From Bolinopsis microptera (taxonomy: Eukaryota > Ctenophora > Tentaculata > Lobata > Bolinopsidae), in contig NC_087073.1 of the NCBI RefSeq assembly GCF_026151205.1, positions 10,300,411 through 10,364,410 of the forward strand: 64,000 nt of DNA, in the 5' to 3' direction. Shown one piece after another: positions 1-64,000 of the stretch. The notes below the pieces were generated by a model. It did not search any database and was not told the DNA's origin. It saw nothing but the letters and a program-made list of their open reading frames with translations. The stretch's first letter is position 1. The number at the start of each line of letters is the position of its first letter. Position numbers and translations under genes: made by a program.

Positions 1-3000
1 TCAAAAGCTTTAGAAGCTTACAATGAGGCGCATAATCTGAATCCCTCTGAAAAGCTTTCAAAGAGGATCACAAAAATCGAACAAAAGTTGTCTGCTGAAT
101 TAGAAAAGGAGGATGAAGAACCGGAGATAGATGATGAAATCAGGGATTATTATGAAGCTACCATTGCAGACGCCAAGAACAAGGAAGACAAACTTCTGTA
201 CGATGAGGCAATCGCTCTTTATGAAGAAGCTCATGAACTGATTCCAAGTGACAACATCTCCCAAAAAATTGCTAGTTTGGAATTTAAAAGGGACTCCGAA
301 AGAGATCCTCAAGATCACAAGCCATCTTCAGTACAGAGCCTCAATGATCTATCGGCTGATGACAAAGCAAAGTACAATGAGTTGATAGTCAAAGGGAAAT
401 ATGCTCAGAAAGAGTCAAAAATTGAAAAGGCTCTCAGTTATTACAAAAAGGCTGCTCAAATTTATAAGAATGAGAAACTGGGTACTAGAATACAGAAACT
501 GGAAACGTTTTTGAAAGAGGAAGCTGAGAACGAAAATCTCTACACGGATATTGGTGATGGCCTTTTCCTTACAAATGATATCCACGACAAATTGTATCAA
601 TACCAGAGGGAAGGTGTGAAATGGATGTGGGAGCTTTATCGAGCTGAGCATGGTGGCATTCTTGGAGATGATATGGGTCTTGGTAAAACGATTCAAACAA
701 TAGCTTACTTGCAAGCCCTGTTTCTGATGGAGGAAATTTCGACAGCCATGCTGTGTATGCCTCTGTCACTTATCAATAACTGGCAGGTAGAATTCAAAAA
801 ATGGGCTCCAGAAATCCGTGTTGAATTGTTTCATGGCTCAAAGAATGAAAGAGAAAGAAATGTTAAGAAAGTCATCAAAAGAGGGGGTGTTATCTTGACG
901 ACTTACGGGATTATCGAGAAAAATGTAGAGTTCTTGGTTAACACCTCGTTCAAGTGGGACTATCTTGTGCTGGATGAGGGTCACAAAATCAAAAATCCCA
1001 CCAAAACCAGTAAAGCTATGAGAAATGTGCCGTGTAATCATAGGCTCCTTATTTCTGGTACACCTATTCAGAATAATTTAAAAGAACTTTGGGCTTTGTT
1101 CGACTTCGTGTCCAGAGGTAAACTTTTGGGAACCATGACAACTTTTAAGATGAACTATATAACACCTATCGAAAGAGGTAGAGAAAAAGATGCCTCCAAA
1201 GGGGAAGCTAAACTTGGAGCTAAACTTGCAGAAAATCTCAGAAAGGTGATTGACCCCTATTTCTTGCGTCGGACAAAGGCTGAAATCAAGAAAAACGGCA
1301 ATGATGCCTCCAGCGGAGTAAGCAAGCTTGGAAAAAAGAACGAGCTGTGTGTCTGGCTCCAGCTGTCAAATGTGCAACTCAACCTCTACAAAGCTTTTTT
1401 GACTCTCGATTCAGTTCGGGATGCAATGAACTCTTCTAAATCCCCACTCGCTGCACTTACTGTTTTAAAGAAGATATGTGATCATCCCAGACTTGCTACC
1501 AAGTTTGAGGCTCTACGAGAAGTTATGGATGCAGAAAGTATGAGCATGAAGTAAGTTTTAAAAGTTAGAGAAAGGAAATTAGTCTAGTTGTGTTGTACTT
1601 TCTTGTGACTTTGACTTTCGAGTTAATACTCGTGATGTTAATAAATCTGTTAACTCAATTATTTCAGACCTGAGGATCATCAGAAACTCCTTTCAACAGT
1701 TGAGCTTCCTAAAGATCCAACGGATGACATTCTTCAAAGAGAAAGCTGTAAACTAGAGTTTGCTCTAGGATTGCTGGATCTTCTGGCTGCAGATGGACAT
1801 AGAACACTTTTATTTTCAACCTCTCTCAAGATCCTGAATTATATCCAGTCGATGATAGCTGACAAGGTATTAAATAATAGATAAATATCTTCACATGTAA
1901 ATTCTAACGTTTTGCTTTTCGAATAAATTCATTTCACGTCCGTTCAATTAGATATTTATCGAATTTTCAGTTCGTCATTACTTATTATACCGTAATATTC
2001 CTCTTATATATTTAACTGCAGGGTATGCAATATTTGCGGATAGATGGTTCCATCAACAAGCCAGGTGACAGACAGGCAATAATCGACTCATTCAACACTG
2101 ACATGAGATACACTGTTTTATTACTGACAACTCAAGTTGGAGGTGTTGGGCTCAACCTTACCTCCGCTGATAGGGTTATCATCTGTAAGTTATTGTCATT
2201 TCTGTCGTCCTTTTTGTAAGTTTGGGTGTTGTGTGATCGCTTTTAGCAGCATTCTTTCGAAATTGAACGGTAAATTATCACTGAAACTGTAGGAAACTCA
2301 AGCAATGGGACGATGTTTGACTGCCATTCTGTACTTAATGATAAAGCTAATATTTACTGTGTACTATAACAGCTGCTCTTACATAAAACTAACTGATATA
2401 ACGTTTGCAGATGATCCTAGCTGGAATCCAGCTACTGATGCCCAGGCTGTAGACAGGTCTTATAGGATAGGACAAACAAAACCAGTCATTGTCTACAGGC
2501 TTCTTACCAGTGGAACTATCGAGGAGAAAATTTACAGGAAACAAGTGTTTAAAAACAGCATCACCCGGCAGGCCACTGGAGAATCATTAGATCCAATCAG
2601 GTATGCTACTTGTCACCTCAATTCAAAAATGTTGTTTTTAAGAGCAGGGAACAGGCTTTAGTTTCTAAGAAGGCCTTCCAACCCCCTTATAAGATTTTCC
2701 AAGCTTTTAAACTTGGTGTCCAATATACTTTTGCCAGTAAATGTTATTCAAGGGATTGTATACAATAACAATTAATTTTAAAACGTGCAGGTACTTTACG
2801 AACCAAGAGATCTCACAGTTATTTGAGCTGGGGAACACTTCGGTGAGTGAAACCTGTACTCAACTTGAGGAACTGCACGGAGCTGCCAGGAATCATTCTG
2901 ACCAAGTTAAGAGTGACTTGAAGGCTATCGAGGAAATGGGTAAGTTCGTCCACTGAAATCTAACTATCCTACATTAGTGAGTTTCAATGAGTCAAGGCAT

Positions 3001-6000
3001 AAACTAGTTGGTTTAAAAAAAGTTTAACAACATTCCCAATTAAACAGCTTAATTTGGTTATAGTTTTAAGTTTTAACGTATTGTTTTGCTAGGTGCCATT
3101 GCCTGCAGTGACCATGATTTACTCTTTTCACATGAGGAAGTAGTGGAAAATACTCCCGAGGAGCGCCAGTTCGTAGAGGACAGGGTAAGATCCCTTCTGT
3201 TTAATACGGTCAGAATTAGTTGTTCAAACTTACCGCCCCCTATAAAATGTATCTCAGATCAATAAAAATTTGTGTCATCAGACTTGAACTCTTTTGAAGG
3301 ATCAACAAGAATTGTTCTTGAACTGTCACAATAACACTTGAACTGTCACAATAACACTGTCACAATAACACTGTCAAAATCACTGCATTATGTAGCGCGC
3401 GAACGCCTAACCTCTTAATTGTTGATTCGCGCGAAATTCAAAATCTTAAATTTATTTAAATTATTAGCTCATCGCATCGCGCGCGTCGACCTTATCACAT
3501 GTTAATATGATATATGATATAATTACGTTATGACTTTATGAGTTCAGCCATACATGTCATGTCGGTTGTGATTTGTGAAAATAGGAAACACCTGGATAAG
3601 AATAGGATCACATCGAATCACCAAGTGTATAATGACTGATGAGTCACGACTCCAGCTAGTTTTTCTAGCTTCAGGGGAGGTACAGCTTTTCAGAAGGACG
3701 ATTTCTGCGATTTCAATCAGATAGGATATCTCGGATTTTATCAATCCTTACGCCGATCCGGCTCCCCTGACCCCTAGGATACAGCTGAGCGGCGATAGGA
3801 TGTGTAAGTTCCGAGAGGCGATAGGATTCGCTCTCGGACCCGATAGGAAACGTAAAACCTATCGGATCCGAGCGCTAATCCTAGCGGAGAAATGATTTAA
3901 CGATTCTGGTCATGCTGTACAGCATGACCAGATGGCGAACTCACCTGCTTGCCAAATTGCTTTAATTGTGGTCTGAAGTAAGTACTGGGTTCCTGGATAG
4001 GGTTCTCAGTATGGTCGCAGGCTCTAATCTCATTCGACAGCAGGCTACTGTAACTGATCAAAACGAAAGTCTAGAGAACACCTGAACGTTGCCGCGATTT
4101 TCACGAAGTTGTCACACACTGTTTAAATCACTCGATTACCGTGTATGATAAATTAATTACAGGTATCCGATACAGTTCGACTCCATTTAATGGATGTATT
4201 TGCAGGTACAACAAGCGAAAAGGCACATGGCTGCTGAAGCAGCGGCAGCTGGACCAGTTCCGTTCCCTAACTACACAGCCCCTAATCGCAACACACACAA
4301 CCCTAACCCAGGAGCTACTGCTGTGCCACTAGGTGGGGGAATGAGAGCACCTTGGGAGCCTACTAGAGGGCACAGTATGTGGAATAATAAGGAGGCGGAA
4401 GTTGAGGCTGTTCGTAAAGATATCGAGAGGGTCGAGATAAGAGCTAGAGAGTCTCCTTATTTCAAAGAATCGGAGGGCAGGACAGCAGAGGTCATAACAA
4501 TTGACGATGATGATGATGAAAACGAAGTTCAAGTCAAGGAGACTAAAGAAGCGAAGAAACTTTCATTGACTGATTACAAAAACAGACAGATGAAGATATT
4601 CGATTATGTCGACAGTCCGACCCAAGAATCTCGTGAAATCCCAAGTAGTCCTACCTTCAAAAGCCCAAGTAGTCCTACCTTCAAAAGCCCAAGTAGTCCT
4701 ACCTTCAAAAGCCCGGTCAGGCCAAGAAGGTCCATCAAGAAGAACGTGGTTACACCTAGGAAATCGCTCAGTAATCCAGTGGGTCAGATAATCGCTAACC
4801 ATATCCAGAACACTCCTAAAAAGAAGTCTGCATATAGTGACGATGAAGTTGAAGATGATCTGGAGAATTCCAGGTATGACAACCTGAACAAGCCGCCTTG
4901 TTTGGACGATTCTGAAGATGAGGATGATTATTATGATGGTCAAGAAGAGCAAGAAGCAGATGAAGAACACGAACAAGAATCCAAAGAGGAGCAAGCGGCC
5001 GATGTTGATGACGATGAAGAATATGACGAAGAGGAAGAAGAGGAAGAAGAGGATGAAGAGGAAGAAGTCGTAGAAGTCGTAGAAGTGGAAGAAAAGGTTG
5101 ATGATCTAGAAGGCTTAGTCAAGAGCTTAAAGTTCAACTCGCCTCACAGCTCGGATCAGCCAGCTAATCAGCAAATTGAAAAGACTACGGAGATCAATCG
5201 GAGACCACCCTTGGAGCCCAAAAACCTCTTAACTGAGAAACTCAAAACACAGGCCACAGAATCTGAAGTTAGAACTCCAAACCTTCATCAACTTGACCCT
5301 CGGCAACAAGATCAGTCCAAGTCACAGCCGAGAAAAGAGGAAAAGTCAAAAAGAAGTTCAAAAGTCGACAAAGAGAACAAACAACCGGCCTCATCTAAAT
5401 CCTCCAACTCAGGTTTTTACAGGCTACAGAGTTTTATATCTTCAGTTTGTTTTACAGAACAAAGGTCAGCTACCTTTATCTTGAACTTCAATTACAATTT
5501 AAAATTTAAGAACCTAAAATTCTGTACTACATTTGAATAATTTCATTTTCAATTCAGTGAACTGTACGTGCGGCCGTTTACAAGCTGCGTTGGCAAAAGG
5601 ATACAAAGTGACGAAATGCAAATGTATGTGCAGTCCTACTGAGGACGAAAAATACAATCGATATCTTGAACGTGGACTGTAAGTTTATCGAAATTGATTT
5701 GGAATAAAAGTATTTTGGAATACTTTAAACTTAAACTTTATGACTTATACTCAGAATCAATAATTCAATTTATCTTTCAACATATTAAAATCAAGCTGCA
5801 CAGTTAAACGCTACCTTCGTTTGCAAAATAACGTTATCAAAATAATTTCAGATATTTTATCAGTAATTTTATATCGAAAAACACCAGGGAACATCAGAAA
5901 GCCGGTAACGCAGGAAAAGCTCTACAGTATTACAAAGCAGCTCTTCAGTACAGAAATGATGATACCATTGTGCAAAAGGCGTATCTCACACTTAAAAAGC

Positions 6001-6014
6001 AGCTGAAGAGCTAG
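1..6014 (+). CDS. ERCC6L: ERCC6L/PICH-like SNF2 DNA translocase, 3' part (exons at 1-1550, 1668-1866, 2022-2184, 2411-2600, 2791-2939, 3093-3184, 4206-5412, 5558-5678, 5864-6014)
   Basis: SNF2-family ATPase; in vertebrates this family coats ultrafine anaphase bridges and works with PLK1 in mitosis. The reading frame is open from base 1, so the start lies upstream. N-terminal TPR-like repeats (1-500) precede the helicase: DDMGLGKT at about 667, DEGH at about 975, SGTPIQNN at about 1057, then [28 protein letters not shown] and [12 protein letters not shown] spread over exons 3 and 4. [12 protein letters not shown] after the helicase matches the PICH-specific region. Exon 7 encodes a long disordered, acidic segment. 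The last two exons restore a Cys-rich turn and a C-terminal TPR-like helix pair ending at TAG 6012-6014, the arrangement of full-length ERCC6L. All intron phases agree. The last acceptor could instead be at 5850-5851, adding four codons in frame. Identification is firm; exon edges are read by eye. Confidence 0.93.
3820..3931. repeat. Two inverted repeats in ERCC6L intron 6
   Basis: In the 1,021-base intron 3185-4205, an imperfect inverted repeat of about 28-base arms with a 10-base loop spans 3820-3885, its core being CCGATAGG against CCTATCGG. Then a perfect 26-base palindrome, CTGGTCATGCTGT and its complement, lies at 3906-3931. The intron also has a short tandem repeat of CTGTCACAATAACA at about 3325-3372. 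These look like mobile-element debris or hairpins; no gene is seen. Confidence 0.65.
4640..4711 (+). repeat. Three perfect 24-base tandem repeats inside ERCC6L exon 7
   Basis: Units at 4640-4663, 4664-4687 and 4688-4711 are identical and in frame, each encoding PSSPTFKS. The tract lies in the disordered region between the helicase and the acidic run. Each unit has a Ser-Pro pair, a possible proline-directed kinase site. Identical third bases point to recent tandem duplication. Confidence 0.9.
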
Positions 6015-6603
6015 TGAGTGGTAACTGGAACGAACTCTAATTCAGGAAAAATTCAAACTGAAGCTACAGTCGTGGCGACTTTCGGATGAACATAAAAGAG
6101 AATTGTGAAGGAGATGTGTTTGAATCCTTTAGTTTTAATACATCGAGGAAAAATCGTAAGGAAGTAATGTCTGCTTTGAACTGTTACTCATTTGAGCTAA
6201 ATTGAAAGATTGTTATTTATTTTATGTTAGCTAATGAAGCACAAAAAGACCGAATATATACTAGATTTCAAAACAACTAAACATCACGCCAAGATTAATC
6301 AGTCCTCTTCGTTAACATTAGTTAATATTAATGGTGGCAGCTTTATCCTGCTTACTCTCACCGTGCTAGTAGACCTTGCATTCTCTGTAATGAGTTGTTT
6401 TTAAAATTGAATTTCTTAATGGACAAACGTTATTTTAAGTACTTAGTCTTGAAGCCAAAGTGGTTGGCTGGAATTTAGTCTTTTATCTGAAATAATTCTG
6501 TATCTTATGTATTTGATCAAAATGTGAATTTTAGCTAATTTTGTTAACACCTTACGTAATGGCATGCCTTCGTCCTCATGTTGAACATTTTCTCCCTTCC
6601 TGT

Positions 6604-6609
6604 AATAAA
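6604..6609 (+). terminator. Candidate polyadenylation signal for ERCC6L
   Basis: AATAAA lies about 590 bases after the ERCC6L stop. The stretch 6015-7005 has no convincing coding exon and is probably 3' UTR plus intergenic DNA. Other A/T-rich hexamers occur, so the actual site is uncertain. Confidence 0.3.
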
Positions 6610-7005
6610 ACCCAATGAAACCATTCATCAACCTATAATTTGGGTGGCTTCAAACAAAAGGAGTAAGAAAATTGATAGTCAAGGTACCACAACTTGTAGA
6701 CTTTGGAAGTGAACGTATCTTAGCAAGACGATAGTATGCTATTATTCCTGCTGTCACTTACTCAGTTTCGCTGGGAAAGTTAAGTAGACGGATTATAACA
6801 GATTCCCGGCTTGTTTGATCATCGAACCAAGATGAGTCTGCTTTTCTTGACATTACTTTTCTTTTTCTTTGTCCGAATAGCTCGTAACTTTCATCCTTCG
6901 GACAATCAGAAATTAGTTTTATTAAACCATGCACTAACGGAAAAATTAAAAATACATCTTCTCAGTTCTATACTATAGATAAGCATGATTGTTTTCTGAG
7001 CTTAC

Positions 7006-7515
7006 TTCAGACATAGATATAGGAGGGAGCGACACGTAGTCTCCATCAACTCTCTGCCGGTTCAGTCTGTGCAGCTGTCTTGTCAGTTTCCCTTCCGTCC
7101 TCTTCAGCTCCTTCTCCTGCTGCCTCAACAACGTCATGTTCCCTTCATGCTCCTGAGAAGTGAGAGTGATCAGTCTCAAATAAAGGAATAACCGCAGTTT
7201 GGTATTTATCCAAGAAATTATTCATTTTATCTATGAACAAAATGGAGACAGTCACTTCGCTAGTCTTCTCCATCAGGAACAGTTAAAACATTTTAAGCCT
7301 TTGTCGCCATAAAGAACTCATAGAATCAAGCAGCAATATCAAACACGTAATGCCGGAGCCTGAATTATTTATTCCGAAAGGAAAATACGACGAGCTACCT
7401 TCTCGATTCCGAGAATATATTTAGAAAGTTTTCTCTCCTGGTACTCGTTCTGTTTCTTGGCACTGTCCTCCAGCCTGTGACTTCGCTCCTTTATCGCCTT
7501 CAGGTTACAACGGTC
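7006..7515 (-). CDS. Two internal exons of an unrecognised coiled-coil protein (7399-7515, then 7006-7152)
   Basis: Read on the minus strand, exon 7399-7515 (39 codons) starts after TTCTCGACTTCAG and ends before GTAGCT. Exon 7006-7152 (49 codons) starts after CACTTCTCAG and ends before GTAAGC. Both are phase 0 at both ends and join in one frame. The 88 residues are rich in Lys, Arg, Glu and Gln with heptad-like spacing (for example LLRQQEKELKRTEGKLTRQL), ending in a Pro/Ser-rich stretch. This predicts a long helix or coiled coil. Neither start nor stop exon was found: the gene may continue at 6015-7000 and beyond 7516, or this may be a stranded fragment. Family not recognised. Confidence 0.55.
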
Positions 7516-8069
7516 CTGAAGTCGAGAATTGAATATCAGCTAACTTCACCTATCATTGATTCCTAACTTCCTGTTGATTGGAGAGCGAACTTATTTACAT
7601 AGTGCTGTTTCCTGACAGTGTATTCTAGTGGGAGGTGAAGCATATTTTTGGCACGTGCAGTGATCTGGGGGACGGGGTTTGACTGGTCAATAGTGGTAGA
7701 TGATTGGTTTATTGCTGTCACGTGTCAAAACGATATACCTGACCTCCCCACCATGCATCAGAATCCACGTCTATATTTAATCAAAGCAAAATATTTTTCC
7801 AGTTAATCAAATCAAAACATGAAAAAAGAAGTGTAACAAAAAGATTAAATTATGACATTACTGGCCCCATAACAACTGTGCGAACAATTTAAAGAACTTG
7901 TAAACTTGTGTTACTTGTCATGGTGCATCAAACACCACCACCCCGGTTCAGTACGGATTTAATGGGGGATGCGGGGAGTAATACTGGACCATGTTATGTG
8001 AACTGTGGTCTGCACTCATATTAGTGTGGTGGAAGACATCACATCGTATTTGTTTTGATAATGATACTG
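7516..8069. other. No gene seen
   Basis: AT-rich DNA between the coiled-coil exons and the first G-tract repeat. It could be an intron of the minus-strand gene. No open frame or repeat was convincing. Confidence 0.4.
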
Positions 8070-8205
8070 AAACAGTTGGGGGGGGGGGGGGGGGGGCGTC
8101 CAACCCGATTTCCGATATGAGGGTTGATGAGGCCAAAATCGGAATCGGAAAAATAGGAAAATTGAGAAATTTACTGAATCGATCTCTAAAACCTCTCAGA
8201 AGTGA
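8070..8205 (+). repeat. G-tract interspersed repeat, copy 1
   Basis: A run of 19 G at 8078-8096 is followed by CGTCCAACCCGATT, a segment containing GAGGCCAAAATCGGAATCGG, and an A/T-rich end with AAACCTCTCAGAAGTGATAT. A second copy in opposite orientation lies at 13496-13640 with its middle flipped. It looks like a non-autonomous element; ends and target duplication are unresolved. Confidence 0.6.
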
Positions 8206-9559
8206 TATAATTTAACCAGAACCCCTACATATGCTATGTATGCTATATGAAAACGAACCAATTGTACATTCCAATAGTATGTTTTATGTGTATTCCCATT
8301 TCCCACTGCATGCATGATGCAGGGGCTAGTATGCTCACTACTAGTTGGAGTTATCATGTACTCCCAGACCCGAGTGCTTTGGTCTCTTGTGAGATCGATT
8401 GTTTCTGCTCATTGATTCTATCCCTGTTACTTGTTATTATGTATTAGTAGTAGTACAACACTGGGTACCGGGTTATATTTTGTGGTCCGGTCTTTAAACA
8501 TACCATAATATCACTATACTTAGTATACTGCACCTTAAGGCCACAGGGGGGGGGGGGGGGTCGAGGCCTCAAAAAATGCAAAAAAATATTATGCTTTGAA
8601 TTAATATATATTTTTGTGGCGGATACTTTGCCACCACTCATTTGTCTGTAGCTATTTTACTTTTTTTAATAAATGAGGTTAACCAATTCTTCCGAAATTG
8701 GCTATGCAATATTGAGGGTAACGAAATTGATGCCTAGAATTGATTTCATGCCAAGATATTTTGTTGTTTCGATCAACAAATAATGAATCCTAATTCTGTT
8801 TCGCAATTGGTTGAAAATGAAGGACCCAAAGTGGGTAAAAACGAGGTTAACCTCTTATTTCATTGATATCGAGAAGGACTGAGATGAAAGTTATCATCAT
8901 TCATAAAGTAAGTTCAGTGCATTTTAATTTCAAAACGTATCTCGTACTAATGTATTACTTCAAATCTACAGAAAATCTAAAAAATGAGGTTAACCAGGTA
9001 AATTGTGACCACTATAAAACATACATAATTGTCTAATTTTTAATCGAACTCAAGACATTAGTAAGTTATATATTTGCTGGGAAGATTGATCACGAGAAAA
9101 ATATGATTTGAAACAACTATTCCTTGCAAGCAATATTGACCATTAACATACGATAAAATGAGGTTAACCAACTTATTTCAATTTGTAATACAGCAACTTT
9201 AATGGAACCTTAATAGCGGTTAACCTCACATTTGAATATCAGTTAACCTCAAATTTGCATCATTAATATGCAGTACTTGCAGGAAATGGTGTTTCAGGGA
9301 TTTAATCTCCTTAAGTGTATCAAAAACTACAGTATATAACATATGGAACTACAAATACAAGCCATACCATGTGTTTAGTGACTAAAGTTAACCTCATTTT
9401 TTTGATGAATCGATGATGGAGGGCAGAAATATTGATGCCATTACAACTGAAAACTACTATTAGTTTTGTTTTTATAGTTTTTGTGTTATATCAGCAGTTA
9501 AACTTTGAGAAATATACAAATAAAGGCAAAATACTCAAAAATCACAAAACATAAAAAAC

Positions 9560-10791
9560 TAGGCTATCCATTATCGGTATGAAATCTTTTATCTAGATAA
9601 ACAGATAAAGATTTAGGTTTTATCTAGATAAAACCGATAAAACCGATAATTTTTCTGCTGAAGGCCAAAGCCTAAATGTTTTCCAAATTTCGCAAAAACT
9701 AATTGTCGACTTTTATTACTGTTTACCAGTAATCTTGCTAAAGTACCACTTCCTTTCTTTTGAAAATATTAGAGCATCAGTTTTCTTCTCCGGGGAGCAG
9801 AAGTGCACCAGTTTTCTTCAAAACAGTAGACCAACGGTTTTCTTCGCCTAAGAACAGTAGTGTACTACCAGTTCTCTTCAAAACAGTAGACCAACGGTTT
9901 CTTCTCCTGAGAACAGTAGTGCACCAGTTCTCTTCAAAACAGTAGACCATGAACGGTTTCCTTCTCCTGAGAACAGTAGTGCACCAGTTCTCTTCAAAAC
10001 AGTAGACCAAGGGTTTCCTTCTCCTGAGAACAGTAGTGCACCTGTTCTCTTCAAAACATTATCTGACCAAGGGTTTCCTTCTCCTGAGAACAGTAGTGTA
10101 CTACCAGTTCTCTTCAAAACAGTAGACCAACGGTTCTCTTCTCCTAAGAACAGTAGTGCACCAGTTCTCTTCAAAACAGTAGACCATGAACGGTTTCCTT
10201 CTCCTGAGAACAGTAGTGCACCAAATACCAATTCTCCTCGAAACAGTAAAGCATTTAAAGTGATTCAGTGAACCGTTTTCTTATCCTGTTGATAACTTGG
10301 AGCAACAGATTCCTACTCCTGAAGACAATGTTTCACGCCCAGAACACTTACGGAATTCAATTGAGTGCCCTGCCGGTATTTTTGACTCTCGTTAACAGTA
10401 ACATGCTCGTTCCCGTCTCCAGAATGATTATAAGGTAAAACGCCAGCACTCTCAAGAGAACAATGTCAATAACCTTCTCTGGATTTCAACAGTTCATACA
10501 GTTCTACAGTTCCAAAGGTATACAAATGTAAATAAACCTCTTAAGCTCACATCTAAGTAAACTACCTCTTCTATCATACTAGAAGACGTTTGGGACTGTT
10601 TCTTGGATTACTTAGGAAGGCAAAAACACTGATATTTCTTTACAATTTTACGGTATTGTGGAAGTATTTTCGGTAATATCTAGTGAATTTTTATACCGAT
10701 AACAATATGTTTTATCTAGATAAACAGATAACTTTTTTTAACGAATTATCGGATATAATTATCGGTTACGATTATCGGAGTGGATAGCCTA
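9560..10791. mobile_element. Nested hAT-like element, 1.2 kb, perfect 8-base target duplication
   Basis: Ends are TAGGCTATCC and its complement, flanked by TAAAAAAC at 9552-9559 and 10792-10799. Sub-terminal segments at both ends repeat TTATCTAGATAAA and CGATAA motifs. The centre is a minisatellite. There is no transposase. The 8-base duplication and short inverted ends indicate a non-autonomous hAT element that landed in the older TTAA element. Confidence 0.8.
9775..10250. repeat. Minisatellite, about 60-base unit, eight copies
   Basis: Units built on GTTCTCTTCAAAACAGTAGA and TCCTGAGAACAGTAGTGCAC repeat from 9775 to about 10250, with units differing by a few bases and small insertions such as CTAC. 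The array fills the middle of the nested hAT-like element. Open frames here are by-products of the periodicity. Confidence 0.85.
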
Positions 10792-11682
10792 TAAAAAACA
10801 GTTTTTTGCCTCTCCTGAAAACCTCGAATTTTAGACTTTAAAATCTATCTTCTCCTAGAGCTTTTATCCAATTCACCTCAAATTTGGAACATACGTTCCT
10901 GACATAAATTTAAAAGTTTGTTATGTAACGATTGTTGTAATTTTGCTCCTAACTCTTTTTATGAGGTTAACCGTTTTAAATTTTGTAACCCGTACTTATG
11001 GTTAACCTCATATCTCAGCTTTGGAGCAAGATATCAAAAATCGTTACATAACAAAAACTCAAAATACCTTGAAAAACATTTTTGCCAAGTTACAAGGTTC
11101 TAAGTCGTAAACTGTAAAAGAAGATAGATTTTGAACACGATTTCATTTAAAGTTTTCATTTACAATAGAATTACAGGTAAACCTCAAAATTCAACGCGCG
11201 ATATCTTCAAATAGGAAAGTTTGTTTTCAGTAAGGACAAAAGCATTTGAAAATTTAGATCGAGCTCTACAACATATCTCAAAATCTCAAAATTGACCTCG
11301 GACCCCCCCCCTGTGGCCTTAAATGTATAGTCAAGTACGTTTGTAGCGTGATCGGTGGTACATGCTTGGCTTTAATAAACATGTCTGTAGGTACATATAT
11401 AGTAAACTATATGGCAACACATAACGGTCCATGGCAAGTTTAAATTATTATCTAATGTGCATCAGTATTGTATAATCCAGTGTCGAAAATTGTTTCTTCC
11501 ATTCAATATAAAGTTTTGCTTTATTCTTTATTTATCGTCTCAATTTTGTACATTTTGTGTGGTTATTTTTTCTCAAATTAGTTTTGAAATTTCTTGTTCA
11601 TTGTAATTGATCAGTTTGTGCAGGGCGTTGGCCTCTGCTTTTCTGTTAATCTCAGAATTCTTTTCACTATATCTTCTTCCAG

Positions 11683-12756
11683 GTCTCATGCCAAAATATA
11701 CTGATATGGTGGAGACACCTTCACCACCTGGTATTACCAGTCAGAAAACAGCCCGATCAAACAAAATAGCAACCAGAAAACAGCCCCAGAATAAGGGCAA
11801 CAAACTGAAGATAAAACTCCGTGGCCGTCTCATAAAGAAAGGAAAAGTTGAACAAAGCACCAACAAGAAACCTAAAGATTTATCCGAGAAGAAGGCACCA
11901 GATGTTGGCAGTGCATCCGGAAAATCCAAGCTTAATCCTAGAAAGAAGAAAAGAATTGCTACGATATCATCAGACTCAGATTCAGAGGCAAATGTGCAGC
12001 TGAACAAGAAAAATGTAAAGGATTTGTCACAGCGCCAAAAACTTAAAGCTGTGACAAATCCTTTACATAAAGAGGAAGGACAAACAAGAATACAAACAGC
12101 GAAAGACTTTATGGCTATCGTTAAAACAGCTAATTTCCTTGCTAAACTCGATAAAGACCCCACGTATTCAGATATAAGCAAAGTTTTTGCCAATTTTGAT
12201 ATGACCCTATCCAAAACTGTTATTGATGATGTTTTCAAACGGCGTTTTACAAAAAAACCCAGTAAGAAACTCCATTTATTTATGAAAGGGGCAATTCATG
12301 GGTACCCCGAAAATCTTAATCGATTTCAGTATCGGCGAAAGCCGCAGAACAGACCTGTGTTGAAACCCACACCGGAGCCTGAGAAGACTACAAGAAAGTT
12401 TGAAAGTTTCAAAACTTGCAAAGAAGCACTCTGGACTTTCTTATGCAACAGTCTTTTCACTCGGCATTACTGCCATAGAAAAGTTTGGTCCTCACGTCCT
12501 TGATGACGATTATAAGTTGGAAGCTCTTGTAGAGGCAGAGCTATGCAAATGGAGGCAAGATAAACTTCTATTCTCATTCGGAAATCTCCCATCGGCTGAA
12601 AAGATAAGTGTGCCAGAGGCTGTCACAGAAGTCAGCAACCTTCTCGTGATTAGACTTAAGACTACTGTAGATGAGCTCAACAATCCAGTCTCTCAGGGCT
12701 GCGGTTCAGATCAATCGGACGGTGATCGTGTGTTTAATTTTTCATTTATAGAATGA
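11683..12756 (+). pseudogene. Lys/Ser-rich basic protein with a frame break near 12390; hypothetical
   Basis: An acceptor-like TTCTTCCAG ends at 11682 and the first ATG is at 11688. That frame runs to 12503: a Lys/Arg-rich, low-complexity N-half (with KKKRIATISSDSDSE, a likely CK2-type acidic Ser cluster) and a more folded part after about 12100. Past about 12390 the frame reads poorly, while the +1 frame, closed up to 12361, opens and gives a plausible continuation (GLSYATVFSLGITAIEKFG and on) to TGA 12754-12756. No intron fits between them. Either a one- or two-base indel broke the gene or the assembly is wrong here. An upstream exon probably exists but was not found. Nuclear localisation is likely from composition; family not recognised. 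Confidence 0.5.
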
Positions 12757-13495
12757 TTTCAGTACTGACACTTTTTGACTAAACCCAGATTGCCGTGATC
12801 AGACATCGCATCAGCATGTGATTATGGTGGTCAGCTTTTTTACTACATTAAATGAAATGGTACTGTAATCTGTATCATGTATATATTGCTCTGACCACAC
12901 CTTTTTTAATGATTCATCAATTTGTTGTTCCATGCCAGTACAGTGGCATATTAGATTTGGTTTTTAAATATTTAGATTTTTAAGTATCTTATTAGATTTT
13001 ATGTTGTTAAATTGGTTTTTTAAGTTATTAAATTGGTTGTTTGACTGACTTTTTTTGATTGTTTATTATGTTCTTGTTTAAATTGTTTAACTTTGAACTT
13101 TATTTACTGTAGATTTTTACAGCCAGTAACGGCAGTACGGGATTTTGATTATTAAATCTCTTTTTCAACCTTATAATCAAATATTTTAATCCATTGTTGA
13201 TTGTTCTGTATTGACTTATTATATATTTTCTAATTCGATATACATGATTTTTACTTTACACTGATGTTTCACTTGAATATTTGTGTCTCTTGATAACAAT
13301 TACAATTTCTGCTGAAGATTGTTCTTTGATCTTAGAATCAATTTAAAACAAAATATTAAAAATTAACCATTACAGTGTGCACAGCTCAATTGAAGTTTCA
13401 AAATGCAATATAACATAAAGCCATTGTTACTATTTGGTTTGGGGTTCTGGGACCACCACCAATCAATTTCTTGTCATATTTAAGTACAGAAATAG
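12757..13495. other. No gene seen
   Basis: Strongly T-rich sequence after the basic-protein gene, probably its 3' UTR and intergenic DNA. No repeats of note. Confidence 0.4.
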
Positions 13496-13640
13496 CTACC
13501 TATATCGCCTAGAAACCTCAGAGGAAAGATTTAAATTTTCCCGATTTTCCCGATATAAGGGTTAATGATGAATGAGGCCAAAATCGGAATCGGAAAAATC
13601 GGGTTGGACCCCCCCCCCCCCCCCCCCCAACAGTTTAAAG
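13496..13640 (-). repeat. G-tract interspersed repeat, copy 2 (inverted)
   Basis: Complement of the copy at 8070-8205: TCGGGTTGGA is followed by 20 C at 13609-13628 and AACAGTTTAAA. The middle segment (GAGGCCAAAATCGGAATCGG) has the same orientation on the plus strand as in copy 1 although the ends are inverted, so the core is flipped relative to the ends. Confidence 0.6.
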
Positions 13641-14655
13641 AGTTTGGTCTCTGCACTACCCCGAAGACAAACTTTTAAAAATTTTACGAACCTTGATAGC
13701 ATTCGCCATAATTATCAACAAGAAACAAAACAGCTGGCAGAAAGAAGTAGAACTTCTCATATCAAACACATCTTAGCAAACAGCATGATACAAAGTATGT
13801 GATCACCTCGTGTCATAAACTGAATTTTTACTATTAAGAGTTAATATTAAGTGATATTAAGAATTAAACTTTTTTTAATCTACCTGCAAATTCGATCTTA
13901 TTATCCAGTACAGACTGCAGCAGGCCCTGCGTGTTACGGACGCGGTAAAGTTAAACACATTTAAATCAGAATCTGTTTTTCATTTTTAATGTTTTTAATG
14001 TCACCGCCTGGAATTATTTTGTACTATGCAATCTTTATCTATTGTTAGAATTTGATTTGAACAAGATATAGTGACTATGATAATTTAAGATATTGATTGA
14101 ATGCAGCTTATTGACGATCGTGCAGCTTATTGACGATCGTGAGGTAACGATGGTTGATTAAATTTAAATTCATCACGCTTGGCTTGAGAACGTTGAATAT
14201 CCCTATTCACAAAATTGAAAATAATACATAAATTATTGAAAGGATTCTTAATCCTAAGATAAAGAATTCGATTAGATAGTTAGATATATCAAGCACATGA
14301 GTTTGCTTCAGTGATCAGTTCGTTGCAAATATTAAATTCGCCAAGTAACAGATCTTAAATTCATGTTGCAAAATTATAGGTTTCTAAACTAACTTTTTAA
14401 TTACCTACATGGCGATTCGTGATTTATTTATAACGATAATTTCACTTTCTTAAAGTTTAAATAAAAGATAATTCAATTTCTAATTTAAAGTGGGTAGAAA
14501 TATTAAATCAAAAGTGTTTAACATTTTAATGTCCGATCAACCAATCGATGAATACATATCATTTAAATTGGGTAGGATTGCTATTTGAGTATTAGTATTA
14601 GCATTAGCAATTAGTGATTGGTCAACTGCACAAGCCCATGTTTATTTATAGATTA
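13641..14655. other. No gene seen; short tandem duplication
   Basis: AT-rich intergenic DNA. GCAGCTTATTGACGATCGT occurs twice in tandem at about 14104-14141. No supported exon. Confidence 0.4.
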
Positions 14656-14741
14656 CCTTAATTCCCAAAAATTTGGGCGACAAAAAATTTGAGCGGGCCT
14701 CTCGCCCAAATTTTTTGCAGACCAAATTAATTGCATAATAA

Positions 14742-15167
14742 TTGCTGTACGGCAAGTTAAACAAGGATCTGAAACTACTAGGTTCCGTACAGACTCAACT
14801 CTGCACCCGTGTCAATATGTTCATTATATGCAAGCCTCTTGATTTATAATCACCGAGTCTAGTAATTGTTTAAGAGAGTTCTCTGGCAGTTACGAACCTC
14901 GAGAGACTGTGGGATACTGAAGGGAAAGGAAGCAGTTCTAACGAGCTCTTCTCAAACACAAGGATATATTCTTGTGAACTCGGCTAGTATATATGAAGCA
15001 TTTGTCATGGAGTTGTAGAGGGAGTTATGTGCCTCGCCGGGCTAAAGTAGAGGATGACCTTGCTGTACGGCAAGTTAAACAAGGATCTGAAACTACTAGG
15101 TTCCGTACAGACTCAACTCTGCACCCGTGTCAATATGTTCATTATATGCAAGCCTCTTGATTTATAA
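14742..15167 (+). repeat. Perfect 108-base direct repeat (14742-14849 and 15060-15167)
   Basis: Two identical 108-base copies starting TTGCTGTACGGCAAG are separated by 210 bases of unrelated sequence. Identity indicates a recent duplication. They are too short and internal to be LTRs of a retroelement; no primer-binding or coding sequence lies between them. Confidence 0.85.
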
Positions 15168-15265
15168 ATCTTTTCCGTCTGCTAAATTTTTTGCTAACCA
15201 AACTTTTGGCATTTGGCCTGTGGCCCTGAAATCTATAGAAAGATGGCTTTTTCTTCATATCCAAG

Positions 15266-15861
15266 CGGGGGGGGGGGGGGGGGGGGATCAGGTACCAAGT
15301 GCCGGACATCACGTCGACTAAGTGTAGTTTTGGATATTTTTCACTAGACCCACCCACCCCCTTTGCGGTACTAACTGTTTTTTTGGATAATACGTAAGAC
15401 ACCCACCCCTTTTGCCGCCTTTTGCGGTACTAACTGTCGAAAAATCGTGGTACTAACTGTTTTTTGGTATATAGAATAAGATACCCACCCATAAATTGCT
15501 TTAAACAGCTCATTAAACATTGGAAATGGGAAAATTATACCCACTATTTAGTAGGGGTTTTGTTTTCAATGTCGTCGAATTAGCTAAAAAGTTACACAAA
15601 AAATTTTAAAATTACAAAAAACCCAAAAAAAAACTCAAAAAAACCTCAAAACCCATTCCCAAAATTGAAATTTGAGGTAAAATGGTTTTTTTTGGGGTTG
15701 GACACCCAAAAAATTAACCCCTTAGTACCATGTACTAATTGTTTTCCTGGAAAATGGGCAGTAGACCCACCAGTTAGTACCATGTACTAACTGTGTTTTT
15801 GGGAGAAAAAATGACCCACCCACCACCGTCATGTCCGGTACTAAGTGTATGATCCCCCCCG
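15266..15861. mobile_element. Nested G-tract-terminated element, 596 bases
   Basis: The left end is C followed by 20 G, then ATCAGGTACC, AAGTGCCGGACATCACG. The right end mirrors it with GTCATGTCCGGTACTAAGTG, TATGATCCCCCCCG. ATCCAAG flanks both sides (15259-15265, 15862-15868), a 7-base duplication, perhaps an eroded 8. The interior repeats GGTACTAACTGT or close variants at about 15367, 15424, 15448, 15730 and 15780. No coding capacity. Confidence 0.7.
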
Positions 15862-16299
15862 ATCCAAGTGAAATAATATTTAAAATTTTAGTTTTCCAAT
15901 TCTGCTTAAAATTGAAAGCAAAATGACTGGAATAATAAGGAATAATAATGAACTAAGGCAAATATCTAACTGAAATTTTAGTGGAAAATCGTTCATTTTT
16001 GAAGAATTTGTGCCCAAATTTTCGGTCGCCCAAATGAATTCAAATTTTCTGCCCAAATTTTTCGGGCTCAAATAAATTGTGCTCAATATAATGGCACACA
16101 AATTTTTGGGAACTAAGGTAAAACTTTAACAATTCTTGTTTTACCAGGATCAAGCATCACATGGTATGTACGGCCACCCAGCTATCACAAAGTTTAATTA
16201 AGTTGCGCACGAATCGGAGTACAAAGTTGCATGAGATTGTCACATATTTCCCTCGCTCTATTTTGACGAGCGCGCTAATATATAACTCACTCTAATTAA

Positions 16300-16740
16300 A
16301 TATAGAACTCACTCTAAACTTGATATTCGAGATTTTTCTAAAAGGGCCCCCGACAGTTAGCTGGAACCATCCAGAAACAATGTATTTTCGGACGCTGATT
16401 CCGAATCACCCCATACCGAATCACCCCATTCCGAATCACCCCATACCATGACATAGGGTTAAAATGCTCCCCTGGCGAGATATTATTATTGGCGAAAAAA
16501 CTGTCTCGATAACGTGATATGACCGTATAAGGAAGTTGGTCTGATTTCTCGTTATGGTTAGGGTTTCACTTTCAGCATATGATTATGCTTTTGTTAGGGA
16601 TTGGGTTCGGGTAAGGATCAGATTGAGATTAGAGGATTGGGGTTTAGAATAGTCGTTCAGGGCCAGCTATAATTATAGAGAACGGGTTGAAAAAGTCACG
16701 TGACAGTCGAGTGTAGAGTGATTAATCATCACCCCTATTT
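16300..16740 (+). repeat. Dispersed repeat with TTAGGG-like motifs, copy A
   Basis: A segment with GTCTCGATAACGTGATATGA, GTTAGGGTTT-type motifs and GTCACGTGACAGTCGAGTGT recurs at about 40950-41165 (+) and 52168-52690 (-). Here it follows three 17-base tandem units of CCGAATCACCCCATTCC at 16390-16445. It contains interstitial telomere-like bases but not a long pure array. Element class unknown. Confidence 0.6.
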
Positions 16741-17209
16741 TGATCAGGGCTTATTATGGGATTGGTCAACAATATTGTTTAAATTGAATAAAACCGCGCT
16801 GGCGTGCTTACCTTTCTCGTCAGACCCATTATTCAACCTTTTCTGAGTGCCAGCACAGGTGCAAAACACTTTGGTTTCATATTATCTTTCTGGATGAGAG
16901 CTGACTTATTATAGATTTATAATTCTCTCGTGACTCTTATAAATTCACTGTAAATAACATTATTAGCATTAACGTTACTTTTTCACATTTTATGACCGCA
17001 TACAACTTTAAGTATAATTTTATTTTTAACTAGATGCTAGGATTGGCTTACACATGTCTATATGCAGCTGCTAACTTTGCCCTTGAAATACCTGTAGTTG
17101 TACAAAGGGAAGCCATTCCATAACCATTCGATATCCTGTGTTTGTTATCGAGTTTTTAATTCCGTTTAAAAAAGATCGTTTAAATTTGAAGCTGGAAAAT
17201 AATTGAGTG

Positions 17210-17866
17210 ATGAAGCCTGGACAGAAGACAGCGAATTCTAGTTTTTTGCTATCTGATGCTAGCTGCACTGAATCCTCGGACGGTGAGGGCCACTTTTGCC
17301 AGCATATTTCCCCCAAAAGTGTGATGATTTATGTGTCCAAATCTAATCATATGCCGTGTACGGAAAATTATTATTAAAGTATTCCAATTCCAGGCGGCTG
17401 CGGAGCTAGGAATGTAAAACCGTCGGACGATGTTACTCGACTTATCATCGAAGGATTGAAGCATAACGGAGCAACACTTCCCGCATCCTTCGCTCCGTTT
17501 GTCGACAAGTCAAAGATAGGCTCACTTCCAATGACTCCAGCTAATCAGCCAGTCGTTGGTTACAGATTAGGAACAATGGCCCCAAAAACTAAGAAAGTTA
17601 CTAAGGTCGCAGGAAACAGACGTAAGAAATGTCCTAAGAAAAGGAGACAAGTCATCAAACCGCCTCCTCCAGAATCATCGGATAGCGAGTCCGCTATTGT
17701 GATAGGTTCCGAATCAGAAAAAATTTCTGATGATACTTCAACGTCTGGACAACTTGTCTCTTCGAGTGCTAGTATGAAGAACAATGAAAATAACAAGAAA
17801 TTGGAAAAATTGTCCGTCGCTAATGGCAATGCTAACGTAGTATTGGGACAAAAAACGAAGTTGTGA
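17210..17866 (+). CDS. Small basic two-exon protein, 181 residues, hypothetical (exons 17210-17282 and 17394-17866)
   Basis: ATG at 17210 has an in-frame stop just upstream (17204-17206). Exon 1 ends before GTGAGG, phase 1. Exon 2 begins after AATTCCAG and the joined length is exactly 182 codons, ending TGA 17864-17866. The N-half includes DDVTRLIIEGLKHNGATLPA, a possible short helical unit. The middle is very basic (KTKKVTKVAGNRRKKCPKKR), a likely nuclear signal or DNA contact. The C-part has PPPPESSDSES and other acidic-Ser motifs. Composition recalls linker-histone or sperm-chromatin proteins, but no domain was recognised. The gene at 11683 has a similar basic/SSDSE style without clear alignment. 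Confidence 0.6.
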
Positions 17867-18650
17867 TTTTACGAACTAAAGTAGTTGAATCATTCGGCTT
17901 AGTTTTGACAGTTTAGCAGTTAGCTCTTAAAGTTTAATTAATTATAATGTTGGAGGTATTCAAAAGAGCAACATTTAACTTGTTCATACCGATATTCATA
18001 TACTATTATTAACAGTAACAGCCAACTGTGGTTAAACGGTGACAAAACGGTTACAGATTACTTTAAAACCAACAAATATTAATATCAAGAAAGTGATTTA
18101 ATGTAATTGGAGCTCAAAATATATCATTAAATTAGAAAATATCATTTAATTACGTCGCCAAATCTCATAAAAAGACAGTGCTAATAAAACTGATACTTGA
18201 CAACACTCCAGCATCCTAGCAACGACATTGAAAGTGCTGGAACACGAAGCAAGAGTGAAAGTGTGGTTAAAATATTTACGTTACAGTAAAATATTATCAG
18301 GAATATTCATTATTTAGGTATTTTATCATTATGAACACTCCTCCTAGTTGCACACCATCATATATGCATTTGAAATAGCGGACTAATCAATAACTAGGTA
18401 ACGGCAATAAATGTTATATAATTTATGTTGTGCTCTAACTCTAAAATTCTTGACTATAAATACAGCTACTATGTCTATAGTTAGTTATTCAATTATGGAA
18501 TTTTTATATTTAGGCTTGATCGAACAGCGAGGATCAGGATTCAGGGGGTCCGGTCATTATTTCAGTTCACACACGAAACTGAATTGTATGGTCATATCAA
18601 CCCGGCCGGCCTACAATTGCCAATTATTTTGAACGACCTGGCCTCTTTGT
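17867..18650. other. No gene seen
   Basis: AT-rich DNA downstream of the small basic gene, probably its 3' UTR and intergenic spacer. No strong repeat or exon. Confidence 0.4.
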
Positions 18651-18657
18651 CAATTGT

Positions 18658-18909
18658 CAGTGGCGTAACGTTGCCTGTTGGCCCCCCCCCCCCCCCGCCG
18701 AAAAAGGGCCCCTCCCTTTTCGACGCCCCTTTTAAGAAGATTTTACACCAGTAAAAGTGTGTTTCTAGAGCAAATCGCGCAGTTTTGCTAGTACCTCAGT
18801 TAAGCTGTTCAAAATTGTCACACATTCAAACGACGATTTGGCGCCCCCCCCCTCCCCTAAGAGTAAGATCCCCTAACCCCGGTCGGCGGGGCCCTTCGTT
18901 TCGCCACTG
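18658..18909. mobile_element. hAT-type MITE, 252 bases, C/G-tract sub-terminal
   Basis: Ends CAGTGGCGTAACG and (complement) CAGTGGCGAAACG match typical hAT termini. CTCTTTGT at 18910-18917 recurs at 18643-18650, but 7 bases (CAATTGT) separate the left duplication from the end, probably a slip duplicating TGTCA. Inside, C runs at about 18682 and 18844 lie close to both ends. No coding. Confidence 0.7.
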
Positions 18910-18917
18910 CTCTTTGT

Positions 18918-20993
18918 ATGCCTATCAGTTTAGTGTTTACTAGCATTTACTGACTCTGAGCATGGCGATTGGATAATTGGCGAATGATAATATTAATGTT
19001 GTTGCCAAAATATACTTATAGAAGCGTGCTACAAAATCGATGACTTTCAGCCAAAATGGCTAAAACAAGCCTCCCATGAAAGCCATCACACAAGCAAACA
19101 TATTGATATATTAAGTTGCATTGTTATTATTTGAAAGAAACTTACCGGTGACTCTATAAGTATAACAATACTGTCACTGAGAATAGGTCGACCTATATAT
19201 TCATATATCCTGTGCAAGTTATATTGTACAATGTAACTGCCTTTTAACAAGGTACTGGGTAGGTAAGGTTTGTCAAAGTACAGGGCACCTGTACACTATG
19301 TGTACGTAATTATACTAATAACTAGGTCCCAAACGTGATGGTGTTCCTACTTCTTCTTCTTCTGCTCCATCAATACATTCTATCTCTCAAATGTTTTGCA
19401 ATAAAAATTGTGAAAATAATTAATTCTGTCCCATAGTTATTTTCTTGATATTTACAATCGGGACGCACAGTCTGAACCTGAGTAATCTCATGGGAATATA
19501 TCTATTGATATTCGGTGTGCAAATATGACAGTGACACTGACAGTGACAGTGGACACATGTGTCGGCTAGGCTACTGTTAAATCGCAAAAATTTCATAATA
19601 AGTAGATTTATAATTACGAGTGGTAGCAGAATGTGTTTTTAATAACTTTAATTGAGGAATATAGGCAAGTATATTTTCTTAATTACAGCTTGACGAACCA
19701 TGAAATATCATCAACTGCAATATTTGGCGAAAACAAACTATTTTATTGCGAAAAACGATATATCCTCCGACATGTGATCAGACTCAGAGTCACAAAATAG
19801 TGCGCAAATCGCACGACTATCACATATGATATATTATCAATTATTAATAGTTACGACAGCACTATATTGCGACACGGAATTTCTCATTCAATTAAGCTGA
19901 TCGACGTTTTAGAATTATTTAAAATTATCCAAACTTAATTGAAGAGTATTACTAAAGTATTTCAATCTTAGAATACACATGATATTATCAATATCATCAG
20001 TATGAATATGTTAGTCCTACTCCTAGCTCCATCTTCAAGTTCATAACAGTCCAAACTGGTCACTCCAACTCCAAGAAGGTCTAAATGGTTAGGTACTTGA
20101 TTCGTGTTACAGTGACAGTGGAGTTGAGCTAGAGAAGTGTCATATTAAATATTTATGGTACGTTCGAACAGTGAATCTAATCAATGTGGACTCTTCGCTG
20201 CGGACAGAGTTTGGTATTTTTAGTCTTTTAACTACAACATATAAAGATATAAGGCATGATTGTCATGGCACCTATTGTCACTGTTTTGACTATGTGTGAC
20301 TCATGGTCATCCCCATAACTATAAGATCAGATTTTTTGTGCTTGTAAATGTAATCGAATAGCGATGAAGTGCCTGAATCCTACTTTGTTGGGACAGCACA
20401 ATATTGCGAACCGATACTTGTAGTGCTGTCGCAACATAGTGCGGTTACTAGCCATCCTCTCATTATATTTTGCAGTTTCCTGGCTTTCCCGATCCCGGAG
20501 TTTTCACAATGTATGATAGCTGTCGGTCTATTTAGGTTATCCATTTACAAATCTCCTACGACCATTTCAAATCTTAATTATAATACTAAATGGAAGAAAT
20601 CACCAAATTACAAATAATTTACATCAAAATACGTTGCCTAAATTTCGTTTTATTCACCAATACGTCTTATACTTATAGTCTTAAGGGGGCATACACCAAA
20701 ACAGTGGTTTGTGCTGTCCAACCCAAATGACCTCATAGGCAGTTCAGTGACCCTCTAGCGCACCGTTTCCACACAAAAAACTATTTTGAGAATACCTATT
20801 TTTGTAATCGAGCATGTTCTGGTTAAAGTGGCATTTTCGGAAAAACACAATTTGTTTCATGGAGAGGCTATAAGTTAATAATTTCTTGCGGTATCGGGTT
20901 AAAAGTTTGCTCGCCGTCTATTCACATCTATTTCAAGGTGTGTGTAAAATATCGAATTACAGAGTAGTTCGCTGTTTATTAGTCTCATAATTG
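18918..20993. other. No gene seen
   Basis: AT-rich intergenic DNA with scattered short simple repeats (for example CTTCTT at 19350 and CAGTGACA at 19535). No open frame has codon-like or domain content. Confidence 0.4.
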
Positions 20994-22082
20994 AAATACT
21001 GATAGTTGGATAATATCCGGTTGGAAGAGACAAGGACAAGTGAAACAAGGAAGTTAGGAGTAAGGGCAAACTTTCGGCGTCAACGCCATCTTCAGGCTAA
21101 AATTGGTATAAATGTTAGTAATAATTATAAATGCTTCTATACTAGTTAAAATGCTAAATTGGAATTACACACACTGAATACAGGTTACATCAAATGGTAT
21201 TATATTATATTACATTGAAAATGGTGATGTACACACGTTTAACACTCTGTCCAAGTACATAATATCTACTTAACATAAGGGTCGTGTGCTATTTGTTTAA
21301 ATGTGTCTTTGAATATGTTGTAAAAGAAATCCCTTAAGCTTCTCGCACTCTTCTTTATTATTGATACTAGGTTTAAATAAATTAATGTAGTAAGCTTCTG
21401 TCACTTTTCGTTTAATGGTGCTATATAAGTATATTTCTAAAATATCGAAAGAAATTTCTGGTTCTAAGTTATTGCGAAACTCTGAATAATGAGCAGCCAA
21501 CCCCTTATCAGGACTAGCAGGAACCCGTATAACCCTAAACTGCTAAAGTGGTGTCAAGACTCAAGAGACTAAAATAATTATTACCTATTTAATTCGCGTT
21601 TTTGACACCACTTGGGGGTCCAAATTTTGGGCTCTAAAATCATTATTCCTTGGCCAATTTTTATTTTTTCATGCTGATTTGGAGGCCATAAAATTATTTG
21701 ACCCAGTCAAAAAAGTTTCAGTTGTATATCTTTTACGGTTTTTACGGCAAGTTGCGTTAAAGTTGATGCCGTGGTGTCAGTAAAATGGCACGGAAACGTC
21801 TCGCTTTATATATAGTAAGATAGGTTAAAGGCCTGTTGACTGCTCTTCGATGCTCTGAAAATCTATCGTGTGCTGTTCTACTCGTTTCCCCTATATTATA
21901 TAATTCTTGACATAATATACACGTGACTTTGTATGTGTGTAAAATCTTGATATCGTTTCTAAAAAGGCTGCGTTTTTATAAATTTTTAAAGTCAAAAAGC
22001 TGAAATTGTCCTTTTCACTTTTCGGGCTTATTTTAACCAAAAAGTCAGTCAGGGAAGATCGGATTGTTTTGATGCTTGACAT
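20994..22082 (-). mobile_element. Broken Penelope-like retroelement, 3' part with GIY-YIG endonuclease
   Basis: On the minus strand, about 21950-21815 encodes TCILCQELYNIGETSRTAHD and SEHRRAVNRPLTYL, a GIY-YIG start with a Cys pair as in Penelope-like elements. After about 290 bases of unrelated insert (roughly 21525-21815) the domain resumes at 21500-21297 with EAYYINLFKPSINNKEEC, its conserved Glu and Asn region, and a stop. The 3' flank (21100-20994) carries GCCTGAAGATGGCGTTGACG and recurs at 55815-55930. The upstream part (21960-22082) is in a shifted frame. The reverse transcriptase is absent, so this is a dead 5'-truncated copy. Confidence 0.7.
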
Positions 22083-22294
22083 GAAATTGTTCTCTGAATT
22101 CTGGCGCAGTTTTTGATGTCCTCAAAAATGTGATTACTAATTTTTCTTCAGATCTATTGGACCTCAAAGCCAAACAACAAATTAAGGCACATTATTCGTT
22201 TTTCATATTTACTGATTTTTCTAAAATTTTGATAGGAATGTGCTAGTGACTTTACGAAGGGTGCAAAATAACCGCAACAATATTTATGTTGTAC

Positions 22295-22560
22295 GACCGC
22301 CCACGTGCAAATAGATGAGAAATAGGTAGTTGCAAAGTAACCATGGTAACGTTGTTAAAATGTGTACGTGCAAGTGCAAGGATTTGAGAGGGGCATTTTA
22401 ATCGTTTTTTGTTATTACGTGGTGTTCAGTGCGAACTATATTTAATTGGCTGTATCTTCGGTTGTGATGGATATTTGTTGATGCTATAAAAACTGACAAC
22501 CAAAGAATACTATTAGCTTCCTCCCTGTGACCACAGGCTCTCTAGTTTATATATAAGTTA
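22295..22560 (+). repeat. Dispersed repeat, copy 1 (partner at 50645-51075)
   Basis: GTACGACCGCCCACGTGCAAAT, here truncated to its core, starts a segment of about 265 bases that matches the complement of 50645-50900, through GGCTGTATCTTCGG, to CTCTAGT. A shorter third copy with an internal deletion is at 50930-51075. No coding; class unknown. Confidence 0.65.
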
Positions 22561-25500
22561 TTAACAACAAAACACCCTAAAATGCTTCTCTTTGAAGTTA
22601 TGGGAGAAAATGTGATTTTTTGACTTTGCAGATAAAAAATGACTTACTGGGTATTTCGGCCCAGGAAGGTCGTAGAGACTTTTCCGATACAACAAAATTT
22701 GCCTAGTAGTCACTAGTCATAATCATATTTATGTACAACTTATGAAGCAACTTATGAAGCAATATAGGTATGCTTTAAACGGTTTGGTCTTGACGCAGTT
22801 CATAATGTCCGCCTATGCCCAGTACAGACTCCTATCTTGTCCTTTTTGGATTCTATGAGACATAAGCGGATCGTGTCAGTGTCACCCGACCAAGATTATA
22901 GCCTAAGAGTCTGGTCCGTGATTTCTGCGATATAATTCAATCTATACTGGGCGGCGCTCAGCCTGTCAGTGTCATTCTGCCGAATTATCTCTATTCGGTC
23001 ATGTTTATGAAAATTATAGCGGATGATATTGCTCAAACAGAAGTAGTAGTACCACTGGTGATTCTGCACTGGTAAATAAACGGAAATATACCGGTTGGCG
23101 GTTAAGAAGGTAATATTCCTAAAAATTACCCTCTCTTCATCCAGTTATTTGCGTGCTAGTTACTAGATCGGCAACGATGACGAAGAGATAAGAAGAGATA
23201 AGAACAAGCAGACGTTACATGCAACATGTTGAGGGATGCTCGACATTTGGCACAGGCGATAGCATTTGGCAACCAACTTTAGACTATATATATGTGGTTA
23301 TGGATAATATTCATTGATCGGGGTTTTTAATCTTTTATGACATTGCGATACAATTTTTATACGTATTGACTTTTAGTCCTTTATCTTTTTGTTACGAATT
23401 CATCAAATCATTTTTCTAAGTCTTGGCTAATAGTAATTAAATCTCTAACTCAAAGCATCTCGCCGCGACAAATATCATTCAGCTGTAATTGTATCAGTTG
23501 TATCATGCCCACAGCCCATGGGTCTACTATTAGTAGTTTACTACTAAGTACTAGTAGTACTAATCTAAGATCAACTGTTCCACATGATCATATACAGCCT
23601 ATCAGCGTAGGTGAGATAAGCATGTTCGAGATAAACCCGATTAGATTGCACCTTGACCATTGACGTAATCATCTTTAAGCTTTCCCATTTAACATTTATA
23701 TTAATCAGCGAAAGGTAATTTTCTTTTCATAGCGTAGTTGGTCAAATACAGTTATATTTTCTGCGTCCCATAAAATATTGTATTTGTTGCTCAACTACTC
23801 CTACTATATACTCTAACAGGTCAAATACCTTTCAGAGTCGAAGTTGACTGCATTGAAAAACAACGCGATAACAGATAAAAACTCTCGTGATCGTAGTATT
23901 ACAGCGGCTCCTGAAATCAGAGTGTTTTATTTCATTGCCCTAGTTTTTATGCGAATTTTCCTGCTGGTGTTTCCGTGAATGTTCTATTTGCTCTATGAAG
24001 CTTTTGTTGGTATGTTTGCGCTTCTCTAGTTGTGGAATTTTCGAGTTAATATTTGAATCATACGATTACGAGCTTGTTACAATCATCACGTTACAATCAC
24101 CTCATCAATCTGACGAACAAGCATCCTACATAGTTAATAGTACATCAGCGATCAACCAACGAGGTCCGGGGATTGAAGCAATCGCCAATCGATTGTGGTG
24201 CGACAAGGCACTTTCTATATTTAGTAACGTGATTGTTACACGCTCTGATACTTAATCCTTTAATACGACATACGTTGTTGTAACAAGCTCGGATGGTTGG
24301 TCCTTTGGTCGATACGTCACGATTGCTACAAGCTATTATGTCTTTTCCTCTTATTGCTAGTTGGCAGTTGCTGCTTGCTTCATGCTGGCCCCCAAAACTC
24401 ATAGTCCCTTGAGTAGGTCGTTACAACAGCACGCGGCCATTTTAGCGCGCATCACGTGACACTGAATACCACGTGCACACGACCATTGCAGCTGAAATAG
24501 TAACCACATTGCGCGCTTACATTTCCAGTTTGTAGCTGTACACTGCAAGTACATTTTAAGTGTAATACACTGAAACCTCCTGCTTCGTTGCAAATGTAAC
24601 GTTGTTATTGAGTTGTTGCGACATGTTCTCCAAGTTCTTTGCTTTAGTCTGCTATTTTTATCTCAGCTACAGTCTACACTGTGTACCTCAGTCGTTCTGG
24701 ACGGACCAGAATTAATTACCAGTACTAATATCATTGATCTTGACACTTTCCGACCGGATTGTTTATAAGATCACGGTCCTTTTCATCAATTCAATTTTAT
24801 CCCGATACTCATTTTCATTGTCATTAGTGACTTTCTTTAGTTTCAATAACCAATGTTAAAGTTTCTTATTCGGTGTTCGCCTGCGACGGATCGAGATCTT
24901 ATTTTTTAAAGGGGTGGGTTAGATCGAGGCGATTGCATTATTAGAGAAATTTGTTCACCCTAGGACCAGGATGTCTACTCATTTTGTTACTTATACAATA
25001 TTTATTTCTGAGGTCAACATATTGTTATTAAATCTTTAGTCTATATTGTTAAATTTGAGCAAAGTTCAAGCTGGGCACAATAATTTTGTAGTTAACATTA
25101 AAAAGTTTGGGGGAAATAACCGTCTTGCACACTCCCGACCACTGTCCACTTTAACTCATTTTTTTCATAGAGTGATGGAAAAAATTACATTTGAAGCACA
25201 AAGAAGCTGTGTTTAAATATTCAAAAAACTTTCGTCCTCCACCCTTGCTCGACGTTGCACACCTCTCGTGAACGCGATCAAAAGGGGTTGCAGCGTGTGT
25301 CAACTCCACCCCTGGCCACTCCCTCGTACAGAATGTTACTATAAATAGTAACATAACGTACTGGTTTAACATATACAGTATTTACATCTACAATGCTTAC
25401 ATTTTTTCGTAAGTGCTATACTTACTAAAGTAATGAATCATAAATAATAAACTCTTCCAGTTTCGAGGATTCAAAATGCCCAGCTTATACGATGTCGGGA

Positions 25501-25647
25501 TTGTCGTATAAGGGGTAATTTCCAAGAGTGTCTGATTATTATGTCCTTTGAATGTATAATATTATTTACATGCTCGGGAGGAAAGCAGGTACTTGTTCCA
25601 AATTTCATACACACGTAGAAATTTTAATGCGGTGACACCTGCAATGA
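22561..25647. other. Intergenic; partial MITE only
   Basis: At about 22945-23025 lies a degraded copy of the TTACTGGGC...GCCTGTCATTCCGCC small-element family found at 52-54 kb. At 24190-24340 there are imperfect repeats of a TTGTTACA/ACAAGCT type. No exon is supported. Confidence 0.4.
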
Positions 25648-25908
25648 AGATTAGATTAGATTAAGAATAATAACATAAACATCATCACTAGTTTTAAACA
25701 TTCTTTCTGATTTCCTCATTATCAGAACTGTGAAAATTTCACAGCCTTCGTCATTAAAAAACAAACAAATTCTATAACTAACATAATTGTCATAATTTAT
25801 TTACATATAGTACGTAGAAATTAAATTAATGAGTTTTTTTTTTAAAGTTTTAAAAGTTACGTAAAAACCGTTAATAAAAAAATAAAATAAAATAAAAACA
25901 AATTCATG
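25648..25908 (-). mobile_element. LINE 3' tail, copy 1
   Basis: The minus strand runs through about 260 bases of non-coding sequence nearly identical to 56985-57206 and ends in CTTAATCTAATCTAATCTT, a short tandem tail like those ending CR1/L2-type LINEs. It is a severely 5'-truncated insertion. The source element is not in the window. Confidence 0.6.
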
Positions 25909-26695
25909 AGATATTTATTCCTTTCTCTTGGCAACACACGGATTTTTATATAAATATGAATGAATCACAAACGAATTTACTTGCGGGACTAAAGAAAATA
26001 TTAGAAGAGATCTAAAAATGCTGTAACAGACTTATCTATTGGAAAATGTCTATGAAATAGCAATTTTCATTCCATCTGTACATAAACATACACTATCGAT
26101 CAAGAATAATAATAACATAAATGAGTGTAAGGAAATATCACGTATTTAGTTATAGGTACACCCCGGCTCAATTTACTGTAACACGCCGGTAATCGTTAAT
26201 GACTGGTGCCCTCCACGCCGGGCAAGAGACAGGCACGTAGTGCTGCACGCCGGATCGCTCCTGAAAACAGCAGCCTCTGATGCAGCAAGCCTGAGCGGCA
26301 TGATTTATACCTGTAAATGCATACGAACTCTTCAAACAGGCTATTTTCTTGATAATCATGCGTTAGACCGTCCAATCTCTTAGTTTTTAGCCTTAAAACA
26401 CGTCGATTGGCAGCTAGTTTCATATGTACTACTTTTCCGCTGTGTTGTATAATTGTCGTACTGTTCACCATGTACATTGTTGTAAACTTTACTATACATT
26501 TCTGCGTCTTCCAAAAGTTCATAATTCTTAAGTTATTTGCTTTTGTATTTACTATGTTACTATACCCTTCAGCTGCAGCCTACTTTCTGGAAGTAGGCTG
26601 GCAGTTCAATCATCTGCTCCTTTGTTCTGCTAGTGTAGTTGTTGAAACTTTGTACATGACAATTACTCGATTACAGTTAATGATCAGATGATGCA
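25909..26695 (+). promoter_or_regulatory. Upstream region of the fatty acid synthase gene
   Basis: The last stretch before the FAS start. Several out-of-frame ATGs lie just before it (for example 26680 and 26690), giving very short upstream frames. Promoter elements could not be fixed, and a non-coding first exon may lie here or farther left. Confidence 0.3.
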
Positions 26696-29114
26696 ATGAG
26701 TGAGGGTAAAGGCATAGTAATCTCAGGGCTTTCGGGCCGCTTTCCTAATTCTAACAATGTGGATGAGTTTTGGGACAACCTTGTTGCTGGTAAGTTCTTA
26801 AATGTGCACAATTTAAATTGTACAATGCATGAATGCACATTGATCATCCAATGAAGATGTTTCATTGCTTCCGAAGCAGTTATGATTCACATACCATTAA
26901 TAAACTATTTTAATTTGGCGCATTTCAAAAAATGTTGGCATTTAGTAGTTATCAAACGAATCATGTACCTACTACATACTGGCTCACTAGGCTTACACCG
27001 GGCATTGTTCGTTTAACTAAATGATAAACCCATTGTTTCGCAGGAACGGACATGATCACTGATGAGCCGAGAAGGTGGCCTGCTGGAATATTTGGTCTGC
27101 CGGAGAGAGCTGGACTTCTCCACGACATAGATTCCTTTGATGCCTCCTTCTTCGGGGTCAGTGCCAAGCAGGCCCATCAGATGGATCCTCAGCTCAGAAT
27201 TTTACTGGAAGTTGCTTACGAAGCAATACTTGACTCAGGTTAGAAATAAGGATTATCTACATATTTGAATTTATAATTATCATATTATGGGGTTTCTAAT
27301 AGCATTACAAATATATCAAGGTGTGACTACGAAGCCCCTCCAGTAAATTTTAAACCCTGACTTCAAACCCTAATTACACGAGATGTTATAGGATGATTCC
27401 AAATTGGTAGCCAAATTAATATCTGGTTAATGATTCCCTGATTATGATAGCCCCCATACATAGTACTATTCTGTTAGGATAACTACCCGACTATTTTATT
27501 CCAGGATACCACCCGAGCGAGCTAAAAGGTAAGAAGATAGGTGTGTATGTAGGCGGATCCTCCTCTGAAGCTTACGATGCGTGGTCATCAAACGCTGACG
27601 CCCAAACAGGATATGGTTTACTCGGCTGCTGCCGGTGCATGCTTGCTAACAGAGTAGCCTTCACTTTCGACTTCAGAGGACCCAGTTATACTCTGGACAC
27701 TGCCTGCAGTTCCTCCATGTTCGCTCTGGATGCTGCTTTCAAAAGTATCCAGCTTGGAGAGTGTGACATGGCTCTGGTGGCGGGGGTTAACCTTCTGTTA
27801 AAACCTAATTGTTCCCTAGACTTCCACAGACTTTCTATGCTTTCCCACGATGGCTCTTGTAAGGTATGTGCCATATGGTTCAGACTTGGGAACAAGCCAG
27901 TTTCAAAGTTTTAATACGAATACTTACGCTATGGAAATTTATTGACAGATATGCTGGTCGTTGAGTAGGGGGTTTTTGTGATGTCCTAACTAACTTTCCT
28001 TTTTCATAGACTGACTCACCCGTTTCAGGTATTTGATGAAGGAGCTAACGGATATGTTAGAGCTGAGACAGTTTCTGCAGTAGTTTTATGTAGGGAAAAT
28101 CTCTCCAGAAGAGCCTATGCGAGAATTCTTGGCACCCGAACAAACACTGATGGGTCAGTCCTTAACCTGAATTTAGGGCAATTTTTCACCGTCCTTAGTC
28201 CTTATCCTGAATCGTGGGCTCTTTTTTACTGCCCTGAACTTATGCTCATGTAGTTCTAACCAATTTTCAAGGGAGAACCACACCCTCCCTATGTCAAATA
28301 ATTGATTCTTATAAGTTATAATAATATTTACATTCTAAACCTGTGTAGTTACAAGAGTACTGGGATAACGTATCCGAACCATGAGATACAGGCTGAGTTG
28401 CTGAGCGACCTGTACGAGGCAGCTGGGGTTTCGCCTGACGATGTGTACTATCTTGAAATGCACGGGACTGGAACTCAGGTGACATTCTTTACTTGAAATT
28501 CTTGTCTTTCTGCCGAATTTCAAAATATTTTGAGTATTGCACGCACCGAAAGTAGATACATATAAACTATGTTGTTTTCCATCCCAGGCTGGTGATACAC
28601 AAGAGATGTTGGGAGTTGAGAAGTATTTCCTGGATAATGGGGCCCGATCCTCTGACGCCCCTCTTTATGTTGGCAGTGTTAAGAGCAACATGGGCCACAG
28701 TGAGCCTAGTAGTGGGGTGGCAGCCCTTACTAAGATACTCCTGTCATACCACTACAAGAAGATACCAGCCAACATCAACTTCAACAAACCCAACTCTAAG
28801 GTTTCTTTTATTTAATTAAGGGATTCGTTCATTTTTGGGATTTAGCCATGAACTTGGTCATTAAATTTTGAAACGAGACAGGTGGAGTAAAATAGGGTTT
28901 CTATCCTGGCGGAGCAGGTTTAATTAACGTGTCAATATCAAATAGTTAAAGTTTATCGAATGTTTAAATATTAAATATGCACTTTTCCTAGTTGAAGCCA
29001 CTCGTTGATGGAACTGTTGTACCTGTCACATCGCATTTAGAGCTACGATCGGGGGATATCATCGGAATTAACTCATTTGGATTCGGTGGAGCTAATGCTC
29101 ATGTCATTTTACAG
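26696..29114 (+). CDS. FASN: FAS block 1: ketoacyl synthase (exons 26696-26789, 27044-27238, 27505-27863, 28029-28153, 28349-28478, 28588-28800, 28992-29114)
   Basis: Ketoacyl synthase condenses acyl and malonyl units. The nucleophile Cys is in DTACSSS (residue about 164, codon 27705-27707). The two His are in LEMHGTGTQ (exon 5) and [11 protein letters not shown] (exon 6), and the domain closes with [14 protein letters not shown] in exon 7. All catalytic residues are present. Exon phases are 1, 1, 0, 2, 0, 0, 0. Confidence 0.93.
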
Positions 29115-32100
29115 GTTAATAACTTGATTACGGGAAACATTTCAAATTCATAGAATTTGAAGTTTTGAAATCTCTGAGAATATTTTAAGTTTCCGAGAAT
29201 TCTTAGTCTAGTATTATATTAATAGTTAAGTTAATAAAAAGTTAATAAAAATATGAATAGTTAAGTTAATAAAAGGCTGAATCTAACTCGCAAAACCCCA
29301 GGGAGTATCGGGAGATGAGCCACGACCTGTAAACTCGGAGATTCCCATCCTTGTTCCGTATTATAATCGGAGACCAGAACAAACCCAGTCAGCGCTGTGT
29401 CAGATTAGAGATGAGCACGTTACCCATGACAAACTCAGCTACCTTCACATGATATCTCAGGTTAGCGAGCTTTTATCTATGTTTCTGTGAAAAAAGAACA
29501 GCTTATTTCACACTTGGCAGTCTAGTGCAGTTTAGAGAATCCTATGTAGACAATAAGTTTGATTTATTCAGGGTTCTGCTGCAACAAATGTTACAAGAGG
29601 ATTTGTTATTTTAAACGGAGTAAAGAAAGAACCAATAGTAGCTGAGAGTAGCCCTGCAGCAGAGAAACGGCCCTTGTGGTTCGTAATGACTGGTATGGGG
29701 GCACAGTGGCACGAGATGGGAAAAGACATGCTCAAATACGAAACATTTAGACGGTACGTAAAATGTGAACTGGTAAAATACTTATTAATGGTGTTCAAAT
29801 AGCAAGGTCAATTTACTGGCTATTTGGTAAAGTTATTGAGATTTTACAAATAATACTTCAGGTCAATAGAAGAGTGTTCCGGAGCGCTAGCCTCTGTTCC
29901 AGGATGTACAATAGACCTACACCACCTGCTCACCTCCCCCGCAGCCGAGCTGCAGAGTGCAGAGAACGCATTTGTCGGGCTGTGCGCAGTCAGATAGGTC
30001 TGGTGGACCTGCTGTGCGAGTTTGGGTTGAAGCCTGATGGGCTTTTGGGGCACAGTGTAGGGGAACTGGTGTGTGGGTACGCTGACGGCTGTTTGGATGC
30101 CGGACAAACCATCTTAGCTAGTTACTTCAGAGGTACTTCTTACTTTAGTAATGTGAACAAGCTCTCACAAGGAAACATCTCCTAATTGTTAAAATCATCA
30201 GATTGTTAGATCATCAGTTTATTGGATATTTTAATGCTTATTAAAAAGGAGCTTTAACATTATGCACGCAGGAAAGTGTATTAAAGATGCAGGATTAAAA
30301 GAAGGAGGAATGGCAGCTGTAGGCTTGACTTGGAGTGAAGCAGCAAGTGCTTGTCCTTCTGGAGTTGTTCCTGCTTGTCACAATGCTGAGGTGAGTTTTA
30401 GTACCGCTAGCGTTTTGTTGATATTGTGGTAAATTTATTGGGGTACAAGTTTGGAATACATAATATTTATACTAAAAAGGTAAGTTATGTACACTGTACA
30501 GAGTACAGGTTCCTAAAATAAAATGTTTTGATCTATCATGCTAAGAATATTACAATATTTTCGAATCAAAATGAAAAGTTGGCGTTGAAACCAAGTTATA
30601 TGTACATTGAATTAATTTGCAGGACTCGGTAACGATTTCTGGAGACAAACAAAAAGTTTCAGACCTTGTCCAAAAGCTGGCAGATGATGGAGTGTTTGCT
30701 AAAAATGTCAATTCATGTGGTGTAGCTTTCCATTCTCCTTGTCTCGCTCCTGTTGGACCACAATTGGAAGAATGCTTGAAACCAGTCATTCCTCACCCGA
30801 AACTCAGATCTCAAGGTACGTTCGATAAATAAATAACAATATTCGTGTTTTTATCCAGTTATTTCCATTGTTTGAAGTCACTCCGCTCTCAGACAGGAGA
30901 GCATCTTATCTTATAAATATTTACGGAAGAAGCTCTAGGAGTAGGAGATGTTTTGCTCGGGTCGATACTTCCAACTCGACTTCTAGCATCTAAACTGGTG
31001 TTAGAGTAGTGCTGAATGATAGGCTGACCTTTGCTGAACCCGCTCTGGACCCAGTCTCTGTAGCCCTGCATCCTGCTGTAGTACACCATGGGGCTGAGGT
31101 AGGCGTTCAGGACCACCATCTGGACTGCTGAGATGTTCCAAGTGTAGAACTTCATGAAGATGTTCTGATACCGGGGGTGTGAGTAATTGTGCATGTTTTC
31201 ATAGTCTACGATCCAAAGGAGCATGTTGATACACTGCGGCAGGTTACAAATGAGGAATATTCCAGTTACTATAGTGATTGTTACAGAAGCCTGTTTCTTG
31301 TTTGATTGTCTTCCAGTCGTAGCGATTATATTAGTCTTTCCCAGTTTATAAACAGAACTTATAAAGCTCACTATGATGATAAACGATGGAATCCCAATCT
31401 CCAGTTCATACAACTGATCATCAATTTTGCCGTAAATCTTCTTGATGCCCAAGTCCTCGTAGCAATAGGCGTCAAAAGTGTCATACACGTGTATTTGCTT
31501 GGAGCTCAAGATCGCATACTGCAACACCAGGAATAGCACATAACCTCTGAAAGCCCACACTACGGGCTCCTTAGTTGGAGTCGTGAAAGGAAAGCAAATG
31601 ACAATAGCTCTGGATAAAGCAAGCAGCAGGACCAGGAAGATAGCTAACAACTGCAGGGCTCTGAAGACGATCCTCCAGGCAATACAGAAGTGAATGTTGC
31701 CAAAGAGGAGGGGATCACGTCCCCACCACATGCTTAACATGACAGGGAGGTGAGTCAGACAGGTGAGCAGATCCACTACACAGATCCGTCTGTAGAGCTG
31801 GGTGGGCAGGTCCCTACTTTTACACAGCACGTTGAAGTAGTAGATGGAGAGAATGTTAGCTGGAACTCCAAACAACAGGCCTGTTAGCAGGTTCATCGAG
31901 ATGAGCTTGTCTAGATGTGATACGATGGTTGGGATCTCGTCTAGTTCTGCAGACACGTTGGCCATGTGGTCAAACATAATGGAGCTAGTAAGATTATAAA
32001 GTAAGTCAGAGGAATGGTTATAAAGTTACTCAGAGGAAAACGGAAAACCAATATCCAATTATGAATTGCGGAGATTTGTCATGCATTAGTCTTTGGTAAG

Positions 32101-35100
32101 GAGTAACGAAAGGATGAATTTTATATTAAGTAATATAATAAAGTAATAACGGTATTAGATTGATTAAAATTTATAAAATCGTGACTTCAATCAAGAAATC
32201 AAAGAGCATTGCATTAACGGATGATGGGGGTTACTCACTAGAGAAAATAATTCTTAAACAACGCACAAATACCATTACATAATTGGGGGGAAAAACTAAT
32301 CAAATGAGACAATTTGGAAAATCTCTGTACCCTGATTTTCGTAATCGAACAGGGGAAAAATAGATAAAATCGACATTCCATCAATCTGTCAAAATACGTT
32401 GACAAATTTAGGAATATAAATTTTCCCATCAATATCGGATATCCCACCTATTACAGTACTACACAAGACAAATATCGTGCACTGACAAACAGCTCACTAA
32501 ACTCTTTAGTTAAACTTATTAATATACTGGAGGTAACAGTAGGAAGGAACTAATGAGAAGAACGGGCTGAATTTACCTCTGGAATTTTCATTTTGCGTTG
32601 GTGTACCCGTTTGTCACATCATTACCATATATTATGTTTTATTTTATTCCTATTTATATAAATTAGAGTCAGGAACACTGTGCTGGCTTCCCAAAATGAC
32701 AACTTTTTGCGGACGTTAGGTGCTTTGAAGTTCTTATAAATATGCGGTCAAATTGTGGATTGTGGTACCCGGCACCATTACACGGCACCATTGTGGTACC
32801 CGGTCACCATTGTGGTACCCGGGCAGTAGGCACCATGCCTATGGAGAGTGATGCTTAGGATAATAATTACAATAATAATTAGGATAGTTCTTTACTCCCC
32901 GAAATTAGTAATAATAAGACTATCGCATTTGGTGCGTCATTGACTCATGTGATCTTGTCATGGTTAATAGAGAGTCTTGATATCACGTAATTTAGAGTCT
33001 AGATCCAAATATTATAATCATTTTGATGACAAAAGCTGGATAATGAACAAACAAATGAGTTCTAGCTGATCCTTGAACAGAAACTTTAGGAAACTAACAA
33101 CTGTGCAATTACGATCATAATAAATCCTTTGTTACTTGAAAGGCCATACTAGAAACCCTTAACCTTTGATGCTAATATGCTAGCCTACTTTGAACTGAAG
33201 AAGCTAGATAAGAAGAGCAGCACAATTGATAACAACAACAGGGCGATAAGAGCCCACAACATATTGTATGTGTATACTTTAATGGCTAAGGTTATACCCT
33301 ACACGTCACGACTCGTGTGGTCATGTAATCATGATGTGCATTTGTCCCCAAAACAGCAACCTTAATATATACTAGAGTAAGTCGTCTCGTTGACACCAAG
33401 TTTAAACACGAGTTACTCAGGAGCAAACTTTTGTAAGCCTAAGTCTTTAAATTAACAACTAGAAATAGTAAGCAGAAGAACTCATCAATGAGAACAACTG
33501 CTGAATTTCAGTAACAACTGATCTAAAACGAGAAGAGGAGGCTAACAAAGCGACATTTAAGGCAACAATAATTGACTGATTGAAAGATTGGGCGGCATTG
33601 TTTCACTCAATTGTGGTGAATTCCAGGAATAACAATGGTTACTTATGTTTCTCAGACAATTTTACCTTGTTTGACGAACTAAAACTCTGTAGCAACCGAG
33701 AAAATTGTTTAAAAGATTAGAAGATTAGAAAATTAGATAATTATAAGATTAAGAGATTATAAGATTAGAAGATTAGAAGTTTAGAAGAAAGCGTTTCACT
33801 TATTATAAGTCAATTTGTGGGTGCACACATTTCGGCAATTCTTTTAGCCAAAGAAAATAATAAAGCTGTATTTCACAGACTGTCTGCGATGACCAACATG
33901 TCTCCCCTACTAACTGCTTGCTCAGCGAATATCCTAGCGAATAGTCTAGAATTCTCTATTCTACAATTAGGTTCATAGAAAAGCATTGCGCTTTATCAAG
34001 ACCATTATAAAAGTCATTCGACCGATCACTCTGAGCTTGATTTAGTCTTTATTCAAGACGTCTTCACCATGATTACAGGGGAAAGCTAATGTCAAGAATG
34101 GGTCTAAATTTATAAAATTAGAATAAAATTGTCATCCTAAGGTGATCTGACAGATCATTAGAGGTTTACTGGCGTCGGCAAATAACAACGTACGATAGGT
34201 TTGCAAATATGTGGTTTAAAACTTGGGTTGCGGTAGGATTACCGTCTAGAGGCCTGAAGAACATCTAGAAAAGAATCTTAGGTATGCAATTCCATCATGA
34301 TCAAATAAAGGAGATTTTGTGTGACGAATTACATATTGTTTGATATCAAAAGCTGGTCAGTAAAAGCACAAACAAGCTGTAATCGATGCTTAAACAGAAA
34401 CATAAGGCAAATTACCACTGAGCATTCATGAGCAATGGGTACACAAAAACATTTCAGGGGCCTACAAATTGTAAGGTTATGCCAGAGGTAATGATTCGAT
34501 AATGAGCTCGTCAGTAGGGCCACTTTCTAATAAACCCATTGTAACGCCATTACGCCATATGAACTGTAACGGCTCGATGTGCATACCATATAATACCACG
34601 TAATCATGATGTGTACCTGAACACCTAAAGATAGCATCCCTGTCAAATACGAAGATAATAGCATCGGTCTGCTGGTGATAATATACAAAACATCCTGTCC
34701 CTATGGGAATGACATGGTCTAGACTAAAGGCTCGGCAACAGCCATTATTCATTATATAAATACTCAGTAAACATATATATATATTACCAACTAACTAACT
34801 GTTAAACAGTGGGATGGTCGAGAATGTTCGGCTTATAAAAACATATAAAAAGCTAAGTGTTTCACTTTCCCGTGTCATGCCAGAAGATGGTCACAAAATG
34901 AGGCAAAAATAGCGGATTATTATTTTAACTTGTGACAGCAGACGTTTAACCATGTGCCTGAGAAAATTGCCATAGTATTTAACAGAGGAACCCTTGCAAA
35001 AACGCGGTAGTAGCACTTCCTTTTCAGAAACAAAAGCAAATCTCAAGAAGATAAACGTACAAATATGGATTATGGCATTGATTATAATGTTGAAGGGTTG

Positions 35101-38100
35101 ATCAGTTTAATGAGTATATTACATCCTTATTTCTGATTGTAGGGTTTCAGAGTCGCGTCTGCTCCTGTCAAGATCAGCTGATATGGGGAGGTCAACTTTC
35201 AGAGTTGGAACATAGTTATGAGTTCCTTTTTACTTATTAGTTCTTTACTATAACTTTATCAACAAATAAGATAAGTTCTGTTAGGGGCCGAGGGGAACTT
35301 GTTTTCGAAATAGCAGTTCACCAACGATGAACGACCCGGACCTGTGACCAAACTTTACTGCACAACTATGGTTAGGGTCAAATGTTTTTCATGACGTAAC
35401 ATTAAAAACATCGGAAAATATAATAACGCTGAAAAATCAAGAAAAAAAATATGTATATTATATATTTTCTTTATAATACAAAACCGCGCAACATATTAAG
35501 TGACCTACAACCAAACCAAATACAGATTGACGGCGACACGTCCTAATATGCGCGCGCAGTTTTCAAGTTCTGCACGCCTTATCGATTGTCACGTGCGCCA
35601 CAGTGCACTCTACGGACTTTTATTAGGTACTAGGTATTTGATAAAAGCGAGAGTGAGTCTTGGCAAATGGATAACTGGTCAAGCTGGATCACAATGACGG
35701 AATCCTTCATACGATTGAAATTGAGGCACTTTGTCTTTAATAATTGCTTATACACACAATGTTTTGGAATCTTACGTTGTAAAGTTATAAAGTTATGATA
35801 TTGAATTCTCTACTTCAATTGTGCGCATCGCCAGCTTAACTACCCATGTATTATTGTAGATCCCTCCATGAGGTTAATTCCAAGTAAATAAATCTTGAAT
35901 TGTGAGAACTGAGAAGAACCAGTGTAAGACACCTTGGGGCTTGGAAGTTAATAAAACAATAAGTTGCAAATTTGGCGAATTGCTCAGCTGAATTGCGGTG
36001 TTTTTGCCGCACATTAAAAAGTTTAAGTCGGGTGCTGAATCGTGATCCGAGCTGATCCGTCTGTGTTTCTATTATTATTGTTCAAAAGCAAGATATAATT
36101 CCGATGGTTGCAGAATTGCACTGTCGACATATTGACGCATTTGTTTTCGTACTTTGGCTGTTTTCTGCACTACCAGTTGTTTTTCACAATTCTAATCAAA
36201 GAGTTGGGAGATTTTTGATATCAGTTCACAAGAAACATGACATCGGAAAGCGTATTTGACTTTAAAATTTTTTAAACGTGAAAAAGTAAAATACATTTAT
36301 CATATTATTTACAGGTTGGGTGTGTACCTCAAGAAAAGAATCTGAGTGGGACAAAGCAAAATACTGCGATGCTACTTATCTGTCTAATAATCTTGTCAGC
36401 CCCGTTTGGTACGTGTTTTAGTGACCTAGTTAACTTTTGTACGTGTTTTAGTGTTGTTTGTTGTTTGTTAGTTAACTTTGATATTTTAGTGATTTTCTCC
36501 ACTAAATACTGTACTGAAGATAGTTTAAATCAAGCCTCTGTACTCATTTTTATCATTTAAGTTTGATGAGTCGAAATCTACATCCTTCGCTAGTCTTTAT
36601 GTCTCCTTGTTTATTTCGGCCCATATGCTCTAATTTTTCGTAGCCCTATAACAGCTTATACTTCGGTGCAACTTCAGAATAGAGTAATGAGCTAATTTAA
36701 GCCCCAGAGATTTTGCTAGAATTTATTAGGTTGGCATAAAAGGATAACCGGAAATTAGAGATGGAATTATTGAAGTAAAGAAATGCAGGATGCTTATTTA
36801 TTGCTAAAAACATGAACATAAAGTGTCAATGGCCGCTAAAGAATTCCCTAGAATATTCAGAATATGGCCATAATATTAACAATTTTTGACCTCGAGTATG
36901 ATGGACTAGGTTCCAGAATTTTGAAAAGTAAATTATGAAATAACTTGAACCATATGTTCAGGTTCCACGAGAGCCTTGCCAAGATCCCTGATAATGCGAT
37001 TGTGGTTGAGATAGCAGCTTGTGGACTCCTACAATCCATACTTAAACGAGCCCTACCTACCTGCACAATACTCCCTCTCATGAAACGAAAAGATCCTAAA
37101 TGTGTAGAATTCTTCCTGAACAGCATTGGAAAACTCTGGAACTTGGGTGTGAACCCTAAGTTTGCTAAGTTTTACGAGGCACCCTCCCTCCCTCTGGTAG
37201 ATCTACCTCCCATGTCTGGTCTGGTGGACTGGGACCACTCTGTCCAGTACAACACGCCCGGGCTCAGTGACTACGGAAGTGGTGCTGGAAGTGGCTCTCA
37301 GGTTCGTCCGAGTCATTTTAGTTGGAACATTTCCTCAGGATATTCCTCAGAAGTAACGATTGTTTTATAATGGTATTTAGTTTGGACAATGGACATGATT
37401 TCCCTTAACTGTATATCAAATGTTAGCATTGTTCATCTCCAGGTTTCGTACTCGTACAAGATAGACACAGTCGACTCCTCCAACCCCTACCACACAATGA
37501 AGGATCACGTGATTGACAGCAGGAACCTCCTCCCAGCTACAGGTTATCTCTACCTCGCCTGGAGGTCTATAGCTACAGCTGTTCACTCTACCGTTGATAA
37601 GTGTCCTATAACCCTCCAACACATTACTCTGCACCAGGTTCGTTGCTCACTTAACATAACTAACAATCGCTATTCAAATTTATATTTATAAATATAAATT
37701 TGAATAGCGATTGTTAGTTATATCATTATATGAGTTAAACGCTAAATAGAAGAAAATACACTTTTTATATTACCGTTCTTGGTAGTTTATGTTTATATTA
37801 AGACTCTGACCTCTTCAGGCTACCATTCTGTCGACTCTGGGGCCCACTACCATGACGGTGACACTGAGTCCGGGTTCCAGGAACTTTGAAGTGACATCAG
37901 GTGACAGTCTGGTAGTAAGTGGACAGTACTCACTGGATGATGCAGTACCGACTACTAAAGACAACGAGGAGGGGGATTCAGGAGATCAGCTCATTCTTAA
38001 ACCAGATGGCATCTACAAGGTACATTTATTTTCTACTTTCATTTTTAGATCTGTACTGTTAATCCAGGGGATATAGTCAATTGATAATATTGATTTTTTC

Positions 38101-41100
38101 GAACATTTTTAAATGAAAAAAAATATATTATACCAATAATAATACATAATATTGTTCGCTTAGTTCGGTCTAAATAATATTAACATTTCTAAACAGTAAA
38201 CTAAACATGCATATATAATATTGTAAACCAAAAGTGATTCAAACAATTGTCATACAATTATATTCTATAATCGAAATATCGATGCTAATGACAAATACCA
38301 AATTTATATGGGACCCTAAAATGAAGATTGTTATTGGTACTGCTAGGTGTCTGGTGTAGTCTTTATTACACTTACTTAGAAACAGAGAAACTATACCTCA
38401 TATCTATCTTTCCCACTTGGTCCTACATCCCAGATGACTGTCGGCCTCCTCTCCAATGATAGTTGTTTAAACTCTATATAGAGTACTGCACTGACCGGAG
38501 ATTTGAAACCCATTGTAGGGAGGAGGAAATGTTGTAGAGTGGGTAGGTGAGGCGGTGGGAGGAGATGTGAAGGTTGCCACACCAGGTGAGAAGATAAGAG
38601 GAGCTGTTAACTCGGTTATGGTAGATAACGCTGGTAGGCAACTAAATAGAGAGGGATAAGAAGTTGGAATTGCACTGGATTTTGAGATAAAGGGATTGAA
38701 AAAAGTTGGAGGATCTACCAGAGTGAGTGGTTTTACGAGATTTATTGGCTTCACAAATAGAGGGCCTTCAGAGACGAGCTGATGCTTTGAAGTAGAAGTT
38801 GGAGTTGAGACCTGACTTTTACTTTTAAGGATGGTATGTTTAATATCTTGGGCTACAGAAGCCTTGATATCGAATTCTCCTCTAGCTCTGTGGAGTTTCA
38901 TATGTTTCACCAATCGTGATTTTTCGCCCGAACTAAAGTCGCATTCAGAGCACTCATAAGGCTTTTCTCCGGTATGACGCCTATGGTGAATAGTAAGGTA
39001 TGATTTTCTTCTTGACCTGTAGGGACATTCAGGACACTTGTATGGTTTTTCTCCGGTATGTATCTTCATATGGGAATTTAAATTTGACTTTTGGCTCACA
39101 CTGTAGGAACATTCAGGACATTTATAAGGTTTCTCTCCAGTATGAATCCTACGGTGGACAACAACGTGATATTTTCGCTTTGCGGTGTAGGCACATTCAG
39201 GACATATGTAAAGGGTTACATTTCTGCGAGCTCGTTGACCAGGAATTCCTCTTAGCTTGGTGGCGAGCTCCGTCCATACTGATGTAGTTTTGATGCTGTT
39301 AACGTCAGCTCTCGCGTCCGCTGAAGTTCTGCAAATTTTTAAATTGTCGTTGTAGATGCCTTGTGAAAATGAGAAGTTTTCGAGTCCAAGAGAATAGTTG
39401 TATTGATTATTTGCAAGGAAAAATCCTTTGTAAGGAAACTGTGTTTGAATGTCTGGACAGTAAGGTCCGTCTGATTTGACCAGACATTCACCTTTCCCTT
39501 CCTCCATTTCGATCTTTATCAATTCTGGAATGATATTGCTGCCCTCTTCAATCTTTATCACACTTTTCACCTCTGATATATTTTTCTGGTCCATTTTGCT
39601 GAAAGATTGACAATCGTATAAGAAAAAATGTTGTACGGTACATATTAATTATTATTGTCGTGGCGGACACATAGTAACAAAATTAAAACATACTAATATA
39701 GCGCTTCCATCGCGATCGAGTAGTTCTACAAAGAAATAGTTTCTACAAATAAAAGAATTTGGGAATAAACGAAATGGGGGAAAGAAGAGGTAGTAACGAC
39801 TGACCACACGGAGAGTGGATGATCTTGAACGCAGTGGATCTCATAACCGTTAATCATTGAAATTAAACAATTGTACCGAAAAACTCGTACACAACACTCT
39901 CACACAACACTTGTACACAAGTAAGGTCTGGCTTAATTATAAATTACTAGTGTAACCCAGGCCTACGGCTGGGTCTTCATTATCACAGATTAATGCCAAA
40001 GTATAAAGTCGAAAACACGCATATTCAAGGGATCAAGATACGTTTCATGTGACAGAAGAACATGTCACATAACCCAAAATTATAAAAGGATGAACATCTC
40101 ACACTTAAACAGTTTTAACTGTAGTAGTTTTAAAACTATGAGCAATTACAGAATCTACATTATGTATAAAGGGAGAGATGGGGGAGAGAAAAAGTGAGAC
40201 ACTTTAGTATCACGTTGGGCCCGTACAAAACCATCAATTAAACCACTTACCACCGGCCGATTTAAAAAATAAATTAAGCTATTCGACTTCGTAAGAGTTT
40301 TGTCGACACTAAATCACTATACCGAAAAATACCAGGCCCATATCTCTTACCGTTTTAAGCCGTTTGTAAATTACCCACAGACACACACAAGTATTAGGGC
40401 TCTGTAAAAGTACATAAAATATTTACATAACAATGTATAAGCTGCAGCGCACTGCGGATTGTGGATTGTGGCGTGAATAATAATTTAAATAAAGAAGGAC
40501 TACATCAATACCCTGCACTTAGTACCTACATAACACACTGGTAGGGTAACATGTACAGTCTTCCTCTTACTCAGGAGATCGTTTAGTTCTATAATTGTCT
40601 CTAAACAGAGCTAGCTAAAGCTAACAATCATCTCCAACTTGATGAGGTTATTGGTTATTGCATCTCTACAATTCCACATACAAGTACTAGTTATTGGACT
40701 TTTCGTATGTGTACAACGCAAGCTACCTGGGGAAGGGCTTTCAAGTGACTTGGAAACAAAGAGCAACTGTACCTCATGCAAACTTTGACTAGAAGGCTAG
40801 AAGGCCGGTTTGGGTGCAAGGAACTGACAGATAAGACAGTAGTTTTACCGAATGAAACAATGTTTTGCAGTTTATTATACTTACCAAGAGACATTACAGA
40901 ATTGAAATCTTTAAAATTGATTTACGCTAAATTAACCTTCGAGCGTGCTAAATCACTCTCTCGATCACGTGATATGACCGTATAAGGAAGTTAGTCTAAT
41001 TTCTCGTTAGGGCTAGGGTTTCAGCATATGCTTTTGCTAAGGATTGGGTTAGGGTTAGGGTTGGGATCAGATTAGAGGGTTAGGGTTTCGAATAGTCGTT

Positions 41101-44100
41101 CAGGACCAGCTAGAGAACGGGTTGAAAAAGTCACGTGACAGTCGAGTGTATAGTAATTAATCATCATCCATTAACCTTAGTGACGTGGGCTTTGGCAAAT
41201 TTTTCAAAACGGCAGTTTTCGCAAGGAACCTTTTTATTATTTGATTCTTAGTGGTCTCCAGTACAATATAGTTGGATAAAAAGCTTGAAGTGATCAAGAG
41301 TGAATTAGTTAAGAGTGATTGAAATCATAAATCTACTTCGTGAGAATCCAAAAAAGTTGGGTAAGTTGTTCAATTCCCAACGGTAATACTGATCCTTATT
41401 TTGATCCTTGATTAAGGGATGGTCCAGTACTAACAAGCATTGCGCCCGTTGTTTCGTACACTACGTGTGACACGTACAAATTGGGCTTATTACCTAATAC
41501 TATACTGTATACATTACATATGTAGTATACATTAAAATACGCTCGCGCCGCGCATTCATTGACCACAGGCTAGCTATACACCACATCTCCGCAAGCAATC
41601 CTCGCGCGCGCGCGGCTAGTTGACATGGTAACGAACGGAAGGAATGACACTATATTCAGACCCGCCTACCGCTATCTCCAAAATCCACGTTTTTCTCCAA
41701 AAACGACCATTCGTAACCTTTTACTATTGCCTTTTTACAAAAGGGTGAAATGGAAAAAATTGTTGACTGTACTACATGTACAGTGCTATGCTTTTAGGAG
41801 TACATACTATTACTAAACAAAACGGAATTAAAGAACCTTACATCGAAAAGGAGGTGCAGTTATCAATCATTGTCGGCGGTAAACAAGCAAACTTTCTAAC
41901 TAACAACAAAACATCTACACCCCACAGAAAAGCCTCAGTTGCCTCATTCAATCAGAATACAGAATATATTATATGTGTTAATTGTTCAAAGATGCAGAGA
42001 AGCATATAATTGCCATAACCACACTGGCTAAAGCAACAATCCAAGTTAAGTTTCACATTACACCCCCAGGAATTCAGACTGCGGGGCTACGAGTACGGTC
42101 CCCTGTATCAGGGAATACTCCACTCAACAGAGGGAGGGGAGACTGGTGAACTGAGCTGGTCCGGGGACTGGGTCAGTTTCCTCGACACCATGTTACAGGT
42201 CAGTTGGTAGTACTGGTTGGTAGTACTGGTTAATAGTACTGGTTGATATAATATTATGTTAGTACTTCTCTTGTCACATGATTTCAGCTTCTTGAAACTT
42301 GAAAGACAATTCTCGTGTACCTTATTTCAAATGATTGATAACAGTCCCACAACTTCAGGTTCAACTGATCGGTAACAAGAGCCGAGCACTCAGACTTCCT
42401 ACTAGGATCCGAGAGTTAAGGATAAACCCTGTCGAGCAGCCGGGTGTGGGATGTGACGTGAAGTTTACTGTGAACCACAACACCAAACAGTGCACTGCTG
42501 GTGGTGTTTTTATTTCTGGTACGTTTACTGGAATAATACGGTTTAGATCAAACAATAATTATTGAAACTAAAACTTAGTTTTATCCCAAATTTTGAGAAC
42601 TGAAGTCGTTTGAAAACAAGTTTTTGGTAACAAATTAGCTTATCTGTAGTGACCCTATGATTTTATAAAACCGTTTGCAGGTCTACACACGACGCTATCC
42701 CAGCGTAGATCTGACCTAAGGCCAGTAATGTTAGAGACCTACGATTTCGCTCCTTATTACAAGCACGTGACCGCGCAACGTGACGTCACCAACAGCTCAC
42801 GCGACGTCACTGGTGACGTGACGAAGTTCCCGCACGCGCTGGCTGTGGACAGTGCTCAGCAGTTTATTGAAACTTCTTCGCTTCGTAACATGCTTGATAT
42901 TGCTCAAGAAAACATACTGGGAATGAACGCTCTTTCTGTTCTTGAAGCGGGAGGAGTCTCTTACTTGAAAAGGTTTTTGAAATAGCAATAAGATTTTATA
43001 GCTAGTGATTATTGATCTTATTACCAGTACATAGTTTTCTATTCCTGTTTAATATCAGGCAGTTGTAGTAATGTGTAATAGCAAGCGCTGAGTTGCAAAA
43101 TTATATGCTGACGCCGGGTGAACAATGGCTTGATCCGATGTAAACAATGAAAATACTTTTTCTTTTCTCCAAAATTTGCTATGATTTCTAAGAAATAACA
43201 GCTAACTATAACAAATTAGCTTTTTGTTTTCTTCGAATCAAGGTATAATTTCTATGAAATAACAGCTAACAAATAACAGTTACGTGGAGAATGTGCTGAA
43301 CTCAAATCCTGGCCGCCCCGTCTGCACCTACAACGTCTCTGTAAGCTCGGAACGAGAAAAAGAAATCACTGATTACGAGCACCTTACGGAGTCTTTCGTG
43401 TGGGACGCACTATCTCAGCCCACCTCCGACAAATATAATATCATCATGACGTCATCGACCGTGTGTAACTCTAGGGAGGCGATGGATAATATTCTAGGCT
43501 CATTGAAAGCTGGAGGTTTCTTGGTCATGTTGACTCTCGCAGAAGATAAGTTGGAGACAAGTGAAACTGCAGAAATAGTCGCCAGTAGAGATTGTTCGTT
43601 TGCAACGCTCTCTCTGATCAGAAGCAAACAGCAGCAGGTTAATTATACTTTAATTACAACAAACTTGCAATAACGATAACCATTATGAGTGCAATCAACT
43701 TTTTAAATTGAACACACGACTGAACGAACGTCTATATTTGGAGCTTTACGTTCATCTAACGTTTCAATAAACCCCACTGCACCAGGATGAACTGCGCTGC
43801 AAGCACATACAAGTTTCAAGTGAAACGTTCAGTTGGTCAGAAACACTACAGTCAGCTGCAGTAGACGACACAGTAGACAGAATCTGGCTACAAGGCAACA
43901 CTTCTACAGGAGTTCAGGGGTTGTGCAACGCTCTTAGACAGGAGGATTGCGCCCAGAAGATAAGGTGCGAATTAAATTATAATTTAAAGAAGTATTGTTT
44001 TTCAGTGAAATTGTCATCAGACTGTGGTCTGTTATCCAGAAGTTTTGCTTCTCGGGTTCTCCTTTAGTAGGTCTGGAAATAATACCACCCTATCTTCAGA

Positions 44101-47100
44101 TCGTGTCTGTCATCAGAGAAGTTATCGAGAGAAGAACTAGCCTCTGTCGTTGAACATGATTTAGTGAGCAATGTTCTCGTTAACGGAGTGTGGGGAACGT
44201 ACCGTCATTCCGACGTGACGTCATCAAAAGCTCACGTGACGTCATCAGATAATAACGTGACGTCACGCTCAGCGTATGTAGACACGATTACCCGGGGAGA
44301 TTTGTCCTCACTCTCCTGGATACAAGCTCCTGCCTCTCCCAAATCCCAGAATACTATTACCTGCGAGGTAACCCTGTCACATTTAAAATTTAATATTTTT
44401 TCTCTTAAAACTTGTTTCGCGACTTGTTATTACTTTTCATACTTTAAGTTACTTTGGACTCATATAAATTAAATGACGGACTCAGCACCTTTGAACCTCA
44501 CAACATTTGACCACTCTCTCCCAGGTATCATTTGCCTCGCTGAACTTCAGAGATATAATGATAGCAACAGGTAAGCTCCCGCCTGACGCCTTGCCTCTGG
44601 AGATGCAGGGCAGTAACGACTGTGTGCTGGGACTTGAGTTTAGTGGTCACGTGCAGGGAACTAAATCACGTGTCATGGGCATTCTCCCTGTCAAAGCGCT
44701 CGCTACTAGAGTGGTTACTCAGCCGGACTTTACTTGGAAGGTGGGTTATTGGACATTGGTTGTTTATGTTATCAAAGTTTCTACTTGCTGTTTTCTAAAT
44801 ATGGACTTGTCTTGTCCACAAATTTCTCTCTAGTTGTTGAAATACAGTCGTTCATATTTCTCGAGTTAAACGGGAAACTACAAGCAATATCTCACAGGTA
44901 CCAGATAGTTGGAGTTTAGAAGAAGCCGCCTCCGTCCCCGTAGTGTACTGCACAGCTTACTATTCCCTGATAACTCGCGGGAGACTCCGACGAGGGGAGA
45001 GTGTACTGATCCACAGTGGTAGTGGCGGTGTTGGACAGGCAGCCATTTCCATCTCCCTCAGTCTCGGATGTGAAGTCTTCACAACCGTAGGATCGCAACA
45101 GAAGATAGATTTCTTGATGTCCAAGTTTCCACAGTTGTCGCGGGATCACATTTTGTACTCCCGAAGTGCTAAGTTTGAGGAGGATATAATGAACATGACG
45201 AAGTCTAAGGGTGTTAACGTGGTTCTCAACTCCCTGGCTGGAGATAAATTACAGGTTTGTAGTTTTATTTCTTTTAATAATTGTGCTGGTCACTTGTTGT
45301 ATTGTTTCCGAGGTTCTAGCAGTTAAAAAGCTTTAGTTCAACACAGTAAACTTAAAATAGCCCGGTAGACAATCGGGATTGGTACTGCTTTTGAATACAG
45401 AGTGAACAGACGTTTTATATACTGCATTATTTATAACCTTAGACCTGATGATCGGCCAATAATCAGAAATCATTACGATAGTTGTCTGATTATCGATTCT
45501 ATAAAAGATCATCGTCTTTTCAGAACGATATACACGCGCACTCTAGTAAATGCGCGATAATCGACTTCTCGTTTTCTGTAATAAAAAATAATATAAGAAT
45601 TTTAGTAGGTCGGATAGTTTGAGAAGTAATATCTTAATCCATCTCTTGAATGATACCTTTAATTATAAAAAATAGATCAAGAAGATTTTACGACTGACAC
45701 ATGATTTTTCAGGCGAGTGTACGATGTCTCAGTCGACACGGCAGATTCCTTGAGATTGGAAAGTATGATATGAGCGAGAACAATCCAATTGGCCTTGCTA
45801 TTTTCCTGAAGAATGTTTCGTTCCACGGTATCCTACTGGACGCTCTGTTTGAAGGCAACAACTCTGACTGGGAAGAGGTTCCAATTTCTAATGTTTCCGT
45901 CGAGTCCTTTACAGACACTTACATTGTGATTTCACCATTGTTAAATTCTATTAACTAATCTGATAGATGATTAACCGTACATCTATCTCCAGGTAAGAGG
46001 GTTGCTGGAGGCAGGTATGAAGTCAGGAGTCGTAAAACCTCTCCCAACAACCTGTTTCCTCAACAACCAGCTAGAGCAGGCCTTCAGATACATGGCTCAA
46101 GGAAAACACATAGGAAAAGTTGTTATCAGCACAACCGACGATGCGGGTCAGCTTCCTGCAGTCGTGCTTCCTAAGTTCTCCTGTCAACCCAACAAAAGTT
46201 ACATTGTAACCGGTGGACTAGGAGGGTTCGGGTTGGAGCTAGTTCAATGGTTGGCGGAACACGGGGCACGTAACGTGACCGTCACAAGTAGGTCAGGTGC
46301 TAAATCCAGCTACCAGCAGTGGGTGGTGAGCAGACTCAGGGGTAGTGGAGTTAACGTTACTATAGCAACACACGACACAACCACTGTCCAGGGTGTAGCG
46401 GAGATGTTGGGAGCTACCTCTCAGCCGGTCACTGCCATATTCCACCTGGCAGGGATCCTGAGGGACGGTCTGTTGGAGAGTCTTACAGTTCAGCAGTTTG
46501 AGGAGGTGTACCGGGCTAAAGTAGACACAGCACGACATCTGGACACCCTGTCACGTGACGTTTGTCCTGAGTTGCAACACTTCGTCTGTTTCAGCAGTGT
46601 AGTCAGTGGTAGAGGTAACTCTGGGCAGAGCAACTACGCTGCTGCTAACAGCGTGCTGGAGAGGATATGCGAGGAGAGAATGAAGGGTGGGTATCCTGGA
46701 CTAGCTATACAGTGGGGAGCTATTGGAGACGTTGGGATGGCGCATAGTATGGTGGGTAACGATGCTAATATCGGTGGAACCTATCCCCAGAGAATATGGA
46801 ATTGTCTGAGCACCATGTCTCACGCTATGACGCTCAGCTCTCCAGTAGTCTCCTCTATAGTCCTGGCTGACAAAGAAAACCAAGCAAAGGCTGAGGGTGG
46901 CAGTGATCTGGTGGTGGTTGTTGCCAACATTATGGGAGCATCGGATCCAAGTAAACTCGACCACAACATTTCCCTCGGTGACCTCGGTCTGGACAGCTTG
47001 ATGGGAGTGGAAGTTAAACAGGCCCTGGAGCGGGCTGAAATCAGACTCTCGAGCAAAGAAATTAGAGCTCTCACATTATCAGACATCACAAGACTTCAAA

Positions 47101-50100
47101 GTGGGGAGGATACTTCTGGTAAAACAGAGACCAAAACGGAAGAAAAGGCAACCGAGTCTCTGGTGGTGTTAAAAACAGTGGCTGGTACTGTACCTCTTTA
47201 CCTGATTCACCCTATCACCCTTGACGTAGAACCTCTGGCAAATATAGCTAAGCATCTAGATTCAACTGTGATTGCGGTGCAGTTTACTGAAAAGGCTCCC
47301 TTGGAATCTCTGGAATCTATATCTTCCTTCTACAACTCTGAGATTAAGAAACATCGCGGAGAGGGCAAGTTCCGATTAGGAGGGTATTCGTTTGGGGCCG
47401 TTCTGGCGTTCGAGATGGCACTTCAATTTAAAGAAGACGATCTATCGCTAATGGAGTATCTTGTCCTCATTGATGGATCTCCTAATTGGGTAAATGGGCA
47501 GATTGAGGACTACAAGGAGGCAAATATCAAGTCGAAGAGGTCTGAAAGTTTGGATAAGCCTACTGAAACTGTGCTTGGATTCATTAGGCGTGCTTTTGGT
47601 TCGGAACCTGAAGGACTGTACGAGAAACTGTCAATTCTTTCTCCTGACATTGAGGCTCAAGTTAAGGTAATACTCTTTTGTATTTGTGTGCCAGACGCCA
47701 GTTGATTTCATAATTTCTGAAATGACGCAATTTGTAAAGTCGTTAAATACTAATGCATTCGATTGCTTGAGTTAACTTCGCTTTTGTCTTATAATCCAGC
47801 AAAACTTAGTCTACATCGTATCCCTAGGTTGCCATGTCAGTGCTGAAGGAAAAGATGCCTGGGATGCTGACTGCGGATACAGGGTACAAAATGCTGTATT
47901 TCTCGAAACTCATAATTTTAGCCATGAACTACTCTCCGACGAGCACCTTCTCTGGTTCCGTCCATCTCATCAAAGCTATTGATAGTTATCAGGTACTTAT
48001 TAATTTTTGTCGAAATTTTCAGATATTGTGAAACAATCTCATAAAACAATTTCATAAAACAATCTCATAAAACATGATATTATACCAAAAAACTTGATAT
48101 TTTACTAAAAGTTAAAACCCATAATTGGATAGAGTCTCCCTTTCCTTAAAACAAAAGGAAATGATATCAATTTGAATTACCATTCTCAAGTTATGCACAA
48201 TGATACCGAGAATCAGGGGTGTAGGAATGATTTTCTTCATGGGGGGGCCAAATTCTAAATATTTTTTGGCGCTTCGCGCCACCGCCTAAATTTGTTGGCG
48301 CTTCGCGCCAAAGCCTGAATTTCGAGGGTAAGGATAAAAGGAAATTGCAGCATGTGCGGTATCGCGATTTTTCACGTTTGCCGCAACAAATCGCGATTTT
48401 TCAGATCCTGGCCTCACGACAAATCGCGATTTTTTCATTTCTTTGCGTCAAATTGCGCATTTTCCTTTAAATCTGAGGACCAAAATTGCGTATTTTGCTT
48501 CAAATCTGTGGGCCAAATATTACGTTTTCTATAATTAGTACACGAAACCGATCAGTATCACATCCACAACCTTCCGAATGTAGGTACGGACTTCAAAAAA
48601 AACGAAAAATATATTTTCGGCCCAAAATGATCAGGGTAGGATTAAACATGAACAAAAGTAACTTCCAGAAAAACTTTGAAAAATTTCGACTTAAAAAATT
48701 TTCGGTCCGAGGTGTTCTCGATACGTACCTCTGAAGGCAGAGCTCCCGTTTCCGAGCTCGTATTGCGAAGGGGAGGCCTGCCTTCCGAGATCGCATTACA
48801 AAGGGGAACCCTCGAGTCCAAAATCGTATATTGAACTTCGAAAACCGAAAAAAATATTTTCAGCTCATAATGATCAGGGTAGCATGAAACATGAACAAAA
48901 GTAGTTTCCAGAAAAACTTTGAAAAATTTTGACTTAAAAATTTTCGGTCGGAGTCATTCTCGATACGTACCTCTGAAAGCAGAGCTCCCGCTTCCGAGCT
49001 CATATTGCGAAGGGGAGGCCTGCCTTCCGAGATCGCATTACAAAGGGAAACCCTCGAGTCCAAAATCGTATATCGAACTTCGAAAACCGAACAAAAATAT
49101 TTTCGGCTCAGAATGATCAGGGTAGCATGAAACATGAACAAAAGTCGTTTCCAGAAAAACTTTGAAAAATTTTGACTTAGAAAATTTTCGGTCCGAGTCA
49201 TTCTCGATACGTACCTCTGAAAACAGAACTCCCGCGTCCGAGCTCGTATTGCGAATCGGGGGCCTGCCTTCCGAGATCGCATTACAAAGGGGAACCCTCG
49301 AGTCCAAAATCGTATGTCGAACTTCGAAAACCGAACAAAATATTTTTGGCTCAGAATGATCAGGGTAGCATGAAACATGAACAAAAGTAGTTTCCAAGAA
49401 AACTTTAAAAATTTTTGACTTTGAAAATGTTTGACTTACAAAATTTTTGACTTTAAAATTTTTGGGGGAAAAAAAATTTGTCCCAAAAATTTTTAGAAAC
49501 CTAAATTAAAAAGTTGGCCCTTTTTGGCCCCTTGCCCAGATTTCATGGGGGGGCGATGGCCCCCCTGCCCCCCCACTTCCTACACCCCTGCCGAGAATGA
49601 ACTCGGTGATCGCTCCTTTTTCCCATTCATTTACGGCTTGCGAATTGTAATGAGTTTAGGTTTCTTACATCGACCACACTCTGTAGAAATCTCTTCGGGT
49701 TGCTTTTGGCCCGACACCTAGTGTATTGCCGAGTACTGCCTCCGCGTCAGGTACTGTTCTTCAGTTCATTAAAATTGTAAATGAATGGGAAAAGAGAGCG
49801 ACCGATTTCATTTTCTGTATCATTTTGCATTTTAGAACGGTATTTCAAATTGATATCATCTCTCCTTTGAAAGAGAGACACTGGCAACGGTTCACCCTAC
49901 CCAATTATGAGTTTTGGCAAAATATCATCTATTTTTGGTTAATATCAGTGTCCTCAGAAATGTAATACTGAGAACTTCATTTATAAGGAGGTAAATTTTT
50001 GCATGTTTGTAGTTTATGATTCGTTGCTATTTGCTAAGCATGCAATGATGCAAAGTTTCATTGTAAAAAAAGTCGTGAAAATAACAATTTTCTGTGATTT

Positions 50101-51450
50101 TAGTGATTTTCTATCGATTTGGGCGTATCCCCACTTGTGCAAATTTTCGAATTAAATTACTTCTTAATGGTGTGAAATCGATTTGAAAATTTGTTACGTT
50201 GTCAAAAGTCAATCTTTAAAAGTGCTTACCTTGATAACGTCATCAAGTGGTCATGATGACAATTATCTTCAAGACCTTTGGTCTGAAATGTCTGTATCTT
50301 TTATACTTTTAAATGTACAGAGATTTGAATATGGACTAATATTGACTGGCAAGCATTCTCCCTGAATGCTGAATAATGAATATATCCCTATATCACGACA
50401 ATCTGTCGTGAAACAGGGGTTCCAGAAAACCCCCTTCCCGAATCGGGAAGAATCCCGATACTCCTGCAACTTGAAACTTTTTTGAGGTCGATTTGGTCAA
50501 CGTCTAGACGCCCTGCAAAATTTCAGATCTCTAACTGAATTTTAACTTGGTTTTTAAGGCACCTGAATATGGAGATTTTGGGTTTTTACCAAATTCCGTA
50601 TAACATTAGCATTTAGCACTAACACTATAAGTATATAATTATACTAGAAAGCCCTTGGTAACAGGGATGAAGCTAGCAGTTTTTTTATTTATTTGGCAGT
50701 CAGTTTTAATCGCATCAAAAATTATCTATCCCACCGAAGATACAGCCGATTTAAATTGTAGCTCGCACTGAACACAACGTAATTACCAAAAAATGTCGCT
50801 CGCCAATCTTTGCACGTGCACGTTCAACACCGTTACTATGGTTACTATGCAACTTTTATTTGTTTACCTAATTTGCACGTGGGCGGTCGTACATACAGAC
50901 ATACAAACATAATTCTTTGAATTATAAGTAAGACTAGAAAGCCCGTGGCCACAGGGAGGAAGGTATTAGTATTACCATGAATACTATGCAACCTTTTGCT
51001 TTTTACCTAATTTGCACGTGGGCGGTCGTACATACATTCTACAGACAAACATAATTCTTTGAATTATAAATAAGATATAGTGCTGGCGCGTATTTAGAAT
51101 GTTTTGAACTAAAAATATGCCTGCTGAAAGACTTCTGATGAGTCTAAATGAAAGAAAAAAGTTGAGATGGGGGGGGGGACATACAGTAAAACTAAAGGGG
51201 ATATAAAGTCAACGGTCGCGCTAAGTGCTTGCCAGCACAGTGATTTGAGGTTGAACAGTACACTCAGGTGGGAGAAGATTACGGGCTGAGCAAGGTATGC
51301 TCAGGGAGGATAATGGTGGACAGTGTTCAGGGAGACCACGAAACTTGTGTCACCGACCATGAAGAAGACATTGCCTCTCTCATCACCGCTAGGATGTCTC
51401 CCCCTAAAGTTAACACGTTTACTGATGTGCAGGTTCACACTGGTACTTGA
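26696..51450 (+). CDS. FASN: Animal type I fatty acid synthase, 28 exons, whole gene with a one-base frame break in MAT
   Basis: Cytosolic multidomain enzyme making palmitate from acetyl-CoA, malonyl-CoA and NADPH. Domain order is KS, MAT, DH, pseudo-methyltransferase, ER, KR, ACP, TE, the animal FAS order; the C-terminal thioesterase and lack of a working methyltransferase motif argue for FAS over a reducing polyketide synthase. The 28 exons total 7,139 coding bases; with one base counted back at about 29988 this is 2,380 codons including TGA 51448-51450, close to the usual 2,500 residues. All other junction phases agree. The ATG at 26696 begins [18 protein letters not shown], the expected KS start. 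Two minus-strand single-exon genes sit in introns 12 and 16 and a hAT element in intron 27. Exon coordinates are given block by block in the next entries. Confidence 0.93.
29302..37301 (+). CDS. FASN: FAS block 2: linker and malonyl/acetyltransferase, frame break (exons 29302-29460, 29572-29753, 29862-30132, 30272-30390, 30623-30815, 36315-36408, 36962-37301)
   Basis: Loads acetyl and malonyl groups on ACP. The domain starts at [17 protein letters not shown]; the nucleophile Ser is in LLGHSVGEL (about residue 592) and the His in CGVAFHSP. In exon 29862-30132 the frame reads [11 protein letters not shown] and then hits TAG at about 29993, while one base over it resumes [17 protein letters not shown], the expected continuation. 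So one base is missing at 29988-29991. The small exon 36315-36408 ([15 protein letters not shown]) fills an otherwise missing stretch after a 5.5 kb intron and fits both phases. Confidence 0.88.
30889..31977 (-). CDS. Rhodopsin-type GPCR, intronless, nested in FAS intron 12
   Basis: A 362-residue seven-helix receptor in one exon on the strand opposite FAS. TM1 is about residues 30-50 ([18 protein letters not shown]). TM3 follows the conserved Cys in NIHFCIAW and ends [10 protein letters not shown], so the usual D/E-R-Y is S-R-A with the Arg kept. The paired extracellular-loop Cys is in [11 protein letters not shown]6 has [13 protein letters not shown] in place of CWxP, and TM7 ends [14 protein letters not shown], a variant of NPxxY. 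N-terminal NVS is a possible glycosylation site; the tail is Ser/Thr-rich. The ligand is unknown. The start ATG is the first in frame. Confidence 0.88.
   Translation of the reverse strand: MFDHMANVSAELDEIPTIVSHLDKLISMNLLTGLLFGVPANILSIYYFNVLCKSRDLPTQLYRRICVVDLLTCLTHLPVMLSMWWGRDPLLFGNIHFCIAWRIVFRALQLLAIFLVLLLALSRAIVICFPFTTPTKEPVVWAFRGYVLFLVLQYAILSSKQIHVYDTFDAYCYEDLGIKKIYGKIDDQLYELEIGIPSFIIIVSFISSVYKLGKTNIIATTGRQSNKKQASVTITIVTGIFLICNLPQCINMLLWIVDYENMHNYSHPRYQNIFMKFYTWNISAVQMVVLNAYLSPMVYYSRMQGYRDWVQSGFSKGQPIIQHYSNTSLDARSRVGSIDPSKTSPTPRASSVNIYKIRCSPV
31978..36314. other. Rest of FAS intron 12
   Basis: The GPCR upstream region and intronic DNA. It shows short repeats of GTGGTACCCGG/CACCATT at 32762-32835 and an AGATTA-type simple repeat at 33715-33785. 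No further exon was found apart from the FAS exon starting at 36315. Confidence 0.4.
37443..42518 (+). CDS. FASN: FAS block 3: dehydratase (exons 37443-37637, 37819-38019, 42070-42198, 42359-42518)
   Basis: Removes water from the hydroxyacyl chain. [20 protein letters not shown] carries the catalytic His (about residue 888) and matches the DH hot-dog motif. The second half begins [15 protein letters not shown]. The intron between exons 37819-38019 and 42070-42198 is 4 kb and holds the C2H2 gene and a dispersed repeat. Confidence 0.9.
37656..37721. repeat. Perfect 66-base palindrome in FAS intron 15
   Basis: The arms (33 bases each, beginning ATAACTAACAATCGCTATTC) are exact complements with no spacer, 18 bases after the donor at 37638. 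It could form a hairpin or cruciform. It may be the footprint of a small foldback element; no target duplication was seen. Confidence 0.85.
38467..39594 (-). CDS. Four-finger C2H2 zinc-finger protein, intronless, nested in FAS intron 16
   Basis: A 375-residue single-exon gene on the strand opposite FAS. Four consecutive C2H2 fingers (about residues 150-260) each have CPEC or CSEC, a His pair (HRRIH, HMKIH, HHRRH, HMKLH) and HTGEKPY linkers, the pattern of sequence-specific DNA binders. The N-terminal region is acidic and has two possible SUMO sites (IKIE). The C-terminal 110 residues are Ser/Pro/Thr-rich and disordered. A nuclear regulator is likely; targets are unknown. The lack of introns suggests a retrocopy, without visible poly(A) proof. 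Confidence 0.85.
   Translation of the reverse strand: MDQKNISEVKSVIKIEEGSNIIPELIKIEMEEGKGECLVKSDGPYCPDIQTQFPYKGFFLANNQYNYSLGLENFSFSQGIYNDNLKICRTSADARADVNSIKTTSVWTELATKLRGIPGQRARRNVTLYICPECAYTAKRKYHVVVHRRIHTGEKPYKCPECSYSVSQKSNLNSHMKIHTGEKPYKCPECPYRSRRKSYLTIHHRRHTGEKPYECSECDFSSGEKSRLVKHMKLHRARGEFDIKASVAQDIKHTILKSKSQVSTPTSTSKHQLVSEGPLFVKPINLVKPLTLVDPPTFFNPFISKSSAIPTSYPSLFSCLPALSTITELTAPLIFSPGVATFTSPPTASPTHSTTFPPPYNGFQISGQCSTLYRV
39595..42069. other. Rest of FAS intron 16
   Basis: Intronic DNA upstream of the C2H2 gene, likely including its promoter. It contains the dispersed TTAGGG-like repeat copy B (40950-41165) and a CG-alternating tract at about 41602-41613. No further exon. Confidence 0.4.
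40950..41165 (+). repeat. Dispersed repeat with TTAGGG-like motifs, copy B
   Basis: Matches copy A (16300-16740) from CTCGATCACGTGATATGACC through GTCACGTGACAGTCGAGTGT. It holds GGGTTAGGGTTAGGGTTGGG at about 41046, the purest telomere-like stretch of the three copies. Confidence 0.65.
42681..44367 (+). CDS. FASN: FAS block 4: structural core / pseudo-methyltransferase (exons 42681-42972, 43280-43637, 43786-43964, 44100-44367)
   Basis: Non-catalytic core of animal [19 protein letters not shown] recalls a decayed methyltransferase motif I, split by an intron with phases that match (2 then 1 base). The linker residues [16 protein letters not shown] and [16 protein letters not shown] come from repeated TGACGTCA octamers in the DNA, five perfect copies in this block. 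Sequence here is the least conserved of the gene. Confidence 0.85.
44525..45877 (+). CDS. FASN: FAS block 5: enoyl reductase (exons 44525-44740, 44898-45254, 45713-45877)
   Basis: NADPH-dependent reduction of the enoyl chain. It begins [20 protein letters not shown], the usual ER start; [15 protein letters not shown] is the nucleotide-binding Gly-rich loop; [18 protein letters not shown] is formed across the last junction. Three phase-0 exons. No key residue is missing. Confidence 0.92.
45993..51450 (+). CDS. FASN: FAS block 6: ketoreductase, acyl carrier protein, thioesterase (exons 45993-47666, 47828-47992, 51268-51450)
   Basis: One long exon carries most of three domains. The KR has [20 protein letters not shown] and the Tyr motif in [13 protein letters not shown]. 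The ACP has [10 protein letters not shown] with the phosphopantetheine Ser (codon 46995-46997). The TE has [15 protein letters not shown] (Ser codon 47388-47390), VLIDGSPNW, and the His in VQGDHETCV in the last exon. The intron before the last exon (47993-51267) is 3.3 kb with a hAT-type element and a dispersed repeat. Confidence 0.93.
48214..49590. mobile_element. hAT-type element, 1.4 kb, perfect 8-base target duplication, in FAS intron 27
   Basis: The ends CAGGGGTGTAGGA are exact inverted repeats flanked by CCGAGAAT at 48206-48213 and 49591-49598. G-tracts lie just inside both ends (GGGGGGGCC at about 48241; a C/G-rich stretch at 49545-49576). The core is a 240-base tandem repeat. No transposase is encoded. 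Non-autonomous hAT is the best call; the perfect duplication indicates a young insertion. Confidence 0.85.
48590..49430 (+). repeat. Tandem repeat, unit about 240 bases, about 3.5 copies, inside the hAT element
   Basis: Units start near 48600, 48843, 49083 and 49322, each with AATGATCAGGGTAG, TTCTCGATACGTACCTCTGA and GAACCCTCGAGTCC. The units are more than 90% alike by eye. Long open frames on both strands here come from the repeat and are not genes. Confidence 0.85.
50645..51075 (-). repeat. Dispersed repeat, copies 2 and 3 (partner at 22295-22560)
   Basis: 50645-50900 is the complement of the 22.3 kb copy, ending at GCACGTGGGCGGTCGTAC. 50930-51075 repeats both ends (CTAGAAAGCCC, GCACGTGGGCGGTCGTAC) with the middle deleted. 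No coding. Confidence 0.6.
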
Positions 51451-52167
51451 GTCATTATATCTAGAACATGGTCAGATAATGAATATTTGTCAGAGCCCAT
51501 TCCAGGCTGCTTTTTATTTTTGAATTGAGTGATATTTTTGCTGACACGAAGTTAGGACTGCAATTATAAGAAAAGTACATCATTTTACTTTCAGAAGATA
51601 GTGTTATTGTAAACACAGTTTATGATCTCCGTTTAATGATTAATATGTTATATTGGAATTGGGGCGAATTTGTTATTGTATAAAATGCATGCTATGCAAA
51701 CCGAATCTTAAATTTTGATAATTTTTATAGGATATTCAATACAAGTAGAGAACTGATAATTGGTATTGTTTTAAATACCAAGAAAAATACCAGTCAATAT
51801 TTTTGGTGTTATTTTCAGTACCTCTCATGTAAACATGGTAAAGCATTTTAGTGCTTCTTCCATCGCTTTTAAATTTAAGACTGGTAATCTCTTAATCTGT
51901 AATCATATATTTCGCTAGTCGTCAAATATTATGGAAATTTCGGTATAAAGTTTTCAATTTGCGACTGCGACGTAGACACCAATTTATATTGGCAAGGCAC
52001 GTTTTAAGTTTTTTATAGTATGATTTTTGATGTAATTCTATAGCTGCTTACTCGCTTAAATTAATTCTAAAACCTTGTTTATGCTTTTCACTCATACTGT
52101 CAGTAACACTAAAGTTAAGCAAAAGATGGTTCAGAGAAAGAGCGGAAAATTTGCTATCGAATTTGGA
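51451..52167. other. FAS 3' flank, no gene seen
   Basis: AT-rich DNA after the FAS stop, presumably 3' UTR then intergenic. No canonical AATAAA was found close to the stop; a variant signal is possible. Confidence 0.35.
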
Positions 52168-52690
52168 TAATGATTAATCACTCTAAACTCAACTGTCACG
52201 TGACTTTTGTAACCCGTTCTCTAGTGGCGTTTGCCGGGGTATGTGGCCCTGCATGACTATTCGAAACCCTAACCCTCTTATCTGATCCCAACCTCAAACC
52301 TTAACCGACCCTAACCCAATACCTAACAAAAGCATTTGAAACCCTAACCCTAACGAGAAATTAGACCAACTTCCTTACATATAATAGTCATGTCACGTGA
52401 TCGAGACAGTTTTTGCCAATATCTCGTCAGGGGAGTATTTTATTAACTCTATCTTGTTTACCTGGGGACCTCAGGCTATTATTTGTTATTGATTATGTTC
52501 ATCAACATAGAGATTAGGCGGAATGACAGGCTGAGCGCGGCCTAGTAATATCTTGTATGGTGTATGTTATGTGGGTGATTCGAAAATACATTGATTCAAG
52601 TTGCTCTCAACTAGACTGTCGGGGACCCTTTTAGAAAAATTTCGAAGATCGACTGAAAAGTGATTTAGCACGCTCGATCGAATTTAAGAT
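52168..52690 (-). repeat. Dispersed repeat with CCCTAA-like motifs, copy C, split by a small element
   Basis: The complement of copies A and B, from ATTAATCACTCTAAACTCAA through AACCCTAACCCTAACGAG to GCACGCTCGATCG. A 91-base element (52458-52548) has inserted in it with an 8-base duplication. Flanking pieces after the insert (GTCGGGGACCCTTTTAGAA) match copy A, giving a full length of about 430 bases. Confidence 0.65.
52458..52548 (+). mobile_element. Small element of the TTACYRGG family, 91 bases
   Basis: It runs TTACCTGGGGACC to GCGCGGCCTAGTAA and is flanked by TATCTTGT at 52450-52457 and 52549-52556. The 8-base duplication indicates hAT-driven mobility. Related copies lie at 53847, 54364, both arms of the 52725-53035 foldback and, decayed, at 22945. 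Confidence 0.8.
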
Positions 52691-52724
52691 TTGAACATTT
52701 TTAAAGAAATTAAGCCCTGACCCT

Positions 52725-53035
52725 TGCTCTATCATCTATCCAGAGCCCTTACCCGGGAACATCAGGCTATTATATTTATGTTCATAATCAGAGATCCGGC
52801 GGAATGACAGGCTGAGCGCGGCCCAGTAACCAACCATGTGCTTTCGCGCCACTGCGGGCGCGCTTGTTTCACAAGCCGGGTCGGCCGGCGAGCGCCCGCT
52901 ACTGCAAGGGCTCTATGGTTACTGGGCCGCTCTCAGCCTGTCATTCCGCCGAATCTCTGATCATGAACATAAATATAATAGCCTGATGTCCCCAGGTAAG
53001 GGCTCTGGATAGATGATAGAGCAAGGGTCAGGGTG
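52725..53035. repeat. Long foldback: two TTACYRGG elements head to head plus flanks
   Basis: The left arm, about 52725-52833, and right arm, about 52918-53030, are near-perfect complements: CTATCATCTATCCAGAGCCC against GGGCTCTGGATAGATGATAG, then the element, then GTAACCA against TGGTTAC. The GC-rich loop of about 85 bases carries GGGCGCGCTTG and CGAGCGCCCGC. Because flanking bases are also inverted, this is an inverted duplication, not two independent insertions. Confidence 0.8.
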
Positions 53036-53157
53036 CACTTGGTTAAAGAACTGCCATCCGGATCCCCATGACTTGGGAATACTAGGAAATATAAGTATAA
53101 CAAAGTAACGGCGAACAGTAAAATATGCAATCACAATATTGTTTACCTGGGGATTAG

Positions 53158-53266
53158 TTGTATCACGGTCGTTTCACCCCCACGGTCGTTTCACTAGGTG
53201 TATCGTCCTGACGATACAGGGGGAGCCGCGCACTTCGTGCGCGGTGGGTCATACAACGTATGACAA
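53158..53266 (+). mobile_element. TTGTATCAC/TATGACAA small element, copy 1, 109 bases
   Basis: It runs from TTGTATCACGG to CGTATGACAA and is flanked by GGGATTAG on both sides (53150-53157, 53267-53274). An internal GC hairpin GCCGCGCACTTCGTGCGCGG is characteristic of the family. Confidence 0.85.
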
Positions 53267-53587
53267 GGGATTAGTGGCAATTAAATTGTAAATGGGGATA
53301 GGACCCCAGGCTTCTGTGGTCAAAAAAGTTGCTGTCAAAATTTCTGCAGCAATCTGTAAGTATAAGGTTTCCAATTTCCCTCCTAGTCCTACTTTTACGA
53401 AACGGACATTTTTCCAAAAACCGGAATACGATATAATATTTTAACTTTGGAGATACAAGATAGATGGCTCAGCCGGTGAGGTTTCCTAATTGGGTGCAAT
53501 TTACCTGGCACGACCATCATAATGCGCGACTGCAGATTGCGCGGCGCTTTTTTCGAGCTTCTCGCATGTATTTTATCACGTCGTGAC

Positions 53588-53705
53588 TTATATCACGTCG
53601 TGACCCCCACAGTCGTTTCACTATGTCTATAGTGAAACTGTAGAGTTTCTACGATACAGGGGGAGCCGTGCACTCGTGCGCGGCGGGTCATACAAGGTAT
53701 GACAA
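53588..53705 (+). mobile_element. TTGTATCAC/TATGACAA small element, copy 2, 118 bases
   Basis: Flanked by GTCGTGAC at 53580-53587 and 53706-53713. The left end is TTATATCACG. It carries CCCCCACAGTCGTTTCACTA, a TAGAGTTTCTACGATACAGG segment and the GC hairpin with CACTCGTGCG. Confidence 0.8.
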
Positions 53706-53846
53706 GTCGTGACCCATATTGTCGTTTCACTTGCTCTAACCAGATCCAGAGCCCTCTCGCCTCGCTTGCACAAGCGCGTCACGCAGTACGCGTAGACTCA
53801 TGGCTATGTGAATCGTTTCACTGCATGTACCGTTTTTAGCGGATCA

Positions 53847-53911
53847 TTACTGGGCCGCGCTCAGCATGTCATTCCGCCAAATGAACATGATAGCCTGAGC
53901 TCCCCAGGTAA
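53847..53911 (+). mobile_element. TTACYRGG small element, 65 bases, short copy
   Basis: It runs TTACTGGGCCGCGCTCAGC to TCCCCAGGTAA with part of the middle deleted. The flanks GCGGATCA and GCGGTAGG agree only partly, so the target duplication is eroded or replaced. Confidence 0.6.
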
Positions 53912-53948
53912 GCGGTAGGTCCTGGTATGTTATAAACCTACAAGTACT

Positions 53949-54176
53949 TGTCATACGTTGTATGACCCGCTGCGCACGAGTGCGCGGCTCCCCTGTATCG
54001 TAGAAACTCTACAGGGGTATAATTTGATTCACGATGTCAATCCTTCGCATCTCGCCGATCTGCATAGGTTGCGAGAAGCATTATTGGATGCGCAGCGCGG
54101 CCCAGTAGTGCATCGCGCTATAAGGGTATAGTGAAACGACCATGGTGGTCAAACGTGATACAACCTTTCTAGACGT
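53949..54176 (-). mobile_element. TTGTATCAC/TATGACAA small element, copy 3, interrupted
   Basis: TTGTCATACGTTGTATGACC opens it and GTGATACAA closes it at about 54176, but about 115 bases beginning ATTTGATTCACGATGTCAAT split it near 54020-54130. GGGTATA occurs on both sides of the insert, a possible 7-base duplication. The inserted sequence resembles segments at 54745-54890 and 55490-55715, so it is another repeat family. Confidence 0.55.
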
Positions 54177-54363
54177 ATTTTGGACCGTAGAATCGATTAA
54201 AAGTGGTTTTGAAATGATAAGTCTGAGTTTCCCCGGGTAAAATCGTAAAAAACTTGGCCCGATTTTGGGGCCAAATATAGGCCAAAAACTATGTTTTTTG
54301 AACTTTTGAGCAAGTTAATTTCGTTTGCATATCAAAAAAATTTGCATGAAGATAGCTGAAATA

Positions 54364-54441
54364 TTACTGGGCGGCGCTCAGCCTGTCATTCCGCCGAATC
54401 TCTATTGTTAATGAACATGATAGCCTGAGGTCCCCAGGTAA
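54364..54441 (+). mobile_element. TTACYRGG small element, 78 bases
   Basis: It runs TTACTGGGCGGCGCTCAGCC to GTCCCCAGGTAA with CTGAAATA on both sides (54356-54363, 54442-54449), a perfect 8-base duplication. Confidence 0.85.
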
Positions 54442-54587
54442 CTGAAATATAGCCGCACATAATGGTATAAATTTAAACAAATCCCTTAATTTTTCCCCGG
54501 GTGAAAATCCAAAAAAGTGGTCAAATTGTGCCCTGCTTTAAGTTTGAATTATTTTCTGCAGTTGTATCAAATCAACCCAAACATAGT

Positions 54588-54689
54588 TTGTATCACGTGG
54601 TGACCCCCACTGTCGCTTCACTATAGGGGAGCCGCGCACTTCGTGCGCGGCGGGTCATACAACGCGGCGGGTCATACAACGTATGACAA
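54588..54689 (+). mobile_element. TTGTATCAC/TATGACAA small element, copy 4, 102 bases
   Basis: Flanked by AACATAGT (54580-54587 and 54690-54697). It has the GC hairpin and a duplicated GGCGGGTCATACAACG near its right end; the TCTACGATACA segment is deleted. Confidence 0.85.
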
Positions 54690-54744
54690 AACATAGTTAC
54701 ATCGTGTTTCACTAAATTTTTCCTTTCCGAAAAGTACCCAGGCC

Positions 54745-54890
54745 ACTTAATTGACGATGTCAATTCATGGCAGCTCGGCGCGGCACAGTATATAGCGCAT
54801 CTCGCCGATCTAGCCAATGTCGCTGTGAGAAGCCTTATTGAGTGCGCGGCGCGGCACAGTAACGCATCGCGCTACAACCAGGCCACTTCG
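54745..54890 (+). repeat. Repeat with CGATGTCAAT...GCGCGGCACAGT, one of three copies
   Basis: CGATGTCAATTCATGGCAGC, a CTCGCCGATCT segment and GCGCGGCGCGGCACAGTA recur in part at 54030-54130 and 55490-55715. The copies flank or host the small elements. Class unknown; no tRNA-like promoter was identified. Confidence 0.45.
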
Positions 54891-55522
54891 TATTATTATA
54901 CTTTATCGAAGTTTAAATATTGTCACTCCGCAATCTTTTTGCCAAATTTTCGCGCACTACACACAAAAGCATTTAGTTGTTATTAATGGGCACCCGCGCG
55001 TTAATCATAAATTTGAAACAGCCATAAGTATAACTCAGCGAGATTTCAAATTATGTCTTGTGTCTGTTCTAGCTCATATTTTCACACCATGCCAAATAGA
55101 AAACATGATGTGATCTTATTGCTGACAAAATATGAATATAATTACTTTGTTCATGGCATAAGAGTTATAGACTGTCAAAGTTTATAAAACGCGCATTGCT
55201 ATAGCACGTGACTACTGACTAATAAGGCCATATTTATATTTCTTAACATATTCTCGATCCTTACACATCATACTATTGTGTCCAATTAATGGTTAGGTCT
55301 TCAAACTCATAGCAGAAAACACGTATTTTTTGTAGGTTTATAACCTACCAGGACGCGCACCGAGTTGGACTCGTCAACGAAACAAATATTTTACGAGTAT
55401 CATCCGTTAAGTCTTTTTGCCCGTATAGTAAGAAGAAAAGTGTTAAATGTGTGTACATCACTATTTTGTGTAATATGTTAGACTTGATTCACAATGTCAA
55501 TCCTTCGCAGCTCGGCGAGGCC

Positions 55523-55629
55523 TTGTCATACGTTGTATGACCCGCCGCGCACGAGTGCGCGGCTCCCCTGTATCGTAGAAACTCTCTACACTATAGTGAA
55601 GCGACAGTGGGGGTCACCACGTGATACAA
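55523..55629 (-). mobile_element. TTGTATCAC/TATGACAA small element, copy 5, 107 bases
   Basis: Complement orientation: TTGTCATACG to GTGATACAA, flanked by GCGAGGCC (55515-55522, 55630-55637). It is inserted in a copy of the CGATGTCAAT repeat, splitting it, so it is younger than that repeat. Confidence 0.85.
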
Positions 55630-55814
55630 GCGAGGCCCAGTGGTGTATTTCTTGCTCTAAGCAGTATTTCGCCGATCTACTGAAGATTGGTTGCGAGAAG
55701 ATGCGCTACAAATGTAAAACCATTTGATGTAACCTTTATTCAGTGATTGTAATTTTATCATTTTACCGCTATTGTAGAACCATTTAGAATTTTATACTAT
55801 CATTTGTACCAATT

Positions 55815-55930
55815 ATAGCCTGAAGATGGCGTTGACGCCAAAAATTTGTCTACATTCCTGTTTCATTTGTCCTTGTCTATTTTTTTTTCTTTTTTTTTTT
55901 CAACTGGATATTATTCAACTATCAGTATTT
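55815..55930 (+). mobile_element. Penelope-like element 3' end, second copy
   Basis: GCCTGAAGATGGCGTTGACG and the following ATTCAACTATCAGTATTTCA match, in opposite orientation, the 3' flank of the GIY-YIG remnant at 20994-21100. No coding part remains. The segment between them is pyrimidine-rich. Confidence 0.6.
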
Positions 55931-56224
55931 CATCATGAGGATAATAAACTTCTAGGGTAATCATAAAACGCTCCTAAATTGAATACTCGCGGGTAATTTA
56001 AATATGGCCTACTGAAATTTGCGCCCCCTTGGGAACCAGTTCCAACACATTGACAGGTTTCCAATAGATTTTCTAAAATGATTACGCTCTAGCGTAATTT
56101 TGGCACAATATCTTAAAGTTAAAAATGGGCCAAAAAGTGATAACGTAATATGTAATGTGAACTAGGCACAATGCTCAAATAATTGATAGGTCGGATACTT
56201 CAACATACATGAGTACTACTAGAC

Positions 56225-56395
56225 TGTGCCGGGTGTGCCCTGCTCGGATGCCTTCCGAAATAGCTTCTTTCATAGATCTATGCTGAAATGGAATAGTCTA
56301 CCAGTATGTAACCGGAAGTAAGAGCGGATTTATACTTTTAAGGCCAAACTGATCAAGTACCTTTGGGCTGCCGATACAGTCTGGCCAGATTAGTT
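56225..56395 (+). pseudogene. LINE ORF2 C-terminal fragment, decayed
   Basis: The frame from about 56261 reads SFFHRSMLKWNSLPVCNRK, a stop, then RIYTFKAKLIKYLW and a stop. The W-N-x-L-P and F-K-x-x-L pattern is the extreme C-terminus of many LINE reverse transcriptase ORFs. The in-frame stop and short length show a dead 5'-truncated copy. Confidence 0.55.
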
Positions 56396-56660
56396 TCCCA
56401 GAAATGTATTTTTGTTGATTACAATACTGTCCGTCCGATTTCCTGTCCGCTTGTCTCCCTTATTTTTCTCGTTCTCAAGCTCAGTTCGCTGTGACAGAAT
56501 TGTAACGAGCAAAATACTTATAATTTTTTATGATATGTTTGATTTCTTGTTATTGTTTGTCATTCAAATTTGGTAGACGGTCATAACGTTAATGTGGCTC
56601 TTGCTATGTGTTGGTTCACTACTTCGGGTTACTTGGAATTGGGGTTGCTTCATAGATCCT

Positions 56661-56936
56661 CTATCGGGTCATCAGAACAGCTGACCACCCGTGCAGCGAA
56701 GTTGCTGTCTTTTCTGCGCTCCAGTTCAATAACGAATTCCCGTTCTGGCAACAATATCCAGTAACAGGAGGTTCGTCCGGAATAGATGTAACAAACTCCG
56801 TCAACAATGACTTGAAGCGTAGGGGGTCCTCGATAAGGTGCAGGTTTGCGGGAATGATGTTCCACAATCGAGGCCCCATCACTGCAAATGAGCTGTCTAA
56901 GATCGTTTGATTCCTTTGGCTACTGGACGTTGACAA
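56661..56936 (-). pseudogene. LINE ORF2 C-terminal fragment, opposite strand
   Basis: The minus strand reads SSFAVMGPRLWNIIPANLHL followed by a DPLRFKSLLTEF segment, the same C-terminal LINE pattern but a different element from 56225-56395. Only about 90 residues remain; the rest is missing. Confidence 0.6.
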
Positions 56937-56984
56937 GCTAGGGACTACTGCTTTCTCAGCCGAATTAATTATTATATAATCAAG

Positions 56985-57206
56985 ATTAGATTAGATTAGA
57001 TTAAGAATAATGACATAAACATCATCACTAGTTTTAAACATTCTTTCTGATTTCCTCATTATCAGAACTGTGAACATTTCACAGCCTTCGTCATTAAAAA
57101 ACAAACAAATTCTATAACATAATTGTCATAATTTATTTACATATAAAAAAGTTTAAAAAGTTAAAAACCGTTAATTTAAAAAATAAATAAATAAAAACAA
57201 ATTCAA
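56985..57206 (-). mobile_element. LINE 3' tail, copy 2
   Basis: Nearly identical to 25648-25908 and ends on the minus strand in CTTAATCTAATCTAATCT. It abuts the first base of the large LINE at about 57208, so the large LINE may have landed at its edge or both came in a compound event. Confidence 0.6.
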
Positions 57207-57208
57207 AT

Positions 57209-59269
57209 GTGATTCCAGCTGGAGATACTCCTGCCTTGCTCACCAACCACAGAGACCTAGAACAATGCCCTTGTGGCAATTCTTCGGATGCATGGAAGAT
57301 TGACTGTTCAAAATGTCACCAGTTCTGGCATGTGGATTGTCTAAGCATGAAGGGCATGGGACAGTCCCAAATCAACAAACTGGTAGAATATCTATGCCCA
57401 TTCTGCTATGTAGCACCAATCCCAACCATAAATCATGACCTCGACCTCTGCCATGTCTGTAGAAACACACTCACGATCCAGCAAGCCAACAGTGTTCATG
57501 AAATAGGAATAGCAAGTGAGAAGCTGGAACAAATGGCATCATTTGGTGACCTGCTCAACAAAGTGAACTTTGACAACCTCAAAGATGGACTATTGGCCAT
57601 ACAGAACCTCGAGCTACATGTTCAACATATATTAATCAGTGACGAAGGTCTGAAGCATCACCAAAACAAAGTGAGTAAGATAGAGGAACATATGAGTGAA
57701 ATTGCTAAGCAAAAAGCATCAGAGGATGGTTCAATCACTGACATGGTAAAACAGACACATCAGTTGGTTGAACAACTCCAGAAGATCAGTGATAAGCCGG
57801 AGGTAACATCTCACAAGAACGAGGAGCTAATGAAAAGGATAGAAGACAAGCTCCAGGCACTAACCGAAAGTGAGACAACTTTTCAGACCCAACTTAACAG
57901 TTTAGGTAGTCAAATACAGGATCTTAAAGCATCTCCTCAATCCAGAGCACCACCTGTGGCTGAGAAACACTCTCCTCCACCACATACTCTCTTACAACCT
58001 GACCAGCCTACCCCTCATATAGCACATGACCAGGTGCCTGTAACGGAAATCAAGCCAGATTTCATTCTGTCAACTGAATCTGATAAAATTACTGCCTTTC
58101 TTCAGTCATGTTCCTTCGAATCAGAGAACGGTCACTCTGTCATTTCATTTGGCAATCCCTACCACTACACTGGTTCTAAATCTTCAAAAAATGTTCCACC
58201 GATTCCTGAGGAACTTAAACCATTATTTGATGAAATGAACAAAGTACAAACTGAGCTGTACAATAAGTGCTACCCGGAGCAGCCCCACCTGACGGCCCCA
58301 GTTATTAACTCATGTCTCATCAACAGATATGATGGCCCTGATAGTCACCTGCCTAATCATTCAGACCGTGAAGTGACCATCCATCCGGAATCCTCAATTT
58401 TTACTTTGTCTCTCGGCCAGAGTTGTAACATCAAGTTCACTGAATGTGACTCTGGAACTGAATCTTCTCATGAATGTTTAGACCGCTCCTTGTACATAAT
58501 GAGCCGTAGATCACAAGAAGTTTACAGCCATATGATTGAGCGTGGCTCAATATCAGATGGCATTAGATACTCGCTGACCTTTCGTGCTGTTAGCTGGACT
58601 AATAAAAATTGCACAAGTTTACATGGTGATTCAAACACAGGCCTCTTGCGTTTTGGGTCTGACAAGAGGGGTACCTTTGGCGAGCTCATGCCAGGTCAAA
58701 AATTCTGGGCTCCCAGAATTGATGATATCAACCCTGTGTCCTGCATGGGTTACGCCAATGTAGTGCTCCACTGTGGGATCAATGACGTGAGACAGCCTGA
58801 TGTTAAATCTGAGAATGATATTGCTGATTGCTACAATAAACTGAAGCTGAAAATAAAACAAATTAAGAAGCTTAGCCCTAGCACTAGAGCTGTATTTGTT
58901 TGTCAGCTGCTTCCCACTAGGGACTTACAGCTGAATTTTAAAGTTGACTCATTTAATAGACTTATTCATTTTGACCTGCTCCCTACATGTAAGGATGTTG
59001 TGCGTGTTCAGGGTTTTATGAAGTTCGCCTGCAACCGTGTTCTTGCGGACGAACTTTCAAAACAATTTGACAGAAATGGTCGACCTGATACACTTCATCT
59101 TAACAAGTCAGGGGCAAGAGTCCTTGCTGGACTCATTAAACAATCTGTATTTACTAGGTTAAATGGCGGGGCAGACAGAAGACATCACATCGGCAAAGTT
59201 AATGGACGGCTATACAGCAACGTGGCTAGTGACCCGCCTGCACCGCAGCGGATGGGGAGGAACGGTTAA
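57209..59269 (+). CDS. LINE ORF1: PHD finger + AlkB-like 2OG-Fe(II) oxygenase + SGNH esterase
   Basis: A 686-residue frame; no ATG precedes the first domain in frame (the frame opens at 57191), so the 5' end is probably slightly truncated. Residues 20-66 are a complete C4HC3 PHD finger (C20, C22, C33, C36, H41, C44, C63, C66). Residues about 100-240 are charged helix or coiled coil. About 295-470 is AlkB-like: N-x-Y before LPNHSDRE (H384, D386), H441, and RYSLTFR (R453, R459), the full HxD...H...R-x5-R set. About 470-650 is an SGNH hydrolase: LHGDSNTG (S475), HCGINDVR (N525), DTLH (D627, H630). PHD and esterase ORF1 proteins are known in CR1-like LINEs; the oxygenase between them is the unusual part. 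Function is inferred from motifs. Confidence 0.88.
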   Translation: MIPAGDTPALLTNHRDLEQCPCGNSSDAWKIDCSKCHQFWHVDCLSMKGMGQSQINKLVEYLCPFCYVAPIPTINHDLDLCHVCRNTLTIQQANSVHEIGIASEKLEQMASFGDLLNKVNFDNLKDGLLAIQNLELHVQHILISDEGLKHHQNKVSKIEEHMSEIAKQKASEDGSITDMVKQTHQLVEQLQKISDKPEVTSHKNEELMKRIEDKLQALTESETTFQTQLNSLGSQIQDLKASPQSRAPPVAEKHSPPPHTLLQPDQPTPHIAHDQVPVTEIKPDFILSTESDKITAFLQSCSFESENGHSVISFGNPYHYTGSKSSKNVPPIPEELKPLFDEMNKVQTELYNKCYPEQPHLTAPVINSCLINRYDGPDSHLPNHSDREVTIHPESSIFTLSLGQSCNIKFTECDSGTESSHECLDRSLYIMSRRSQEVYSHMIERGSISDGIRYSLTFRAVSWTNKNCTSLHGDSNTGLLRFGSDKRGTFGELMPGQKFWAPRIDDINPVSCMGYANVVLHCGINDVRQPDVKSENDIADCYNKLKLKIKQIKKLSPSTRAVFVCQLLPTRDLQLNFKVDSFNRLIHFDLLPTCKDVVRVQGFMKFACNRVLADELSKQFDRNGRPDTLHLNKSGARVLAGLIKQSVFTRLNGGADRRHHIGKVNGRLYSNVASDPPAPQRMGRNG

Positions 59270-59274
59270 CAGGT

Positions 59275-62200
59275 ATGGTTAATCGTGTTCAAAAGGAAAT
59301 TTGTTATCACTGTCTGAAGAATATTGGTCTAGGGCTTCCCCACTTTGAATGCTTTAACTGCAACAGTATTTTCCATGCCAAATGTTTTAATCCCTCCAAA
59401 GCACAAGTTATTAATGACAACTTTTACTGCATCAAATGTAAACATTCTATATCTAAAAAATATAATCCTTTTAAAGTAATGACCGATCCTGAAGTTAATG
59501 ACTGTGACCCATGTCTCCAAAAGATGTCTGATGTTTTGGAAAACTGTAGATCCTATACAATTAAGGACTTTAACACACATATCAAACCGTGTTTTGCAAG
59601 CAACTGCTCCATGATTTTCCAGAACATAGATGGCAATAAAACAAATTTTGATGCCTTTAGCATGGAACTAGACCTAATAGCCGAAAAATTTAAAATTATT
59701 GGACTTGCTGAAACCAATATTGGAATAGAGGAAAGCACTGTTTACCATCTAGAGGGATACAATTGTTTCTACCAAGATAAACATATCAATAAAGCGAAGG
59801 GAAGTGGAGTAGCATTGTACTTAAAGGACGAACTTAATGGAGTTGTAAACGAAGAATTATCATGGGTAACCAAAAATCTTGAAACCCTATTTATTACCAT
59901 TCAACATGATGAACCTCTACATGTAGGAGTTCTGTACCGTCCTCCTAGTGGGAACGCCTCAGAGGCACTAAATGAACTTAGAAAAATGATTGAATCATGC
60001 TCAAAAAAGAATGTTTACATACTAGGAGACTTCAACATTAATCTCCATGATGAAAACAGTAAACTCGTTCAAGACTTTGAAAACCTTATTCTAGGCCTAG
60101 GTTTATCACCACTTATTTCTACGTCTACGCATCATAAACCAGGATGTAACCAATCATGCATTGACAACATACTCACCACCAACATCGAAAACTCTATCTG
60201 CTCTGGAACGATTAGTACCTGCATCAGTCACCATCATGCTGTATTTAACATATTCAACTCACCCCTAGTCAGTGCTGAGGATCATGAACAAAAGCACTTC
60301 CAGTACTATGACTACTGTGCAACTAATGTGAACAAATTTGTCGAAGTACTAGACAATGAATTAACAAGTGATCCACCAGAAGATTTCAGTACTTTTTTCA
60401 CTCTATTCAATCATCAACTAGACAACGCATGTAAACTAGACCAGCCTAAGTGTTCTAAACGTACTGCTAAAAACAACCCATGGATTACATCTGGCCTAAT
60501 TGCCTCTATAAATAGAAAACATGAGCTTTATGACCTATGGAAAAAGGCAGTTAAGAAGAAATGCCTCAGCAACTCTTCACCTAGCCATGCAGACTGTCTT
60601 ACTCTTTGTTATAATTGTACAAATAAGGTAACACGTCATGAAGAATTTAAGGCACACCGGAAGTTATTAAACCACCTTATCAATTCTGCAAAACGTAAGT
60701 ATCATGGTGTTAAGATTACAGAATGCGCTGGAGATAGTAAGAAAACCTGGCAGATAATCAACGAACTACGTGGTAAGAAAAGACGTGAGATCAAGCCGAA
60801 CTTCGTGATAAATAATGAACGTGTGATTAATCGTCGTATAATTGCAAATGAGTTCAATAAATACTTTGCCTCTATTGCAGCTAACCTGAACGAAGCATAC
60901 TCTGGTGACTATTTGAGAATAAATTCGCTGCCTTCATTTACTGACTACCTGCCAACATCAATTACGTCCAGTATTTATCTTTGGGATTCTGACTGTACTG
61001 AGATTAAAGAGACCATAAGCGAACTAAAAAACGGGAAATCCAGTGACATACCTATTCATGTGATCAAGAAGTCAAGCCAAATTACTGCACCGTACTTAGC
61101 TAGATACTTTAACAAATGCATGCAAGAAGGCCACTTCCCCGATGAATTGAAGACTGGGAGAATCAGCCCCATTTACAAAAAAGAAGATGAACAGCTATTA
61201 GAAAACTATAGACCAGTATCAACTCTACCTGTATTCGGGAAAATTCTAGAAAAGTTAATTTATAAGAGGCTCTATAGTTTCCTTACTTCCAAGGGGATAA
61301 TACATGAAAACCAGTTCGGCTTTAGGAAAGGACACTCCACCAGCCATGCACTGAACTACTCTGTAGAACATATAGAATCGTTAATTAGTAAAAAGCAACA
61401 TGTCCTAGGGGTCTTCATCGATCTCTCAAAAGCCTTTGACACTCTAGATCACTGTAAACTAACTACTAAATTAAAAAACTACGGTATAAGAGGGAATGCT
61501 CTGAATCTTATCTCTAGTTACTTGTCTAATAGGAAACAATTTGTAAATGTTCTAGATACCAAATCTGATGAATTACCGGTCGAATTTGGAGTCCCTCAGG
61601 GTAGTGTATTAGGACCTCTACTTTTCCTACTGTATATCAATGATATTTGCAATATAACTAATAAGGGTAAATTTGTCTTATTTGCAGACGATACTAATAT
61701 ATTTGTCGCTGCCGATTCGAAAAATAAAGCATACGAATTGGCTAATGAAGTACTACAGGCCGTAAACAAGTATATGGGAGTTAACCTACTGCACATTAAT
61801 GTAAAGAAGTGTTGTTATATGTACTTTTCTCCCTCTAAACGTGATAATAGCGAATTAAATGCAGATATAGATAGCCAAAACTTGTCCATAAATAACAAAA
61901 TAATTAAACGTGTAAGTCAGACAAAATTTCTTGGAGTAATCATTGATGATAAACTAAGCTGGAAACCACACATATTATCTCTCAATAAGAAACTAAGTAG
62001 TGCTTGTGGACGTATCTACCGTATTAAGAAATGCTTGCCAGAATCACTATATAAGCAAATATATCATTCCCTCTTTGAATCACACCTAGGTTATGCTATT
62101 TCTGTCTGGGGAGGTATTCCCAATAATCAGTTGAAACCGCTATTTATTACTCAAAAGAAGTGTATCAGGATTCTCTTTGGAGACTTTGAAGCCTATGTAG

Positions 62201-62619
62201 ACAAGTTCAAGACATGTGCTAGAGCAAGACCAATTAATTCTCAACGTCTAGGATCTGAATTCTATGTTAAAGAGTCCACCAAACCTCTATTCACAAAACA
62301 CGAACTACTTGCTATAGAGAACCTATACAGATACCGTTGTTTAATGGAATTGTTTAAGATCATTAAGTCACGAGTACCAATTTCGTTATACTACCTATTC
62401 GGCTTATCAAATAGGAAAGATAATTTGTTAATCACGCCCTCTCCAACTAATCAATTTATGTACAAATCTGCATGGCTGTGGAACGAATTTCGTAAAGTTG
62501 GGCCGATGAATTTCACCTCCCCTTGCAGCTCTGTCAAGAATTTGCTTAAACAGTCACTTCTAAGAGCTCAAAACAGGTATGGAACTGATTGGTGTGACAA
62601 AAATTTCACTGAATTCTGA
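59275..62619 (+). CDS. LINE ORF2: PHD-type finger + AP endonuclease + reverse transcriptase
   Basis: 1,114 residues from ATG 59275, five bases after the ORF1 stop and in another frame, so translation likely depends on reinitiation. Residues 10-55 form a C4HC3 finger (C10, C13, C26, C29, H34, C37, C52, C55). About 110-345 is an APE-type endonuclease: FQNIDGN, GLAETNI, LYRPPSGN, LGDFNIN, SCIDNIL, SHHHAVF. About 620-900 is the reverse transcriptase: ENYRPVSTLP, FIDLSKAFDTLDH (D716), PQGSVLGPLLFLLYINDI, FADD (803-806), TKFLGVIIDDKLSW. The end has WLWNEFRKVGP, the usual C-terminal signature. No stop or frameshift. It nicks target DNA and copies the element RNA. Clade CR1/L2-like by architecture; exact clade not determined. 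Confidence 0.93.
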   Translation: MVNRVQKEICYHCLKNIGLGLPHFECFNCNSIFHAKCFNPSKAQVINDNFYCIKCKHSISKKYNPFKVMTDPEVNDCDPCLQKMSDVLENCRSYTIKDFNTHIKPCFASNCSMIFQNIDGNKTNFDAFSMELDLIAEKFKIIGLAETNIGIEESTVYHLEGYNCFYQDKHINKAKGSGVALYLKDELNGVVNEELSWVTKNLETLFITIQHDEPLHVGVLYRPPSGNASEALNELRKMIESCSKKNVYILGDFNINLHDENSKLVQDFENLILGLGLSPLISTSTHHKPGCNQSCIDNILTTNIENSICSGTISTCISHHHAVFNIFNSPLVSAEDHEQKHFQYYDYCATNVNKFVEVLDNELTSDPPEDFSTFFTLFNHQLDNACKLDQPKCSKRTAKNNPWITSGLIASINRKHELYDLWKKAVKKKCLSNSSPSHADCLTLCYNCTNKVTRHEEFKAHRKLLNHLINSAKRKYHGVKITECAGDSKKTWQIINELRGKKRREIKPNFVINNERVINRRIIANEFNKYFASIAANLNEAYSGDYLRINSLPSFTDYLPTSITSSIYLWDSDCTEIKETISELKNGKSSDIPIHVIKKSSQITAPYLARYFNKCMQEGHFPDELKTGRISPIYKKEDEQLLENYRPVSTLPVFGKILEKLIYKRLYSFLTSKGIIHENQFGFRKGHSTSHALNYSVEHIESLISKKQHVLGVFIDLSKAFDTLDHCKLTTKLKNYGIRGNALNLISSYLSNRKQFVNVLDTKSDELPVEFGVPQGSVLGPLLFLLYINDICNITNKGKFVLFADDTNIFVAADSKNKAYELANEVLQAVNKYMGVNLLHINVKKCCYMYFSPSKRDNSELNADIDSQNLSINNKIIKRVSQTKFLGVIIDDKLSWKPHILSLNKKLSSACGRIYRIKKCLPESLYKQIYHSLFESHLGYAISVWGGIPNNQLKPLFITQKKCIRILFGDFEAYVDKFKTCARARPINSQRLGSEFYVKESTKPLFTKHELLAIENLYRYRCLMELFKIIKSRVPISLYYLFGLSNRKDNLLITPSPTNQFMYKSAWLWNEFRKVGPMNFTSPCSSVKNLLKQSLLRAQNRYGTDWCDKNFTEF

Positions 62620-63179
62620 GTGAGAAGTGATACTTGCCTGTTATTCCCACTTACTGACTGATAATCTTATCTATGGATACCATGCTTGAATTTAGGTAAA
62701 CAACATAGCACTTCCTCACCAGTCACGTTGAACGCGATCGCCGAATGATAAAACAATATGGGAATGAACGCGCACAGCATTGCGCGCTGATACTCTAAAT
62801 ATATACTGTGCGCGTTTCGTCCGGAACCTGGGGGAGTTCCCGCTCTAATATATCTGACGACAGTGATCACTCATTATGAGAACTAATCCCGACCACTTTC
62901 CCGGTCGAACAGTACCCAAATCAAACTAATTTATGAACCACGTGTATAGCCAACGTCCTTGCGGTGCTGAGCCGATGTAAAACTCTTCTGTCTCTTGTTA
63001 ATATTTTAGCTGAACTGTGCATAAAAGTGTGTAGTGACAAGTGTGTAGTGGTAATGCATATTATTTATTATGACGACGCGATATTTATAATGAAGAATTA
63101 AAAGCTGCTTTCGATATGACTGGTGGTGGGCTCTCTCCGGCGGGACATAAATCTATATAGGGGGTACCCGGGGTACGAG
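62620..63179. other. LINE 3' UTR and flank, no gene seen
   Basis: After the ORF2 stop the probable 3' end includes TGATAATCTTATCTATGGAT at about 62660; no clear tail repeat or target duplication was found. The rest is ordinary intergenic sequence with a GCGCAC/GTGCGC stretch at 62770-62815. Confidence 0.35.
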
Positions 63180-63214
63180 TTAACGAACAGTGTTCGTGTC
63201 CTTCCACAACCCCC

Positions 63215-63371
63215 TGTTACCTGTGTTTCTGTCGGGGTAGCCTAATTCATCCGTTAGAATCGCAGAGTTAGCGGAGCTCATGATATCTCGCGACGTATGC
63301 TGCATGAACGGTGCAAGACTTGCGCCGTTTGTTTCAGCATCCAGTTGCGAGTGCTTGCCCATCGAAAACAT
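63215..63371 (-). CDS. Possible first exon of an unrecognised gene
   Basis: On the minus strand ATG 63371 opens MFSMGKHSQLDAETNGASLA and reaches GYPDRNTG before CAG|GTAACA, a good donor at about 63214. Composition looks protein-like, without low complexity. The frame closes a few codons later without splicing. No downstream exon was identified in the remaining sequence to the left, so this is weak. Confidence 0.25.
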
Positions 63372-64000
63372 GATTAGTGATTGTGGATTTTATTGATATT
63401 ACTGATTATCCATCATATTCAGTATTAATGTTATCCATTATTTATTTATTGACATCCTTCAGTCTCCAAAACGAGGTGTGAAGGTAAATTAACTTTGAGC
63501 CTTGTTTTGGCGACTGCTTAATCGATGGGCAAGTAGGTATTTGTTTTTTAGCAGTGTTGAACATTGAAACAATTATAAAATGTTTATTTTTATCTTATAT
63601 AACGTACAATATGAATGACATATGCTATAGTGACGTAACATATATAGTGCAAAGAATTAGTAACTTGCGAGATGTGATTTAGTGATAATCGACGTTAACA
63701 TTTTGCAGTTTACAGTTGCACAGTGTTGACGTCGATTGTTACTAACATGTATCTGAATTTAATACAAGTACATGTCACATATAAATTGGGTAGCTGAATG
63801 AAACTCGTGCCTCAAAATTTTCCGTTATTAGCATTGCAGTGTCCACGCCCTGTACTGCATTAACGACCGAAATTTTCCCAATATGCAATTATTGTTTTGC
63901 TTCTAAAATTCTCTGATAATTAATAATATATCGTGACATGTAATTGTAAAATAACAAACCTCGCGCGCGCGGCGCTTACATCTGCACCTGAGAATCTCTC
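63372..64000. other. No gene seen
   Basis: AT-rich sequence to the window end, closing with a CGCGCGCGCGGCGC stretch at about 63962. Possibly the promoter side of the minus-strand exon. Confidence 0.35.

Follow-up and report, generated by a model that had tools for sequence, protein, structure and literature searches.

A LINE in the genome of the ctenophore Bolinopsis microptera carries a conserved AlkB-type oxygenase in its ORF1, between a PHD finger and an SGNH esterase, and AlkB domains are spread through several transposable element (TE) architectures of this species, Helitrons included. The LINE lies in a window of 64,000 nt (NC_087073.1, positions 10,300,411 to 10,364,410), and the coordinates of its features are collected in Table 1. 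The original prediction, which had placed such an oxygenase between the two other ORF1 domains, is borne out by a Pfam match, a predicted structure, the fold matches of this structure and conservation in relatives. A chance match or a decayed domain is ruled out by Pfam, the model, conservation and the dN/dS ratios among copies.

Table 1. Features of the window copy (window positions) and Helitron frames with an AlkB domain (positions within the named loci).
Feature	Position	Strand	Remark
5'-truncated LINE copy	57205..64000	+	3' end ~156 bases past the window end, about C2:10364566
ORF1 open frame, 686 aa	57209..59269	+	without the first 49 residues and start codon present in L002 and L004
PHD-type C4HC3 finger, residues 20-66	57266..57406	+	ligands kept in relatives; PDB profile matches
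Predicted helical/coiled-coil region, residues 82-240	57452..57928	+	long helices in the predicted structure
AlkB-type Fe(II)/2-oxoglutarate oxygenase, residues 272-463	58022..58597	+	
H384-x-D386, Fe ligands	58358..58366	+	each 148/148
E388, aligned with ALKBH2 Glu175	58370..58372	+	148/148
H441, Fe ligand	58529..58531	+	148/148
R453-x5-R459, aligned with ALKBH2 R248 and R254	58565..58585	+	147/148, 147/147
SGNH esterase domain, residues 464-650 (S475, G496, N525, D627, H630)	58598..59158	+	
ORF2, 1114 aa: N-terminal zinc finger, endonuclease, reverse transcriptase	59275..62619	+	RVT_1, Exo_endo_phos_2, PDB LINE-1 ORF2p
3' untranslated region, runs past the window end	62620..64000	+	common to other copies
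Helitron frame with esterase match, AlkB and Helitron_like_N	L039:3304-9900 (G000:C10:16871100-16881000)		
Helitron frame with esterase match, AlkB and Helitron_like_N	L138:148-7500		
Helitron frame with esterase match, AlkB and Helitron_like_N	L139:303-7499		

The LINE copy and its open frames

The frame from which the oxygenase was predicted is real: it reads through 686 codons in the window sequence, and the residues numbered in the prediction sit where they were placed. Its reading as a LINE ORF1 agrees with what follows it, an ORF2 with endonuclease and reverse transcriptase that starts five bases downstream. In Pfam, ORF2 matches RVT_1 (1.2e-38), Exo_endo_phos_2 (4.4e-08) and also Exo_endo_phos, and it matches no RNase H family at E<=1. 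The N-terminal zinc finger of ORF2 is seen by eye, with a C1_1 match below the Pfam cut-off, and the best solved relatives of ORF2 by sequence are LINE-1 ORF2p (PDB, 3.4e-15) and then other retroelement reverse transcriptases, for example R2. The CR1/L2-type layout is present, with an ORF1 and an ORF2 that has an APE-type endonuclease and a reverse transcriptase and no RNase H. These results support the assignment of the element as a LINE that is CR1-like by layout.

A 5' truncation has removed the ORF1 start from the window copy, whose two frames are otherwise open. Homology with it starts at exactly 57205 in five of the seven close copies compared (L002, identical with L031, and L003, L004, L006 and L020) and begins later in the other two (L005 and L016). 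Two copies, L002 and L004, extend upstream by 49 extra residues with Met first, and L003 has part of that stretch only. The truncation follows from the homology start at 57205 and these 49 upstream residues, which also rule out the GTG at 57209 as the real start. Comparison of the copies places the 3' end of the element at about window coordinate 64156, where, as judged by eye, two copies of an A/T-rich unit form a short tandem tail; target-site duplications are not evident by eye at 57205 or at the 3' end. In L002, tandem repeats of ~99 bp (L002:1-1160) stand before the full ORF1 N-terminus and resemble the promoter monomers of some LINEs.

In the genome surveyed (Bolinopsis microptera, 264.65 Mb), at least 65 matches to ORF1 were scored among 1141 candidates, and 57 of the 65 are without internal stops. 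The many copies rule out a one-off insertion.

The AlkB-type oxygenase and its neighbouring domains

The Pfam family PF13532 (2OG-FeII_Oxy_2) matches ORF1 residues 316-459 above its cut-off (5.5e-16), and the bacterial AlkB equivalog models of NCBIfam stay far below theirs (0.036). The AlkB signature residues that had been named beforehand (HxD at 384/386, H441 and R-x5-R at 453-459) are all present. Conservation was counted over 148 proteins, consisting of 121 ORF1 proteins (window copy included) and 27 more among the matches listed, with 42 and 76 further ones unlisted. The iron-binding triad does not vary freely: H384, D386 and H441 are each kept in 148 of 148 homologs, R453 is kept in 147 of 148 and R459 in 147 of 147, and Y318, Y320, N372 and E388 are, like these five, nearly or fully invariant. 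For the structure alignment, the 121 ORF1 proteins were filtered by coverage, length and 80% identity, which left 74. The predicted structure has the strands of the double-stranded beta-helix fold of the AlkB family and overlays ALKBH2/3 at the level of the fold. Both the sequence and the fold scores of the ORF1 domain are higher for ALKBH2/3 than for ALKBH5/FTO.

The acid at H+4, E388, aligns with E175 of ALKBH2 and is found in all 148 proteins. We take D135 of E. coli AlkB to be at the same position as E175. In ALKBH2, the acid is reported to contact the base amino group, and E175A, as well as V99A and S125A, to abolish activity, in the case of E175A on both m1A and m3C (PMC12295762). E. coli AlkB is described as preferring m1A and m3C, with D135 approaching N6 of m1A, and as gaining m6A activity upon the D135I substitution (PMC7968990). 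We compared further ALKBH2 positions in 23 TE domains. The V99 position is a gap in 22 of them, and ALKBH3 likewise differs at this position; the S125 position is occupied by T, S, N, P, V or H and the R110 position by H, R or S, and the F124 position is Y or F in all 23. The F102 residue is the duplex-probing finger of ALKBH2, the enzyme of duplex DNA, and it is kept in none of the 23 TE domains, its position being a gap in all of them and in ALKBH3, within a loop that aligns poorly.

The two neighbouring domains are supported by conservation and structure. Each ligand of the C4HC3 PHD finger is kept in 118-123 of the 119-123 proteins reaching it, the predicted structure agrees with such a finger, and the region has PDB profile matches to DIDO1/BPTF (0.0017-0.003). 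Pfam is silent here, with no PHD model matching ORF1 at E<=1, and the PHD matches in the relatives L038 and L056 are below the Pfam cut-off. Histone-reading PHD fingers often carry a cage Trp at the position equivalent to ORF1 residue 39, and this residue is F or Y in 77 of the 121 proteins reaching it. Between L001 and L007, a sharp change in DNA identity is seen at ORF1 residues about 230-241. In the SGNH blocks, the catalytic residues of the predicted Ser/Asn/Asp-His set are conserved in relatives (S475, G496 and N525 in 147 of 147 proteins, D627 in 140 of 141 and H630 in 142 of 142), and the predicted structure gives an SGNH fold match; the Pfam match is weak (PF13472, 0.041, below the cut-off).

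Selection among copies, spread and origin

The AlkB domain is under purifying selection among copies, less strictly in some groups (A, D1 and D1xD2). The dN/dS ratios come from Nei-Gojobori counts between copies within the same genome, and the pooled pairs are not independent. We used 23 of the 30 loci L001-L030 and left out L005, L006, L013, L014, L016 and L019 (internal stops) and L020 (a partial copy). The ratio for AlkB is 0.055 in subfamily B (21 pairs), 0.279 in subfamily A (6 pairs, with 7 nonsynonymous and 7 synonymous differences summed), 0.378 in D1 (15 pairs), 0.137 for the D2 pair and 0.300 for D1xD2. One A-B pair gives 0.169, with a Fisher p of 3.7e-10 for synonymous versus nonsynonymous differences on rounded counts. 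No usable ratio comes from L001-L018, L001-L023 and L018-L023, three pairs in which AlkB is saturated. In all six comparisons (B, A, D1, D2, D1xD2 and A-B), the ratio of the coil is looser than that of AlkB.

Subfamilies A and B have a DNA identity of 41-63% up to residue ~240 and of 80-97% beyond it, and their ORF2 is 94% identical at the protein level. The identity jump near residue 240 and the high ORF2 identity show an exchange of the PHD-coil half of ORF1 between subfamilies, against a stable AlkB-SGNH-ORF2 half. The ORF1 AlkB is retained between subfamilies whose ORF1 identity falls to about 36-43% and in two ctenophore genera; other named relatives are found in Mnemiopsis. Upstream ORF1s with AlkB and SGNH also accompany ORF2 relatives at 60% and 58% identity (one locus each: L037, whose left end is missing, and L038).

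More distant LINE loci show other arrangements. L056 repeats the PHD-coil-AlkB-SGNH order, with a PHD below the Pfam cut-off and SGNH residues that align, and L053 and L057 have AlkB followed by SGNH and no C4HC3 by eye, the SGNH of L053 matching below the Pfam cut-off (8.3e-06) and that of L057 being recognized by eye. L055 (L055:1103-3433) is a LINE ORF1 with an N-terminal AlkB, a coil and, by eye, an SGNH-like C-terminus. An endonuclease frame follows L053 and L056 (above the Pfam cut-off), L055 (below it) and L057 (by likeness to L053). In the genome, PF13532 has at least 151 matches, host genes included, from 150 scored of 587 candidates, and among the matches listed at least six lie in open frames longer than 2,000 aa. 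All three of the long frames scanned (L039, L138 and L139) combine 2OG-FeII_Oxy_2, Helitron_like_N and Lipase_GDSL_2 in one frame and keep the HxDxE motif. Of the three Lipase_GDSL_2 matches, that of L138 passes the Pfam cut-off and those of L039 (8.3e-06) and L139 (1.3e-06) do not; L139 also has a PIF1 helicase match, and L054, from its likeness to L039, is a further Helitron-like frame.

The host has AlkB genes of its own, one ALKBH2-like (234 aa) and two ALKBH3-like open frames by PDB matches (L040, L041 and L042). We placed these in a midpoint-rooted tree of 47 chosen AlkB domains, without E. coli AlkB and ALKBH5/8, together with 16 close ORF1 relatives, five further LINE loci, two Helitron, two human and six bacterial domains, and 13 of 35 database proteins, the latter chosen by similarity to the LINE AlkB domain. 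The bacterial references are 6 of the best 80 of 243 relatives from a scan of genome contigs with the host ALKBH3-like protein. A branch with 100/99 support sets the main AlkBs of LINEs and Helitrons apart from the host ALKBH2/3-like, human ALKBH2/3 and bacterial enzymes; the TE side includes database proteins, one of them annotated as from an uncultured virus, and the joint LINE-Helitron fork has a support of 92/93. The AlkB of L055 stands on the host/bacterial side with a long branch, which makes a second, separate capture possible. With its midpoint root, missing families and similarity-chosen rows, this tree speaks to the grouping of the AlkB domains and does not give a direction of transfer. 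A scan with the AlkB alignment confirmed no relative in viral contigs among 33 pattern matches. One PF13532 relative of ORF1, protein P0174, is filed under a Saccharospirillaceae bacterial MAG and is probably a eukaryotic contamination of the bin.

Proposed function and relation to known systems

With about even confidence, we read the LINE ORF1 AlkB, which keeps the Fe and 2-oxoglutarate (2OG) signature residues, as an ALKBH2/3-like demethylase whose targets would be m1A/m3C-type lesions in the element's own nucleic acids, either the single-stranded RNA template or the growing cDNA. The enzyme would be active, E388 would make it prefer m1A/m3C in the manner of its ALKBH2 counterpart, and the substrate would be single-stranded. 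Lesions at N1 of adenine and N3 of cytosine arise where these positions are exposed, in unpaired nucleic acid, and this would explain the presence of the same domain in LINEs (RNA, cDNA) and Helitrons (ssDNA). Held on the template by ORF1p, the enzyme would leave a template that the reverse transcriptase could copy to the end; marks of the m1A/m3C type are reported to block reverse transcription (PMC7968990). The esterase may act in membrane targeting or in RNP assembly, in line with the proposal for ZfL2-1, whose esterase has been suggested to act in lipid binding or RNP assembly (PMC3905857), and the PHD finger could provide a chromatin contact. Repair or demethylation of the element's own RNA or cDNA had been part of the original prediction, and this function is plausible rather than proven.

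Several results count against an ALKBH2/3-like demethylase. The other ALKBH2 activity positions V99, S125 and R110 are not kept in the TE domains, the NCBIfam AlkB equivalog scores are low, dN/dS is less strict in A, D1 and D1xD2, and the one assayed TE-encoded AlkB that we know of, from an orchid Gypsy element, is an m6A demethylase of the ALKBH5 type (PMC9289625). Helitrons are without a reverse-transcribed RNA template, so a block of reverse transcription cannot be the whole reason for the domain there, and the ALKBH2- and ALKBH3-like genes of the host leave the need for an encoded copy unexplained.

It is unlikely that the oxygenase instead erases m6A or another regulatory mark from the element RNA and thereby evades host RNA surveillance. 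L1 RNA is reported to carry m6A (PMC7873242), and m6A in ssRNA is an in vitro substrate of the orchid Gypsy AlkB (PMC9289625), but the ORF1 domain is nearer to ALKBH2/3 than to ALKBH5/FTO in sequence and fold, its acid E388 is invariant, and the change of D135 to Ile opens AlkB to m6A (PMC7968990). The mammalian m6A writer is reported to promote L1, and the eraser ALKBH5 to restrain it (PMC7873242); for an element of this kind, coding for an m6A eraser should therefore be a disadvantage. We consider it quite improbable that the oxygenase acts on chromosomal target DNA or on the element's own copies, by repair or removal of DNA methyl marks, while the PHD finger anchors the RNP to chromatin. 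ALKBH2 and ALKBH3 are DNA enzymes, the neighboring PHD finger keeps its zinc ligands and the domain is common to Helitrons; against this stand the gap at the F102 position in all 23 TE domains, in a poorly aligning loop, and the arrangements of L053 and L057, which have no C4HC3 by eye, and of L055, with its N-terminal AlkB, which indicate that PHD is no needed partner.

Slightly less credible still is a domain that hydroxylates protein or is a nucleic-acid-binding scaffold only, with base catalysis not the selected function. Some AlkB-family proteins act on protein, and several base-pocket positions of ALKBH2 are not kept here, but the near-invariance of Y318, Y320, N372, H384, D386, E388, H441, R453 and R459 in the 148 proteins speaks against it, as a scaffold would need no metal site. 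A neutral passenger domain that was recently captured and amplified by hitch-hiking is the least probable reading and is already contradicted by the evidence: TE copies are recently related, which makes conservation within a subfamily weak evidence by itself, but the domain is conserved across subfamilies at about 36-43% ORF1 identity and in two ctenophore genera, the triad is missing in none of the 148 homologs, and synonymous differences are in excess.

A wider form of the demethylase reading can be put forward tentatively and with less confidence than the LINE-specific one. Ctenophore LINEs and Helitrons would share an AlkB-SGNH cassette, in which an m1A/m3C-type demethylase and a lipid esterase keep single-stranded intermediates (LINE RNA/cDNA, Helitron ssDNA) copyable; modules would have been exchanged between LINE ORF1s and Helitrons, the main AlkB lineage would be nearer to a virus-annotated AlkB than to the host, human and bacterial ALKBH2/3 types, and this would be the first self-carried template repair of LINEs. 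LINE ORF1 proteins are mostly seen as RNA packagers. A base demethylase in ORF1, if true, would mean that selection acts on damage or modification of the template during retrotransposition, and its occurrence in Helitrons as well would connect class I with class II elements by their common exposure of single strands. ORF1 also offers a natural AlkB, a putative demethylase to judge from its sequence, joined to a retroelement protein.

The ORF1 described here is a LINE ORF1 with a further catalytic module. Among the titles and abstract beginnings listed, from a largely open literature, there is no report of AlkB in a LINE or Helitron, and an earlier remark may exist. The AlkB/2-ODD of the orchid (Phalaenopsis) Ty3/Gypsy element is also a retrotransposon-coded member of the AlkB demethylase family with kept Fe and 2OG residues and has demethylase activity in vitro, on m6A (PMC9289625). 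It differs in being ALKBH5-like and encoded by an additional ORF of a plant LTR element, whereas the ctenophore domain is nearer to ALKBH2/3 and lies in a LINE ORF1 with PHD and SGNH. SymbioLINE-Dnmt resembles it as a LINE in which an ORF upstream of the reverse transcriptase frame codes for a nucleic-acid-modifying enzyme under purifying selection, but that enzyme is a cytosine methyltransferase of dinoflagellates (Symbiodinium) and not an oxygenase (PMC5890265). The CR1/L2 LINEs with PHD or esterase ORF1s share the PHD, coiled coil, SGNH esterase, two ORFs and modular ORF1 swaps (PMC4120745, PMC3905857). In PMC4120745, esterase-type ORF1s were observed in vertebrate groups only, while transposon esterases are also reported from cnidarians and sponges (PMC3905857). 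The words AlkB and oxygenase have no occurrence in the text of PMC4120745 and PMC3905857, nor has the word AlkB in that of PMC5890265, PMC6431247 and PMC12221973.

The AlkB domains of plant RNA viruses, which are among the fold matches of the predicted structure, are parasite-carried and act on RNA, with a proposed role in genome-integrity repair (cited in PMC9289625), but they belong to RNA virus replicases and involve no reverse transcription. Cellular ALKBH2 and ALKBH3 have the fold, the triad and the acid (E175/E195) in common with the TE domains, and differ in lying across the 100/99 split from the main TE AlkBs, in which the F102 and V99 positions are gapped and S125 and R110 vary.

Elsewhere in the window, polyketide/fatty acid synthase-like frames with ketoacyl-synthase and reductase motifs are seen by eye on the plus strand (27483-27911, 36939-37367, 44841-45323 and 45975-47702), and a 378-aa frame on the minus strand (30892-32025) resembles a rhodopsin-type receptor by eye. 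A tandem repeat at 48598-49428 has a 243-bp unit in 3.4 copies with 92% matches.
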